The notes under the pieces: generated by a model
The model's input: only the letters and a program-made list of their open reading frames with translations
Told to the model about the DNA's origin: nothing
Database searches by the model: none
Shown here: piece after piece, positions 1 to 64,000 of the stretch
Layout of the letters: every line of letters begins with the position of its first letter
Position numbering within the stretch: position 1 is the stretch's first letter
Made by a program: the position numbers and the translations under genes
Origin: Histomonas meleagridis
Taxonomy: Eukaryota > Parabasalia > Tritrichomonadida > Dientamoebidae
Length of the DNA: 64,000 bases
Assembly (NCBI GenBank): GCA_020186115.1
Contig: WSYJ01000142.1
Coordinates: 992,001 to 1,056,000 of the forward strand
Direction of reading: 5' to 3'

Positions 1-621
1 GAATTCGAAAAAGAATGTTTAAAAATCGAAGAACAGAAACAAAATATTAAAACAAAATCTGATGAAGAAATAGATTTAATGACAAAAGAAATCGATAATC
101 AATCAAATGAATCAGATATACAATATCAACGAAAGATAAAAAACATCGAAGAAAACTCGAAAATAACCAATTCAAAATGTAATGAAACTTATAATAAATA
201 TATTAATGAATATCAAAAATTATTAAACGAAAATTCTTTAATCCTTATACAAAATTTAAATTCTCATTTCGATAAATTAAAACCTTTAAACGAAAGATTT
301 CAAACTCAAAATAATGAATTAACATCAAAAATTAATAATTTGTTTGAACACCAAAATGATTTCGATGTAAAGTCTCCAAATATGAAAAAAGAATATCAGA
401 AACAAATTATGGAATTAAATGAGAAAAAAGATGAATTGGATTCGAAAACTTCAGAAATGTTCGATAAGTTCTACAAAATGGTTCGAGAAGCAGATAAAAT
501 CGTTCCAGTAATAGATAAAAATGCTCCAAAAACACCAAAAATGTCAACGCCAAGATCAAAGATAAAGGCTAGAAGAGATATATCAAAGCCATTCACACCA
601 ACAGAAAAGAAAACAAAATAA
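1..621 (+). CDS. Coiled-coil protein, C-terminal part (5' end outside window)
   Basis: The frame is open from the first base of the window, so this is the 3' end of a longer gene whose start lies to the left; the first internal Met is at 79. The visible ~206 residues are rich in Glu, Lys, Asn, Gln and Ile/Leu, with long stretches of heptad-like spacing typical of an extended alpha-helical coiled coil. The last ~45 residues change character: Pro/Thr/Ser/Lys-rich with TPK and TPRSK motifs, a basic unstructured tail that could be a phosphorylation target. The stop TAA at 619-621 is followed by another TAA and A-rich sequence. I recognise no family; a cytoskeletal or kinetochore-type filament protein is only a guess. 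Confidence 0.7.
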   Translation, partial: EFEKECLKIEEQKQNIKTKSDEEIDLMTKEIDNQSNESDIQYQRKIKNIEENSKITNSKCNETYNKYINEYQKLLNENSLILIQNLNSHFDKLKPLNERFQTQNNELTSKINNLFEHQNDFDVKSPNMKKEYQKQIMELNEKKDELDSKTSEMFDKFYKMVREADKIVPVIDKNAPKTPKMSTPRSKIKARRDISKPFTPTEKKTK

Positions 622-1292
622 TAACTATAAATTTGTATATAATAAATGTTATTAATGTTTGTATTTTTAAATGAATATTTTTTTTTTAAATGCGAATTCA
701 ATAGAAATAGAAAATTAAAAGAAAGCACGAAATTTATGGAAATACAACAATTTAACAAATGCAAAAAATGCATTGAGTATAATAATACCCTGTTAAAAGA
801 AGTAGCTTAAAAATCAACAATGTATAATAAAAATTAATATGCCTGTACTAGATGCTGGTTAATATATTTTGAATTTAAATTGAAATTTTAACGAGTCATT
901 AAATTTAATTTACTATTTATTTCTTTTTATGAGAATAAATAAATTTGAGTATAAAACAAGAGACATTGCAACAACAAAACTTAGCACAAAATAAAAAAAT
1001 AAAATCATTAATATTGCCTTCAATAAAGCATTAAGGAAACTCCAAACAACATTAGATATGTACATATGTACGTAGGGTTTGGCTTAAGAAAAGTGTTATA
1101 TTTTTAAGCAAAACATTATCAATATATTAAACAATTAATAGTCTGATTATATGTTTACGGGTGGATGGGTTTTCATTACAATTGACAACTCAAGAAAAAA
1201 ATCAAACATCTAATACTGCATTAAATTTACAAATATCTCAACATTAACTATAATTATCTTTTTGCAATACATTTTACAAAAATATTAAATAT
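622..1292. other. Intergenic region, nothing recognised
   Basis: 670 bp of AT-rich DNA between two convergent genes (the coiled-coil gene on + and the lectin gene on -). I see no convincing coding frame, RNA gene or repeat except a short G-rich word, GGGTGGATGGGTTTT near 1158-1172, which recurs in inverted orientation near 4684-4700. Confidence 0.5.
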
Positions 1293-2627
1293 TTATAATC
1301 TCAATACCTTTGCTCTGAAGTTACTATTTCGTGACAAAATCAAAAACAGAGAAACAAGCACTAACTCAATAATGGCAATCAAACCTAAGCTCTTTACGAG
1401 CGATGATTCTGATATCTGACTGATTTCATTATTGACCTCATTGATTTCGTTTTCTGCTTCATCATTAATCAGATCAACCAAGTCAACAACTTTCAGAGTT
1501 GTTTTCACCAAATTTGTCGCTAATGTTGAGTTCATAGCCTTGACCATTGCGTCAGTAGAGTTAAACGCGAGTTCAAAAACATTTCGAGCTTTCTTAACGT
1601 TCTCCACCATTCTAACGGTTCTTCGATGCCACTTCTGCGTGTAAGGGCCAAGGGTTCCTCTGATGTAGTCGTTCAGCTCCGAAAACGATGAAACAAAGTA
1701 AGAAACAAAGCACATTTCGCCAACTATGTCAAGAACTTGATCTGCGGTTGCTTCAGTAGGTTTACGAGCATTTGGTGAAAAATATATATCAATTGCTTGA
1801 GCAGTTTTGTTGAAAATTGGATTTCGAAGAATGCCTTTGAAGTCTGGTTCATATGTATTTGGATTATTATTATCATCAATATGAACTTTACGAGAGACAA
1901 AATCATCAGAATCTGGTTCATTCTCCTCATCAATATTGAATTCAATGCTATGGAGATCAATACGACATGTATGTGCATCTGTATTGGCTGTTATACCTAT
2001 ATAACCATTTTCGTATGGAACAGCAATCTCCTTTTTGAAGATGTCAACGAATTCATCTGAGTCAGAAATTGAAATGATGAGATTTTTTTGAACGAATTTA
2101 AACTTTATCGTGAACACATTGGCGCGCCTGAATTTATAAATAACTGGATCTGGAAGGTTTGAAATATCAAATGTTTCAGTTCCATCATTTTGTAAGAAGC
2201 TGAGTTTTAAGGAATGTGAATTACGAGCATCTGTAATGACAGAACCAGAAAGACCAATTCCCTTGAAATTTTGTGGCCCTCCATGAATTTTGCCATGCGC
2301 ACCATAAGTGTCAACAAACCATATACCAAATCCACCTCCACCGCCAGTTCCATCATAAATACGTAATTTGTAAGTCACAGACCAAACACCACTTGGAATT
2401 TGAACGTTTGTCCATGCGCATCCCATGTTATATTGAATTGGTGGAACTAACATAATAACATCATCACGAACACCAGCAGATCCTCCAAATTCCCAGTGCC
2501 CTACGTTTCCATCCTTGTTTGTTTCGAAAGGTGGTGTCAAGTCAGCTGATGTTTTTGACAATCCGATCCCTGCAAGTGTAATAAACAAGAACATTTGCGG
2601 TTTACAGTCCAAGAAACCGTTAATCAT
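1293..2627 (-). CDS. L-type (legume-like) lectin, type I membrane cargo receptor of the ERGIC-53/VIP36 kind
   Basis: 444 aa. The N-terminus carries a hydrophobic signal-peptide-like segment (MFLFITLAGIGL, residues 12-23). Residues ~30-235 read as an L-type lectin beta-sandwich: an opening PPFETN...WEFGG strand, a glycine-rich GGGGGFGIWFVD segment, the G-x-G-L-S-G segment and the ENGYIGITANT strand that precedes a final conserved strand, in the order seen in ERGIC-53, VIP36 and Emp47. Residues ~250-400 are a helical luminal stalk, followed by one transmembrane helix (~418-436) and a short basic tail, RNSNFRAKVLRL, without a clear KKxx signal. By family the protein would bind high-mannose glycans and ferry glycoproteins between ER and Golgi. 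The Met at 2594 would give a shorter signal peptide and is an alternative start. The gene is divergent from the next gene with only 48 bp between the ATGs. Confidence 0.8.
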   Translation of the reverse strand: MINGFLDCKPQMFLFITLAGIGLSKTSADLTPPFETNKDGNVGHWEFGGSAGVRDDVIMLVPPIQYNMGCAWTNVQIPSGVWSVTYKLRIYDGTGGGGGFGIWFVDTYGAHGKIHGGPQNFKGIGLSGSVITDARNSHSLKLSFLQNDGTETFDISNLPDPVIYKFRRANVFTIKFKFVQKNLIISISDSDEFVDIFKKEIAVPYENGYIGITANTDAHTCRIDLHSIEFNIDEENEPDSDDFVSRKVHIDDNNNPNTYEPDFKGILRNPIFNKTAQAIDIYFSPNARKPTEATADQVLDIVGEMCFVSYFVSSFSELNDYIRGTLGPYTQKWHRRTVRMVENVKKARNVFELAFNSTDAMVKAMNSTLATNLVKTTLKVVDLVDLINDEAENEINEVNNEISQISESSLVKSLGLIAIIELVLVSLFLILSRNSNFRAKVLRL

Positions 2628-2675
2628 TAAACGATAGAATATTGGTTGGTTTACAAAATACGTTAAAATCTAAGG

Positions 2676-3428
2676 ATGAGCGACTTTGTATTTGAGTTTG
2701 TGATTCATTGCATCTCTTGTAAAAATACAAAAGTCCAATCATCACCAATAGTGATTACTATCCCTGGTTGTCCAAATATTATTATTGATGCAAAGTCAGC
2801 TTCTTTATGTAAGATAAAATATGAAAGGGGGAAAAGAATTAGATTTAACCATACTAGCTCATTAAACCTTAACATGAAATTAACATTAGTTCATGGACAT
2901 GGTAATCTTTCTGCACGAGCAGAATGTTTTTTAGATTTTTTAGAAATTATAGGAGCAATAGATCAAAAAAATTTTACAACATATACCGCTGAAATTGGGC
3001 TTAAAAAACCAAGTGGTTCATATTTTGGTGTAATGGAATGTTCATTTCAATTGATGCGACTTTCTGATTTCCAACAGATAATGGAACCAACTACTCCACG
3101 AAGCCTAAATGTTACAAAAAAGAGCATTCCTCAAGGTTTAATTCCAAATAGTCCAAGGAGAAGCAAAGTTATTGTTAAAAGGGATTCAAAAATTGAACAA
3201 CAGCAGCAACAACAAACCATTGGAAACAATAGCGTATTTATACCAGAACTTAAAATACCACCAACACGAGCAAAATCTAGTGTTTCATCAAGTCGATCGA
3301 GTTTGAACGGTTCTATACATGAAAGATACATGAAAAAGAACGAGAGATGGTATAAAAGTCGTGCTGATACTGATTGCAGAAGGAGTTTTTCATCTTCGAG
3401 AAACAAACTTAGCAAATCTATGTTTTAA
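2676..3428 (+). CDS. NT-C2-like domain protein with basic Ser-rich tail
   Basis: 250 aa. Residues ~1-130 have the look of an N-terminal C2 (NT-C2, EEIG1/EHBP1 type) beta-sandwich: an opening FVFEFVIHCI strand, RIRFNHTSSLNLNMKLTL in the middle, and an EIGLKKPSG...GVMECSFQLMRL end, matching the usual order of a phe-rich first strand, a 'rFnhtf'-like strand and a late g-x-l-x-v-s-i strand. NT-C2 domains are associated with membrane or Rab/cytoskeleton adaptors. The C-terminal half is low-complexity and basic (poly-Gln at ~171-176; SSSRSSLN, SFSSSRNKLSKS), probably disordered and phosphorylated. The stop TAA overlaps TAAA, a probable poly(A) signal. The start is the only Met near the 5' end. The domain call is by eye and is the uncertain part. 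Confidence 0.55.
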   Translation: MSDFVFEFVIHCISCKNTKVQSSPIVITIPGCPNIIIDAKSASLCKIKYERGKRIRFNHTSSLNLNMKLTLVHGHGNLSARAECFLDFLEIIGAIDQKNFTTYTAEIGLKKPSGSYFGVMECSFQLMRLSDFQQIMEPTTPRSLNVTKKSIPQGLIPNSPRRSKVIVKRDSKIEQQQQQQTIGNNSVFIPELKIPPTRAKSSVSSSRSSLNGSIHERYMKKNERWYKSRADTDCRRSFSSSRNKLSKSMF

Positions 3429-3539
3429 ATTTTTTGTTATGAATAAAAAATGTATGTATGGCATGAAAATATCTAAAAATGCATTATTCATTAAAGAATA
3501 GTATATTTTTGAAACAATATCATAACTACAATTTAAGGA

Positions 3540-4580
3540 ATGATGAAATCACAGATAAAAGACTATGTTCACGACTTAAAATCTCTTCAAAAAATAATAA
3601 GGAATCTTAATATATTAAATATCAAAGAATCATTTGAATCAATTATGAAATTATATGATTTTACTTATCTATTCACTTTTAACTTAATGCTAGTTCAAAT
3701 AATTTACTCATTTTATATATCAAAGTCTAAGGATATTGATATCCTTCTTAAATTCATTGAAGCAATAGAAGAGAAAAACAAAATAACAGACTTTTTATAT
3801 AACATGAAGCATTTGTATTTTTAATAGAAAGACTTCTTTTTAATTTATGTAAACATTACAAATCATCATTTAAAGGTACTGTGAAGCAGTCATATAATTC
3901 CAAAAAAATGATCTCTTTAAATATCTTTATGAAAATAATATTGAATCAAATTGTAACTCGTTTAAATTAGTCAAACAATGTATTCTATCCATAATTATAA
4001 AATATAATCAATATTTAAAAAAAAATGTTGTTCCTTATATGAATGGATTTCATTTGTTACAGCAGAATGCGGTAACTTATATATTTTTAAGCAATTCATT
4101 AGGGAAAAAATACTTCATAAAGACGTTTTAATTTTTAATAATAAATTGATGGGATATAGAACTGATAGAACATATTCTTGTGCAAAAAGGAATTGATGTT
4201 AATATACAAAATAATTATTTATTATATTTTATGTTAATTTTTATAACTTAATGTTTCAAAATAATATTCCAATTATTTGAAACAATCCTTATAATGGCTG
4301 CTAAATGTGGTCACATAAATGTAGTGAAATTACTTCTGAAACAAGACGGAGTTGATATAAAAACTAAAGATATTAAATTGTTTTATTTCGTATTTATTAT
4401 GAGAATTTAATGTTTCAAAGAAATATTCGGAAATCTATTTGAAACACTAATCAATCTTGCATCCTTAATTCGCCTAAACTTAGACTTAAACTATACGAAT
4501 TGCATAGAATTACTTATCGATAAAGATGTATTTTTTCACTATAAATATAACAAAACTTCATCAAATCCATACAAATAAAC
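3540..4580 (+). pseudogene. Decayed DUF3447-type ankyrin gene
   Basis: The first 94 codons (3540-3824) are a frame that resembles the N-terminal region of the ankyrin protein at 60210: a helix pair ending in IKESFESIMKLYDF...FTFNL, then ILLKFIEAIEEKNK. It stops at 3824. Downstream, out-of-frame fragments continue in the same gene order: an NDIF-like piece near 3903-3950 (FKYLYENNIESN), then ankyrin cores at about 4170-4215 (QKGIDVNIQN), 4282-4365 (TILIMAAKCGHINVVKLLLKQDG) and 4443 onward. Large parts are missing and frames change, so this is a relic. The ankyrin pieces are separated by the same AT-rich linker family (TTTCAAAATAATATT...TTATTTGAAACA) seen between the repeats at 61-63.5 kb, but here the spacing between cores is 162 rather than 170 bp. 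Confidence 0.65.
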
Positions 4581-4961
4581 TTTTATTGCACTTATAAAAT
4601 ATGTGAATAAGATGTTATAATTTGTCACTCAAATTTCGAATTCTATACACCAATTAGAGTCACAGGAAATTTCCATCCATAAAAAACCCCATCCACCCAT
4701 ATTTTTTCAGTAAAATATTATAATAAACGAAAATAGATAATGCAATTTTGGATGATATTTTTAATAAACTTTAAGAATTTTAGTGATTTTATTTTTTTTT
4801 ACATAAAAGATAAAGGGGTAAATTAATCGATTATGAATACTGTGACTTTTTATGCTATTCAGTGATTTCTATGAAATATCGAAATTTGAAGCAAAATTTT
4901 GCGTTTACAATGTATTGATGTAAACAAAATAAAAAGCGACTGTTTTGACTATTATTACAAA
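4581..4961. other. Intergenic region, upstream of the large helical-protein gene
   Basis: About 380 bp, very AT-rich. It contains the word ACCCCATCCACCCAT at 4685-4699, the reverse complement (one base inserted) of a G-rich word near 1158. I see no gene. No TCA-Y-W initiator lies just before the ATG at 4962; the nearest, TCACTTCACA, is inside the proposed coding start (4975-4984). Confidence 0.4.
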
Positions 4962-7900
4962 ATGACAAATTCGTTCACTTCACATAATCAAAACGGAAGT
5001 ACAACTCCCTGAACATTGCTTTAAAGGATACTTTAGCGAGGTCATCAAGAAAAAAGATTGGGATACTTTGATATCTTTATCAGGTGATCCATCAGCTTCG
5101 GAATATGTTGAAGCATTTTTTTCGAATATCAAAATTTTAAAAGAAACAATTATTGAGTTTAGTGACGATCAAATTCTAAAATTTATTGACACTGCTATTT
5201 ACCCTATTACCATTTATTTTTTCCAAGCAATTAGTGAAATTTGTGATGAACATCCTAGATTTTCAAAAATAGCTCTTGATGTTTTACAGCACCCATACCT
5301 TCACCCACAGCTTCCAGACAACGTGGTGCAATGTCTTCCTCCCAAAGAAACAGAAATTCTTATACAATCCAGAATCCCAACATCTGAACTTCATTTTAAC
5401 AACGAATCTGAAAAGATACTTAAGTGTCTTTCAGGTAAATATCATTTCAAGAATCTTGAAGAAAAAGATTCCAATAACTATTCAAATATATTTATTATTC
5501 CTACTAGAAAGTCCACGATTTTAACAGTCATCAAAGTCCTCAAAGAAGCATATGAATATGTTGAAACACTAAATAACAAGTCGCATCTAATTAATGTCAT
5601 TCTAACTCCAATTTACCAATCCCTTCAGTCCGGTTTCAAGTTTTGGCAAACCACTGAACCTGAGTTTGATGACGTCAAAAAATCTCTTTCCAAAGTTATA
5701 AATAGTTTTCACATCTACAAAGTTTTTCCAAATTTTGCTGATCAAGGAGTTTTAGATCTACGTAAGAACTCTGTTTTCAACCATCACACACTTAATTATG
5801 AAACCTTAGAAAAAATGAATATTATTTCATCGACATATTTTTATGATGTATTTAAAAAAGAGCTTGATGATGGTGATGAAAAATTTGTTGAACGAGTTTC
5901 ATCTAGATTCTTTTCTAACAACAAAGCATTGTGTTATATCCGCTCAATGAATGATGGAATTTTTGATAAACTATTTAATTTATGTATCGATCAAACCATA
6001 CGCGATTTAATTGAATATAAACGATCAAATAACCTTACAACTGCAATAAATTCATTATGTTTAAATCAACACAAAGAAAATTCACCAACATATGATGAAT
6101 CCATTAAATTTGTAAAAGAAGTAATCTCTAAATTATTTGATAAGAAAGAATCACTTAATTCTGATGTTACTATATATCCAGAAATATGTTATAACACATT
6201 AATGTTACTTTTAAATATTACAAATGAAGAACAATTACTTCAACCAAAAGAACGAACACCATTAGAATTACTTGATTCAGATATGAGAAATAAATTAATA
6301 ATTGGAGCAATTAGACATCCAATTGATGAAACGAAATTTTCAAAATTTATATCTACACATCATCCGACATATTTAGTCGCTTTGTTATCACGTTTACAAT
6401 CTATTTCTGATATATGTTTAGTTTTACCTGAGAAAAAACGAAATACACTTGATAAATATAGTTTTATGAAGGGTAAAATGCCAAACCAAAAAGAAGAAAT
6501 CATGATGAGTATTGTTGAAATATTTTTACAAAAGATGAAGTTTTGGGATAATAATGATATAACATATTTCAAATCTGGTTATAATGTATATTATTTATTT
6601 TCACAAAAAATCCTTAAAGAAGCACTCGATAGTGATGACAAAGAACTTAAAATTAGAAGTATTTCTGTATTTGAAAGACTTTGTTATTTATTAACAAACA
6701 TTAAACATACTAAGTATACTAAAGAAAGAATTAATTTAGCAATTAATTATGTTTTAGATCCATTAGCATTAATTGTTGGAACACAAATTAATGAATCATT
6801 TTCTGAACAAATTGTCACAAAATATATTAAATCAATTCCAACTAAATATTATTCACAACTTGTACGAAATTTAGTATATTATTCACATATTGATAATGAA
6901 AATTATAATTTAGATGAACCTTCATCAAAAGTTTTACACTTAATTTTACAAATGTTATTACAAAATCCAATCAAAACCTTATCAATTCCTTATAATGTTG
7001 ATACTAAAGAAGTTCCTATTTTTACAAATCAATCTGAAAAAGATTGGAAAGAAGCATTAAAACGTAAAATGGAAATATATTCACAGCCAATTATCGATGT
7101 ATGTAATCCATTAAAAGTATCAAAAACATTACCAATGGAATATAATGGACCAAAAATTGAACCGATACCATATAAAGAAGCGAAACTTTCAATATCTGGT
7201 AAATGTTGGTTTGAAGTTGTCAAATTTGTTGTAGAATATTCCAAAAAATATAAATATCAAGATTTTGATACGAACCTTACAAAAATGATGATATCATTAC
7301 AAGATTCATTAAAGAATTTAGGAAAAGATGTCTTTAAATCGGAGTTAATAATGGAAAAGCCATTACTTGATTCTAATTTAAATTATTATTTATTAAATGC
7401 AAATAATTATCAGATTTTATATACGCCTGCATATTTCCCATTATTTGAAATCATTAACAAACAAAACAAGGAATTATTTACTAATGAAAATTATGAAATT
7501 ATTAAAGAATTTCATACATATGTATTTATGAATGAACAACAAGCAGCTAAAAAGAAAACTAAACCAGAGTTTTATGGAATATATTCTAAAATATACTTTA
7601 CTCGTCATGAAGAATTCCAAAACATTAAATTAATTAATGATTATAAACAAAAAATTAATGAATTGAAAAGAAATCAAAGACAAAAAGTTATTGATCTTAA
7701 TAATAAATATTATGATGAAAATATTATATATAATTTAACACAAGAAGTATTAGAAAGATTTATCCAACAATTTAAAGTTGAAGAAATTTGTATTAATTTC
7801 GAAAATTATTATAATGAACCAAAATATAATTATATTGATAAATCAATATTACAATTTATTTCTGCATTAAACAAATGTAAACCTGAATTAATTTATTCAC

Positions 7901-10083
7901 AATTACAAAATTTAGATGTGTTAGCTACTTATTCACTTAATGGAATTGATCCTATTCCATCAGAATTACTTACGAAAGTTATCGATCTTTTATTATTAGA
8001 TCTTTCTAAAAAGAAAATAAACAAAAAAGTTGGAAATAATGAAATTACGCATAATGAAATATATCATTATATTTCAACATTAAGTGTTTTCTTAGGTAAA
8101 CAAATTGGTAAATTAGAAAACTTACAATCAGTATGTAAACTTTCCGAAAAGATTATTAATGATCGAGTTCAATCACCAGATGATAATTTGTTTAATTCAA
8201 TATATCAATCACAAGATATTCAACAAATACTTCTATGTATGACATCGCCATTATTTATTAATTCAACAAACATAATAAAAGAAAGTATTATATCTAAAAA
8301 TTATAAAGTTTCAAAAACTATAATACCGAAATTAATGAATGAAATTATAAAAGGTAAAAATGTTCGAGATGAATTTTTAGTTTCATTAGCACAATTAGCA
8401 ATTCGACCTGAAATTGTAGGTTATCCAGCTCCACAATATTCGTTTGATTTCTTGAATTTAGTATCAAAGAAATCATTAAATGCAAAACGTTCAGTTATAG
8501 CGAACTTAATATATTATGTACAATTAATTTATTCTATTAATGATCAATTACCCGAAAATATATTCCCAATATTAGAATCAAGTTATAAAGGTAATACTGA
8601 TGAAATTTGTGCATTCTTTTGTTTATTACTTAATCAACGAGTTGCGTTAATGACAATGCAAAACAATCCAGGATTATCAGATCTATGTAATCCTGATGTA
8701 TTACCAAGATCATTTATAGCAACTGCTATTAATAAATCACAAGAAGTCGAAATCAAAAAGGAATTAGGTTCATTATATGAAAAGATCATTGATACATTTA
8801 TCTTGTCTGGATTAGTATCTAACAAAGCGTATATCGTCGAATTAGTAGTTAGTATATTAGCTGAGACTAATTTGTCATCTAATTTACCAACACGTATTTC
8901 ACCATTTATAGTCAAAGGACTTCAAACACTTTCTCCAAGTGAAAACAATCAAACATTTATTAAGTTCGCAACATTATTCACTGCTAAACATAAAGAATTT
9001 AATGAATGTTTCGAAGCATATGAAAAGTCATTCGAAATCCTTAAGAATTATTCATATACAATATGTCGTGAAAATGCACGACGCACTAAGAACAAACAAA
9101 AGCCTGAAGCGTATAAGAAACTTCAACAAATATATCAAAATATTGAAAGCACTATCGAAACACCATTTATAGAAAACCAAGAAAAAGAAGAAATGCAAAG
9201 TTTATCACAATTTTGTCGAAGACTTTCAACTGTAATGTCGAAATATTATCCTGCAGTATCATTACAAAGTTATCTTGAGCTTGAAGCATTAGTTTCAATT
9301 TTAGGTGATGAACATATGGAGAAATGTGTGATATCAACGAATAAAGAAGATTCACTTACTGAGTTAATCGAAGTGTTTTGTAATCATAAGGAATTTGTTA
9401 AACATTTACCAGCAGTAATAAAAACAATGTTTAACAACCTTAGGCTTTCATTTAATGAAAAGCATACATTACAACTGACGAAGCTTCCGAAAGAACTACA
9501 AGATGCTGATGAGCTTGCATCTCTTGTTAGTCCTTATGTCCTCGAGCATTTGCCTCAATGTAGTGATGAAGAACTTGTTGAAATAATGTCCAAACTTGGA
9601 ATATTCGGCGAACCAAAAGTATACGTTGCAAGAGGATTCGCTGCACGTGCTAACCCATATGGAAGCGCAGTACCACCAATGGCACCACTAATGGCATCAT
9701 CACGACCAATGATGGAATCAAGAGAATACTGTATGGATGAAGTAGAATGTTGCGCGGATGGAATTGAGGAATGCAATGGTGGCGGCGCGCAAATGACATT
9801 ATATTCTGCGCCAATGATGATGAAATCAGCCAAACCAACAATAATGTTTAAGGGAGGCGATGACATTACATTAAGTAGTGAATCTGTTGATTCAAGCGAC
9901 TTTTCTGATGATGTTTCCAGCAGTAGTTCTGATGAAGAGAAAGGACATAAGGCAAAACATCATGCTAAGCTAGAAGATGATGATAAAGACTTTGTAGAGG
10001 AAGAAGAAGACGATGAACCTGAAGAAGAAGAAGACATTGAAGATGAAGAAAATGATGATGACTTAATGGATCTTTGGAATTAA
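4962..10083 (+). CDS. Large alpha-helical protein with acidic C-terminus, function unknown; 5' end needs a frameshift
   Basis: The main frame is open from 4966 to the stop at 10081-10083 (about 1700 aa) but has no ATG for its first ~250 codons. Coding continues upstream of 5068 (FKGYFSEVIKKKDWDTLIS), so the true start lies further left. An ATG at 4962 opens another frame (MTNSFTSHNQNGSTTP, then TGA); losing one base in the CCC at 5007-5009 would join it to the main frame. The protein is almost entirely helical and Leu/Ile/Asn/Lys-rich, like HEAT/ARM-type repeat scaffolds, but I recognise no motif. The last ~130 residues differ: a Met/Pro/Gly segment with Cys (ARGFAARANPYGSAVPP, ECCADGIEEC), then Ser/Asp-rich and a long Glu/Asp run ending DLMDLWN. 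The stop overlaps TAAA. A nuclear-transport or ubiquitin-ligase scaffold would fit the shape, but this is not supported further. Confidence 0.7.
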
Positions 10084-10348
10084 ATATTTCCACTATTAAT
10101 AGTAAAATAACCAACAAAACATTTCATTCGTTTATTCCTTTTTCGTTTGCCCAAAATGAAAACAATTTAAAGTGTACAAATAATTCATTTCATGTTGAGC
10201 AAAATATGTACTTCAGCTCTTTTGGCCCAAACATTTATGAAACTGACAGCAAACTGATTTTGTTTCCATTTTTAAATTTAAAACGATGAATTCCACAGCG
10301 GTTAATGGAGTGCCCCATATAAATAATTCAAATCATGATTTTGTTTAC

Positions 10349-12193
10349 TTACTGTTCAGCAATAGCCATCAATGATGCGTAAACAGTCATAACCATTTCA
10401 GGAACATGTTCAACGATATCTTCTGGGAGTGCATAAACTGTGCCACCGAACTTACGGACCATTGACAACACGTACTTGGCGTTACGTGCCATCATCTCTG
10501 GTTCGCCTGAGCTGTCGTAGATTGACCAGTCGACTGTCTCTGGCTTGAGGACGTCGATGAGTGTCAAGATTGGCTTAGAGTCGGAGATTGCGTCGTCCTT
10601 GAACGACTTGATTTCGCACTTTCCGGCCGTCTTCTCGTTGGCCCATGCGACGATTTGCTCATCCTTGATCTTAGCGCCGCCGCCGAGCTTCTTGAATGTC
10701 TTCAAGTAGTCGTATCTCATCATTTGCCACATGACGGCTAAGATCAACTTAGTGTTTCCATCATTGATATCTGCGCCGGAGATGTTGACAACTGATAAGC
10801 CGAGTGTCTCCTTGCAGATCTTGACAACGTAGTCGTTGTTCTGGACTGCCTTGAACTTGTTCATCTTTTGTGTGCTGACTTGCTTCCAGTTGACGCATCC
10901 TGGCTCGAGCTTGTCAAGCATTTGAAGTAAGACAAGTCCGTCCTTGACGCCGTCAGCGAGGTTGGAAACGAACGGATCAACGCCGCATGAGTTCATCCAG
11001 AGGCAGAATTGGCGCTCGATACGTGTGCCTTGTGCAGCGAATAATGCTTCATCGAGTTGTGCAAGTTCGGCTTCGGATAATGGCTCAAGTCCTGGACGTG
11101 TGTTGAAGATGTTGGCAACAAATGCAAGGTTAAGCTTTGGATGGCCGCGGACAATTTCACGTGGTGTAACGAACTTGCGGCATTCGATCTTGTCGGCTTC
11201 TTGAAGCATTAATTCGGCACGTTCGGAAAGATCGCTCTCGCGCATTGGGGCCATTGTGCAGCATTCTGGTGCGATTTGCTTGAGAACTGTGGTGAGGATT
11301 TCGGAGTCGGAGAGATCCTTTGTGAAGTTGGTTGCACGACGTTGACTTCCAGCATTTTCAAGATGATAGTTCAACCAACGAAGAAGAATTTCTTCTGGCT
11401 TAAGCTTGAGGAGATCTTCGATTGTTTCTCCTGGCTTGAGAAGACGGAAAAGTTCTGGGTGAACTGTAAGTTGGATATCTTTGAGAAGTGATTCACGGAT
11501 AAGTTGCCATGTAAGACCAAGAACAAGATGTGGAACACCTTCGCGGATATCGTGTGGACCAATGTTAACTGTTGACATACCAATGGACTTGGCGGAATTG
11601 ATGGCAAGTGTGCAGTTTTCAAGGATCTTGTATTGGTTAAGTTTTGGTGGAAGAGCAATAACTTTGTCATGGATTGTGTCTGGAGCAGCAAGGTTAACAA
11701 GCTTGCACATAAGGATACCATCTTGAACAGCTGTGAAGAGAGCATCACCTTCTGGATCAATTGGAAGGATATGTTGAAGGGCTGGATCTTCACCAAGTTC
11801 TTGGTTAAGATAGTTAACAAAACCAGTAACTTCTTCTTGTGGATAAGCGTGTTCACCACGGGCACCAGCTGCCTTGATAAGGTTTTGTTGCTTCTTAAGA
11901 CCTTCGCTAAGTTTGGATGATGCACCACTTTCCTTTTCTTTGATGAAGATTGTAAGGAATTCACCAAAGTCAATGAGGCCATCACCATCGATATCTACCT
12001 CTTCAATGTACTTCTTAACTTCATCACGTGTAGCTGGAACTTGGATGGATTTGAAGAGAGCCATGATTTCGGTGATTCCTAATTTTCCAGAATCATCAGC
12101 ATCAAGACTGTTGAAGTGCTGGGAATACATGAGAATTTCATCAGGTGTGAGTTGTGGGTACTTTGGGATGTACTCGTTTGCGTTAACAGGCAT
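10349..12193 (-). CDS. Fimbrin/plastin: actin-bundling protein with two EF-hands and four CH domains
   Basis: 614 aa, close to the usual ~620-630 aa of plastins. Residues ~15-90 hold two EF-hands; both calcium loops are well formed (DADDSGKLGITE and DIDGDGLIDFGE). From ~120 to the end there are four calponin-homology domains arranged as two actin-binding modules, with typical segments such as DGILMCKLVNLAAPDTI, HLVLGLTWQLIR, LADGVKDGLVLLQMLD, NTKLILAVMWQMMR and the final PEMVMTVYASLMAIAEQ. By family it cross-links actin filaments into bundles under calcium control. The start is set by the only Met before the EF-hands and by a TCACT initiator 7 nt upstream. The 3' two-thirds of the gene uses many G/C-ending codons, unlike the AT-ending codons of its neighbours, which suggests high expression. 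Divergent from the BEACH gene. Confidence 0.95.
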   Translation of the reverse strand: MPVNANEYIPKYPQLTPDEILMYSQHFNSLDADDSGKLGITEIMALFKSIQVPATRDEVKKYIEEVDIDGDGLIDFGEFLTIFIKEKESGASSKLSEGLKKQQNLIKAAGARGEHAYPQEEVTGFVNYLNQELGEDPALQHILPIDPEGDALFTAVQDGILMCKLVNLAAPDTIHDKVIALPPKLNQYKILENCTLAINSAKSIGMSTVNIGPHDIREGVPHLVLGLTWQLIRESLLKDIQLTVHPELFRLLKPGETIEDLLKLKPEEILLRWLNYHLENAGSQRRATNFTKDLSDSEILTTVLKQIAPECCTMAPMRESDLSERAELMLQEADKIECRKFVTPREIVRGHPKLNLAFVANIFNTRPGLEPLSEAELAQLDEALFAAQGTRIERQFCLWMNSCGVDPFVSNLADGVKDGLVLLQMLDKLEPGCVNWKQVSTQKMNKFKAVQNNDYVVKICKETLGLSVVNISGADINDGNTKLILAVMWQMMRYDYLKTFKKLGGGAKIKDEQIVAWANEKTAGKCEIKSFKDDAISDSKPILTLIDVLKPETVDWSIYDSSGEPEMMARNAKYVLSMVRKFGGTVYALPEDIVEHVPEMVMTVYASLMAIAEQ

Positions 12194-12197
12194 TCGA

Positions 12198-12202
12198 AGT
12201 GA
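12198..12202 (-). promoter_or_regulatory. Initiator (Inr) of the plastin gene
   Basis: TCACT on the minus strand matches the trichomonad initiator TCA-Y-(A/T). With transcription starting at the A, the 5' UTR would be 7 nt, in the range typical of trichomonads. Confidence 0.7.
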
Positions 12203-12858
12203 AGTAAAAACTTGAACTGTTCAAATTGTCCCTTTTAATTTAACATCTACAAAAACTAAAATATCTTTTGAAATAAATTGAAAAGTAAAAAAAAAACAAA
12301 ATATCTGATATACAATATCAATAGTAAACACAGATCAAAAGAATTAGATTATTTAATGAAGATTTAATTAAGATAAATAAATTTTTTTCTAATTTGTATT
12401 AACGATAGTTAATTCAAAAAGAAAAAATCCGCTTTCAAAAAGTGAAACCAGCAACGTTTGGTACCAAACCTTTTATCCACACAAACAAGGACAATCAAGA
12501 GTTGAAATTTCATGACAAACTAACCCCTTATAACAATGCATAAATAATCTTCTCTTTTCAACAATGTTCAAATATTAAGCAAAAGAAAGAAAATAATTGA
12601 TGTCAAGAAAGTGGATCATGATTAGGTTTGAAAAAAAGTTTCAAAAGAGCTCATCACCAAAACGTTGTAAAAAGGTTTCATTCAATATCAAACAAACATA
12701 TTCAAACTAATATTGATTTTTGAATAGTTTATTTTCGTGAAAGTCGTTTTGAGTATCTTTTGAGTTGAAAGATTTGCATAATCCCAAATATCCAATGCAT
12801 TACCAAACTGGATCAAATGTAAAATTTGTTATATTTCTGAATTCCTTCAAATTGGACA
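12203..12858. other. Divergent intergenic region between plastin and BEACH genes
   Basis: About 650 bp shared by two divergent genes, so it should hold both promoters. I see an initiator for plastin at its left edge but no TCA-Y-W close to the BEACH ATG. A GGTACCAAACC word sits near 12461-12471, next to CAGCAACGTTTGG. No coding or RNA gene recognised. Confidence 0.4.
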
Positions 12859-15800
12859 ATGTATGCTCATCGTTCTTTGAATGACGATGAAAAGTGCCAG
12901 TGCCACAAGAAAAAATATGCAGTTTTGTGTAAATTATTGAAAATATCTCAGATGGAACCACTGCCTCCAGACCGGAAAAACATTGTGATTTCAATTTTAT
13001 CATGTCAAACAAACTTGAAGGCCAAAGATGCGGTTTCACGTCTATCAAAATTTAAATATTTAAAAAATATTCATCTTAAACTATTAACCAGTCGACAAAT
13101 TAAAACCATTCCGAAAGATGCCAATTCGATTGTTGAATTAATTCCTGATTTATCTATGTACTTATCTTTGGATGTATTTTCTTTAGATGAGATTCCAAAA
13201 GTTGATTTAAAAGATCCTATTCTAAATCAATATTTAGGATTTTTTATTCTGTATCAGTACATTGCATTTTTGATACAATATGAAATTACATCGACTCCAG
13301 AATGTCTTGTATCATTATTTACAGCTTTTTCACTTTTTTCAAATCATGAATATCAAAGTATCATTAATGCGGCATTTTTAGATATTTTTTATATTGTTTT
13401 TCAATGTTTTTCTAGTAGTTTTTTTTCCACATTATTTTCACCATTATCGAATTACTTTCTCAAAAATCCATCAGTCACTCCAGAAATTGCATCCTACATC
13501 CCCATATTCTTTTCTTTGTTAGTCAAAGAAGAGCAAGGCTTAAATTCGAATTCAATTTCCAATAGTTTTGGATTATTTATATCACTTTTATGTATGAATC
13601 AAAAAGAATTTATGAATCAAACCATTGTAGGACTATCATTTGAAATCATTAAACCATTTTTAAATAAGTTACAAACGGAAGCATTTATCATATTCGAAAA
13701 CATTTTTCCTTCATTAGATAATAATTTAATTGAAAATTTTTTTAGGGAATTACCAATATCACTAATTACTAAAATCGAAACACAAAATAAATATATATTT
13801 TTACCTTATGCACAAAGTTATGAATCATTTGAACCTTCACCAAGTCCTGAATGTATATTTAATTTTTCATCAATCGAAACATATGAAAATGGATTTGATT
13901 TAACACAAGAAATAAAAACAATAAATGTAAATCTAAAATATTTATGTAAAGAACCATTAACATCATTAATTGATAATATCATTCGATTAATTGGGAATTC
14001 GGAAAAAATTATAAATATTTTTATCGATAATTATATAAAACTTATAAAAGAAAAAGAAAATTCAACTTTTATTAATGAAATTTATGGGTTTTTAATACTT
14101 TTTTGGGTAAAAATTCCAAAAAATATTAAATTATCAAATGATATTGAAATACCAAAATGTTTATTTAATCCATCTATAACGATATATAATGAAAAATGTG
14201 ATATACAACAAAAAGAAACATTATATACAATTCGTTATTATAGTATTTATTCGATAATTAAATTATTTCCACAAAATTTAGAGAAGTTATTATTATCATT
14301 AATACAATATCCACTTTTATTTTCAGATGTAATTGAACATTGTATATTATTCATTAATGAAATCTGTGAATTAATTATATCTGATCATAAAATTATTCGC
14401 GGAATTCGATTAATGGCAATGCAACTTCAAAACGAAGAATTCCATCAAAAAATTTCTAAAAATGTTATCGAAAAAGCAAGGTTATCATTGTTTAAATTAA
14501 TATCATTAATATTCCAAGAAAAAGGAATGATAAATTTGTTTTTTGATGATATTTTATTTTTAACATTTTTTTTATCTTTGCTGTATGAAGAAAATATTCG
14601 TCCATTTATATTATCTAAAATTAAAATGTATTTAAGTAATGATAATATTTCGGAGCATTTTTTGTTTTCGATTTGTCAAGTTATAGAACAAGTTCGTCCT
14701 TCATTACCTCAAACTAAATTCATTTTATTAATGATAGATTTAGTTTCTACAATTAAATCTTCAAATAATTCGAAACTTTTATGTACACAAATTTGTGATT
14801 TATTAAAAAATCAATTTTCTGAATATGATAATAGTAAAGAATCAAATAAATTACTCATGGAAATTATACCATTATTTACTGAAGTAGAAGATATATCACC
14901 TACTTGTATATCAGCATTAGAAACACCTTTAACAAAGTTTAAACATGATATAAATGATTTTAATTTATTAGTAAATTTACTTTCTGGATCAAACAATTCG
15001 AATTATTCATATGAAAATCCAAATTTTATAATTAAAAATGGACAAACGTTAAATATTTTATTTAAATTATTTATCGATGACGAACAAATTGATGTAATTC
15101 ATTTTTCATATCAATTATGTTTATATAATCAAAAGAATTGTTATATATGTCATATGAATGGATTTGATATATTAGTTTTAGATTATGTATTTCAAAATCG
15201 CCAAAATAATACAATGAAAATCTCAAAGATTTTATCACTTGTAGTATTAATATCTTCATATATATCATCGCCTGTAGTTGTACAACGTTTTATTTCATTA
15301 TTTATACCAGTCGAAAGTCGATATATCTCAGAAATACATTATCAATTACTTCAACCTTTACATACTATATTTACAAACTCATTTGATGTTCCATGTTTTT
15401 CAATTCCTTTAAATTTCGAACAGGTATGTAAAATAACATTACCAAAAATCGGATTTTCATATGTATTTTGGTTATGTTTTGAGAATGAAACAAAGACGAA
15501 ATTATTTTCATTAAATACACAAGATAAAACATTATTTTCATTATATTTAGAAAATGATAAACTTTTAGTTAATGACATTTCAACCGGAATTATCTTATTA
15601 AAAAATCGTTGGACTCATATATGTATTAATTATGATACACAACAACAAAATTATTCGATATTTATAGATGGTCATAATACAATTTCAGTAAATTTACAAC
15701 TTGAATTTAATAATAATCAAATGTTTACACAAATTGGTGGTAATGAAAAAACGGATTGTCGAATTAGTAATTTTGGATTATATTCTAAATTAACAAAACA

Positions 15801-18800
15801 ACAAATTAATAGTATATTTACTATAGGCCCTCGATCAATACGTACTATGTATTCACCTATATTTTATTATAATGCTAAAAATATGAAAACAATATCAGAA
15901 CATGAATTAACTATTAAAGTACATAATTTTGCTGATATTTTATTATTATTTTTTAAAATTGAAATTTTATTACCACTTTTCGCTCAAATTGATTTACCTT
16001 TAAAATCAGGTAATAAATCTAATTTCGGTATAATGGGCGTAATATCTATTTTAGAAGTAGCATTTTTATCTGGTGAATTAGAACAATATGAATTTGCTAA
16101 ATCAAAAGGATTTTCTATTATAGCACATTTGTTATGTAGTTCATCACCAAAACAAATTTCTACACATGTATATTTAGCGTTTTATAGGATATTCCAAATA
16201 TTAATAAGTGAAAATGCTAAAAAAGAATTGTTTTTACAAATATTAATGAACGTTGAAATTTGGTTTGTTATACCGAATGAAGATCAATTACAAATATTAA
16301 ATCATTGGAAGAATTTTGTATTTCCGAATAATTCTTCAATGTTTTTCGAATTAATGCCAATAAATTCTTTGTTGAATGTATTACGAATATATTATTGGTA
16401 TGAAATTATTAATACAAATGAAATTAGAGGTGAAATACCTTCAACACGACAAAGGAATCATCAATTAAATGTAAAAGAATGTCGAAAAGTATTATTAGAA
16501 TTAATATTAAATATGTCAATGATACGTTTTACTATTAATGATTTTAATTTTATTATAAATAATTTCATTACTATTAAAGATCAAAAACAAAGAATTGATT
16601 TATTAAATTTATTATCTAAAATCATTTGTAATAATAATTTCCAATTAACTGATTTCTATAAAATATTATCAAAAATATATGAAAATATAGAAATAGAATC
16701 CGATAAAATTATAATAAAAATATTTAAAGTTATTATAAATATACATAAAAAATCAAAAGATTTCACTCTATCACAACATTTAGATATCTTATTAGAAAAA
16801 ATTAAAAATCGAAAATTTACTGAAAAATTATATAAATCAATAATTCAAATGGTAAAAAATGATTCACCAGAAATGTTTCAAATTGGTTCTTATATATCAT
16901 ATAAGTTAAATAGTTTAGGGCTTTATAATGAATTAAATCCTGATAAAAATTTTGCGTCAGAAGAAAATTGGGAATATTATTCAATATGTGAAGCAATTAA
17001 TCAACAAGAAGCAGAAAGTTATAAAATTTATACATTTTTAAGTCAATGTTCATATGATTGTTGGCGAAAACTTTTCACTTCGATTGAATATTGTTGTTTA
17101 ACCTTAAACACCCAAAGTGATATCCATAAGAGTCGACTTTTACGAGTTATTTTATTATTATTAATATCGGAAAAAAATAATATTAAAGAAGAAGAAGTAA
17201 TAACAGTGATATCAATGGTAAAGTTTTATTTGTTTTATCAAAACTCTAAAGAAAGAAAATCGCCAATATTTCACAAGAATAATAATTTTGATGGTTATGT
17301 ATTTGGATGTAGATTTACAAATGATTTTAAATGGGAAGATATATATTTCGTTAAATATATATTACAAATTGCTTTAAATTATCGAATATATGAAACAATT
17401 CAACTTTCTTTAATTGTTTCGGGATTCTCTTTAAAGGATTTACATGATGAAATTATAATATGGTTAACTCAAATGGATTTCACTAAATTAGAAATCGAAC
17501 AATTTTCAAATGAATTTACATTTTTAAATTATAAATTTATTTTATTAGGACAATCTTTACATACATATTTACCAAAATATGAATCAAATATTATTACTTA
17601 TACACAAGTTCAATCATTTCAATTTGCTTTAGATCAACAATTAATTTCAGATACAATTTCTTATAAAACTTCAAAACAAAAACATAAGGAATTTATTGAA
17701 AAAATCGAAAAAGATATAATCCAAAAACAAATAGAAATACCTATAACAACTACAATTTCAGATTTTATGGATCAATTACATGTTAAAAATGAAGAAAACT
17801 CAAAATTATGGCAACGTTTATGGAGGAACGTTAACTCTGATGGGGCACCCTGGGCGCCCTCTCAAAAACTTGGGATCCATTTAGACATCAAATGGAAACG
17901 TGATTTTTCATTATGTGCATTTAATTGTCCATTTAAATTAAAACAAAATCATAAATTTGATGATCATATGAAAGCATCATTTTCTCGAGATGCAGGAAGT
18001 TCTACTACTGCAACCGAATTATTATTACAATATCAAAAACAACTTCAAGATGAATATAGTAAATCAGCTCCACCAGAAATATTAAGTATATCATCATTAC
18101 AAGAGAAATCGTCATTACATTTAGAGAAAAATGAAGGGAAACAATTATCAACATATGATTGTGTATTAGTTGGAGTCAAAGATACATATCCGGGAACATT
18201 TGTAATATATCATAATTCATTACATATTATCTTAAATCCATCGAAGAAAACATTTGTCATATCAATACCAATGATTTCATTTATTTATTTACGAAGATTT
18301 TGTCAACTTAAGACGGCAATTGAAATCTTTTTAATAAGTGGTATAACATATTTCATTAATTTTCCACATTATTTATCGACAGATATAATTCAACGTATAC
18401 AATCATTAACTACAATTGATAATAGTCATGTCCAACAAACAGATAACGTAACATTTTTTAATTCTTTATCTTATACTGATAAATGGGTTAAAGGAGAAAT
18501 ATCAACATTTGAATATTTAATGAAAATTAATATAATTAGTGGGAGATCATTTAATGATCCATCACAATATCCATTTTTACCATGGATTATCTCTAATTAT
18601 TCCACAGATAAAATCGATTTAAATGATCCGAACATATATCGTGATTTATCTAAACCTATAGGTGCAATTAATGAAAAAAGAATTAAAGATTTACGGAAGA
18701 AGAAAAATGATTTAGCTATATACTTCCAAAATGGTTATCTCTATAGTTCTTTTGCGATATGTCCACTTACTGTTTATTTATGGCTAATTCGAATGGAACC

Positions 18801-20244
18801 ATTTGCTTCATTACATATTAAAATGCAAAGTGGTAAATTCGATCATTCATCACGAATTTTCACTTCTATTGAAGATTCATTTTATCTTGTGACACATCAT
18901 TTTAATGATTATCGAGAACTTACTCCAGAATTCTTTTTTCAACCTGAGTTTTTAATAAATTATAATCATTTCGATTTAGGTTCTGTAGGAACAAAGAAAA
19001 TCGATGACGTAATATTACCAAAATGGGCTAATAACGCTATAGATTTTGTTTATATAATGAGGAAAGCTTTAGAATCGGATTACGTATCAAATAATATTAA
19101 TAATTGGATCGATTTATTTTGGGGATATAAACAAGAAGGTGAAGAAGCACTTAAAGCTGATAACTTATATAATCCAGATTTATATGAATCAGCTTGGACT
19201 AATGTAACGTTAAAAGATCCTATTCGAAGAGCTGAAATTGAAGCTTCGATGTGTCACGTTGGTCAAATACCATTAAAATTGTTTAATGAACCACATCCAC
19301 ATCGACAAGTCTTAAACTTAGATGTTATTCAACATCAATTATCTTCAATACAAATTACAAATAATAAAATCAAAATGGCAATTTTCGATAAATCTAAGAA
19401 AAATAACGATGGAATAAAGTTGGCAATTTTGAACGATGAATCACTTATATTATATAAAATTATAATACAAAATACCGAATTTAAAGTTGTTGAAACGAGT
19501 AATAATATATCAAAAAATAACTTAATAATACCCGGATTTTATAATTATTCTATTATTGGGTTACTTGATACTGGAAAAATTGTTATTAATGAATTAGGTA
19601 TAACATCAATAATTTATCCCGATTTATCAAATATATCATTACTCGAATCAAATAATAAATTCATCGCTGCTGTATCTGATGACGCTACACTTAATATAAT
19701 TAGTAACTTTAATAAGTTTAATATCCCGTTTTATGGTGATGCAATTTCTTGTTGTTCTATCTCAAAAACTTTCGGCGTAGTGGTCTGTGGTACAGTATCT
19801 GGTAAAATTGTTGTATGTTCTTTATTCGAAGGTATTAAAACTAATGTAATTCATATCGAAAATCAAATGAAACCTGAAAAAATTTTGGTCACCCCATCAT
19901 GGGGGTTTATTTTGACATATGCCTCTCAAAATATATCTGGTCATATCACATATAAACTTTTTCTGTACACAATAAATGGAGAGCTAATTAGAAGTATAGA
20001 AACTTCAGCTATAAAATGTTGGTGTTGTTGGAGCTCAAGAAAGGCATTCGATTACGTGATTTTCGCAAATGAAAAAGGAAACCTTTTGGCTTTTGAAGTG
20101 TTTTATTTAAATATTAAAAAACCTTTCCATAGATGCTACAAAGAAATTGTGTCATTATACTATTCAAGAGAAAATAATTTGGTTATTGCCGTTGCAAATG
20201 ATGGAGAAATTTGTTTCATCCCATTTTCGATAAAGGCAAAATAA
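12859..20244 (+). CDS. BEACH-domain giant protein (LYST/neurobeachin-like) with ConA-like, PH-BEACH and WD40 parts
   Basis: 2461 aa. Residues ~1-860 are helical repeat. Residues ~865-1000 form a concanavalin-like beta-sandwich (GFSYVFWLCFENE, WTHICINYD, FIDGHNTISV, TQIGGNEKTDCRISNFGLY). Helical sequence resumes to ~1640. Around 1650-1720 is the stretch before the PH domain (NSDGAPWAP, KWKRDFSLCAFNCPF). The PH-like domain (~1765-1870) and the BEACH domain (~1872-2150) follow; the BEACH signature is clear: YPFLPWIISNYSTDKIDL, YRDLSKPIGA, then FDLGSVG...VILPKWA and FWGYKQEGEEALKADNLY. WD40-type blades occupy ~2160-2461. Family members act in membrane trafficking, lysosome size control and phagocytosis. 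The start ATG at 12859 is the first in frame; the frame is not open far upstream. The stop TAA is followed within a few bases by TAAA. Confidence 0.93.
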   Translation: MYAHRSLNDDEKCQCHKKKYAVLCKLLKISQMEPLPPDRKNIVISILSCQTNLKAKDAVSRLSKFKYLKNIHLKLLTSRQIKTIPKDANSIVELIPDLSMYLSLDVFSLDEIPKVDLKDPILNQYLGFFILYQYIAFLIQYEITSTPECLVSLFTAFSLFSNHEYQSIINAAFLDIFYIVFQCFSSSFFSTLFSPLSNYFLKNPSVTPEIASYIPIFFSLLVKEEQGLNSNSISNSFGLFISLLCMNQKEFMNQTIVGLSFEIIKPFLNKLQTEAFIIFENIFPSLDNNLIENFFRELPISLITKIETQNKYIFLPYAQSYESFEPSPSPECIFNFSSIETYENGFDLTQEIKTINVNLKYLCKEPLTSLIDNIIRLIGNSEKIINIFIDNYIKLIKEKENSTFINEIYGFLILFWVKIPKNIKLSNDIEIPKCLFNPSITIYNEKCDIQQKETLYTIRYYSIYSIIKLFPQNLEKLLLSLIQYPLLFSDVIEHCILFINEICELIISDHKIIRGIRLMAMQLQNEEFHQKISKNVIEKARLSLFKLISLIFQEKGMINLFFDDILFLTFFLSLLYEENIRPFILSKIKMYLSNDNISEHFLFSICQVIEQVRPSLPQTKFILLMIDLVSTIKSSNNSKLLCTQICDLLKNQFSEYDNSKESNKLLMEIIPLFTEVEDISPTCISALETPLTKFKHDINDFNLLVNLLSGSNNSNYSYENPNFIIKNGQTLNILFKLFIDDEQIDVIHFSYQLCLYNQKNCYICHMNGFDILVLDYVFQNRQNNTMKISKILSLVVLISSYISSPVVVQRFISLFIPVESRYISEIHYQLLQPLHTIFTNSFDVPCFSIPLNFEQVCKITLPKIGFSYVFWLCFENETKTKLFSLNTQDKTLFSLYLENDKLLVNDISTGIILLKNRWTHICINYDTQQQNYSIFIDGHNTISVNLQLEFNNNQMFTQIGGNEKTDCRISNFGLYSKLTKQQINSIFTIGPRSIRTMYSPIFYYNAKNMKTISEHELTIKVHNFADILLLFFKIEILLPLFAQIDLPLKSGNKSNFGIMGVISILEVAFLSGELEQYEFAKSKGFSIIAHLLCSSSPKQISTHVYLAFYRIFQILISENAKKELFLQILMNVEIWFVIPNEDQLQILNHWKNFVFPNNSSMFFELMPINSLLNVLRIYYWYEIINTNEIRGEIPSTRQRNHQLNVKECRKVLLELILNMSMIRFTINDFNFIINNFITIKDQKQRIDLLNLLSKIICNNNFQLTDFYKILSKIYENIEIESDKIIIKIFKVIINIHKKSKDFTLSQHLDILLEKIKNRKFTEKLYKSIIQMVKNDSPEMFQIGSYISYKLNSLGLYNELNPDKNFASEENWEYYSICEAINQQEAESYKIYTFLSQCSYDCWRKLFTSIEYCCLTLNTQSDIHKSRLLRVILLLLISEKNNIKEEEVITVISMVKFYLFYQNSKERKSPIFHKNNNFDGYVFGCRFTNDFKWEDIYFVKYILQIALNYRIYETIQLSLIVSGFSLKDLHDEIIIWLTQMDFTKLEIEQFSNEFTFLNYKFILLGQSLHTYLPKYESNIITYTQVQSFQFALDQQLISDTISYKTSKQKHKEFIEKIEKDIIQKQIEIPITTTISDFMDQLHVKNEENSKLWQRLWRNVNSDGAPWAPSQKLGIHLDIKWKRDFSLCAFNCPFKLKQNHKFDDHMKASFSRDAGSSTTATELLLQYQKQLQDEYSKSAPPEILSISSLQEKSSLHLEKNEGKQLSTYDCVLVGVKDTYPGTFVIYHNSLHIILNPSKKTFVISIPMISFIYLRRFCQLKTAIEIFLISGITYFINFPHYLSTDIIQRIQSLTTIDNSHVQQTDNVTFFNSLSYTDKWVKGEISTFEYLMKINIISGRSFNDPSQYPFLPWIISNYSTDKIDLNDPNIYRDLSKPIGAINEKRIKDLRKKKNDLAIYFQNGYLYSSFAICPLTVYLWLIRMEPFASLHIKMQSGKFDHSSRIFTSIEDSFYLVTHHFNDYRELTPEFFFQPEFLINYNHFDLGSVGTKKIDDVILPKWANNAIDFVYIMRKALESDYVSNNINNWIDLFWGYKQEGEEALKADNLYNPDLYESAWTNVTLKDPIRRAEIEASMCHVGQIPLKLFNEPHPHRQVLNLDVIQHQLSSIQITNNKIKMAIFDKSKKNNDGIKLAILNDESLILYKIIIQNTEFKVVETSNNISKNNLIIPGFYNYSIIGLLDTGKIVINELGITSIIYPDLSNISLLESNNKFIAAVSDDATLNIISNFNKFNIPFYGDAISCCSISKTFGVVVCGTVSGKIVVCSLFEGIKTNVIHIENQMKPEKILVTPSWGFILTYASQNISGHITYKLFLYTINGELIRSIETSAIKCWCCWSSRKAFDYVIFANEKGNLLAFEVFYLNIKKPFHRCYKEIVSLYYSRENNLVIAVANDGEICFIPFSIKAK

Positions 20245-20418
20245 TTAAATAGAAAATTATTATGTTTCTGCGTAATAAATAAATATGAAATAGAATGTTA
20301 TTTTTAAGCAGACTTTAAAATTCATTTGCTCTATGTTTTTATTGTAATTTTTGAATTTGCACATGTTGATGGCTTAATTTTTATATTTATATTAATATAT
20401 GTAAAAATATTATCGTGA

Positions 20419-20490
20419 GGGGCAATAGCTCACCGGTAGAGCATAGGATTGCAGATCCTCTGGTAGTCGGTTCGATTCCGGCTTGCCCCT
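20419..20490 (+). tRNA. tRNA-Cys (anticodon GCA)
   Basis: 72 nt. Acceptor stem GGGGCAA pairs with TTGCCCC, discriminator base T (U73, as usual for tRNA-Cys). The D-arm region carries the A-box-like TAGCTCACCGGTAGAGC, the anticodon loop reads TTGCAGA with anticodon GCA, and the T-arm/B-box is GGTTCGATTCC. No intron. The last 16 bases are duplicated at 26551-26566 as the target-site duplication of the adjacent retroelement. An 8-base T-run at 20492-20499, inside the element, can serve as Pol III terminator. Confidence 0.95.
20475..20490 (+). repeat. Target-site duplication, 5' copy (inside tRNA-Cys)
   Basis: ATTCCGGCTTGCCCCT, the 3' end of the tRNA-Cys gene from the second half of the B-box to the discriminator base. 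An identical 16-mer occurs at 26551-26566. The bases before the two copies (TTCG versus GAGC) and after them (C versus A before a T-run) differ. Confidence 0.9.
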
Positions 20491-20774
20491 CTTTTTTTTC
20501 GATTTTTTATGAACATGCAAAATCAAGAAGAATTATTATACGGCAAGCATCAGCACACTATGACGAGTCCAATGGTGTGCTTTTTGACGATTTTCAAAAA
20601 AACAAATTTCAAATATCTCGAAATTCCACATGTAAAAATCTGGGTTTAACACCGAAACAACCACCTACTCAGGACACAGAGCAAACCCAGATTGCCCAAT
20701 TTCATCCAAATTCAACAAATTTAACAATCGATTCAAAGATCGTACATCGACCAGTTGACGATCTTCTTTCACTT
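20491..20774 (+). other. 5' region of the retrotransposon, open frame without ATG
   Basis: T8 run, then sequence that stays open in the frame of the finger/RT protein although the first ATG comes only at 20775. The same frame is open leftward through the tRNA to 20415. R2-type elements also lack a conventional AUG start, so translation may begin here by a non-AUG route; alternatively this is a 5' UTR that happens to be open. Confidence 0.4.
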
Positions 20775-23700
20775 ATGTTACCACATTTCCCCTGTCCATT
20801 ATACCCATTATGCAATTTTTCAACAAATCAAATTTCGAATCTCAATCAACATATTCACATTTTTCATAACGATAATCTACCATTCAAAGAGCCATTTAAT
20901 GGTCACATTAGTTTATATTTTCCATTTTTAAATATTACACCAAAAAACACAAGCCAACAACCACCTATCGTTACATTCCCTCAACCGTTAGTTTGTCCTT
21001 TTTGCAAGGCTTATACAAAACTGACTTCAAATATAGATCTTTTTCTTCATTTATATTCTCATTTTAATCCAGAGAATTCAAATCCACATGTGGCTTCTCT
21101 TCTTTCTTCTGGTTGCTTCTTTGAAAGCTTTTTAAATTTTGTTAAATATAAGAATTCTCCTCCTAGACTTTTTGAAATTGAAGAAATCCCTATTACAGAT
21201 AATACGATTATTCTTAAAAAAGGGAATCATTATGATGATAAATCCCCTAATAACCCTCCTTGGATAATTATTACGGCAGATCATCAAATTGATGATCGAT
21301 CGCCGATTCTTATGAGCGATGGTGGAATCATATGTTCGCCTGGACAAATTATGATTAACAATGGTATAATTCAAAATGAGACTGAAGAATATAAAATCGT
21401 ACCTTCTTCTCTAAATGATATTTTCCCAAGAATCAATGGAGAGAAACCAAATCAATTACCTTTTATTCTTTCTCAACTAAATAAGTATCCACCTCAACTC
21501 CAACATTTCTTGTTGATGATATTCAAAATTTTACATTTATTGAATATTAATATAAATATCCCGCCAATAAGAGATATCCCTATTAAACTTCCAATTCCCA
21601 GAATTATTGAAGTGGAGTATGATATAGAAATTCCCAAAATCATTCCACAATTTACTGACTACTCATTAGAGATTCCAGTTTTAAATCCAATCCAAAATCG
21701 ACTTGATTGGATGCTCCCTACTCTTAATCCAATTCCTCGTAATCTCGACTGGGAGGTGCCTGTAATTAATCCTGTTGGCAAGAACTTTGATATGGTTTTA
21801 CCAATCATCAACACTTCATTCAATGAAGTTGATGTGGATATCACAATCCCGAATGTTAAAACAAATGTATGCGAAGTAATGAACAATATCGCAAATGTTT
21901 CAACCAACATCCAAGAAGTGGAAGCGAACATTACAATTCCTAATGTTAAAACAAATGTATATGAAGTCACAAACAATATTCCAAATGTTTCTACAAATAT
22001 CAAAGAAGTGGAAGCGAACATTACAATTCCTAATGTTAGAACAAATGTATATGAAGTTACAAACAATATTCCAAATGTTTCTACAAATATCAAAGAAGTG
22101 GAAGCAAACATTACTATTCCTAATGTCAAGACTAATATTCAAGAAGTAGTATTCGAAATACTCGTCCCAAAATATGTTCCTAAGGAAATTTTGATTCCGA
22201 TCGATAATCAAGGAACAAATAAGGAACCAGAAAACAGTGAACAAACGAAAAGGAACACCACAGTAAATGACATAATACAATCAAACAATGGTAGAAAATA
22301 CCCGGATTCTATTATTATAAATAGTGAAGACAATGATGACCCCGATCCATCAAACCCACAAAAAGACATTGAAGAGGATTCTGATTCTGATCCACGACCA
22401 GAACATTTACTTCATGACCTTCAAAATGTCAAAAACTTTGATGATCTGGGATCGGTATATTACAAATGGGAAGATCTTCTGGTAAATCCACTAATTTGGG
22501 GAGTTAATATAAATCCAATAGATAATCCGATCATGTGTACTGTCATGCTCACTGGCATCTGGCCTGGGTTGGGTATTTTTATATGCCCTGAATGCATGAA
22601 TTTCTCTGCGAATTGTTTTACAAAATTACGAAATCACATGATAACCACTCATGGGGAACCACCTAAAGGAAATATTCTCCACGCATTAATAGGGAAAATC
22701 GCTAATAGACTTCCCTATTGGATAATTCAACGTGAAGATACAATCACTAAATCAGCATCCTATAATATATATAATTGCCCTGAACCTGAATGTGAGTTCT
22801 TTACAACTACAAAAGAAAATCTCCATTCACATATAGATAAACATAAAGAACTTAAAAATAAAATAAAGAATTTAGGAATGTTCTGGGGTACAATAGTACA
22901 TTGGGCAGCGCATAATAAACTTGTAAAACCATCTGATATAATGAAGAAACTTAAAGGTCATGCATGCCCCGAATGCAAAGATTTCTTATCTGGGGCACTA
23001 TTCGGATTTTCTCATCATATAGTTCAACACGAAAATTACAGAAAAGAAGGAATTCAAAGACCATGTGCAATCAAAGCGAAATTAACTCCAATGCTCATAT
23101 GCGAAGATGACGAAGAAAATTATGAGTTAATTTCAGAGTTATTGCATCCTTCGAATAATAATTCTGATGTTCCTAAAGATGATGAGAAAATTGTCGAAAT
23201 CTCAGAAAATAATAATGAATCGACTCATACTACCAGTGAAAATGAAGATAATTTAATTATTAATGATGAAATCTCTGATAATGCATCTAGGACTCAAATA
23301 TTAGATAATGTTGATAAAGATGAACTTGCTAACAAAGCTGTAAAATGGCTAGTGAAATGTGAGCAAGAAGAAGAAAATATAATTTCATTCCCACGTTTAA
23401 CTGAGAAATTAAGGAAAATTATTTATAAGCCAATTAAAAATTTATTCGAGGATAAGATTAATAAATTATTGGATAAATTCATTTTCGAACCAATTGATGA
23501 AAGGGATTGGATTATTAATCAAGGCATCTTATCAAAAATTAATTTATTAATTAGAAGAACAATTCGTGTTTCTTTGAAAATCCCATATAATTATATGAAA
23601 CAGAATGCTAAAAGAAATAGAAATGAAGAATATAATCGTTCAAAATTAGCAGCTCAGAGAATCCTTAAACTTAGTGATCTTATTGATTTATTAATGGATT

Positions 23701-25001
23701 ACTCTGAAGCTTTTGATAAAGAATCAACTCCAAAACTTAGAAATAAGATAGCTAATTTAGAAAGAAATATACTTGATGTTATAAAAGAAGTAGATTATGG
23801 AATTTCACATTTCTTGTTTAATGGTAAATCATTAGAAAGAATTAGAACATTTATAACTGATACTGTTGAACAAAGAAATAAGAAACTAGAATGGCTTAGA
23901 GGTAGAATTATTAAAGAAGAAAAAGTATTTGAAGATACTAGATGTAAAAGACATACAGAATTAATTCGTGAATTCTATAAAGAAGATGCAAGAAGATGTA
24001 CACAATGGTTCATCAATGATAATATTACTCCTGAATGTGAAATTGATGTAGATAAATTTAAAGATTATTTCTCTGAAGAATGGAAAGAAAATAGTAATTA
24101 TCAAGAGGACAATACTATCCTTAACCTAAATAAAGTTCTTCATGCAGAAGAAAATGAATTATTTAAAAACATGCTTCTCGATGAAGATCAAATATTAAAA
24201 ACTATTCACTTTAAATCAAATATGTCTGCAACAGGCATCGATGGGATTTCAAATGCTATTTGGAAGATGAATCCAAAGATAACAATGAGATTAATTAAAG
24301 CTCTATTAAACGCCATGTTACATTATGGGAAAATCCCAGACTCTTGGAGAAAATCCAGAACCATAATGTTATACAAAAAAGGAGATGCCAGTCAAGTTAA
24401 ATCATGGAGACCAATTTCATTAACCCCTACTTTATATAGAATTACAATGGGTCATATTGCAAACTCCATGCTCACACTAAATATGAATTCTCCTTATATT
24501 AATTCAAATCAAAAAGGGTTTAAAAAATCAATCAATGAAGCTTCAGAACATATCGCAATAATTAATGAATTGATTACTGATGCAAATAGAAATAACAAAG
24601 ATATTAATATTTTAGCTCTAGACTTCGCAAATGCATTTGGAACTGTATCTCATAAACAAATAATTAACTCCTTGAAACAAATTGGTTTTCAACAAGACTT
24701 CTGCAATCTAATTAAAAATATATATAAAGATTCGACTACATTCATTAATATCTCTAATCATAAAAGTCAAGATATTAGAATCGAAAGAGGTGTTAAACAA
24801 GGTTGTCCTCTGTCTCCAATACTCTTCAATTTATGCATTGATCCTCTGATAAATTTAATATCACAAAAACATAAAAATGATGGTTATATATTTAATGATG
24901 AATCATTCTGTATACAAGCTTTTGCTGATGATATAATTTTAATATCTTCTTCTGTTGACTCATTAAAGAACATGATTGATTCTGTAGTTGTACTGGAATG
25001 A
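20775..25001 (+). CDS. Retrotransposon protein: five C2H2 fingers and reverse transcriptase (main part)
   Basis: From the first ATG, ~1408 aa. Two C2H2 fingers lie near the N-terminus (first Cys codons at 20793 and 20994; CPLYPLC...HIHIFH and CPFC...LHLYSH). Residues coded by ~21850-22145 are three near-identical 30-residue repeats. Three more fingers follow (first Cys at 22584, 22776, 22965; CPEC/CPEPEC spacing with H-x3-5-H). A basic helical region precedes the RT: GIDGISNAIWKM, a LYKKGD...WRPISL block, motif A LALDFANAF (catalytic Asp at 24621), KQGCPLSPILFNL, and the catalytic AFADDIILIS (24918 onward). The fingers would bind target DNA and the RT would prime on it. The frame stops at 24999-25001, in the middle of the RT, where a 4-base overlap leads to the next frame; intact relatives should read through. 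Coding runs further 5' than this ATG. Confidence 0.85.
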   Translation: MLPHFPCPLYPLCNFSTNQISNLNQHIHIFHNDNLPFKEPFNGHISLYFPFLNITPKNTSQQPPIVTFPQPLVCPFCKAYTKLTSNIDLFLHLYSHFNPENSNPHVASLLSSGCFFESFLNFVKYKNSPPRLFEIEEIPITDNTIILKKGNHYDDKSPNNPPWIIITADHQIDDRSPILMSDGGIICSPGQIMINNGIIQNETEEYKIVPSSLNDIFPRINGEKPNQLPFILSQLNKYPPQLQHFLLMIFKILHLLNININIPPIRDIPIKLPIPRIIEVEYDIEIPKIIPQFTDYSLEIPVLNPIQNRLDWMLPTLNPIPRNLDWEVPVINPVGKNFDMVLPIINTSFNEVDVDITIPNVKTNVCEVMNNIANVSTNIQEVEANITIPNVKTNVYEVTNNIPNVSTNIKEVEANITIPNVRTNVYEVTNNIPNVSTNIKEVEANITIPNVKTNIQEVVFEILVPKYVPKEILIPIDNQGTNKEPENSEQTKRNTTVNDIIQSNNGRKYPDSIIINSEDNDDPDPSNPQKDIEEDSDSDPRPEHLLHDLQNVKNFDDLGSVYYKWEDLLVNPLIWGVNINPIDNPIMCTVMLTGIWPGLGIFICPECMNFSANCFTKLRNHMITTHGEPPKGNILHALIGKIANRLPYWIIQREDTITKSASYNIYNCPEPECEFFTTTKENLHSHIDKHKELKNKIKNLGMFWGTIVHWAAHNKLVKPSDIMKKLKGHACPECKDFLSGALFGFSHHIVQHENYRKEGIQRPCAIKAKLTPMLICEDDEENYELISELLHPSNNNSDVPKDDEKIVEISENNNESTHTTSENEDNLIINDEISDNASRTQILDNVDKDELANKAVKWLVKCEQEEENIISFPRLTEKLRKIIYKPIKNLFEDKINKLLDKFIFEPIDERDWIINQGILSKINLLIRRTIRVSLKIPYNYMKQNAKRNRNEEYNRSKLAAQRILKLSDLIDLLMDYSEAFDKESTPKLRNKIANLERNILDVIKEVDYGISHFLFNGKSLERIRTFITDTVEQRNKKLEWLRGRIIKEEKVFEDTRCKRHTELIREFYKEDARRCTQWFINDNITPECEIDVDKFKDYFSEEWKENSNYQEDNTILNLNKVLHAEENELFKNMLLDEDQILKTIHFKSNMSATGIDGISNAIWKMNPKITMRLIKALLNAMLHYGKIPDSWRKSRTIMLYKKGDASQVKSWRPISLTPTLYRITMGHIANSMLTLNMNSPYINSNQKGFKKSINEASEHIAIINELITDANRNNKDINILALDFANAFGTVSHKQIINSLKQIGFQQDFCNLIKNIYKDSTTFINISNHKSQDIRIERGVKQGCPLSPILFNLCIDPLINLISQKHKNDGYIFNDESFCIQAFADDIILISSSVDSLKNMIDSVVVLE
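21915..22145 (+). repeat. 90-bp tandem repeat inside the retrotransposon gene
   Basis: The unit begins GAAGTGGAAGCGAACATTAC at 21915, 22005 and 22095, an exact 90-bp period, with a more diverged copy upstream from ~21825. It encodes the 30-residue unit EVEANITIPNVKTNVYEVTN plus a NIPNVSTNIK segment. Copies differ by only a few bases, so the expansion is recent relative to the rest of the gene. It lies between the N-terminal and central finger clusters. Confidence 0.9.
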
Positions 25002-26460
25002 AATTAACTCCATCTAAATGTCAATGGTTAAGTTATTGTTTAAGAAATAAGCACAGAGTTTCATCTTCAGATACTTTAATTATAAATAATTCCGAAATTA
25101 AACCAATTGAAATTAATTCTACTATTAATTATCTTGGAGCACCAATTGTTACTAACAAAAAAGCTAAACATTTATATACTAAAGAAAAATTAAAGAAAGT
25201 TATTAGAGAAATCGATCAAATATTAGTTTCACCACTTACATTATCACAATCATTAGATGCTATTCGAAGACTAATAATTCCTAAATTAGACTATATATTC
25301 TTAAATGGCGTTACACCTATTAAAGATGTTCAACAAATTGATCAAAATATTCGTGGATTAATTTTAAAGAAATTAAATGCTTCTGGCATCCCAATTGACT
25401 TATATTACACTCATTGGAAAGATGGAGGACTCAGTTTGCCTCTTCTTGAAGAAAGATTTGAGGCTTTGCAAATAAGAACTTTCTTAGGTTTAATTAATTC
25501 TAAAGATAAAAGAATATCCAAATTAGTTCTTAGAAATATGAAAAACGAAGCTAAAGATAGAGGAATTAGAAAAGAAAAATAAATTTCCCCTTCTTGGTTA
25601 TTCTTATGATTTTAATTTCGAAGAGATACAAAAAGCTAAGAAAAGAAATAATATTTTTATCAGAGCACTCATTGCTTCAAAACGTTTAAAAATATCTCTT
25701 AATTTTGATGAAGAAGGGATATGTAATATCAAAAGATTGTTTAAATGATATTAACATTAATAACACAAAAGAAATTGTAAATGAAACATCTTTTCTTAAA
25801 GTAATGAATGATATGATTAAAGAAAGACTACCAAAATCTTTGAAATAAGAATTTTCAGCTTTTTAACTCTTAAGAATTGTCCACATTCAACTTCTTTCAT
25901 AGGTAATCATCAGGCATTAGTTCCTGACAATATCGCTAGATTTAGTATTAACGCAAGAACTAATGTATTACCTACAAAAGTATTAATCCACAAGAAAAAC
26001 AATGAAGTCTCATATAAATGTGAAAATTTGTTGACTCAATGATGCATCGGTTAAAATTCCATGGATCCTTAAAGAAAATAAATGAAAGACACAACTCCAT
26101 AGTAAAAATAATAAGTCTCTTATTACTCTCTCAAGACTGTATCATAAATAAATATGGAGTTGTATCTCCTCCAATTGTGGAAAATAGCCAGGTTTTTAAT
26201 GATGGTCTTCCTGATGATGTGAGTAGGTTGAAACCAGACATATAGTTACTGAATGGAATGAAAAAGCCAAAGTGACACTTTTTGTAATCGTTGTATCGTC
26301 ACTTGGAGCTCCAAGCTGCTAAACCAAACGCTAAAAGAACTTGTTTCTCTTACTGGCGACAAAAAGAAAGCTATTGTTGCTGCTAAGAAATGTTGTTTAG
26401 AAGCCTTAAGACACTCGTGGTCCATTTTCATTGGTAGAGATATCTCAATCCCAATATGTT
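24998..26460 (+). pseudogene. Broken 3' part of the retrotransposon protein: RT thumb, zinc knuckle and restriction-like endonuclease
   Basis: Coding continues in several frames. 24998-25582 encodes the post-catalytic RT part (LTPSKCQWL, then INYLGAPIV, a usual block after the FADD motif). It stops at 25582; the sequence goes on in the next frame (FPLLGYSYDFNFEEIQKAKK), stops at ~25748, and continues as further pieces. RFSINARTNVLPTK (near 25943) matches the block before the zinc knuckle in R2-type proteins; ERHNSIVKI (RHN at 26087-26095) and RLKPDI (KPD at 26231-26239) match the R-H-N and K/R-P-D motifs of the restriction-like endonuclease. A TAG follows immediately at 26243; the frame that resumes (VTEWNEKAK, then CNRC...) is shifted. 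At least four disruptions, so this copy cannot make an intact endonuclease. Confidence 0.8.
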
Positions 26461-26550
26461 GAACAATCTACACCAATTTCCCGGGTAAAAGGGAGGACTG
26501 AGAAGCCCTAAACCCATTATACATATTCACATTAGTATCACCAAGTGAGC

Positions 26551-26566
26551 ATTCCGGCTTGCCCCT
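26551..26566 (+). repeat. Target-site duplication, 3' copy
   Basis: ATTCCGGCTTGCCCCT, identical to 20475-20490. It is followed by ATTTTTTTAATTT, which should be the original downstream flank (and original Pol III terminator) of the tRNA-Cys gene before insertion. Confidence 0.9.
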
Positions 26567-27646
26567 ATTTTTTTAATTTATTTTTATTCATATCAAAATA
26601 TCTTTGAAATGAACATAAGAGTAGTCCAAATTGACGTCTAAAAACTTATGTGATAACTCACTTACAAATACATGTAATCATTTTTTAAAAATAACTTTAT
26701 TCACTCAAAGTTAGCTAGTGTCACTATATTGTTATTAAATCAAAACATGATAAAAACCAAAGTTTTACATATGGATTTCATTACAGATACTCGAAAAATT
26801 TCAAATATTTATTAATTTGAAATATATTGACATAATGTTTCAATAATGAGATGAAGAAAATGAATTTTTTATTCATCATTTCTAGAAAATGTTGCCACTG
26901 TTTTAACATTATTCGATTCTTTTTTTAATCAAATTATACGATAAATACATATCGCTTGAAATAAAAAATTATTTTTCTATATCAAATGAACAATAAGTTT
27001 ATCAAAAGTACGTGACTCATTGCATTTTTTGATGTTATGATGACGAATTTCGTTTTTTGGTAATTTCTGTTGGTGTTTGGGCTGCAACAGTCAAAACGAT
27101 AAAAGTGACGACCGACCATTTTTTGACCAAAGTAGTCAAAATTTCAGATGATTTGCCAAGTCATTCATTTTGTCAAAGTTCGAACTTCTCAAAAATTTTT
27201 TATATACTCTCAAATTATTTTTTTTGAAATGTTTATTCTTTTTTGTGAGATGTGTAACGTTTTTCATTAAAACTCATCATCATTTTTTTTATAAAACTCA
27301 CATCTTTCCCTTTTCACAATACGAGGTTATACTCTTGCAGTAATCATTAATTATCAGATTATTCATCAACATGACGATTATCCGTCAACAAATTCCTTCA
27401 TTTGTTATTTTTATGTTGGATGATTGTTCATGATAAAAAATTTTTTGGGCAAAAGTCGATAACCGTCGCCCCAAAGCCTTCACAATTTTTAACCATATAA
27501 TGGCATTTTTTTCTCATGTTCCTTTTTTTCACAACTTTTTGAAAGCGCGATCGTAAATTTTTGTGTGTACACAATTTGCTTTTCAAGTGGTTTACGCTGC
27601 TTTTTATCAAATTTCTAAGGGGTTCTCTTGTTTGGAGCCAAAAAAA
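26567..27646. other. Long intergenic region between retroelement and BspA gene
   Basis: About 1.08 kb. It begins with the presumed native tRNA terminator T-run. The rest is AT-rich with scattered TTTTTT runs; two GTCAAA/TTGACCAAAG-like words near 27087-27190 recur without a clear pattern. No gene recognised. The frame of the BspA protein is open back to 27563, but the first ATG is at 27647. Confidence 0.4.
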
Positions 27647-30600
27647 ATGACACTATTTCCCAGCATGCTGTTTTTAACTTTACTTGCATTTTCTTTGCAA
27701 ACTTGGGATGAAGAATCAGCGAAACTCACTATTGCTAATGAGTCAGAATTCGAAACCGTGCGAGCACATGAGCATGAAGTTAAAATGGTCATAATTAGCG
27801 GAGTCACTGAAATTCCTCATGAGCAATTTATAGGGTGTACAAATTTGGTAACAGCTGTAATTGATTATCCCGTCAAAACTATAGGTTCTAACTCATTTTC
27901 CTCTCTCCATAGTTTAACTTCAATTTCCATTGGTGGAACTGTTACAAAAATTGGATCAAATGCATTTTATAACACTGGATTAACAACAGTTAACATTCCA
28001 AATTCAGTTATTTCAATTGGAAATTATGCATTTGGAAATTGCGAAAGTTTGACATCAATTTCAATTGGAAGAAGTGTTGAAAAGATTGGCAACAATGCGT
28101 TTCAATCATGCACAAGTTTACTCCAAGTTTTAATTCCAGATTCAGTTATTTCAATTGGTCAACAAGCATTTTATTCATGTACAAGTATGACTTCTCTTAC
28201 TATTGGAGAAAATGTTACAAAAATAGGAAACTCTGCATTTTATGGTTGTACATCTTTAGGAAACATAACTATTCCAGATTCAGTTATCTCCATTGGAAAC
28301 AATGCTTTTGATAAATGTGACTCATCTTCTATGACGTCAGTTGTTATTGGAGATGGTGTAACAATAATATCTCATTATGCATTCAAAGATTGTTCCTCAT
28401 TAGAGACATTAACTATTGGAGAAAATGTTACAATAATTGGTAGTTATGCATTTTATAATTGCTATAATTTGTTGGAAGTTCATTTTCCACAAGCAACACG
28501 CCTTATTTTGGATTATTCATTTGCTGATTGCCCCTTGATTCAAGATGTTACATTTGGAACCTTAGTTGAAGTAATTGGTGCTTGTGCATTTCAAAACTGT
28601 TATAATATATCCAGTATTATAATACCAGAATTAGTTACGCATGTTAGAACAAGTACATTCGAATCTTGTTATAACTTAACAACACTTGTAATTGGTCAAA
28701 GTGTTTACGCAATATATGATGGTGCTTTCTACGAATGTTATCATTTAAGCTCGGTAGTAATTCCTGATTCAGTTGTATCAATTGGAGGTAATGCTTTTGG
28801 ATGTTGTTATTCTTTGGAATATGTTGAACTTGGTGCAAATGTTGAAACGATTGGTTCAGAGTGCTTTAGCAATTGTTATGTATTACATAGCATTGGAATT
28901 CCAGATTTAATACGCGTAATCCCATCAGGAGCGTTCTTAAACTGTTACTCATTATATGCAGTTTCATTTGGCTATTATTTAACAACCATTAGTGATTCTG
29001 CATTTATATATTGTATATCATTGCATAGTGTAAATCTTCAAGGATCAATATCTACTGTAGGTAATTATGCATTTTGTTATTGCTATCACATGGAAACACT
29101 TACAATTGGAGATTTTGTCACTTCTATTTCAGAAGGTGCATTTCAAGATTGTTATAACTTAAGAACTATTAATTTTGGAGCACATGTAACACAAATTGGT
29201 AGTGGTGCATTTATGAATTGTTATGCGTTGCGTAGTCTTAGGTTACAAGATTCAATAGATGTAATTGATGAAAGTGCGTTTGAAAATTGTTATTCATTAT
29301 TATCAATTACTATTGAAAGCGGAAACAACAGAATCAATGACTATCATATTGGCAAATCAGCATTTAAAAACTGTACATCAGTCAGAAGTATTTTCATTCC
29401 GGACCAATTTTATTATGTTGATACAGAATGTTTTCATAATTGCACTAGTTTAGAAATAGTGGAATTCGAAGATGGTGTTGCTGAAATTAACAATGAAGCA
29501 TTTACCGAATGCATTTCTTTACGTGAAGTTATCATTCCTTCATCTATAAGATCAATAGGAAATATGGTATTTTGCTATTGTTCAAGTCTTCAATCTATAA
29601 AAGTTGACGAAAATAATCGTAATTATTGTAATTATGAAAGTGATGATGTACTTTACAAATTAAATAATGGTGGCACTACCACTGCCTACATAGGTGCTCT
29701 TATTTGTTTTCCAGCAGCGAAAGAAAAAGTAGCATATGAAGTTCCACCTGATATAAATTCAATTTATGCATATGCATTTTGCGAATGTTCATTATTAGAA
29801 TCTGTTGCAATTAATTCAAAAGTTGAGCAGGTTGTTGATCATGCATTTTATAATAGTTCTTCATTAACAAATATAATTCTTCATGATGGAATTTCCTTAA
29901 TAGATGATTATGCATTCTACAATTGTACTTCATTAAGGAATATTAATCTTCCATCTTCTTTAGGTTCAATAGGTAATTATGCATTTTATAACTGTTCTTC
30001 ATTAACAAATGTAATCATTCCGAATAATTTGAATATTATTGGTGATCGTGCTTATAAATATTGTACTAGTTTAGAAACAATCACTTTTGGTGCAGAAACT
30101 TTAACAATCGGAGATTATGCATTTCAAAATTGTACATCATTAAAGAATGTTGTAATTCCACCATCACTTACCTTAATTGGTTCTTTAGCATTTACATCAT
30201 GTCGAAGTCTTGAATTCATTAAAATCACCGAAGATAACGCCAACTATACGAATTACAATGATGATGGAGTGCTTTACCTTCGTGATAATGATTTAGCTGT
30301 AGAAATTATATCATATCCAGCAGGATGTGGAAATGAAACATATCCTATACCTCCAAATATAACACGGATTAATGATTATGCATTTTATGAATGTTATTCG
30401 TTAAGAAGTATTTCTGTAACGAATCCAGTAACTGAAATTGGCTCACATTCATTTTATAATTGTTCTTTAACTACATTAACAATTTCAAATTCAGTTGATG
30501 CAATTAATCAATATGCATTTTGTCATTGCCTTAATTTAACACAAGTTACAATCCAAGGATCATTTTTATCAGTTATCAACAAAGGTGCATTTTCTGATTG

Positions 30601-31618
30601 TATTTCATTAACAGATATCAACCTACCTCAATCAGTATCTTCAATAGGTCAATATGCTTTCATGAACTGTTCTTCAATTACATCATTTACCATTCCACAG
30701 GGAGCTACTCAAATCACGTTCCCAATATTTTCATATTGCTTTAATTTAGAATCAATTAATGTTATTGCAGGTAATGGTGAATATACTGGATTCGATGGAG
30801 TTGTTTATAGTAAAGATAATACTAACCTTGTAGCTTATCCACCAGGTAAAGGTAACACACAAAACTTCCCAGCTTTGACAACTATTCAAAGTTATGCATT
30901 TCACACATGTTACTTAATAACTTCTGTTGAATTACCAAGTAACGTAAAAACAATAGATTCTTACGCATTTTCAGAGTGCCCCAACTTAACTTCAGTTACA
31001 GCAAGTTCTGTTACTACAATAAATGATCACGCATTTGAATGGTGTTCTTCACTAAGTAATATTAAAATTTCAAATGAAACGCGTTCAATTGGCGTCTCTG
31101 CATTTAGTCACTGTTCCTCATTAACTACATTTGATTTCCCATCCACAATTAATGTAATTGATAAAGATGCATTTTCTTATTGTACATCTCTTACTTCAGT
31201 ATCATTTAGCGATCGTATGTATGTAAAATCAAATGCTTTTAGTTATTGTACATCACTCCAATGTATTTATATTTACACAGATGATTCTAAATTATGTACA
31301 ACAAATGAGATTTCTGTTGGCGATAATGCATTTTTATATGTACCTAACTCTTATGTAATGACATATAACAAATATTACATCACAAAATTCGGAACACCAA
31401 ATAATGGACAAATATTTGATGTTATTGAAGGTCAATTTGATGGGTATCAAAGCTGTCCAGTTCCAGTTAGCTCTAGCTCGAATAAAGCAACCACAATAGC
31501 ACTTTCAGTATGTATCCCTGTTATTGTAATAATCATTGTCGTTGTGGTTGTCGTTGTTGTCTGTATGAAACGTAAAAACGGAGACGGAGGCGGAGGAGCA
31601 CATTCATCATCAAGTTAA
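27647..31618 (+). CDS. BspA-like leucine-rich repeat surface protein (giant)
   Basis: 1323 aa from the ATG at 27647, chosen because it gives a signal peptide (MTLFPSMLFLTLLAFSLQTW). The body is a long array of ~23-residue TpLRR/BspA units of the form I-x-x-x-A-F-x-x-C-x-x-L-x-x-V-x-I-P-x-S-V-x-x-I-G, spanning residues ~40 to ~1260; many units carry an NCYSL or NCTSL Cys-Ser/Tyr-Leu core. Two or three units hold longer inserts (residues ~640-690, ~840-880, ~1030-1060) with the motif Y-x-N-Y-x-x-D-x-V-L-Y, a known BspA insertion type. A transmembrane helix (CIPVIVIIIVVVVVVVVCM) lies 20 residues from the end, followed by a short basic Gly/Ser tail. Type I topology puts the repeats outside. Such proteins are implicated in adhesion to host cells or bacteria. 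The stop overlaps TAAA. Confidence 0.93.
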   Translation: MTLFPSMLFLTLLAFSLQTWDEESAKLTIANESEFETVRAHEHEVKMVIISGVTEIPHEQFIGCTNLVTAVIDYPVKTIGSNSFSSLHSLTSISIGGTVTKIGSNAFYNTGLTTVNIPNSVISIGNYAFGNCESLTSISIGRSVEKIGNNAFQSCTSLLQVLIPDSVISIGQQAFYSCTSMTSLTIGENVTKIGNSAFYGCTSLGNITIPDSVISIGNNAFDKCDSSSMTSVVIGDGVTIISHYAFKDCSSLETLTIGENVTIIGSYAFYNCYNLLEVHFPQATRLILDYSFADCPLIQDVTFGTLVEVIGACAFQNCYNISSIIIPELVTHVRTSTFESCYNLTTLVIGQSVYAIYDGAFYECYHLSSVVIPDSVVSIGGNAFGCCYSLEYVELGANVETIGSECFSNCYVLHSIGIPDLIRVIPSGAFLNCYSLYAVSFGYYLTTISDSAFIYCISLHSVNLQGSISTVGNYAFCYCYHMETLTIGDFVTSISEGAFQDCYNLRTINFGAHVTQIGSGAFMNCYALRSLRLQDSIDVIDESAFENCYSLLSITIESGNNRINDYHIGKSAFKNCTSVRSIFIPDQFYYVDTECFHNCTSLEIVEFEDGVAEINNEAFTECISLREVIIPSSIRSIGNMVFCYCSSLQSIKVDENNRNYCNYESDDVLYKLNNGGTTTAYIGALICFPAAKEKVAYEVPPDINSIYAYAFCECSLLESVAINSKVEQVVDHAFYNSSSLTNIILHDGISLIDDYAFYNCTSLRNINLPSSLGSIGNYAFYNCSSLTNVIIPNNLNIIGDRAYKYCTSLETITFGAETLTIGDYAFQNCTSLKNVVIPPSLTLIGSLAFTSCRSLEFIKITEDNANYTNYNDDGVLYLRDNDLAVEIISYPAGCGNETYPIPPNITRINDYAFYECYSLRSISVTNPVTEIGSHSFYNCSLTTLTISNSVDAINQYAFCHCLNLTQVTIQGSFLSVINKGAFSDCISLTDINLPQSVSSIGQYAFMNCSSITSFTIPQGATQITFPIFSYCFNLESINVIAGNGEYTGFDGVVYSKDNTNLVAYPPGKGNTQNFPALTTIQSYAFHTCYLITSVELPSNVKTIDSYAFSECPNLTSVTASSVTTINDHAFEWCSSLSNIKISNETRSIGVSAFSHCSSLTTFDFPSTINVIDKDAFSYCTSLTSVSFSDRMYVKSNAFSYCTSLQCIYIYTDDSKLCTTNEISVGDNAFLYVPNSYVMTYNKYYITKFGTPNNGQIFDVIEGQFDGYQSCPVPVSSSSNKATTIALSVCIPVIVIIIVVVVVVVVCMKRKNGDGGGGAHSSSS

Positions 31619-32037
31619 AACGTTTATGGTATATTAATAAAAACATACCATTTATACAATCTGTGTTTTCTATTTAAATTATCGTTCAAAAAATGTCTCC
31701 ATTCAATTTCAAATGAAATTTTGTGTGCAACCGAATTTTCGACACTATTATTCAGTATATAATACGTATTAACCGTTAAAGTGCGTTAACGTGAATACAT
31801 TCAAATGAACGAAATTGGAATTTTGTTGTTTATGAGAAATATAAAAATAATCAACGAAAGGTTAAAGGTGTTATTTTTGGAGTATTGTTTGAAGATAAGT
31901 GTTTTATTCATTAATAATGTTTTGGACATGAAATTACTTCACGAGAAAAAAATGTTTTGGCCACGCTCAAAAGCGGTTAATTTTTTGTGTACAAGATAAT
32001 CGTCTGCCAATTCAAATATTCAGAGAGCTGACATAAA
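31619..32037. other. Intergenic region upstream of V-ATPase subunit a
   Basis: About 420 bp. A cluster of Myb-type words lies at 31769-31795 (TTAACCGTTAAAG and GCGTTAACGTG). A small open frame at 31805-31999 has no recognisable features and I do not call it a gene. Confidence 0.4.
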
Positions 32038-32042
32038 TCACA
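32038..32042 (+). promoter_or_regulatory. Initiator (Inr) of the V-ATPase subunit a gene
   Basis: TCACA fits TCA-Y-(A/T), 18 nt from the predicted transcription start to the ATG at 32058. Confidence 0.6.
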
Positions 32043-32057
32043 AGCAGCACATAAAGT

Positions 32058-34436
32058 ATGTCTTTGCCCTCGATTTTCTTCCCAGAACCGATGGACAAGG
32101 TGGAACTAGTGTGCCCACTTGAATCTGCGTATTATTTGATTAAAGGAATGGCTTTAAATGGCAATTTTGAAATTATCGACAGTAATGCAGATAATGTTAC
32201 AGCACAAAAAAGACATGCTGATGCATATATGCAATGTGAAGAAGCTGATCGATCACTTCGTTTTATTGGACAATATCTTAAACAAGTTACTGATGTTAAT
32301 GGTGTTTCAATCCTTCCAAGTAAGCCATCATATGATGTATTTCGTTCCAATGTGCCAAATTTGAATTTAAATAAAACAGCATTACACATAAAAGAAGCAG
32401 ATGAACAACTTCATGAAAAGATTCGAATATTTGATGAAATGAAATCCCAACAACGTCAACGTCAAGTTGAACTAGCAGCTCTCAATTTCTATAAGACAGT
32501 TGTTCAAGATCATAATCAACCTAATACCATTGATGTTAGTAATGATTTATCATCAATCGAAATGACCATTCTTGATGATGACATAATATCATCTGTCACA
32601 GGCTTTGCACCTTCTGACCGAATCATGAAGCTTCTTACTATGGTTTTCCGAGTCTCTCGAAAAAATGTTGCGTATCACATTGGCGAATCAGATGGCGAAA
32701 ACACGCCTTATAGCATTTTCACCTCATCACAGACCATTTTAACCAAGATTACCAAGATCTGCGAATCATTTTCACCTGATGTATTTCAATTCAATGATTC
32801 ACAAGCACAAATTTCAAAACGCGAAATGGCACTTGAACAAGACATACAACAAATGGCATCAGTTCAAGCGCAAGCTCTTCAAGATAACCAAAGTTTTCTT
32901 AATGAACTTGCGCAACACTTTTGGACGTGGAAACTTTTCATTACGCAAGAAAAACAAGTTCAGTTGTATTTAGATTACGGCGACTTTGAAAGATTTGATT
33001 CTTCTGTTGTTTATTCATGTTGGGTTCCACATCGTTTATTACCACAATTACATCCAATCATTGGAAATGCAACAACTGAATCTGGAAGTGCAGTTACAAT
33101 ACAACTTAATTCGATATCAGCGGAAGAAATTATTGCGAATAATAATAAGTTACCAATTGATGATCAAAAAGAAATTGTCATTCCAACATTTATAGAACGT
33201 AATGACTTTTCATATGCATTCCAATTATTAAATGATTCATATGGTGTTCCTAATTATGATGAAATTAATGGCGGTGCATTTTATTGTATGTATCCAATGT
33301 TATTTGCAGTAATGTTTGGGGATATTGGACATGCATTTTTCTTTGTTTTAGCGTCATTAACTATTTTTGTTTTAGCCAAGAAGAAAGTCGATTTAGGAGA
33401 TATGGGCGCAACTATCTTTCGCTTGAAATATTTATTGTTATTTGCATCATTTTGTGCATTATATTGCGGGTTTATATATAATGAATGTTTTGGATTACCA
33501 ATTTATATGTTTAAGACTTCATATAAATCACATATTACATCCCAAGGATTAGAAGTATGGAATATGACAAGCTCAAGTATATATCCATTTGGTATTGATC
33601 CGACATGGTTCTTTAAGGACAATGAATTAATTTTCTTGAATTCTTATAAGATGAAATTATCAGTCATTTTAGGAATGTGTCAAATGATCTTTGGTATGTT
33701 CTTACAATTAATTAATCATATTCATCGTAAAGATTATAAATCAATCTTTATTAAATGGATACCAGAAATGTTATATCTCGTTCCATTCTTTGGGTATTTA
33801 GTTGTCTTAATCATTAAGAAATGGTGTACACATTTCCAAGGTAATAATGATTTTAGTGTTGACATCCAAAACAATGGTATTAACTTAATCCAAATGATGA
33901 TATCAATGATATTAAACATCGGACAAAAAGATCCCGACTTACAATTATATAAACAACAATGGTCAATCCAAATGGTGATTGTCGTCATCTTCTTCATATC
34001 GATACCTTATTTATTGTTCGCTAAGCCGATTTGTGAATGTATTCGATTAAAAGGTTCAAAACATTTTAGCGTACTCGAAATATTCGTAATGAACTTAATT
34101 AGTGTTATCGAGTTTTGTTTAGGCGCTTTATCTCATACAGCGTCGTACTTACGTTTATGGGCTTTGTCTTTAGCTCATTCTCAATTAAGTCACGTGATTT
34201 ACGAACAAGCGCTTGTGCAAACAATAAATTCAGGTAATTTCGTGATAGTGTTCGCTGGATTCGCTGCATTCGCTGCGTTGTCGGTGGCAATATTGTTGGG
34301 TATGGAGGCGTTCTCAGCTCTGCTGCACGCAATCCGTTTGATGTGGGTCGAGTTTTCGTCGAAGTTTTACGAGGGAATGGGAGTCGCGTTCAAACCAATT
34401 TCATTGGAAAGAGAAATTAGACATATCATCGTTTGA
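32058..34436 (+). CDS. V-type H+-ATPase V0 subunit a (100-116 kDa subunit)
   Basis: 792 aa, the usual length. The N-terminal ~390 residues are cytosolic, with coiled-coil segments (ELAALNFYKTVVQ) and the conserved GFAPSDRIMKLLTMVFRVSRKNV. The C-terminal half has about eight membrane helices starting with GGAFYCMYPMLFAVMFGDIGH. The functional segment ALSHTASYLRLWALSLAHSQLSH contains the Arg that faces the c-ring and is needed for proton transfer. The end, GMGVAFKPISL, is also conserved. The protein forms the stator half-channels for protons in acidifying membranes of endosomes, lysosomes and Golgi. Codon use becomes more G/C-rich over the last 150 bp. The stop TGA is followed by an (ATA)n stretch and TAAAAA. 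Confidence 0.96.
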   Translation: MSLPSIFFPEPMDKVELVCPLESAYYLIKGMALNGNFEIIDSNADNVTAQKRHADAYMQCEEADRSLRFIGQYLKQVTDVNGVSILPSKPSYDVFRSNVPNLNLNKTALHIKEADEQLHEKIRIFDEMKSQQRQRQVELAALNFYKTVVQDHNQPNTIDVSNDLSSIEMTILDDDIISSVTGFAPSDRIMKLLTMVFRVSRKNVAYHIGESDGENTPYSIFTSSQTILTKITKICESFSPDVFQFNDSQAQISKREMALEQDIQQMASVQAQALQDNQSFLNELAQHFWTWKLFITQEKQVQLYLDYGDFERFDSSVVYSCWVPHRLLPQLHPIIGNATTESGSAVTIQLNSISAEEIIANNNKLPIDDQKEIVIPTFIERNDFSYAFQLLNDSYGVPNYDEINGGAFYCMYPMLFAVMFGDIGHAFFFVLASLTIFVLAKKKVDLGDMGATIFRLKYLLLFASFCALYCGFIYNECFGLPIYMFKTSYKSHITSQGLEVWNMTSSSIYPFGIDPTWFFKDNELIFLNSYKMKLSVILGMCQMIFGMFLQLINHIHRKDYKSIFIKWIPEMLYLVPFFGYLVVLIIKKWCTHFQGNNDFSVDIQNNGINLIQMMISMILNIGQKDPDLQLYKQQWSIQMVIVVIFFISIPYLLFAKPICECIRLKGSKHFSVLEIFVMNLISVIEFCLGALSHTASYLRLWALSLAHSQLSHVIYEQALVQTINSGNFVIVFAGFAAFAALSVAILLGMEAFSALLHAIRLMWVEFSSKFYEGMGVAFKPISLEREIRHIIV

Positions 34437-34519
34437 TATAATAATAATAATAAAAAATCAGATTGATGAATTGCTGTTTTGTTGATTCTTTAAATGGAAT
34501 CTGAGAAGTTGAAAAGAAC

Positions 34520-34703
34520 AAATTTTAAAGAATCTTTGCATATTAATCAAATTTTAAAGAATCATTGTATCAGATAATAATTTTAAAGAATCATTGTATC
34601 AGATAATAATTTTAAAGAATCATTGCATATTAATCAAATTTTAAAGAATCATTGTGTCTTAATCTAAGTTTTAAGGAATCATTGCATATTAATCAAATTT
34701 GTC
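34520..34703 (+). repeat. Tandem ~30-bp AT-rich repeat after the V-ATPase gene
   Basis: Six or so copies of a ~29-31 bp unit with core TTTTAAAGAATCATTG, alternating between two variant tails, CATATTAATCAAA and TATCAGATAATAA. The two adjacent TATCAGATAATAA copies are identical. No coding potential. Confidence 0.85.
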
Positions 34704-34869
34704 TAATTATATGTCATTCATTGAAATAGAAATAGTTCCAAATTCTTTAAAAAATCTATAAGAAGGAATGCTGGTTGACACAGCCTTTGCTGGTAGTTTG
34801 AGGAAAATTTGTTTCTTCTTTTTTTAATTTGTTAATAAAGGAATATGTGATTCTACAGCATAAACATGT

Positions 34870-35472
34870 TTATTTGATGTCTCTTAAACCATTGTCAATG
34901 AACCCGCATAAGTTTTCAATTTTTTGTTCTACCATCGATTCCATTTCACGAAGAGAAATAACAAAGCCTTCCAGCTTTTTAGCTTCTTCAACGAGAAGAG
35001 CAGGATTCTGAAGGAGATGATGGCAAGTGGCAAGGTGAGCCTGTTCTTCTAGAAGCTCTTCTTGCTTTTTCTGTAACTGTTTTATTTCATGATTCAATTC
35101 TTCAATGTTATCAGGAATTGGTACATCGTGGAATTGGTTAAGTGACTGAACATTTTGTGGAAAGAAAATTGAGTCGTCTGTTAAAGGTTGAACGTAATTG
35201 TCTTGCCTCAATTTATATAGTATTACTCCATCATTTCTTGTGATAGTTTCAAAAATGTTATTTGGACCAACTTGATTGGAAAGAATGAGAGCTATTTGGT
35301 GTACTTGAAGTGGAAGATGTCCAGGAAATAGCTGTGAAATATGGGCATTTACTTCTGTGAGGATATCATTCATTGTGGCACCACCTCCAGCACATATGCT
35401 TGGATGAGTCAAATGCGAAACAACATTTTTTACCATTGGAAGAAAAACATAGAGTTCAGAATTTTCATTCAT
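34870..35472 (-). CDS. Conserved-looking hypothetical protein with C-terminal coiled coil
   Basis: 200 aa from the ATG at 35472; the frame is open a further 20 codons upstream but without ATG, and those residues are simple hydrophobic/AT-encoded. Residues ~1-115 look globular alpha/beta, possibly a winged-helix (HPSICAGGGATMNDILTEV, HISQLFPGHLPLQVHQIALIL, then NDGVILYKLRQDN). Residues ~130-165 are a clear coiled coil (ELNHEIKQLQKKQEELLEEQ). I do not recognise the family; an ESCRT or transcription-complex subunit would match the layout but nothing specific supports it. Confidence 0.6.
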   Translation of the reverse strand: MNENSELYVFLPMVKNVVSHLTHPSICAGGGATMNDILTEVNAHISQLFPGHLPLQVHQIALILSNQVGPNNIFETITRNDGVILYKLRQDNYVQPLTDDSIFFPQNVQSLNQFHDVPIPDNIEELNHEIKQLQKKQEELLEEQAHLATCHHLLQNPALLVEEAKKLEGFVISLREMESMVEQKIENLCGFIDNGLRDIK

Positions 35473-35655
35473 AATTTTTTGTTTGAGTAAAAGATAAATG
35501 TACGTTAAGAATTTGTATAGCAATAAATTCACATTATATCTAACAATTTTTTATTCCACATGTAATGGAACGTGACCTGTAATGGCAATGATCACAATTA
35601 TGCTAAAGATGCAGAAACACAAAATTGCAAAATATAAAAAAATGAATGTCAGTTT

Positions 35656-35988
35656 TTAGATGTTGCTTGGGAAAAGCATAACACGAACCTTTTTACCAAG
35701 CATTATTGGTGGGAGATTGCGATCAAACTTTGCACGGACAATACCACTGTTTCCATGTTCCTGTGTGATAACTCCCCAGTTAATATGTGCATCAATCTTT
35801 TTGCCATCTTTTCCAACCTTTGCCTTTACATATGATGCAACCTTTTTGCCAACATAAAATTTGGCTTCTTCTTTTGAATTTACTCCACTGATTTGGAGAA
35901 GAGCTTGATTTGGATTTATTTGACGTTTGCTGCGGCGGAATGATGTGAATGTGGCACTAACCCAAAGCTTTGGTTCAGGAGCAGACAT
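35656..35988 (-). CDS. 60S ribosomal protein eL33 (L35A)
   Basis: 110 aa, full length. The conserved order is present: LWVSATFTSFRRSKRQINPNQALLQISGV, then KVASYVKAK, then WGVITQEHGNSGIVRAKFDRNLPP and the final LGKKVRVMLFPSNI. It binds 28S rRNA in the large subunit. The start ATG is preceded on the minus strand by GGTCGACCTTTTGAGAA, in which the CCTTTT is a candidate core-promoter word. Stop TAA. Confidence 0.96.
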   Translation of the reverse strand: MSAPEPKLWVSATFTSFRRSKRQINPNQALLQISGVNSKEEAKFYVGKKVASYVKAKVGKDGKKIDAHINWGVITQEHGNSGIVRAKFDRNLPPIMLGKKVRVMLFPSNI

Positions 35989-36559
35989 TTCTCAAAAGGT
36001 CGACCAAACTGCAATAATTAGGGCACTCCGTTCTATCGTTTGGGTACACCAAAAGAACGTTTACCAAAAATTGAACTTTGTCACTTTTGTATACTTCACG
36101 ACTTTTGCTGCGATTCAAATCATGAGATCCTTCTCTTCAATTATATTGAGCCCAATTCCATTAATATATAAACAATTTACACGTAGAATATTCTAGCTTA
36201 TATCAATTAAAAAGAAAATAATATTTGCTCGAGCTTTTATATAAATTCATGAAAATCATATTTTTTAAATATTATGATTTCCCAAAATAAAATAAGACAT
36301 ACCTTGAGCTCATAAAATTTTAATTTATTATTTCTATCTATTTCTAAAAAAAAAATAAAGACTTAAGAGTAATATACACTTTGCAAAATAATATGCAATT
36401 GGTTTATTTGTTACATGTTCTGTGCACAAAAACATGTCGAAAAATTGTCCGGAACAAGAACTATATTGGGAAATATTCACTGATTATTTGCTTCACTAGA
36501 TGCGGAATATTTGGAAAATGAACGACAAAACATTCCTTCCTTAATATTAAACATTATAA
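35989..36559. other. Intergenic region with no recognised gene
   Basis: About 570 bp upstream of eL33, AT-rich. A + strand frame through 35927-36196 is an antisense shadow of eL33 plus its upstream region. Near 36500-36560 the + strand reads EYLENERQNIPSLILNIINEIEF, which may be a short relic of an ankyrin-family N-terminus, but I cannot confirm it. Confidence 0.35.
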
Positions 36560-36815
36560 ATGAAATTGAATTTAGTGACGTAGCAAGTGTTTCAATTGAA
36601 TTGCTGTTTCAAATGCATCTTCAAACTTCGAATGATTCTGTTCACATAAATGAATAATTTCTTCATTTTCTCCTGTAATTGCATATTTATCTGTATTTTC
36701 TGGTTTAGCGACATTCAGGAATTGAAGATAATATTTAAATCTTCTTATCTTTCTTTCATTCATAGAAGAAAAAAATGCTGCATAATCAATTAAACATGTT
36801 TATGGTTAATAAATA
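36560..36815 (-). pseudogene. DUF3447 domain relic of an ankyrin gene
   Basis: The minus strand encodes NLIDYAAFFSS (from ~36810), then a variable piece, then KPENTDKYAITGENEEIIHLCEQNHSKF, closely matching residues ~225-275 of the ankyrin protein at 60210 (LIDYAAFFSS, KPENTGKYAVAGGNLEIIHLCEQNHSSF). It stops at 36572 and has no start or ankyrin repeats attached, so it is a fragment. The frame of the 63-codon piece is still open, so decay may be recent. Confidence 0.75.
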
Positions 36816-38098
36816 TAAAGATAGTAATAGCTTTATTAATCATTAAAGTCACTGTAAAAATTTGTAAATTTAAATAAATAATAATGATTTTTAATTATTT
36901 AATGTTTAAAAAGTTTATTATCAAAAATAACAATTTCAATGTATGAATCAAATTATATTTAAAATGTTATTATTGTATATACTTAATATTTACGAATGAA
37001 GTACATGTAAACTGAACTAAGTTTATGAGAGTTATCATAATCATGTACCAAAATTATTATTTTCTGGTGTTACATTTGATTATTTTTATTTATAAGTATT
37101 ATAGATGTTACATGTTATGTTTCTCATTTATATTCACTAAAATCTTTAAGCTAGTTGTTTGTTAACACAACCTTCATGATAGAACCTTTTATTAAATATC
37201 AAATTAAAAAAACATTTAAAATAAGGAACATATTACTTGAGCATATCAATACATTATATGGCTGTCTTTAGCAAAATAATAAAATTATTGAAACTTTTTT
37301 CTTAACAATCTTTTTTCTATTATCACCACGTAGTGTTTGGAAAACATGATCAAGAGTTGTAATGATGGTTTTTCAGTACGTTCAGAAATATATATATATA
37401 ATGCATTAGATGCTGAAAGTTTTGGAATCATTTATCCAGAGAATTCCTTCACTTGAGCAACAGTAACATCATGGAGTGCTTATTGATCTGGCGGAGAATA
37501 TTATAGGTTCTTGGTATGAATAATGATCAACAAAGCTTTGGATCCCGTAATTTCAATTTCCTTATCAACAACTCCTTATAATAATAATTAGGTGCTTTAA
37601 TTACTTTACTTGTCAATTGTTGGATGCATTAATAAACTTATATTGAGATTTCCTATTAATTTTATAAAGAATTATATTTGTTATATATGCTTATTTAATG
37701 TATTGGCCAAATTTTGTTTCTTATAATGTTACAAAAGTAAGTTTATACAGATATATACAATTATCTTACTTTGATAAACATGTGATGTTTTATTATTAGA
37801 AAATCACATGTTTTTTAAGAATGAAATGATTCAAATGAACAAACAGACATACCATTTTAAAGTACAGATTTAGCTCTATAACATATATTCATCAAATTAT
37901 TTAAAAGTGTTATAATAAGGATTTAAAGAAGTTTCTATATTGTTGTTGTTGTTTAACATCAATTCAAATGTTTCAATGTTAAATTGAAAAATCTCGATAA
38001 GGTAACAATTTTTTTATTGTTTAACCGTGAAATTTTAAACTTTTGTGTTGACCGATGTGTATTTAGTAAGGGGCTTGAAGAATATTACAAGTTGAAAC
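36816..38098. other. Long AT-rich gene-poor stretch
   Basis: About 1.3 kb with no intact gene. Near 37330-37560 the minus strand gives short coding-like pieces broken by stops (DKEIEITGSKALLIIIHTKNL; then HDVTVAQVKEFSG), possibly a decayed gene I cannot name. The Myb-like word TTTAACCGTG is at 38021-38030. Confidence 0.35.
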
Positions 38099-39967
38099 AT
38101 GCAAGTCCTGGAAATACTGTTCGTTTGTGTCCCAGTGAAGCGATTTATAACTGAAATAATGCCTATTACACCATTTTTTTTTCACAAAAATATACTATAT
38201 GTGAACAATAACACCAACAAAGAAGAACACCACCATCTGCATAAAGTGGAAATACTTGTTTCCAAAATTATTACCAAAAATTTGAAGAAATTTAACAATA
38301 ATTTGATCAAAGCTAAAAGTCATTTAATTTTAAATTTGATGCTTAACTGCAAGTGTACATCAATAATACGTCATGTTTTTAATGCTATACTACAATTTTT
38401 ACTTACAGATTTTATCATCACATTCAAAAAAGTATATGAAGCAAGCATACAAATTAAAAGCAATTCATATAGGAAATCCTTATCCAAACATCTTGAGAAA
38501 ATACTCTTAGGGATTTGGGATTCTCAGTGCCATTCTTTTGTGCATAACGACAAAAAAGTAAAACCAGTCAAATTCAATATTTTACTTCATCTACCATTCA
38601 TTTTTTCAATGATGTTTATAGCGGTTTACATCAAATTTCTTCAGAAAAACACAATTAGAGCTCAGAAAAAATGTTTGCCCAAATGTGAAGTGAAAATGAA
38701 AGAAAAAATTGGAAAAGTTTTTATTTTTATTTTTGTTATATTTTTCACAAATTCTTTTGAAATATTTCATGAAGATGATTCAACATTTTCAATCATGAAT
38801 TCAAATGAATTTGAAGATATTGATAAATATCAAAACATAACAAAATTTATAATTATCAGTGAAAATATTTATTCAATTCCAAATTATGCATTTTCAGAAT
38901 GGCCTTTAGTTGTTTCAGTTAATTTTGGTAACTCAGTCACAAATATTGGAATTTATGTGTTTTCGTCATGTTTTAATTTAGAAACGATTATATTTGGAGG
39001 AAATGTTACAGAAATTGGTGGTTCATCATTTTCATTGTGTTCAACAATCAAAAACATTACAATTCCAAATTCAGTTACAACAATTGGAAATTCAGCATTT
39101 GCATTATGTTCTAATTTAAGGATATTAACACTTGGATATGGAATAAAAGAAATTGAAGGTTCAGCATTTGGGAATTGTTATAATCTTCAATGCATTTATT
39201 ATTATGGAGATAAAGAACCAAAAATTGGTGAAGGTGCATTTTATAATGTTTCAACAAGTGTTATCACATATTCAACATATGCAGACAATCATTTTGGTCA
39301 ATTAGATGTTGTTAGCGAATCCGCAGAAGGAATATGCGAACCACTTCCAACACATTCATTTAGTCAATCGAATACATTTACAAAATCAAATTTGTTTAGT
39401 CAGTCGAAAACGTTTGCTGCATTATCAGAAATATATTCATATAGTCAATCGAATACATTTACAACATCACTTCAAAGTGATATTTCATTAACATTTTCAT
39501 ACACATTAACAGTTACATTATCAATTACACATTCATTAACTGTTTATGAAACAAAAACGAAAACATTTTCATTATATATAAACAATTCGACATTTTCATA
39601 TATTGAAACAGAATTTATTTATTACAATTATACAATTGTTATTTATTCGACTTATTATAATTATTATTCCAATTTCTTTACAATGTTTTATACTGATAAC
39701 AGTGATAATCAAAACAATGATAATAAAACAACAATTATTATCATTTCTGTTTGTGTTCTAGTTATTGTTATTATTATCATTGCATTACTTATCATATTAT
39801 TCAAACATGTTCGAAACAAGAAAGGAGAAATTCATGAAAATGTTAATTCAGAAGAAAATGAAAACGAAACAACCAATACATTTACAACTGGAATCAGTAT
39901 CACAAACATTGAAGAAGATCCATTTGCTGAAGATTTCAAAGAAGAAAAATTTATTTCGCAAATATAA
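38099..39967 (+). CDS. BspA-like leucine-rich repeat membrane protein with unusual N-terminal extension
   Basis: The frame from ATG 38099 gives 622 aa. The recognisable protein starts at Met 200 (ATG 38696): a signal-peptide-like KVFIFIFVIFFTNSF, then about seven BspA-type LRR units (SIPNYAFSEWP, NIGIYVFSSCFNL, ITIPNSVTTIGNSAF, IEGSAFGNCYNLQ), then a long Ser/Thr-rich stalk with repeated HSFSQSNTFTKS-like and LSIT-like segments, one transmembrane helix (IIIISVCVLVIVIIIIALLIIL) and an acidic ~50-residue cytosolic tail containing NIEEDPFAEDF, an NPF/DPF-like endocytic-type motif. Residues 1-199 are Lys/Asn/Ile-rich, of unknown nature. The conventional start is 38696; the longer start is kept because an open frame of this length is unlikely by chance. 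The TAA stop is followed at 15 nt by AATAAAAA. Confidence 0.75.
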   Translation: MQVLEILFVCVPVKRFITEIMPITPFFFHKNILYVNNNTNKEEHHHLHKVEILVSKIITKNLKKFNNNLIKAKSHLILNLMLNCKCTSIIRHVFNAILQFLLTDFIITFKKVYEASIQIKSNSYRKSLSKHLEKILLGIWDSQCHSFVHNDKKVKPVKFNILLHLPFIFSMMFIAVYIKFLQKNTIRAQKKCLPKCEVKMKEKIGKVFIFIFVIFFTNSFEIFHEDDSTFSIMNSNEFEDIDKYQNITKFIIISENIYSIPNYAFSEWPLVVSVNFGNSVTNIGIYVFSSCFNLETIIFGGNVTEIGGSSFSLCSTIKNITIPNSVTTIGNSAFALCSNLRILTLGYGIKEIEGSAFGNCYNLQCIYYYGDKEPKIGEGAFYNVSTSVITYSTYADNHFGQLDVVSESAEGICEPLPTHSFSQSNTFTKSNLFSQSKTFAALSEIYSYSQSNTFTTSLQSDISLTFSYTLTVTLSITHSLTVYETKTKTFSLYINNSTFSYIETEFIYYNYTIVIYSTYYNYYSNFFTMFYTDNSDNQNNDNKTTIIIISVCVLVIVIIIIALLIILFKHVRNKKGEIHENVNSEENENETTNTFTTGISITNIEEDPFAEDFKEEKFISQI

Positions 39968-40027
39968 TTATCAATAAAAAAATACAAATTTTAATGAATT
40001 TTTTTTTCAGATTATATTTTTATTCAA

Positions 40028-42898
40028 TCATTTGTTAGCATGACATGCAATATGTGCAACACAATTGTCGTTTGTCACCACGAAATAACTTCCAAGCACA
40101 GGTTTCCCACAGACGATACACTTTGGGTTATTTGAGTCCACTTCCACTTTACCCATTTGCAGCGATTTCTTTTGTTTTTTCTTCGTTTCAATAGTTTTCC
40201 TTAACAAAGCGTTTTGTATTTTCAACAAACGCAACTTGTTGATATGCTTCAAAGTCGCAGCTTTTAAGAAGCTTTGCATTGATTGAAGGGTGAATGACTT
40301 TGGTATTGATTCTATAATTGTTTGTAAGTTCATCATTTCTCCTTTTTCATTTAATAATCGTAAAATCATTTGATCGATTGTTTTCTTATTTTCTTCAGTT
40401 CTTTGTTGGCAATAACCGAAGAACAATTCGGTATATATTGAAGAAGTATTTTCATTATTTTCATCATAAACAGAATCGCAGAAATTTAACGCAACTTCTG
40501 ATGTGATTTTAGGCGATGATATCATATCAATACATTGTTGAGGCTTTGCTTCTTTAGTTAAAAGTCTTCGCTTTAATACAGCAAGTTTCTCTTCAATTAA
40601 ACCACGTTCATCAACTTTAGTAATCGCTTCAAGTATTTGTACCGAATTATAATATTTACCATCGCCATATTTAAGGATCTTTACTAAACCTGTTCGAATT
40701 TCTTTTAGTTCTTTACTTTCACGTGATATTGGTATATAATTCGGATCTTTAGATCGTTTAAATTCGTTTTTACTTTTGATCATGTTTAAATATAAATTAA
40801 TTAATAAAGTATGAACTCGTTCTGTTTCATCATGTAATTGATATATATCATAATCTAAGAAATGTATTTGCGCTTGAATACTATCATTAGTTGATGAATT
40901 ATTCGTAATAATTTTAATGATATTATTAACATCAGTTGGCTTTAAATGTTTCGAATTAAATACTTCAACAGATTTGGTGGGATCATTAGTACTATGTAAT
41001 ATTTTGGGATAATATTCTTCGCCTAATTTCATGAAATCTTTGGAATCTTTAATATAATCAATGACTTGATTCCAATCTTCTTTACCGGGTACTGTAAATG
41101 TTTCTAATGCTTCACGATGTCGGCCATACGTCTGACATAATTTCTTATGATAATCAATGAATTGTTTCTTTAATAAGAAGTCTGATACAACACCAAATAA
41201 TAATGGCTTTTCTTTAGAGATAAACTTCGGTATTCGTGTAGCTGCTCCAACTTCATTAAAACATCGAATTAATAATGTGTTATATATTTTAATTTTCGTT
41301 GGGTTTTTCTCATTTTTAAGATTCTCTTTGATATATTTCATTAATTCATTAAAAATAGTTTCTCCATTTGCTGTTGTCGTCATTTTATGGAATAAAATGT
41401 TTTTGATTTCTTGTTCCGATTTTTCTGTTTCAATTATCGAATTTTCTGTCCATTCTTTGATTTCATTAATATGAGTTTTAATGTATTCGATTGTAGGAAT
41501 TTCTTCTTTAGACATCGCTTGTTCGATACATAACTTCTTCGAATTTAATATTTCTTCCGCTGTTAAATTGTTATCAATTGCATTCTTTAAGTTAATTAAT
41601 AATCGTTTATACTCTTGACAATCACTAATAGCTAATTTCTCAAATAGATTTTCTTGTGATAATTTTTCAAATTGATTTTCTTGCCCTTTAGTATTAGGCG
41701 AATTTAATAATGATTGGAACTTACGTATCATTACAAACGGATGTTGCTTACTCTCTTTAAAATATTCAAATGCTTTCGCAATTGTTTCGGGACTTCCTTT
41801 CCCTGTATCAAATAAGTTTTGACTATAATTCGCATAGATTTCTTGAATCGTTTTCTCTGGATTAAAATCATTTAACTTAATTAAGTTACATAGTTTTAAC
41901 ATATAATCCCATCTTGACTTTTGCCCAGAACTTTGGATTAATTGAAGATGTGGATTATATGGTGGGGAACTATTCAAACTAAATTTACTACAATGAATAG
42001 TAGAATTGTTTGTAATAATGACTGTGAATTTTTCTAAAATACAAATTAACGGTGCCTTGAACCTATCGTTGTATTCAATTTTCTCCTGTATCGGCACAAC
42101 CGTCGTAGTGACCATAAAGTTCCGACTTGAAAACCCAAAACAATAAGGAATGTGAACATGTAAACTTATCAATTCGTCGGGGTACCTCATGTTTGTAATG
42201 TCTAGTGATTCGCCTATACATTGTAATTGATTATTAGAACAAACTGCAATGTATGTGTTCTTGTTTTCGACAGGGACTATGAATCGCGTTTTAGAGGGTT
42301 TTGGATTGGATTTGATTATGTTTAATAAATGATCAAAAATAATAAATTGATTCTTTTCACAAATCATAAACGTGGATGAATTGGTTCCAATTATATCCAT
42401 GATTTTGTATTTGTGATTGATAGAACGTTCGGTGATAAAAGAGTTTTCTGAATCATGTTTAAAAACTTTTATGACGTTGTTATCACATACAACTAATTGT
42501 GAATGATTGTTTAAAGTACATATAAATTGGATTTGTAATGGGCGATTATCAAATAATGCCGGTTTAAAGGATATTATTTCTTCTTTTTCAGGCCTGATAA
42601 AAAGTTCCTTCCCGGCTAAAATGTAAATAAGTGGTTTATTACTTGAAGAATAAACATATCCAATTGACTGAACAGAATTTTGAACTATATTACGCATTGA
42701 AGAAACTTTAGATGGTTTGGGCTGTCCACTTTGAAATTCATTTGTGGGATAATATAATAAACTCTTTTTTTTTGTTGCAAAATATACAAAAGATGGTGTA
42801 CATGTAAGTGCCACAATAGGAGAGTCTAGTGTTGTAAATGTGCTAAAATTTCGATATGCCCTATCATTAATCGTCTGTGATTCAGGCCAAAGAGTCAT
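40028..42898 (-). CDS. Vps39/Vam6-like HOPS/CORVET-type tethering protein
   Basis: 956 aa. The N-terminal ~300 residues are beta-rich with the look of a CNH/beta-propeller domain (SPIVALTCTPSFVYFATKKKSLLYY near the start). The middle is a long alpha-solenoid. The C-terminus ends in a RING-like Vps39-type zinc finger: CIVCGKPVLGSYFVVTNDNC followed by VAHIACHANK, preceded by a helix (LRLLKIQNALLRKTIETKKKQ) like that before the Vps39 finger. By family it tethers Rab7-type late endosomes and lysosomes and supports fusion. Vps41 and Vps11 relatives were considered; the position and spacing of the terminal Cys/His residues fits Vps39 or TGFBRAP1 (Vps3) best. Confidence 0.65.
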   Translation of the reverse strand: MTLWPESQTINDRAYRNFSTFTTLDSPIVALTCTPSFVYFATKKKSLLYYPTNEFQSGQPKPSKVSSMRNIVQNSVQSIGYVYSSSNKPLIYILAGKELFIRPEKEEIISFKPALFDNRPLQIQFICTLNNHSQLVVCDNNVIKVFKHDSENSFITERSINHKYKIMDIIGTNSSTFMICEKNQFIIFDHLLNIIKSNPKPSKTRFIVPVENKNTYIAVCSNNQLQCIGESLDITNMRYPDELISLHVHIPYCFGFSSRNFMVTTTVVPIQEKIEYNDRFKAPLICILEKFTVIITNNSTIHCSKFSLNSSPPYNPHLQLIQSSGQKSRWDYMLKLCNLIKLNDFNPEKTIQEIYANYSQNLFDTGKGSPETIAKAFEYFKESKQHPFVMIRKFQSLLNSPNTKGQENQFEKLSQENLFEKLAISDCQEYKRLLINLKNAIDNNLTAEEILNSKKLCIEQAMSKEEIPTIEYIKTHINEIKEWTENSIIETEKSEQEIKNILFHKMTTTANGETIFNELMKYIKENLKNEKNPTKIKIYNTLLIRCFNEVGAATRIPKFISKEKPLLFGVVSDFLLKKQFIDYHKKLCQTYGRHREALETFTVPGKEDWNQVIDYIKDSKDFMKLGEEYYPKILHSTNDPTKSVEVFNSKHLKPTDVNNIIKIITNNSSTNDSIQAQIHFLDYDIYQLHDETERVHTLLINLYLNMIKSKNEFKRSKDPNYIPISRESKELKEIRTGLVKILKYGDGKYYNSVQILEAITKVDERGLIEEKLAVLKRRLLTKEAKPQQCIDMISSPKITSEVALNFCDSVYDENNENTSSIYTELFFGYCQQRTEENKKTIDQMILRLLNEKGEMMNLQTIIESIPKSFTLQSMQSFLKAATLKHINKLRLLKIQNALLRKTIETKKKQKKSLQMGKVEVDSNNPKCIVCGKPVLGSYFVVTNDNCVAHIACHANK

Positions 42899-43082
42899 TT
42901 TGGATTGTCAAATGTGTAACTATATATGTCACTTTTAATTTTACTCAAATAAAACGATACCCAAAATTGAATATCTCATAGAATATTTTGAATGAATACT
43001 AAATATCTTCTTTTGTTAGAAGAAAAATCAAAAATCTGATTGATTTAATCATCAACAAAAAAATCAAATCCATTTTTTGCGT

Positions 43083-44414
43083 TTATAATTCATTCAAGTT
43101 AAGATTTTTGATTTTGTCCTTATATTCATCATAATTTTCAGTTGTAAGCACAACCAAATCTCGTTTTTGTAAGCGATTTCTAGTGAATGGGTTTTCGTTA
43201 TGTGTCTTAAGGGTAGAAATCCATGTGTTATAATCCAAGACATAACCATCTGGTGACATAGCAGGAACCCTAATTTTTTCTCCAGTTATATAATCAATAG
43301 CTCCAGGGATAGGGTTAAGAAATGCCCACCTTTCATATCTGCTAACATTCGGTCCGAGAGCATCTGCATTCTTGGATGCCGTGACACTTTTGCCCGACCA
43401 AATAAACCTGACCGATACAACGTTCTTTGGGTCGACGTTAATTAGTTCGGTTTTTTTACCTTTTCCTTTGGAACGTGATGGTGGTTTTCCATCAGGATGA
43501 AAGTGAGACCTATGATGAAGTTTTCCATCATCTCCTATGAAATACTGTGAGTCATGAACTTCGCCTGCAAGAATTAACTGACGATAAAAATTACTACATT
43601 GATACCCAACACGTCCAGGAATGGCCATTGAAAAAAGCCCCCACTTACCTTCAATGGTATCGTTGTCTCCTCGAACTTCTTTAAGATGTTTGAGAAAGGC
43701 TTTTTTCTCATCATCTGTCCATGGACCTGTTTTATGTGGAACACCAATCGGTGGATTTCGATAGAGAAATGCATTGGGATCTTTCATTCCTAATAAATAG
43801 GATTTACGATGAACATCACTCCATTTTTTCCAATCTTCTTCTTTGACATCTTTGGGACAAGGTGGAATTGGATCATCTTGATTTCTGGTTTGATTTCGAC
43901 CACGAGAATATTTTTTGGGTTTGGTCATTTTTCTTTCATGATGATGATGGTGATTAGATTGTTGACGAACAGAAAGAATAAACTCTCCATCTTCGTCATC
44001 TCCATCGTCTTGGAACTCGGAGTCAGTCTCGGGATCCGTAGTTGGTTGTGAAACTTCTTTTTTAGGTGGAGGGGAAAATTTCACCCTCAAGGCTTGATCA
44101 ACATCTTCCTTAAAGCCATCTTCATCGAGTTTAAGGATTAGATCATCGGTACAACAATTTGCAATATCAAATGCAACAAATAATTGAAGTGGTGTTGCAT
44201 CAGGCCATTTTTCATAAATGGGTGCAATACCACGGTTAAGGCGTGAAAGCTTCATTTCCATTCTTTTCATGGCATCTTTTCGGAAATAGTCAGTATCAAT
44301 AGAATCATCAGTATAATTGATTGATTCTTGTAACAATGGTTTGATATCTTCCATTGTGAGCAAACGAGCCTTGTTCTCACTTTCTGTCATTGTGTTCTCG
44401 GATGTTTCGAGCAT
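43083..44414 (-). CDS. SANT/Myb-like protein with a C-terminal U-box-like domain
   Basis: 443 aa from ATG 44414; the frame is open 17 codons further but begins with TTG. The ATG at 44342, three bases after a TCACA initiator-like word, is an alternative and would remove 24 residues. Residues ~90-165 are acidic with a His run (NHHHHHERK). Around residues 215-270 is a SANT/Myb-like module: GPWTDDEKKAFLKHLKEV, WGLFSMAIPGRVGYQCSNFYRQL, with Trp and hydrophobic spacing as in R2R3 repeats and a GRVGYQCSNFYR recognition helix. The last ~95 residues resemble a U-box/modified RING without Cys: AFLNPIPGAIDYITGEKIRVPA, YVLDYNTWISTL, NPFTRNRLQKRDLVVLT. This would be a chromatin or DNA-associated E3 ligase if functional. 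CCGTTT on + (AAACGG on -) lies 8 nt upstream of the ATG. Confidence 0.65.
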   Translation of the reverse strand: MLETSENTMTESENKARLLTMEDIKPLLQESINYTDDSIDTDYFRKDAMKRMEMKLSRLNRGIAPIYEKWPDATPLQLFVAFDIANCCTDDLILKLDEDGFKEDVDQALRVKFSPPPKKEVSQPTTDPETDSEFQDDGDDEDGEFILSVRQQSNHHHHHERKMTKPKKYSRGRNQTRNQDDPIPPCPKDVKEEDWKKWSDVHRKSYLLGMKDPNAFLYRNPPIGVPHKTGPWTDDEKKAFLKHLKEVRGDNDTIEGKWGLFSMAIPGRVGYQCSNFYRQLILAGEVHDSQYFIGDDGKLHHRSHFHPDGKPPSRSKGKGKKTELINVDPKNVVSVRFIWSGKSVTASKNADALGPNVSRYERWAFLNPIPGAIDYITGEKIRVPAMSPDGYVLDYNTWISTLKTHNENPFTRNRLQKRDLVVLTTENYDEYKDKIKNLNLNEL

Positions 44415-44469
44415 TGTTATGCCGTTTAGTTTTAAAGTAAACGGGATTTTATAGGTTTCTATCAATTAT

Positions 44470-44660
44470 TCAATGCTTTACAATAGAACACATGTCATAT
44501 TCAATTGATTTGAAGGGCCATTGATCGCTTGCATTTTTTTCAAGTTTTGCTAACTTTTCAGCCACAGCCATCAATGTTTTACATGTTTTACTTAAAACCG
44601 CTTTACCACAGCCTGTAAAATCAACTTTCTCACAAGAATTCACATAAAAACATTTTTAAA
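44470..44660 (-). pseudogene. Possible small gene or 3' relic
   Basis: A minus-strand frame of ~62 codons ends at TGA 44470-44472 and reads with coding-like composition: SCEKVDFTGCGKAVLSKTCK, then LMAVAEKLAKLEKNASDQWP and EYDMCSIVKH. There is no ATG before the internal Met of LMAVAEK. It lies just upstream of the SANT/U-box gene, same strand. Either the 3' end of a decayed gene or a very short real one; I cannot name it. Confidence 0.35.
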
Positions 44661-45000
44661 GTATAATTGTCTTAACAAATGGTAATACAAATCAAATTAA
44701 CTTACAACATAATCCAAAACACAACTTTTAAGCATAAAAATATTGGATCATTTGATGTTAATGAAATAATTTATGCTTTATCAATTAAATTTCACATTAC
44801 CCATAGGCTCAATTTAATGCTTGACTCATGTACCCTCCATATTTTTTAGTAATATAAAAAATGATTAAAATTTGTAAATCATATTTTTTTGTCGAAACAA
44901 AATTCATATTATTTCTTATTTTTAAATATAACATAATAAGGTACATAACCTTTAAAACTTCTAACCATAATTTTCTACATTTTATGAAATTATTAATAAT
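44661..45000. other. Intergenic region, nothing recognised
   Basis: About 340 bp, AT-rich, downstream of the coiled-coil gene. No coding frame, RNA or repeat seen. The C-terminal stop of the coiled-coil gene lies at its right border. Confidence 0.4.
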
Positions 45001-46080
45001 TCATTTCTTTGAATTAGTTTCATTTTGCAATTTTGCAAGTTCTTCTTTTGCTTCTAGTTCTTTTTGTATAAGTTCCTTAAATACTGTGTCCGCGTTTTTC
45101 TTTGTAGGTTGTTCTTTCTTAATCCAATCAGCAAGAAAACTACAATCTATTTGATTCTTCATCACGATATTTTGTAGTTCTTTCTTACGCTCTTCAAGTT
45201 GTTCGGCTCTTGTTTGCAAGGCCGTGTTTTCAGTCATCAGCGTCTCGACATCAATTTCGACCGTTTCTGCGACGGTTGGCTTCTTCAGCGACTGAAGTTC
45301 CAATCGCAGCGATTTAAGTTGATTTTCGATGTCTGCTGTCTTAGCTTTATTTTGTTCATCAATAGTAGCCCATTCTTTACTCTTTGACTCTAGGATTTGA
45401 GAAAGATGAGTTTCTTCATCTTCAAATGATTTAGTCATTGTTGACAATTCTTGTTCGAGTTCGGAAAGACGTTGATTAGCATTAGATACCTGTGAAATAA
45501 CATCTGCGTTTTCTGTTTCATTTGATGCTTTAACACCAAGATCTGATCGAAGTTGTTGATTAAGTTGTTGGAGATCTTGAATACGTGAAGAAATTGTTTG
45601 CTTAGTACCTTGAAGTGAAAGAATAGAACTATCAAGAACTTCTTTGTCGCGCAAAAGAGATGAACGACCACTTTCTAATGAATCACAAAGTTCACGTGCA
45701 AGATTAACTTCTTCTTCGAGATCAGAAAGAGTGGTAGAATTAAGTTCTTTCATTCTAGTGAGTTCACGTTTCTTTGTTAAAAAGAGTGACTCAAGAATTG
45801 ATATTTGATCTGTTTGTGACGTAGGTAAATTTGCTTCTCTTATTTGATCTTTTATTGCTTTATTGTGTTCTTCTATATTAGCGAGACTATTTTTAAGCTC
45901 AGTTTCTTCTTTTTGCAATCTTTCTATTTCAGCGTTTTCGGAAGATGAAAATAATGATTGGAGAAATGTTTGCGAATTTGTTCCCAAGTTTTTAAGTTGT
46001 TCACGAAGGTTATGGTTTTCTGTTTTATATCTTAATACTTCATTTTGAACTCTTTGGAATTCGTCAAGGCTGATAGACAT
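45001..46080 (-). CDS. Coiled-coil protein of unknown function
   Basis: 359 aa, nearly all predicted coiled coil with Glu/Leu/Gln-rich heptads from residue ~5 to ~310, e.g. EIERLQKEETELKNSLANIEE, LEQELSTMTKSFEDEETHLS and LRLELQSLKKPT. The C-terminal 50 residues (CSFLADWIKKEQPTKKNADT...) are less repetitive and then helical again. No nucleotide-binding or membrane motif. Family unknown; similar layouts occur in kinetochore, golgin and basal-body proteins. CCGTTTATTTT lies 7 nt before the ATG on the coding strand. Confidence 0.75.
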   Translation of the reverse strand: MSISLDEFQRVQNEVLRYKTENHNLREQLKNLGTNSQTFLQSLFSSSENAEIERLQKEETELKNSLANIEEHNKAIKDQIREANLPTSQTDQISILESLFLTKKRELTRMKELNSTTLSDLEEEVNLARELCDSLESGRSSLLRDKEVLDSSILSLQGTKQTISSRIQDLQQLNQQLRSDLGVKASNETENADVISQVSNANQRLSELEQELSTMTKSFEDEETHLSQILESKSKEWATIDEQNKAKTADIENQLKSLRLELQSLKKPTVAETVEIDVETLMTENTALQTRAEQLEERKKELQNIVMKNQIDCSFLADWIKKEQPTKKNADTVFKELIQKELEAKEELAKLQNETNSKK

Positions 46081-46841
46081 TAAAATAAACGGTTCTGCAC
46101 CACTTTTATTTTTGAATTCAAACTTGTCGAGAAAACAATTGCACTTATTCTTTTTTGCATAAGAGAATATTGTATACGATACGGCTGTGGAATAAAAATC
46201 CAGTAGTTATTGTTTTTTGGCTTAATATTAAAATGCTTTATATTAAATGCATCCTATAAAATTCATTTTTCTGATAGTTTTAATTAATTTTTTCTTTTTT
46301 ATTTAAACAGTTTCATAAAAATTGCTTTTGTAGTCTTAATCAATCTTAAATTAGTGACTTCTCAATTGTGAATTTTTACTTTTAGATTTTTTATTTTTTA
46401 GAATTTCAACATCAATTCTAGTAACTTTTGATATCAATTAAGCGCCGTGTCTTTTAATTTAAACAATTTCCATGCTATTTCGTGGAAACTGGGTGCCAAA
46501 GAACCAAAATTTTTCAATTTAACGGTCTTCATATATGTGTTCTTTTTTCGTGTGTTAACCTCGAGTTAACGCATCTAAAAAGAGAATACGCAACAAACCT
46601 AGACTCTACACATTTTCCCTAGTACAAACTAAGCCGCACTCATTGGTTTAAAGATGATTTCTCTAATTGTTATTTTGAAAGTTGGCCTTTATTTTCAAAA
46701 TAACCTTAATACAGTAAGTTATAAATATTATTTCACAAGTTCTGATCTTCTAAATGGTTTATATACCTCTAAAACGCCATAAAAGAATCGATTGCCAGCG
46801 CATTGGATTTGACGAACTCTGTTCAAACAAACCTAAACAAA
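46081..46841. other. Divergent intergenic region with Myb-type words
   Basis: About 760 bp shared by the coiled-coil gene (-) and the bromodomain gene (+). It contains AAACGG next to the coiled-coil ATG, TTAACGGTC near 46519, and the near-palindrome GTTAACCTCGAGTTAAC at 46555-46571. These resemble Myb-type binding sites. A frame at 46754-46966 overlaps the bromodomain gene in another frame and is a shadow. Confidence 0.4.
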
Positions 46842-46846
46842 TTCAC
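46842..46846 (+). promoter_or_regulatory. Possible initiator of the bromodomain gene
   Basis: TCACT directly before the ATG at 46848 fits TCA-Y-(A/T); it would leave a 4-nt leader and argue against using the upstream in-frame ATG at 46803. Confidence 0.4.
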
Positions 46847-46847
46847 T

Positions 46848-47585
46848 ATGTGTCCGTTGCGGTTTTGCCAGATGTGTCTTTCGCAATTCCAGAAAGAACG
46901 ATGCCTTCAAGTAATGGATCAATTGTCGTCGTTCACAATTTCAAAGATGTTTGCACAACCAGTTGATCCAGAAAGGGATCGAGTTCCAAATTATTTTCAA
47001 ATTGTCAAAAATCCAATGGATTTAGGAACCGTCCGTAAAAAACTCGTTTCAGATCAATACCCAACTGTAGCGAAATGGAAAGAAGATGTTGAGCTAATTT
47101 GGTCAAATTCTTTTTTGGTGAATAATAAGAGTTCTATTCTTGGTTACATAACATTAGAAATGCAATCACAATTTAGAAAACTTTCACAATATATAACAGA
47201 CAATATAAAAACAGATTGGATGAACAAGCTTTATGCTTTAAGAGATGATTTAGCTAATTTATCATTGAAATCAGGAAAACAAACATCACATTATTTAACA
47301 AAAAAGGATAAATCAAAGTCCCCGCGGCCAAGTAAACAGCCTGTTCAACCGAAACCAAAAATCAAAAAGACATTTACAAAAGCAGAAATTTGTCAATTGA
47401 CATCCGACATAAATTCACTCAGAAATGATGAAGTACATGTACAAGCAATAATAGATATATTATACAGATATGAAAAGAATTTCAGAATCAAAGGAGAAGT
47501 TCTTGAATTAGATTTAGAAACTCTTCAAACAACAACGCTTTCAGCCTTACGCGAAAAGGTTGATCAGATAATGGGGCTGACATAG
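46848..47585 (+). CDS. BET-type protein: one bromodomain plus ET-like domain
   Basis: 245 aa from ATG 46848 (ATG 46803 would add 15 residues). Residues ~10-125 form a bromodomain: helix Z CLQVMDQL, the ZA loop with MFAQPVDPERDRVPNYFQIV then KNPMDLGTVRKKL, and the acetyl-lysine pocket Asn within LIWSNSFLVNN. A basic Lys/Pro linker (KDKSKSPRPSKQPVQPKPK) follows, then ~70 residues like an NET/ET domain (FTKAEICQLTSDINSLRND, IIDILYRYEK, ELDLETLQTTTLSALREKV). Bromodomain + ET is the BET layout, here with only one bromodomain, as in plant GTE proteins. By family it reads acetylated histones and recruits transcription regulators. The stop TAG is followed by AATAAAT. Confidence 0.85.
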   Translation: MCPLRFCQMCLSQFQKERCLQVMDQLSSFTISKMFAQPVDPERDRVPNYFQIVKNPMDLGTVRKKLVSDQYPTVAKWKEDVELIWSNSFLVNNKSSILGYITLEMQSQFRKLSQYITDNIKTDWMNKLYALRDDLANLSLKSGKQTSHYLTKKDKSKSPRPSKQPVQPKPKIKKTFTKAEICQLTSDINSLRNDEVHVQAIIDILYRYEKNFRIKGEVLELDLETLQTTTLSALREKVDQIMGLT

Positions 47586-47742
47586 CTTAAGTCTTAGAAC
47601 TATTTTTTTTTTAATAAATATCTTATGGAATGTTTAAAATTTCTTCTTTGTTAAAAATAAACGGATCTTTCATTTCATATCACTTTTCTCCAAAATTGAC
47701 AAAGTTCGTTTTAATTAAAAGATTACCAATAGACCGAAATAA

Positions 47743-48222
47743 ATGGAAGTCAACGTTGATTTGATTTCAGAAAGTACTGCTAAAAGACAAATGAACTTGT
47801 TTAACAGAATTCAGCTTATAGATTTACAGATTAAGGCTTTTAAAGAACCAATAATTAATCAAGAACCTTTTGGATTCTTGTGTCAGAAACCACAGCGAAG
47901 AGCAAAAACAATTGTACACAGACCAATAAGGAAAGCAAAAGTAATTGATTCTTTCCTAATTTCTAAAAAAGGAAATGTTTCAGAAACTTCTGAAGGAGAA
48001 TATTCAAGTGCAACTTCAGAAAGTGATACCGAAAAAAAGAGCTCGTCTCATGGTAAATCAGATCAAGCGCCAATTACAGATGAGGACATTCATAAATTAT
48101 TCCCAGACTTTGATGAAAACATTAAAAGACATAATGAAGAAGTACAGAAGTTTCCTGCTTTGGCAGAGCCACCACCTGCACTATCTGCTGAAGAAATTTA
48201 TGAATTTTTTACGAATGAATAA
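47743..48222 (+). CDS. Small acidic/basic hypothetical protein
   Basis: 159 aa. The N-terminal half is basic and helical (QMNLFNRIQLIDLQIKAFKE; KPQRRAKTIVHRPIRKAK), the middle is Ser/Glu-rich and low complexity (SETSEGEYSSATSESDTEKK), and the end has a short helix (SAEEIYEFF). It looks like a subunit of a chromatin complex, and its neighbours are a BET protein and a TAF10-like protein, but there is no motif that names it. Upstream at 47659-47664 is AAACGG and at 47676-47690 several TCATT/TCATA/TCACT initiator-like words. The stop TAA overlaps TAAA. Confidence 0.65.
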   Translation: MEVNVDLISESTAKRQMNLFNRIQLIDLQIKAFKEPIINQEPFGFLCQKPQRRAKTIVHRPIRKAKVIDSFLISKKGNVSETSEGEYSSATSESDTEKKSSSHGKSDQAPITDEDIHKLFPDFDENIKRHNEEVQKFPALAEPPPALSAEEIYEFFTNE

Positions 48223-48333
48223 ATATTTATTTTACAAAATTATAATGAAACATATTCATTGCTTAAAGAGGAAAATTTACATTCGAATCTAAGAGAAAAA
48301 GTTTATTTATATAATAACATCAACGAAAATATG

Positions 48334-48789
48334 TTATCCATTTCCTGTGCCTTCTCTATCAATGAAATCGAATAAACCAGAGAAAGAATTTTGATTGAAA
48401 GCACAATCAGAGGCTTCTTGATTTTGTACAATGTAATCTGGTCTATCACATCGTATGTCTTTTTTCCCGAGCGCCTTTTTGACGGTATAAAGTTGAATAT
48501 CTGGAGATTCCTTTTTACACTCATTTAAAACATCTAAAATGAATTTTTCTGTCATTACGGTAATAACTTTAACAACGTTTTTATCAGATGTATACATTCC
48601 AGATTGAGCTGCAATGTTGGTTGTAACAGCATTTGGAAATGATGTTTGATGTTCATTAAGAGATTCTACTAATTTGGATATATACTCATTTTCTTCGAGT
48701 ATTTCTTGTGGCTGATTGATTTGAATGAGCCTTGGAGATGGAATTGGTTGAGGCGGACCAATTGGTCTTGGGCCGGGTGGTTGATTCAT
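48334..48789 (-). CDS. TAF10-like histone-fold protein (TFIID/SAGA subunit)
   Basis: 151 aa. After a Pro-rich head (PPGPRPIGPPQPIPSPR), residues ~30-125 follow the TAF10 histone-fold pattern: a helix (YISKLVESLNEH), then FPNAVTTNIAAQSGMYTSDKN (cf. the 'iPdavt.yyl...G....D.r..rl' block), KVITVMTEKFILDVLNECK and the closing LYTVKKALGKKDIRCDRPDYI, equivalent to the 'ltl.dl..al.eyGi...kp.Yf' end of TAF10. The C-terminus is short and disordered. By family it would be a scaffold of TFIID or SAGA. The tail-to-tail 3' end is 111 bp from the preceding gene. Confidence 0.7.
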   Translation of the reverse strand: MNQPPGPRPIGPPQPIPSPRLIQINQPQEILEENEYISKLVESLNEHQTSFPNAVTTNIAAQSGMYTSDKNVVKVITVMTEKFILDVLNECKKESPDIQLYTVKKALGKKDIRCDRPDYIVQNQEASDCAFNQNSFSGLFDFIDREGTGNG

Positions 48790-49142
48790 TTGGAATTTGC
48801 CTTAATTCTTCCACTTTTTAAATTGAATAGTCCTTGTTTTTAAATTTTAATTGATCATTCCTTACTCTTTGAGCAAGTATATTTATGGAAATAATATGAC
48901 TTTAGAACTAACATGAATCATTTACATGCAAGCGTTCCTATTGTACCAAATGAAAAAGACTATAATGGCAAAGAAATGAATATTGTAATTTTCATATTTA
49001 ATTCAAATAAAATATAATATTATAATATGAAGGTTTTAATGAATGGATATCATTAATCATCTTAATTTACTTAATATTTTGGAATATTTGTTAAAAAATA
49101 TTTTTTTGGTAAATAACGGTTTATGATCGTTATCAAATCAAT
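48790..49142. other. Divergent intergenic region
   Basis: About 350 bp between the TAF10-like gene (-) and the multi-TM gene (+). AACGGTT at 49115-49121 is a Myb-type word 47 nt before the chosen ATG. No gene seen. Confidence 0.4.
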
Positions 49143-49147
49143 TCACA
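49143..49147 (+). promoter_or_regulatory. Initiator (Inr) of the multi-TM gene
   Basis: TCACA, fitting TCA-Y-(A/T), 23 nt from the predicted transcription start to the ATG at 49168. This favours 49168 over the upstream in-frame ATG at 49123. Confidence 0.55.
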
Positions 49148-49167
49148 GTGTTTGTTTAAACACAAGG

Positions 49168-50511
49168 ATGGAAGAACTGAAAGAAGAAAACCTTACACCA
49201 GTTGGGCTTGACTATCAATCAAATAACCTCCTTGGGAGACAACTCGAGGTAATTACTCATAGCAAATCAGTAATAATAATTTGTTTATTCTTCATTTCAA
49301 TTTTCTTCATAATTTTAACTATGTTCCTTGGGCCATCATACACAGACTCGCTTGAGATTCCATTCCGTTTGGACAACGAAGATATGTTTTCTCATTCTCA
49401 ACGATTTTCAATTGATATTTCAGAACTTCATTTCTTTCATGACTTCTTTGCAATCGACATGCTTTTTAATTCTGGTTGCAACGAAATTATGCAATTTAAA
49501 ATCAGTGCATATTTTTATTCATTTATGTTATTGGGCACACGCTTAGAAGAAAAACAAGAAATGCCCACCAGGGAATTTACTATTGTCTTTAGTAACACAT
49601 CAACGTCAAATAAAATCAGACTCTTTAAAGAAGATCTTATTCATTTTGATCACATGTCTGCTTTTGTTACAATCAGGACGCCCGATCACATTCCATACAT
49701 ACCAGTGAAGTTCATTCTTACATATGCTGATCCAGCTTTCAGTCTTTTCCAAGTTTTTATTCGACTTGTTGTTTTTGTTATTTCTCTTGTGATTTATATC
49801 AGTTTACTTTTATCCGATTTTAGTCTTAAGAAGTCTCATATTTCACAGAAGTTAATGTTTTATTTAGATTTAATTGCCATTTTTGCTTCGGATCCATTAT
49901 ATATTTTGGAATATTTTGTTGAATCAGATTTTTTGAAAATTATTGATTCTATACTTTCACAGCTTCTAATTGTTGCAACGTTATTCACAGCAATTTCAAT
50001 GCTTAAAATGAGAGATGTTGCATATGAAGATGTTACATTTTCTTGGCTCTTAAATCAATTTATTCCATTTGGTCTAGCCTTCTTAATTCTTTCATCTTCT
50101 TCAATTTACTCCATCTCCTTATCCAGCAGATATTATGTTTCTAAAGAAAACATCCAAACGATCTTTTCAATACTAAAAGCAGTTTTGATGACCGTTTATT
50201 TGATTGCGTTTGTAATTGAATCAATACGGTTTAAGTCAGAAACCGCTGAAGAAAAACTGTTGTTAACGTCTTTTGGGGGACTTACTTTTGCGGTTATGGT
50301 GATTTCTGAAGTTAAAACAATGTTGAGTGAATACTTTGGAAATCATTATATACTTCAGTTCTATTCCATAATAGCAACTGGAATATATGTTTTCTTCTTT
50401 AATTATATAAACTGGCCAGTGGATTTGAGTAAATTGACACTTGAAAAAGAAGACGAACAAAAGGGCGAAGATGAAGTTGTTAATGAAGGACTTGCAGAAC
50501 AATTATTATAG
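49168..50511 (+). CDS. Multi-pass membrane protein, Wntless/GOST (GOLD-domain seven-TM)-like
   Basis: 447 aa from ATG 49168. One TM helix near the N-terminus (VIIICLFFISIFFIILTMFLG, residues ~36-56), a ~135-residue luminal beta-rich domain, then about seven helices from ~195 (LVVFVISLVIYISLLL onward) and an acidic cytosolic tail (EKEDEQKGEDEVVNEGLAEQ). One TM, luminal beta domain, then seven TMs is the layout of Wntless, TMEM181 and the wider GOST family, which carry cargo through the secretory pathway. Sequence identity to these is not obvious by eye, so the family call is tentative. The stop TAG is followed by AATAAAT. Confidence 0.6.
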   Translation: MEELKEENLTPVGLDYQSNNLLGRQLEVITHSKSVIIICLFFISIFFIILTMFLGPSYTDSLEIPFRLDNEDMFSHSQRFSIDISELHFFHDFFAIDMLFNSGCNEIMQFKISAYFYSFMLLGTRLEEKQEMPTREFTIVFSNTSTSNKIRLFKEDLIHFDHMSAFVTIRTPDHIPYIPVKFILTYADPAFSLFQVFIRLVVFVISLVIYISLLLSDFSLKKSHISQKLMFYLDLIAIFASDPLYILEYFVESDFLKIIDSILSQLLIVATLFTAISMLKMRDVAYEDVTFSWLLNQFIPFGLAFLILSSSSIYSISLSSRYYVSKENIQTIFSILKAVLMTVYLIAFVIESIRFKSETAEEKLLLTSFGGLTFAVMVISEVKTMLSEYFGNHYILQFYSIIATGIYVFFFNYINWPVDLSKLTLEKEDEQKGEDEVVNEGLAEQLL

Positions 50512-50863
50512 CTAATAAATTATGAATATTAACATAGAAAATTTCTTTTCTAAAGTTTTTTAATTTTTTGTTGTTGTGGTCGTATTTAAAGTCAAATTTG
50601 ACAATCTCTGTTTGATTCAGATTGTAACTAAATTTATTTATGTTTATACAGGAAATATTTATACTGTGTTGGATTAAAATTATATATGAATAAATTAATT
50701 ATAATAAATTATCCATTATATATAAAGTTTTCTCTCTTCACGAAAAAGTGTAATTCAGTACCCTAAAAAGAACATTATACAGATCATAATAAACATTACC
50801 AGAATAAAAAATTTACATTTTGTTGTTCGCAAACATAAAAAGTATCACTTTAAAAAAGTTTAT
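50512..50863. other. Convergent intergenic region
   Basis: About 350 bp between the 3' ends of two genes. Only AT-rich sequence with ATATATAAAG-like words; no gene seen. Confidence 0.4.
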
Positions 50864-52030
50864 TTACTTTCTTTGGTTTGGAAATTGTCCCGCGGGGTAA
50901 GGAATAAACATTGGTCCTTGTGGTACTATTTGTGGGAATGATTGCGGCATACCATATACAGGCTGCCATACAAACTGTTGCTGTTGCATTCCCTGTTCCT
51001 CATTTACTGATTTAAATGCCATTGGTCTCTGATTGTTGTTGTTTTGCCCACTCTGTCCCTGTGACTGTTGGTATGGTGTAAAGTATACAAATGGCGTTCC
51101 TTGAAATTCGCTTGGCATCTGCTGGAACACGTACTGAGGGAAAACAGTAGGTTGTGGTTGAACTAATATTGGCTGTTGTTGTTGTTGTTGCGGTTGTGGC
51201 TGTGGACGATCTGTTTCTTTTTCATCTTTAATCGGTGCTTGTGGCTTCGGTTTCTCGATTTCCTCGAAGGAATTGGACTTGTCTGCAATCTGTGGTACTG
51301 GCTTTTGAATCGGAGCAGGTTTGGGAATGGGGCCATCAAATGTACCAAATTTAGAATAGTTGGGAACCACTTCAGATATGTCTGTAGGAAGATAAAGAAC
51401 TGTGCTTGCAAGGCGTGTTGGCCTGGGCTTAGGTTTAGATGTCTCATTTGATGGAACTGGTACTGGTTCAACAGGTGGTAAAACTGGTGGGGCTTGTTGA
51501 ACCGGTTTTTCTTCTTGTTTGAGTGGTTGTTCTGTTTGAGGTTGAGGTTGGTGTTGAGTTTTAGGTTGATATTTAGGCTTTAAATCATTAATTGGTTTTG
51601 GTTCGGAAGGTGAAGGAACAACTTGTGACGGCAAAGGAATTTCACGTGGTCGGCTTAAAATTTGTGGTTGTTCTTCAGCTGGAGGTTCTGGAGTAACAAT
51701 TTCATTATCAATTACTTGAATGTCTCCCCACGAAGCTTTGCTAGGCTGACCAAATATAACTGGTTTGGGTTTAGAAGTAATCTTCCTAATCTTTTCTTCT
51801 TTTTTAATAATTTTTGGTCTTGGTTTTTGTTCTCTCTTTCGTCTTTGATCATTTTCTTGTGGGGCATTTTTTGCTTTTGACTTTTTCCAAGTTGTTGAGG
51901 AATCTTGATTTTGAAGTCTTTCAATAATTTCTTCATCATCACGGCATTCCTTTATAAGTTCGCTAATAATTGATACATCTTTATTTGGGAACATTTCATG
52001 GAATTGTGCAATTCTTTGTTTATCTTCCAT
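50864..52030 (-). CDS. CUE-domain protein with Pro/Gln-rich disordered body
   Basis: 388 aa. Residues ~4-42 read as a CUE/UBA-like three-helix domain: IAQFHEMFPNKDVSIISELI then DDEEIIERLQNQ, with the MFP motif of CUE domains, which bind ubiquitin. The rest is low-complexity: a basic Lys/Arg stretch (~45-85), a Pro/Gln/Lys-rich region with many PKPxP and QPQP repeats, a poly-Gln run (~285) and a C-terminal Gln/Pro/Phe-rich segment (PIYGMPQSFPQIVP-like). Short conserved-looking peptides (FGQPSKASWGDIQ, STVLYLPTDISEVVPNYSKF) inside the disordered part may be binding motifs. This resembles CUE scaffold proteins such as Def1-type proteins, but the equivalence is unproven. Confidence 0.7.
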   Translation of the reverse strand: MEDKQRIAQFHEMFPNKDVSIISELIKECRDDEEIIERLQNQDSSTTWKKSKAKNAPQENDQRRKREQKPRPKIIKKEEKIRKITSKPKPVIFGQPSKASWGDIQVIDNEIVTPEPPAEEQPQILSRPREIPLPSQVVPSPSEPKPINDLKPKYQPKTQHQPQPQTEQPLKQEEKPVQQAPPVLPPVEPVPVPSNETSKPKPRPTRLASTVLYLPTDISEVVPNYSKFGTFDGPIPKPAPIQKPVPQIADKSNSFEEIEKPKPQAPIKDEKETDRPQPQPQQQQQQPILVQPQPTVFPQYVFQQMPSEFQGTPFVYFTPYQQSQGQSGQNNNNQRPMAFKSVNEEQGMQQQQFVWQPVYGMPQSFPQIVPQGPMFIPYPAGQFPNQRK

Positions 52031-52089
52031 TCTAAAAAGAGAAAAATTGACTTTGTTTGTTCATCCTAAAGGTGGCCAGACAAAAATAA

Positions 52090-52625
52090 ACGGACACATG
52101 CATGGCAAAAAATATTCACTTTTGCTTACACCATTTTTATATGCATTACACAAAAGTTGTGCGCTTGAATTCAATAAGTATACATGATGATCTTCATATT
52201 ATTTTTAGAATTTATGGAAGTAAATATGCTCCTACACTTTCTGAGTTTTATATAGCACTTCTTGTGTCTCTAAATTTGGGTGTACAGAAATTGTTAAATT
52301 ACTTCTAAACAAAAAGGAATTGATTTTAATGCTAAAGATATATATATGATATTTATTTTATGAATTTGATATTTCAAAACAATATTTGAAAATTATATGA
52401 ATTATTTAATACAGTACTTATGTATGCATCTGAAGAAGGATATATAGAAGTAGTTAAATTACTTCTTGAACATAAAGGAATTTATATTAATGTTAAAGGC
52501 AAAATTTATACGTTTTAATTGAAATTTATATTAATAATTTCGTATTTCAGAATAATATTTGGAATTTATTGAAATTATTTAAATCAGCACTGAACAAAGC
52601 ATCATCAAAAGGTTTTACAATGATA
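52090..52625 (+). pseudogene. Ankyrin-repeat relic with the same AT-rich linkers
   Basis: Three ankyrin cores survive: ~52252-52340 (with a 1-base deletion after KLLL), 52411-52491 (TVLMYASEEGYIEVVKLLLE, open) and 52584 onward (SALNKASSK, truncated). The linkers between them contain TTTCAAAACAATATTTGAAAATTAT and TTTCAGAATAATATTTGGAA, the same family as at 61-63.5 kb; the distance between the second and third cores is 173 bp. No N-terminal domain is present. It ends against the katanin gene upstream region. Confidence 0.7.
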
Positions 52626-52679
52626 ATTGGTGTACAATAGAAATTCAGTATTAAGGTACCCCAACCATCATTCAACCTA

Positions 52680-52692
52680 CCCCCCCCCCCCC
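52680..52692 (+). repeat. Run of 13 C
   Basis: An uninterrupted 13-base C homopolymer 34 bp upstream of the chosen ATG of the katanin gene, very unusual in this AT-rich DNA and sitting just after the ankyrin relic. Confidence 0.95.
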
Positions 52693-52725
52693 ATCAAAAG
52701 TGCATACGGGCACCCCAAATATCTA

Positions 52726-54225
52726 ATGCTCAGTTTTGAAGAAATTGCATTAGCACAACAACGATGTAAGACGCAGACCAATGATTTTTGTGAGAGCGAA
52801 AAAAAACGGAGGGTTCGTGATTCCTTGGTTTTATGTCTAAATCACTTATTCACTTTAGGATATGTCCAATCTGCAGAAAAACTTGCTCAAGAAGCAGGAA
52901 TTGGAACAGACAGGTTTGAACTTTGTGATAACATAACACTTATGAGAATCATTGTTGATTATGAGCAATTTTATGAATCAAAGTATGGGTATAAAGTCAA
53001 ATTTGTTAAACCTGTTGAAAAATCTGTACAACAAGCAAGGAGAAAGACAGGTACTACATCTATTTCAACAGATGATAATCTTTCACCACGTCAAATTCAA
53101 CCTCAAAGAGATGGTCGTCCTCCACATATTGCACGTAAAAAACCTCCACCCAAAAAAACAGATGATGAAAACCAACTATTAGTGAATGCTTCATCTATCA
53201 CTGTATCACATTCAAAAAATGATAAACAAAAACCTCAAAAAGACATACTTACAACTCCACCAGATCCCAATGGTAAACTTTTGGATCCTGTTCCTCCACA
53301 ACTTCGTTCTGATTTTGGAGATCTGACATCAATAATTGCACGTGATATCTTTACCAAAGACACTGGTATTACCTGGACCGACATAGTTGGTCTAGATGAT
53401 TGCAAACGTGTACTTCGAGAGTCCGTAGTTCTACCACTTAAATTTCCAAATCTTTTTAAAGATCGTAAACTTCTTCAACCGTGGCGTGGAGTTCTTCTTC
53501 ATGGTCCTCCTGGTACTGGGAAGACATTATTAGCCAAAGCAGTTGCCCATGAGGGCACCACTTTTTTTAATATATCTGCATCAACAATTGTCAGTAAGTA
53601 TCATGGCGACTCTGAGAAGCTCATTCGAGTACTATTTGAACTTGCACGTTATCATTCCCCATCTACTATTTTTATTGATGAGCTTGATTCGATCATGTCA
53701 CGTCGTTCAACTCATGACGAACATGAAGCATCACGACGCATGAAAACTGAACTTCTAATACAAATGGATGGGCTTTCTAGTTCGAATTCATTAGTTTTTG
53801 TTTTGGCGGCATCCAACTTTCCGTTTGATTTAGATCCCGCCATTCTCCGAAGGCTTGATAAAAGGATATTAGTTCCATTACCCGATTTTAATGCACGAGC
53901 TGACATGTTTAAAAAATTATTAACGATTGATATAACTGAAAATGATATCGATTTTGATGTTCTCGCTGAAAAAACAGATGGATATAGTGGAAGCGATATC
54001 AAGTTGGTTTGTAAAGAAGCAGCAATGTTACCCTTAAGAAGGCTCTTGGAGAAGTTACAAAAGAAATTCGGCGATCTGTTTTTGGATATAGTAAAAGAAG
54101 AAAAAATGAAAATCGGACTAATAACTATGGATGACGTGCTAATTGCATTGGAAAGAACTAAGGCAAGTGAAGCTTATGATCAAAAAATGTATGTGGAATG
54201 GCAAGAAAAATACGGCGTTGTATAA
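52726..54225 (+). CDS. Katanin p60-like AAA ATPase, KATNAL2 type with LisH
   Basis: 499 aa from ATG 52726; the frame is open upstream but without ATG and runs through the poly-C tract. Residues ~20-65 fit a LisH motif (VLCLNHLFTLGYVQSAEKLAQE), as in KATNAL2. A basic, disordered linker follows (~100-215). The AAA module begins at TWTDIVGLDDCKRVLRESV: Walker A GPPGTGKT, Walker B TIFIDELDSI, an SRR...EASRRMKTELLIQMDG segment with the Arg fingers, then VLAASNFPFDLDPAILRRLDKRI and the C-terminal Vps4/katanin helix. By family it severs or remodels microtubules, here probably in the flagella or axostyle. The stop TAA overlaps TAAA. Confidence 0.92.
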   Translation: MLSFEEIALAQQRCKTQTNDFCESEKKRRVRDSLVLCLNHLFTLGYVQSAEKLAQEAGIGTDRFELCDNITLMRIIVDYEQFYESKYGYKVKFVKPVEKSVQQARRKTGTTSISTDDNLSPRQIQPQRDGRPPHIARKKPPPKKTDDENQLLVNASSITVSHSKNDKQKPQKDILTTPPDPNGKLLDPVPPQLRSDFGDLTSIIARDIFTKDTGITWTDIVGLDDCKRVLRESVVLPLKFPNLFKDRKLLQPWRGVLLHGPPGTGKTLLAKAVAHEGTTFFNISASTIVSKYHGDSEKLIRVLFELARYHSPSTIFIDELDSIMSRRSTHDEHEASRRMKTELLIQMDGLSSSNSLVFVLAASNFPFDLDPAILRRLDKRILVPLPDFNARADMFKKLLTIDITENDIDFDVLAEKTDGYSGSDIKLVCKEAAMLPLRRLLEKLQKKFGDLFLDIVKEEKMKIGLITMDDVLIALERTKASEAYDQKMYVEWQEKYGVV

Positions 54226-54469
54226 AATTGTTTGTAAATTTATTTTACGTAATTTGATTTTTTATGATGAATTAATTAAACAAATTTGTTTAAATTCTTC
54301 TAAATAAGAATTAAAATATTACTTTTTATTTTACCTCTTTTCAAATGATTTTTTTCAACACAAATATTCAGAAACAATAATCAAATGATTGATTTTTCAA
54401 TATTTCCTATATTTTATCATTATTGCTTGGTAATTTAAAAGAATATTTATAAGTTTTTATATCTTTTCA

Positions 54470-54886
54470 GTAAATGATGGCATTGAGTGGGACACCATTT
54501 ACAGAAGAGTACACTCTAGTTATTTTCATATTCGCCGGTAATTGAAGTCAATGAAAGAAGTTTTAGGGCTAATTTTTCAATACAGTTTTACTAAGCGATG
54601 ACTTTCGTGATGGGTTTAATCATTTTTGTTATATTAGATCTAATATTATTTTCCTTTGTTTTAAACTTAATAATCTAGAGTCTTTTCAAAATTTAACAAA
54701 AAACATATTCATTACATCAAACACTATGCTCCAAAAGCCACAGCATTTCTTATTAGTACAAAATTTGATTTATATCAACATGATGTTCCAAATTGCATTT
54801 CAGATGAAGAAGTTGTGCAACTTGTTATTGACCAAAAATTTGATTGTTATCTCCAATGTTCAGCAAAAGAAAATCAACTTCAGTGA
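54470..54886 (+). pseudogene. Rac/Rho-like GTPase pseudogene
   Basis: Pieces of a Rac-type GTPase in order but in different frames: ALSGTPFTEEYTLVIFIFAGN at 54482-54542 (switch I region, cf. FPTEYxPTVFDN), SFQNL...KKHIHYIKHYAPKA around 54675-54740, ISTKFDLYQHD (the T-K-x-D guanine-binding motif), then FDCYLQCSAKENQLQ (the C-S-A motif), with TGA at 54884-54886. The P-loop and middle are missing or unreadable. An apparently intact relative starts at 63907. Confidence 0.75.
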
Positions 54887-55659
54887 TAAACTTGTAAATA
54901 AAATATTGTTTTTCAACTTTTAAGTTATTTCTGTATTCAATATTTTTTAATTTAATTTGCATTTTTTCATTGTTTTTCCTACCCAAATACTAAGCGTAGT
55001 GTTACCAAAACATAATAATATCTAAAACGCGATGACAACTTATATTATAAAACATAGTAGAACAAGTTCGAAAGATATTTATTTATTCATTTAACTGTTG
55101 AATTTATCTAACAAATTATTTACTGTTAAAATACCGGACATCCCCAGCATTGCTTTTCCAAATAACAACAAAATTAAGCACAAAAGGTTTTTCATGTTTA
55201 AAATGTTTTCTTTCTTTCTATAATACAAAAACCACAACAACGGCGGATAAATATAATTTAACACACAAACAGCAGCCAACTGTTAATTTGTTGTAACACT
55301 GTTAGGGCCTTGCGCAAGAAGAGAGAGAAGTGGCCCACTCATAAATGATGAGATGTGAAGCCAACTCTAATTTGTTGAAGATATCTTTAAGGCGTTTTTG
55401 GATCCAACTTCGTGGATATACATCTCAATTTGCTTTCCTTGAACAAATCCTTTTTCAGATGTCTGGATTTTATAAATTTCTTCCCATCTTTCATATTGTC
55501 TTGAGCAGCACACCATTCCTCACAACACGTTTTTGAGATATCATATTATGGAAATAAATTTACCTCAAAGTTTCTTGTTAATACTAAAGATATTTATTTA
55601 ATTTATGTGATACTTATTTGAAATTTCAAACACAATTATTTTTGGAAAATGCATTTTAC
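54887..55659. other. Intergenic region with no recognised gene
   Basis: About 770 bp. Small frames on either strand (for example 55345-55536 on +) show no motif. The stretch 55320-55520 is less AT-rich than its surroundings and may be a relic, but I cannot assign it. Confidence 0.35.
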
Positions 55660-57579
55660 TTAAACATCATAAAGAATTGAACCACCCCATTCTACAACTG
55701 TATAACCATTACGTTCTTTATGTAATTTGTCTAAATTTTGAAGTGGTAATTCTTCTATTTTATTATTATTCTTCAAATTTTTCATTATCATAAATACTCG
55801 AATAACACATTCAGGTTTTGGCGTAACTTCAAGTTGTGCCACATTTTCATATTCTTCACTTAAGAATTTAATCATCGTATAATTACTTCTTTGGATTTGT
55901 GGTAACCAAAACTGTATGAAACTTATCATTTCTTTTCCTCTTAATCCTAAATAGTATAATTTTTCTTCCAAAAATTTATCTGCGTCTTCTTTTGATAAAA
56001 TAAATCCTTCATCAAATTTAAATTCGTTATCATTAAACAAACATTCCCAAAACAAACTATCATATTCTATTGAATTTGGATCATCTTTGTTTATCATAAT
56101 GCCATTTTCATTCACGTTAACATTCCAACCTGTTTCATTATTATATTTAGGATATGTACATGTAAAATCACCTTTGATATTAACTTTAATATTTACATCC
56201 ATTTTCTCTTTTGGATACACATAAATTACTGGTTTACCACCTCTAAGTCTATTAACTAAATGTATTACAGAACCTTTAGAAATTTGATAATCACTAATTT
56301 GATTGCCATCTTCCAATTGTTTTCCAGCAAATATGAATCTTTGCGCTTCTGGTGGCATTCCTTCAAGAAAATAAAACCTTGCTTTTACATCTTCAATATG
56401 TTCATCTGGAGATACTTCAATATATATATTTTTACCAGAAAGAGTTTTAATTGCAATTGGAAACGGGTTTGGTTTTGTTGATATCGCTGGTAGTGGATCA
56501 GATTTTAACATAAAATGAATACATTCATTCGGAGCAAAATGTTCTGTAATCAAATCTATATTTGATATTTCAGGAGGTAAAATTTGTTCTTGAATAGGAA
56601 AACCTTTTTGTTGAAATATTTTTTCTTTTAGGTTTAATACTGTATCCTTAAATGAGGCTTTGATTGAAAAACATTCCTTGTATAAGGGAAAGATTGTAAT
56701 TGAAAACTCCTCATTAGGATTTGATGCTAAGTAAATTTTGCAACAACAATCTTCATAAACATAATCTTCAAGCCTCAAAAAGTCATACAGAAGTCGTCCT
56801 TTATAATAAAGAAATTGCTTATCGATTGGAATTTTTTCTTTTCTAAATAGTTTTTCTTTCAAAATTCTGATTGAATGTGTTAAATTTGCTTCAATTTTAT
56901 ATAATTTTCCAGATAATGTTTCTACAGGGACGATAAAACTTTTTTGTTTACAAGAAGAACTTCGCTTATAATATAAATAAAGATTGGAATTGGATTTAAT
57001 ATTATAAAAACTTAAGTGTTTCGAATTTTCTAATTCTTTTCCTTCATAAAAAAGTCGTTGTTTAGAAACAGAAATTTCTTTTTCTTGATTTATCTTTTCT
57101 TTCAATCCTCCAACTGTTTCTATTTCAGAAACATTGATTTGCATTGACCATCCAGTTAATTCTCGAATATATATCGGAATTTCTTGAGATATTCCTTGTT
57201 TTATTTGTGTTGAAGACTCAGTATGTGAACTTTTTATAAAATTCCGAATTTGTTGACCAAGATCTACATTACCTAATGCTAAACAAAGATCAAAAATATC
57301 ATTAACTTTATGTGATGGAATGTTAACATAATTGTTTTTAAAGATTGATAAAAGAAGTTCAAAATCTCCATCATGATCTTGATAATCAACAATGAAACTA
57401 TTATTGTTAGGATTTCCCCTGTTGGTAAGAGCTACTGTTGGTGAAATAATTTCTGCAAGAAATTTATTACAAAAAACTTTTTTTTCACCAAGACAAAAAC
57501 AAAAATCCTCATTACAATAAAATGGTAATATTTTCATAATAGCATTAATAGGTATTTCAATTCGACAATTGTTCGCCAT
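55660..57579 (-). CDS. Fusion protein: BTB-like head, four tandem ubiquitin-like domains ending in RLRGG, and a KPVIYVYP domain
   Basis: 639 aa from ATG 57579 (the frame upstream starts with TTG). Residues ~1-120 look BTB/POZ-like ([53 protein letters not shown]). Four ubiquitin-like folds follow at ~133-205, ~210-285, ~290-360 and ~370-448; the fourth is closest to ubiquitin ([50 protein letters not shown]) and ends [16 protein letters not shown], a ubiquitin-like C-terminal di-Gly joined directly to a new domain. That domain (KPVIYVYP...[15 protein letters not shown]...YDSLFWE) is a type also found as bacterial and eukaryotic stand-alone proteins, of unknown function. The first three UBLs are diverged. 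Cleavage after RLRGG would separate UBL4 from the C-terminal domain. Confidence 0.8.
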
Positions 57580-58342
57580 TAAAAAAATGTAAAATATAAC
57601 AATGCTTTCGGCAAATTTTACCAACGAAAGAAAAAGTTACCAAGTGGGCAATAATTGCTGTACAGCAAGGTGAGGTAAAAAAGTAACGGATGTTTTGATG
57701 TGTATTGAAAAATGTCTAAATATTTACGATAGATTAAAATGTCGTTTTGCATCAAAAGTTTTTAAATGATTTTATTTTCAATAAGTCACCTTCAGAAATT
57801 AAAATATTTGATGACGTTTTAAGCCAATAAATATTAATAATAATGTATTTCAATGGTTTAAATTGATTCAAAAAAAATAAACAAAATAACAAGGAAGTAA
57901 TTGTTGAAAATTTTAATTTCATTTTCTGAATAAATCAAACTATTCTGGGAAAACAATGAATAAAATAACAATCACTCATCAATAATCATATTCAATGATA
58001 TTGAATTGAAGTTGAACAAATGATGTTGAGATTGGCAAATAATAATAATAATAATAATGAATAACTTTAATATCAGCTTCAAATCCTGAAAATCTAACAA
58101 ATACTGAATGTCAAAATTTGAAGAGCTTAAAATCGATACATCCCCTCTTAGGGCTTGGTGTCCATCTTCATCACTTATTATCCAATATAATGATATTGAT
58201 CAGTTATGTAATACAAGTGAATACCCAATAAAAATTAATGTAAACTGATATCATGAATTCAAACTATTTACAACAAAAAATTTTATAAATTCTCAAAAAA
58301 ATGATTTTTTTAGATATCTGTTTATTATGCTTATTACAAATT
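57580..58342. other. Intergenic region with microsatellite and one small frame
   Basis: About 760 bp. An (AAT)n microsatellite lies at 58035-58060. A 46-residue frame at 58108-58248 is described separately. No other feature recognised. Confidence 0.4.
58108..58248 (+). CDS. Small open frame, doubtful
   Basis: 46 aa, starting MSKFEELKIDTSPLRAWCPS, with an ATG and a stop TGA. The local sequence (CCCCTCTTAGGGCTTGGTG) is less AT-rich than the flanks and amino-acid use is balanced, so it may be a real short gene or the 5' relic of one. No initiator, no family. Confidence 0.25.
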   Translation: MSKFEELKIDTSPLRAWCPSSSLIIQYNDIDQLCNTSEYPIKINVN

Positions 58343-59017
58343 TTATGCAATTGGTAAAAGAAGCATATATGAGTAAAATATAAAAATAGGGAAAAATATA
58401 AGTGGTTTTGAATCATTGATATTCAATAGTGGAAGAAGATATTTTGTTGCTGAAATTCCGGCCCAAGAGACAAATGGCAGCGCAAAAATTATTTTTACAG
58501 TTGGTGAACGAAGTCGTAAAATAAATGATATGACAAGAAAGACTGCTAATGGAATGGTACAATATGATAGAGCTGTGAAGAGAGTGGATCCGAGTGATTC
58601 TACAGGAGCTGGTAGCATGAATTTGAACAAGAAATATAATAGACTAAATCCTGTAATACCTATTATGTAAACCATTCCAAATCGAACTTTACCTAAGAGG
58701 AGAAGTGCTCCTGCAAAAAAGCAAAAGAATAATAATCCAACCAAAAAATTATTATCTGCCATAGTATTTTGGGAACGTGACATAGGAAGAAGAATTGTTT
58801 TTAGATTTTCTTTAACATTAGTGTTGTGGATACCCATTTCTTCAAATAATGATGGTTCATCAGGAAAGCCACCATGAATAATTGAAGCAAAATATCCTGT
58901 TGAAGCATCTGCAACGGGTACTTGGAAATTTGGGTGTGATTCCTTTGTCATACTACCTGTTAATGATTGTTCATTAGAAGGTGTTTCAATGAAACCTAGT
59001 TCGTCTCCTTCAATCAT
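58343..59017 (-). CDS. Yip1-family Golgi membrane protein
   Basis: 224 aa. The N-terminal ~80 residues are cytosolic and contain EPSLFEEMGIHNTNVKENLKT, the D/E-x-P-L-x-E-E-L-G-I motif of Yip1/YIPF proteins. Five hydrophobic helices follow (FLVGLLFFCFFAGALLLLG; MVYIIGITGFSLLYFLFKFML; LFTALSYCTIPLAVFLVISFIL; IIFALPFVSWAGISATKYLL; PLIFFPIFIFYSYMLLLPIA), as in this family. Yip1 proteins bind Rab GTPases and function in ER-Golgi vesicle traffic. Divergent from NHP2. Confidence 0.88.
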   Translation of the reverse strand: MIEGDELGFIETPSNEQSLTGSMTKESHPNFQVPVADASTGYFASIIHGGFPDEPSLFEEMGIHNTNVKENLKTILLPMSRSQNTMADNNFLVGLLFFCFFAGALLLLGKVRFGMVYIIGITGFSLLYFLFKFMLPAPVESLGSTLFTALSYCTIPLAVFLVISFILRLRSPTVKIIFALPFVSWAGISATKYLLPLLNINDSKPLIFFPIFIFYSYMLLLPIA

Positions 59018-59355
59018 TGATAAAGTTTTTTTTCCAAGATTTACCCTTTGGTGAAACTTTTACCCTTTTTTTAAATTGTTTTATTTCCCTAAAAAATATT
59101 ATATATAATATATAATTTAAATCATTCTATGTTTAACCATTAGTATTGAAGTGAAAAAAATTCATAATGTCTTTAAATAGATTGAAGTGAAATGAAAAAA
59201 TGAAAGTGATATCGATTATTTTATTTATGTATTATTGTGAACTAACAATGTTTTTTGTAACAGCAGTTCTACTTTCATTTATAAATGATTTTAGATTCGA
59301 ATGTTAGAAAGCTTCTGAACAAATACACAATCCTATACTTATTTCACATCACATG
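59018..59355. other. Divergent intergenic region (Yip1-like / NHP2)
   Basis: About 340 bp. AT-rich, shared upstream region. Two TCACA words near 59344-59353 and the TCATT at 59356 are initiator-like for NHP2. No gene seen. Confidence 0.4.
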
Positions 59356-59360
59356 TCATT
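59356..59360 (+). promoter_or_regulatory. Initiator (Inr) of the NHP2 gene
   Basis: TCATT fits TCA-Y-(A/T), 23 nt from the predicted start of transcription to the ATG at 59381. Confidence 0.5.
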
Positions 59361-59380
59361 TGTGGTCGTAATTCAAAAAA

Positions 59381-59806
59381 ATGGGAAGGCATCATTCAAG
59401 ACAAGTTCCACTAATACCAATAGCACATCCTCTTGCTGGACATCGCCTTACAAAGAAAATAGGTAATTTAATTTCTAAATGTGCTGACTCCAAATCTTTA
59501 ATTTACGGAGTCAAAGATACTGGAAAAGCATTAAAAAAGAAGGAAGACGGTATAGTAGTTCTTGGTGGAAACGTGACACCAATGGACATTATTGCACACA
59601 TTCCAGCAATTTGCGAAAATCAGAATGTTCCTTTTGTTTTCCTTCCATCAAAAGAACAGATTAGTGCATACTCTCAGCGTACATCTCCGGTTGCATGTGT
59701 TGTAGTTCGTGCACCAAAAGATAATACATATCAAGAAGAATATAATAATGTATTAGAAGGAATCGAAACACTCAAAGCTGAGGAAGCTCAAGAAAATGCA
59801 CAGTAA
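59381..59806 (+). CDS. NHP2: NHP2, H/ACA snoRNP protein of the L7Ae family
   Basis: 141 aa. The order of motifs is that of NHP2: PIAHPLAGHRLTKKIGNLI, YGVKDTGKALKKKEDGIVVL, GGNVTPMDIIAHIPAICENQ, then NVPFVFLPSKEQI and TSPVACVVV. PIAHPLAG and HIPAICE...VPFVF distinguish it from SNU13 and eL8. It binds H/ACA snoRNAs with Cbf5, Nop10 and Gar1 for rRNA and snRNA pseudouridylation. The stop TAA overlaps TAAA. Confidence 0.92.
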   Translation: MGRHHSRQVPLIPIAHPLAGHRLTKKIGNLISKCADSKSLIYGVKDTGKALKKKEDGIVVLGGNVTPMDIIAHIPAICENQNVPFVFLPSKEQISAYSQRTSPVACVVVRAPKDNTYQEEYNNVLEGIETLKAEEAQENAQ

Positions 59807-60209
59807 ACTAAATTGATTTTTATTTTGATTTTAAATATCTTTTACAGTATTTTAAAATTTAAATTATAAAATAAAGTTTAGTCATCAATAGGAATTATTT
59901 TTATAAAGCCGATAAATATTGATGTTTGGGAAGGAACTTAAAATTTTAAAATTAATGGAGATCTATTAATTAAAATGAGATTTGAGTTTATTAAAATAAA
60001 AAAATATATAAATATCTTTCAGAACTAAGGAAAGTCACTGTTTATCAAATTGTAATATTTGCTATATTTCTCTGTAAGGAAGTTGGAATTTATACTGTTC
60101 CGAATAAACTTTTAGTGTAAACCAGTAAATTCGAAACTGTACAGTTGGATCAATTTAATAAACTATACAAAAATTGAAATGTTTATGAAGAGTCAAAAAA
60201 ATCAGCAAA
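59807..60209. other. Intergenic region upstream of the ankyrin gene
   Basis: About 400 bp, AT-rich. No TCA-Y-W initiator immediately before the ATG at 60210 (TCAGC is the nearest). No gene seen. Confidence 0.4.
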
Positions 60210-61499
60210 ATGAGTGTTCCAACACCAAATCCTCGTCGTACATTAAGGAAACCAAAAAATCCTGGTACCAAATCTAATATCCAATCTGAATACTTGCAAA
60301 AAATGCATGTTCTGGAAAAATTAATATTTGATTTAACTAATGAAAACTTTTTTTTCACAGTTCAGCAAACAATGAAATTATTTGATTCAAATTTCCCATA
60401 TTCTTTTAACGTTGTTATTAGTATTTTAATTTTCTCTGTATTTTTTTCTCAAAAGAATTCAAGTGAATTTTATTTAGAGTATCTAAAATCAATTGAAAAA
60501 GAAGAAGAACAAATAAATAAAAACAATCCCAAAATCATTAAAATTTTTGCAAAACATATATCACAAATTAAAGTACAAGAAGCATACAATCTCATTGAAG
60601 AAATGATATCACAAAATTTAATCGATGAAAAAATCATTAAAAATATTCGAACTCAATATTTTGCGCATCGAAGATCAGAAGAAGAACTATCAAAGAATGA
60701 TTGGGAACTTCATAAAAAGTTAATTAAAGAAGGAGTTAATCCAAATGAAATCGCAAAAATTATACGAAATGATGAAATAGAAAAACTTCAAGAAATGTCA
60801 TCACAACCAGAATTTGATTATAACCAGAAAATCAAACCATCACTTTATGAAAAATGTTCATTTATTAATCATCATGTTACATTAATTGATTATGCAGCAT
60901 TTTTTTCTTCTATTAAATGTTTTAAATATTTACTTATGAATGGAGCTAAACCAGAAAACACAGGTAAATATGCAGTTGCTGGTGGAAATTTAGAGATAAT
61001 TCATTTATGTGAACAAAATCATTCATCTTTCAAAGGATCTTTTGATGCTGCTATTAAATTCCATCGAAATGATATCTTTCATTATATTTATGAAAATAAT
61101 TTAGAAAAATTAGGAGAATATAAGGAAGTAAAGCTATCAATATTTGGAAAAGAAAATATAAACCAATTTGGTTATTTTGATAAATATCCAGATAAACCAC
61201 AATCGATTAACGAGTTAGTAAAAGTTTGTAATTTCAGTGGGAATTATGAAATTCTTTCTTTTTTATTAGAAGAGGATATAAATATCAATGATTCGATTTT
61301 AAGGGAAACTGCACGAATTGGTAATTTATATCTTGTTAAATATTATCTTCAAAATAATAAATTGAAAACAGACATTTTATTCTTTGCATTAGCATCAGGA
61401 AATGCTGAACTTGTTAAATTTGTTCTTGAAAAAAATCCAATTGATATATATGAAAAAAATTTTTATTTAATTTTAATAAATTTTGTTTTAATGATTTGA
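60210..61499 (+). CDS. DUF3447-type ankyrin protein, first open frame
   Basis: 429 aa until TGA 61497-61499. Residues ~1-130 are helical (the N-terminal region of this trichomonad family). Residues ~155-300 include the DUF3447 signature: SFINHHVTLIDYAAFFSS, LLMNGAKPENTGKYAVAGGN, LEIIHLCEQNH, FDAAIKFHRNDIFHYI. Ankyrin-type repeats start at ~330: LVKVCNFSGNYEILSFLL, ILRETARIGNLYLVKYYLQ, ILFFALASGNAELVKFVLE. The frame then enters the first AT-rich linker (KNFYLILINFVLMI) and stops. Further ankyrin units continue downstream at a fixed 170-bp pitch to a proper stop at 63494, so the true product may be larger (see the next entry). These proteins are presumed scaffold or adaptor proteins; none of this family has an assigned function that I can cite. 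Confidence 0.8.
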   Translation: MSVPTPNPRRTLRKPKNPGTKSNIQSEYLQKMHVLEKLIFDLTNENFFFTVQQTMKLFDSNFPYSFNVVISILIFSVFFSQKNSSEFYLEYLKSIEKEEEQINKNNPKIIKIFAKHISQIKVQEAYNLIEEMISQNLIDEKIIKNIRTQYFAHRRSEEELSKNDWELHKKLIKEGVNPNEIAKIIRNDEIEKLQEMSSQPEFDYNQKIKPSLYEKCSFINHHVTLIDYAAFFSSIKCFKYLLMNGAKPENTGKYAVAGGNLEIIHLCEQNHSSFKGSFDAAIKFHRNDIFHYIYENNLEKLGEYKEVKLSIFGKENINQFGYFDKYPDKPQSINELVKVCNFSGNYEILSFLLEEDININDSILRETARIGNLYLVKYYLQNNKLKTDILFFALASGNAELVKFVLEKNPIDIYEKNFYLILINFVLMI

Positions 61500-63494
61500 T
61501 ATATAAAAATAATATTTGGAAATTATTTAAAATATTCGAAACACCACTTATATTTGCATCTTCATTAGGTAACACTGAAGTAGTTAAATTACTTGTTGGA
61601 TATAAAAAAATTAATGTTAATTGTACTAATTTTAATTTGTTTCATTCAGAATTTGTTGAATTGATTTTATATTTCAAAAGTATAATTAAAATTTGCTTAA
61701 AATATTTGACACGCCTTTGATTGCAGCAACTAAAAATAATTGTACTGAAGTCAATAATATCCTTATTGAACAAAAAGGAATCATTATTAACTCTAGAAAT
61801 ATTTTATCACTTTTTATTGTGTTAATTTTAATAATTTAAAGTTTCAAATTTTCATAAGGAAATTATATAATTTATTTAAAACAGCATTAATTTGTGCATC
61901 ACAAAATGGTTACACAGATATTGTTAAATTACTTATTAAACAAGAAGCAATAGACATCAAAATTAAAGATATTTGTTTGTTTTATTTAACGTTTATCAAG
62001 AAAAATTTTAATTTTTATGAAATTTTTGGAAATTATTTAAATTATTTGAAGATGCTCTTATGAAAGCATCGAAAAATAATCATATTGAAATAGTGAAATT
62101 ACTTCTTGAACAAAAAGACATCGACATTAATTCAAAAAATGTTTTTTTATTATAGACAATGTTTATATCAAGAAATTATTGTTTCAAAACAATATTTGGA
62201 AATTATTTAATTTGTTTTATACATCACTTATATTTGCATTGGAAGAACTTCATATTGAAATTATAAAATTACTGCTTAAACAAAAAGGAATTGATATTAA
62301 TGTTAAAACTATTTATTTATTTTGTATAATGAACATTTAAATATTTTTATGTATCAAAATTTTAATTGATTTTTATTTTAATTATATAGAACACCACTTA
62401 TTTTTGCAACTTCTAAAGGGAATACAGAAATAGTTAAATTACTTCTCGATCAAAAAGGAATTGATATTAATGCTAAAGATATTATCATATTTTATAAAAA
62501 GTTTATTTTAAGATTTTGATATTTTAAAATGATGTTTGGGGACTATTTACATTATTTTGGTCAGCATTCTTATTTGCAGCAGAAAATAGTTACTTTAAAA
62601 TAATTGAATTACTTATTGCACAAAAAGGTATTGATATTAATATCAAAAATATTTATTTATGTCATTTAATATTCATCTTAATAATTTTATATTTCATAAT
62701 AATATATGGAAATTATTTAAGTTATTTCGAACTCCATTAATATTTGCATGTGAAAATGGTAATATTGAATTAGTGAATTTACTTCTTAAACAAGAAGGAA
62801 TTGATATTAATGCGAAAACTATTTATTTTTTGTGTTTAATATTTCTTTTATTTAGTTATTGTTACAAAATAACATATGGAAATTGTTCAAATTATTTTAT
62901 ACAGCACTTACATATGCAATTAAAAAAAATCTCTATGATATTGTTAAAATATTACTTGAGCAAAAAGGTATTGATATTAATTCTAAAAATAATTATTTGT
63001 TTTGTTTAATATTTTATTTAAATATATGAAATTTCATTAAAATATATGGTATTTAATAAAAATATTTGACACAGGACTTATAATAGCAACTAAAAATGAT
63101 AATATAAAAATAGTTAAATTACTTCTTGATCAAAAAGGAATAGATATCAATGCAAAAAATATTTTTTTATTTTGTTTGAGGTTTATTTTTAATGTTAGAA
63201 GTTTCCAAATATTATTTGGAAATTATTATTAAAACTTTGTACTGCACTTATGTGGGCATCTGAGAAAAATTGTGTAAAAATATGCGAATTACTTCTTGAA
63301 CAAAAAGGAATTGAAATAAATATAAGAAATATTTATATATTTCATAAAATACTTATTTCAATAATTTGAATTTCTTAAACAATGATTGGAAATCATTTAA
63401 AATATTTAAAACAGCATATGGATTAGCATTGTCAAATTGTAATGACAGTATAATTACATTAATTAAAGAAAAAAAGAAGGCACTAGGATTATAA
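61371..63494 (+). repeat. Array of 13 ankyrin units at exactly 170-bp pitch, separated by 89-nt frame-breaking linkers
   Basis: Core starts lie at 61371, 61541, 61711, 61881, 62051, 62221, 62391, 62561, 62731, 62901, 63071, 63241 and 63411. Each core is 27 codons with no stop or indel and follows T-P/A-L-x-x-A-x-x-x-G/N-x-x-E-I-V-K-L-L-L-x-Q-K-G-I-D-I-N. The twelve 89-nt linkers share a family sequence: AAAAATATTTATTTATTTTG..., TTTCAAAATAATATTTGGAA, ATTATTTAAATTATTTGAA. 170 is not a multiple of 3, and most linkers stop the upstream frame. The last core ends ITLIKEKKKALGL then TAA overlapping TAAA, a usual C-terminus for this family. By hand, the pair 62391/62731 differs at 6, 3 and 11 sites, and the pair 62221/63071 at 10, 3 and 10 sites, in codon positions 1, 2 and 3. 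Confidence 0.85.
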
Positions 63495-63906
63495 ACTGAG
63501 GTTAACAACTAATTTATATCATTAGCTAAACATGCTATTAAATGATAAAATTTCTTATATATTAAAAATCATACCCCACAATTACTTTTTTCTTTAAAGA
63601 AATGTATACAAGTATATTAAAAATGAAGAAGAATTCATTATCATTTTATCCTTAGGTAACTCTTTAAAAAATAGCATTTACTAAACAATGGAGATAATTG
63701 CTTTTATGAAGCTCCTCCCAAATTAGCAATGCATTTAATAAATATTGATATTAATATTTAATCTTATTTATATTTGATAAGTCAAAGACATGTTTAAACC
63801 AAACATGTAATGCAAGAAGGCTGTAGCAAGTATCATTTATCATTCCTTAAAAAATGTTTTGCTGAGCGTGTAATCGCGCTTTTGGGGCAGCCCAAATGAA
63901 CCCAAC
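63495..63906. other. Intergenic region upstream of the Rac-like gene
   Basis: About 410 bp, AT-rich. TCATT words occur near 63834-63845. An out-of-frame ATG at 63898 starts a 4-codon frame that ends inside the leader. No gene seen. Confidence 0.35.
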
Positions 63907-64000
63907 ATGAATAAAGAATTCATAAAAAGTGTTTTAGTTGGCGATAGTAACGTTGGTAAGACGTGTTTCTTGATTTCATGTATTGCCCCTCAAGACGTTT
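63907..64000 (+). CDS. Rac/Rho-like small GTPase, N-terminal part (runs off the window)
   Basis: The frame from ATG 63907 begins MNKEFIKSVLVGDSNVGKTC and continues FLISCIAPQDV to the window edge. G-D-S-N-V-G-K-T-C is the P-loop of Rho/Rac GTPases (GDGAVGKTC), and FLIS matches the following residues. The call rests on 31 residues only; a Rab is less likely because of the KTCFLIS segment. An ATG 9 bases upstream is out of frame. Confidence 0.75.
   Translation, partial: MNKEFIKSVLVGDSNVGKTCFLISCIAPQDV

Follow-up and report, generated by a model that had tools for sequence, protein, structure and literature searches.

Repeat-uniform linkers as candidate non-canonical introns in the ankyrin arrays of Histomonas meleagridis

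Introduction

How can a gene be read through when its repeat units change the reading frame from one to the next? This question is raised by positions 60210–63494 of the window, the 64,000-nucleotide stretch of Histomonas meleagridis DNA analyzed here. Histomonas is a poultry parasite, and 573 introns, at most one per gene, are known from its virulent strain (PMC8529796). A sequence-only reading of the window found ankyrin cores separated by frame-breaking linkers at this locus. We examined the locus together with related arrays to obtain clues to how the linkers are passed.

Results

The ankyrin array of the window

Thirteen cores of 27 codons start at 61371 + 170k (k = 0 to 12) on the forward strand; every one is open, and the last (63411) is closed by TAA at 63492–63494. 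Both the unvarying 170-bp pitch of open, well-diverged cores and the proper terminal stop had been noted before and are confirmed here. The nucleotide identity among the cores is 62% on average (range 37–80%), and TRF reported a period of 170 bp repeated 11.8 times with 64% matches. The ankyrin array had been drawn over the entire 60210–63494; the repeats are real, but the array begins at 61371 and is preceded by ordinary coding sequence (60210–61370), with 60210–61463 forming an open frame that takes in the first core. The ankyrin assignment rests on matches to the Pfam Ank profile and a unit of 33 codons (the repeat is of ~33 residues). Against the core profile, 12 of the 13 cores reached 33 to 102 bits, whereas the best scores in three shuffled windows with the same kind of profile were −30 to −37; the terminal core scored −18 and is known by register and frame only.

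The 170-bp pitch changes the frame by 2 per unit, as had been proposed for the linkers. A stop in the downstream frame was found in 7 of 11 window units, and one in the upstream frame in 2 units at offsets 90–122 and in 5 units beyond. Among the stops cited earlier as examples, TAG at 62153 and TAA at 62338 fall in the upstream frame, but TGA at 62518 belongs to the third frame and has no bearing.

A family of arrays

The phenomenon had been described for a single gene but belongs to a large family, for which extrapolation suggests about 570 arrays. The N-terminal region matched at about 95 scored places, and arrays were present at all 12 places sampled. In the window and 42 further loci (all loci except L009), 420 of the 514 units keep the exact 170-bp pitch, while the other 94 depart from it, some by 1–2 nt. 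Thus, linkers free of indels, as reported, are a feature of the window array and not of the genome at large. Two loci, L010 (GTPase-like) and L014, carry other N-terminal regions that end at a similar border sequence.

Broken copies were also found. The N-terminal frame is broken in 8 of 33 array rows, 7 of which have stop-free 170-bp cores; therefore, intact-looking cores may accompany a dead N-terminus. The window itself contains a decayed family member at 3540–4450. In L009 (39 units, 4 with core stops; left out of the counts), the N-terminal region is broken and the cores bear 1-nt indels. These indels recur at the same positions and polishing errors are possible, for which reason L009 was rejected as a neutral control. 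Overall, stops and frameshifts do not accumulate in the cores as they would in a pseudogene or satellite array. Core damage is commoner in L009 and the 3540–4450 copy.

Stop codons delimit a skipped segment

Stops were counted in 402 distinct 170-bp units and compared with the values expected from column frequencies. In the cores, 2 stops were observed vs. 212 expected, where the expectation treats columns as independent; in a separate count with 177 expected core stops, codons 12 and 21 supply 125 of them. The linkers contain 343 stops in the upstream frame (386 expected) and 254 in the downstream frame (292 expected). Codon 93, the first of the linker, and codon 161, the last, show 19 and 23 stops against 24.0 and 22.4 expected, respectively, whereas codon 167, directly before the next core, shows none against 47.7. 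A subset of 77 units, taken from 12 loci picked by the N-terminus and five diverged loci, agrees with these counts (core, 1 vs. 43; codon 161, 15 vs. 12.3; codon 167, 0 vs. 16.6). When units of other pitches are included, stop-bearing cores amount to 3 of 514 (in L016, L034, and L062), a count that leaves out 11 gaps of >200 bp and may miss frameshifted cores, as cores were located by profile.

The pattern of stops in core and linker codons therefore implies that translation halts and restarts within a few codons of fixed points. Coding ends at or before offset 92 of the 170-bp unit and restarts at offset 164 or 167; the counts do not pin down the exact codon of the 5′ end, since codons 87 and 90 are unlikely ever to turn into stops. 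A cut of 71 nt is the shortest that frees the units of stops, and it leaves 33 codons (345 units, stops counted from offset 81); with this cut a single unit of the 402 keeps a stop (L062). At the level of sequence, these counts show that the cores are selected as protein in place while the linkers are not, and that at least 71 nt are skipped per repeat. By any mechanism, the linkers are thus skipped intervening sequences with flanks under protein selection and an interior that is not. From the sequence-only reading, protein selection on the cores and the skip of ~68–71 nt survive, the latter sharpened to at least 71 nt, but the restriction to one gene and the general lack of indels do not, and the dead unit fits poorly.

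The ends of the arrays were inspected as well. An ankyrin-like last core with a stop within 31 codons was found in 18 of 45 arrays (21 last cores are closed by rule, 3 of them not ankyrin-like), while such closure is seen in 10 of 579 non-last cores.

With borders taken from the stop counts, the gene at 60210–63494 would consist of an open DUF3447/ankyrin exon followed by 12 intervening sequences of 71 nt, 11 ankyrin exons of 33 codons, and a final exon that ends in a stop of its own, all on the forward strand. Putative exon 1 (60210–61463; no stop; Pfam DUF3447 and Ank_2) joins the N-terminal DUF3447/irregular ankyrin region to the first core (61371–61463). The intervening sequences lie at 61464–61534, 61634–61704, 61804–61874, 61974–62044, 62144–62214 (with the TAG at 62153), 62314–62384 (with the TAA at 62338), 62484–62554, 62654–62724, 62824–62894, 62994–63064, 63164–63234, and 63334–63404. 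Ankyrin exons 2 to 12, each of 99 nt and stop-free, would occupy 61535–61633, 61705–61803, 61875–61973, 62045–62143, 62215–62313, 62385–62483, 62555–62653, 62725–62823, 62895–62993, 63065–63163, and 63235–63333. Terminal exon 13 (63405–63494) holds a shortened, divergent ankyrin core and the TAA stop.

Linkers lack known splice signals but share an element

Only 42 of 345 units have GT in offsets 84–95 and only 37 have AG in offsets 160–169; both occur together, in slightly wider intervals, in 9 units, and the linkers thus lack GT-AG ends. The earlier remark that the usual trichomonad intron signals are missing proved correct: among 467 units, GTATGT was found in 4, CTAAC in 1, and ACACAG in none, and the pairing of the donor GTATGT with CTAACACACAG does not describe the linkers. 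Elsewhere in the genome, GTATGT accompanies CTAACACACAG at 6 of 11 CTAACACACAG sites, and ordinary introns of this type seem to exist there. U12-type introns have an RTATCCTT donor and an AC or AG acceptor; the linkers have neither RTATCCTT at the 5′ side nor a conserved AC/AG at the putative 3′ border. Searches of the genome for U12 and U6atac yielded no match, and the same searches found none in any control genome either. Two U2 matches score above the cut-off; they differ in one end base and contain the usual GTAGTA. For U6, one match falls just short of the cut-off. In the range of 56–86 nt, the genome yielded three intron-like sequences with GTATGTTT...TAACACACAG, one of 65 nt and two of 71 nt.

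The linkers share an element of their own, TTTGGAATTT. In 383 of 513 units, its GG precedes the ACN codon of the next core by exactly 23 nt, which places it 16–17 nt upstream of the putative 3′ border. In 77 diverged units, GG at 147–148 carries 2.9/2.7 bits vs. a mean of 0.43 at core third positions, and the 23-nt spacing is also seen at pitches of 153 (24/32), 171 (7/10), and 173 (10/15). At the 5′ side, ATTT and GTTT are the commonest sequences. Folding of 60 linkers gave a mean z of +0.19 relative to shuffles with no consensus structure, and a search for conserved RNA structure or covariation in the linkers found none.

No database protein inspected joins array cores across a removed linker, barring P0007, whose junction, like that of L035, is linker-free in the DNA itself; by comparison with the junction in these two, the 33-codon unit lacks one residue. 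Many of the inspected proteins end at or in the first linker, as does the annotated P0013 in the genome. A search with the tail of P0031 matched itself alone. The 'ena' contigs, if they are transcripts, argue against splicing.

Discussion

We regard it as probable, on the sequence data, that the linkers are non-canonical introns removed from RNA. The locus would then be a live, discontinuous gene with an N-terminal exon, eleven 99-nt exons of a single ankyrin repeat each, and a terminal exon, from whose transcript twelve 71-nt introns would be cut without GT-AG borders. Recognition may involve a 5′ site, most commonly AT|RTTT, together with TTTGGAATTT at the 3′ side, and arrays may grow by tandem duplication of the exon and intron unit, which keeps the frame because the exon has 33 codons and the intron is phase-0. 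For this reading we count the core/linker contrast in stops, the minimal cut of 71 nt, the closed last cores, the fixed GG, the linker length that varies as introns may (1–2 nt included), the similar border behind the different N-terminal regions of L010 and L014, and L009, where a broken N-terminus goes with core indels (polishing errors being the alternative). Against it we count the lack of any known splice signal, the lack of an inspected database protein joining cores across a removed linker, the many such proteins that end at or in the first linker, the column independence and the profile-based core detection behind the stop counts, the residue by which the 33-codon unit falls short of the L035/P0007 junction, and the stop-free cores beside broken N-terminal frames.

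Other mechanisms have to explain the same coding pattern. The standard spliceosome might use sites that have diverged strongly and form a relaxed or second class for the same U2/U6; we hold this to be rather unlikely, and it is a variant of the intron reading, not its denial. The U2 and near-cut-off U6 matches and the short intron-like sequences in the genome speak for it, but the linkers have neither end signal nor, with one exception in 467, a branch-like CTAAC, and TTTGGAATTT does not evidently match GUAGUA. Translational bypassing, with linkers kept in the mRNA and the ribosome hopping 71–77 nt from core to core, explains the coding pattern no less well than splicing, and the GG lies at a fixed 16–17 nt before the resumption point, which is of the order of a ribosome half-footprint. 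Nevertheless, take-off and landing codons are unmatched (codon 90 mostly ATT, codon 161 mostly TTA or ATA, codon 164 TTT), the linkers fold no better than shuffles, and at least 12 serial hops would demand near-perfect efficiency. To our knowledge, ribosomal bypassing is not known in any nuclear genome. Hopping gains no support from the sequence, and we consider it improbable.

Readings without an interrupted protein fit poorly. Equal length and diverged sequence are typical of satellites, and the broken rows and the decayed copy in the window would suit a decaying, satellite-like pseudogene array of 170-bp units; however, the same units that nearly lack core stops have linker stops near expectation, and terminal cores are closed, making such an array very improbable. 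The dead unit once suggested for the spread of the family meets the same contrast. Least probable are silent donor cassettes, in which exon 1 alone is expressed and the cores are an archive recombined into it. The frame of exon 1 does end in or at the first linker and some core positions are hypervariable, but an archive would carry stops unless every core had recently been copied from an expressed one, the window cores are stop-free at 62% mean identity, and a copying tract would bring linkers along.

Simpler devices were tried and rejected. Units of 150/153/156 bp, which keep the frame, prompted the idea of a translated spacer with a 17- or 20-nt intron or a frameshift; this fails because stops occur in the linkers at close to the expected number in both frames, such a cut leaves a stop in more than 100 of 345 units, and several of the 150/153/156-bp units carry stops too. 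With a plain 2-nt shift, 115 of 345 units still contain a stop even at the best common position. Excision between the flanking TTATTT copies, 69 nt apart in the consensus, breaks the frame, and separate translation of each core finds no conserved start codon in the consensus.

Among known systems, vertebrate ankyrin genes likewise place one 33-residue repeat in one exon of 99 bp, but have GT-AG introns that are long and differ in length. Alpha-type satellites also have diverged copies of an about 170-bp unit, whereas half of each H. meleagridis unit is under protein-level selection. Trichomonad spliceosomal introns, as described in PMC12316389, resemble the linkers as short sequences that would be removed between exons, and two of the three intron-like sequences of H. 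meleagridis are also 71 nt; unlike those introns, the linkers lack GT-AG, GTATGT, and the fused ACTAACACACAG. Introners (PMC9860276) and the non-canonical introns of Amoebophrya (PMC7789003) are reported to be similarly numerous, alike among themselves, and in part non-canonical, but the linkers appear to spread with their exon by tandem duplication within one repeat family. The byps of Magnusiomyces mitochondria and T4 gene 60 share untranslated stretches within reading frames, while the linkers are nuclear and showed neither matching take-off and landing codons nor a structure.

More tentatively, Histomonas and probably a related parabasalid could possess a separate class of near-uniform introns numbering in the thousands, marked by RTTT at the 5′ site and by TGGA at a fixed distance from the 3′ border. 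These would be taken out by machinery distinct from the ordinary spliceosome, or the ribosome would hop over them, and the whole family would as a result be cut short in current annotation. If the linkers are introns, there would be thousands in the genome, many per gene and without GT-AG, and many multi-repeat ankyrin proteins would be missing or cut short in the H. meleagridis annotation. RNA-seq junctions of Trichomonas vaginalis were, according to PMC12316389, filtered by canonical motifs, and such filters would throw out linker junctions as artefacts. The variation among the arrays would also serve as a naturally occurring mutational scan of what may be a splice signal. Altogether, the stretches of ~71 letters that interrupt many ankyrin genes point to removed sequences of a class that is large and so far overlooked, in a genome regarded as poor in introns.

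The array family in the genome

The thirteen ankyrin cores that the sequence-only reading had placed in the gene at 60210-63494 were borne out: they start at 61371 + 170k, all open and all in register, and the terminal core is divergent with a low score on the core profile. With the window array as a DNA query against the 43.28-Mb genome, at least 89 matches were obtained and grouped into at least 39 places besides the window (best 40 of 1662 candidates scored). We took in 26 of the 39 places, added five loci (L035-L039) via proteins and hand-picked 12 by the N-terminal match alone; all of the 12 carry arrays, each of at least four cores. The pitch was exactly 170 bp in 420 of the 514 units of 42 loci and the window (L009 excluded; eleven gaps >200 bp left out). 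The other pitches were 153 bp (32 units), 173 (15), 171 (10), 150 (8), 156 (6), 168 (5), 172 (5), 167 (4), 130 (2) and 176 (2), with one unit each of 113, 162, 164, 177 and 190 bp.

The exact 26-mer ATATTTGGAAATTATTTAAATTATTT, from the 3' part of the linker, has 1169 genomic occurrences and its reversed control none; among the first 100 places listed, 42 of 60 gaps within clusters were exact multiples of 170. Extrapolated from the same 100 places, the 18 clusters on contig C1 scale up to ~570 arrays genome-wide. The 26-mer was found in 141 of the 467 units of the first set (L009 included) versus 3 of the 82 units chosen by N-terminus, fractions that would correspond to ~3,900 and ~32,000 linkers, respectively, with a wide error.

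The window also contains a decayed family member, at 3540-4450. Its frame from the ATG at 3540 meets the first stop at 3822, the core at 4123 contains two stops and that at 4282 is open; thus, dead copies in the H. meleagridis genome do accumulate core stops. An array fragment at 52280-52620, adjoining a poly-C run, comprises one strong core (52411) together with part of a linker containing TATTTGGAATTTATT. Elsewhere in the window we noted a 29-bp unit repeated 6.2 times (34519-34700), which would also break the frame as 29 is 2 modulo 3, a 90-bp tandem repeat (21843-22126; 3.2 copies, 91%) and a GC content of 43% at 10001-12000 versus 21-35% in the remaining 2-kb stretches.

Where coding stops and resumes

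Stops were counted in 402 distinct 170-bp units and compared with expectations from column frequencies, with offsets numbered in nucleotides from the ACN codon opening the core. The cores contained 2 stops versus 212 expected, to be read as a ratio rather than an exact number, since columns were treated as independent and two hypervariable codons made up 125 of 177 expected core stops in one earlier count. Among all 514 units, three cores possess a stop (L016, in a 153-bp unit, L034 and L062). The linkers contained 343 stops versus 386 expected in the frame of the preceding core and 254 versus 292 in that of the next. Codon 167, directly ahead of the next core, is hypervariable in the residue it encodes (K, E, N, R, W, Y, D) and yet never a stop (0 versus 47.7), implying that it is translated, while the codon two positions before accumulates stops freely (codon 161; 23 versus 22.4), and codon 93 showed 19 versus 24.0. 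Codons 87, 90 and 164 can barely mutate to a stop and fall outside this test. At offsets 66-89, both single changes to stop (5 versus 30 expected) and amino-acid changes (522 versus 738) were depleted, indicating that coding extends close to offset 89. In the linkers of the first 267 units, no contrast among synonymous, amino-acid and stop changes as large as that in the cores was found with rates taken from the linker itself.

In the first 345 units, a removal must be at least 71 nt long to clear every stop from offset 81 on, and one of 71 nt leaves 99 nt, or one ankyrin repeat. Only L062, with a stop at codon 84, failed among the 402 units, and a 77-nt removal clears this unit as well; a 68-nt removal failed in 13 of 345 and 20 of 402 units.

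Gene architecture

By a fixed rule, a stop closes the last core within 31 codons in 21 of 45 arrays. Three of the 21 are not ankyrin-like, leaving 18, versus 10 of 579 non-last cores (L009 included in both counts); the remaining arrays have no recognised closed end, and some reach the end of the fetched stretch. The last ankyrin core of L038 opens a 502-codon frame, which may be a separate gene given a chance ATG three codons ahead of the core. In both L038 and L063 (contig C120, minus strand), the last core continues into a 502-codon S/T/P-rich frame. One linker of L035 has been lost in the DNA, and the sequence there reads straight through with a 34-residue repeat, as does P0007, a protein from another source, and L037 retains a short in-frame linker remnant.

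Our reading of the N-terminal DUF3447 region in 33 arrays found 18 intact in one frame and 8 broken (L009, L011, L013, L016, L018, L021 minus, L022 and L031); three lacked the domain, three were partial and one lay beyond the fetched stretch. Seven of the eight arrays with a broken N-terminus have stop-free 170-bp cores, which argues against every copy being live. The N-terminal regions adjoining the arrays of L010 (1428-2441, plus strand) and L014 (5387-6853, minus strand) have no DUF3447; a GTPase-like match (MMR_HSR1) was found in one of them, and both end in a similar border sequence (EGIDANENI and EGIEINKEV).

Proteins and intron signals

Contig proteins from other sources share the N-terminal region at no more than 59% identity to the query. 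P0002, P0003, P0005, P0008, P0009, P0011 and P0014 end where the first linker would start, and would argue against splicing if their contigs are RNA. The best match of P0007, the one of these proteins searched against the H. meleagridis genome, is 60%, placing at least this protein in another organism. P0015 reads on through an in-frame stretch with FQNNIWGFLKLFKTAL, and the annotated H. meleagridis protein P0013 matches the genome at 100% and stops there at the first linker. In P0031 (residues 600-718), also from another source, two ankyrin repeats are separated by hydrophobic in-frame sequence containing YGI, which resembles the linker with its GG and possibly belongs to the same class, here in a more distantly related organism.

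In the passages cited, 573 and 638 introns, at most one per gene, are given for two H. meleagridis strains, with genes called by AUGUSTUS trained on a transcriptome (PMC8529796), strict GT-AG signals are described for introns of T. vaginalis (PMC12316389), and one ankyrin-domain protein is named among H. meleagridis proteins (PMC10063853). No title or abstract in the literature searched describes these linker sequences. We found 11 CTAACACACAG sites in the genome (control, 4), six with GTATGTTT, GTATGTTC or GTATGTAC 65 to 113 nt upstream, and a strict pattern search yielded three candidate trichomonad-type introns of 65, 71 and 71 nt. None of these signals was found in the linkers.

Instead, two features are conserved in 77 diverged units: RTTT at offset 90, seen in 51, and, inside TTTGGAATTT, GG at 147-148, seen in 66; this GG is present in 349 of 402 units. 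Information content reaches 2.9 and 2.7 bits in the two G columns, whereas core third positions average 0.43. In 383 of 513 units the GG is placed exactly 23 nt before the next core; linker length thus varies mostly on the 5' side of this element. RTTT recurs at 20-nt intervals (offsets 90, 110 and 130), and the 150-, 190- and 130-bp units are 20 or 40 nt off 170, as if the linker were built from 20-nt modules. U2 had two genome matches, one end base apart, both with the usual GTAGTA. For U12 and U6atac no genome match was found, and the same searches were blank in every control genome.

How the linkers may be passed

Silent cassettes or a dead array fit poorly with the contrast between core and linker inside the same units. 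A simple frameshift was rejected, as the best common position still leaves a stop in 115 of 345 units; linker stops occur in 250 and 164 of the 402 units in the two relevant frames, and in both frames in 110. Ribosomal bypass of the linkers remains as a rival, but it would call for at least twelve efficient hops, with neither matched codons nor RNA structure: no structure was found in the linkers, and the strongest column couplings fall in the core. Excision from the RNA would require only unusual splice sites, and for this reason we commit ourselves to non-canonical introns, which the ordinary spliceosome may or may not remove.

Whatever the mechanism, it must allow every core to be translated in place and in its own frame. 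Judging from the genomic sequence, we consider it rather probable that the linkers are non-canonical introns removed from the RNA, and that they spread through tandem duplication of a unit of exon and intron, by which the arrays would have grown.
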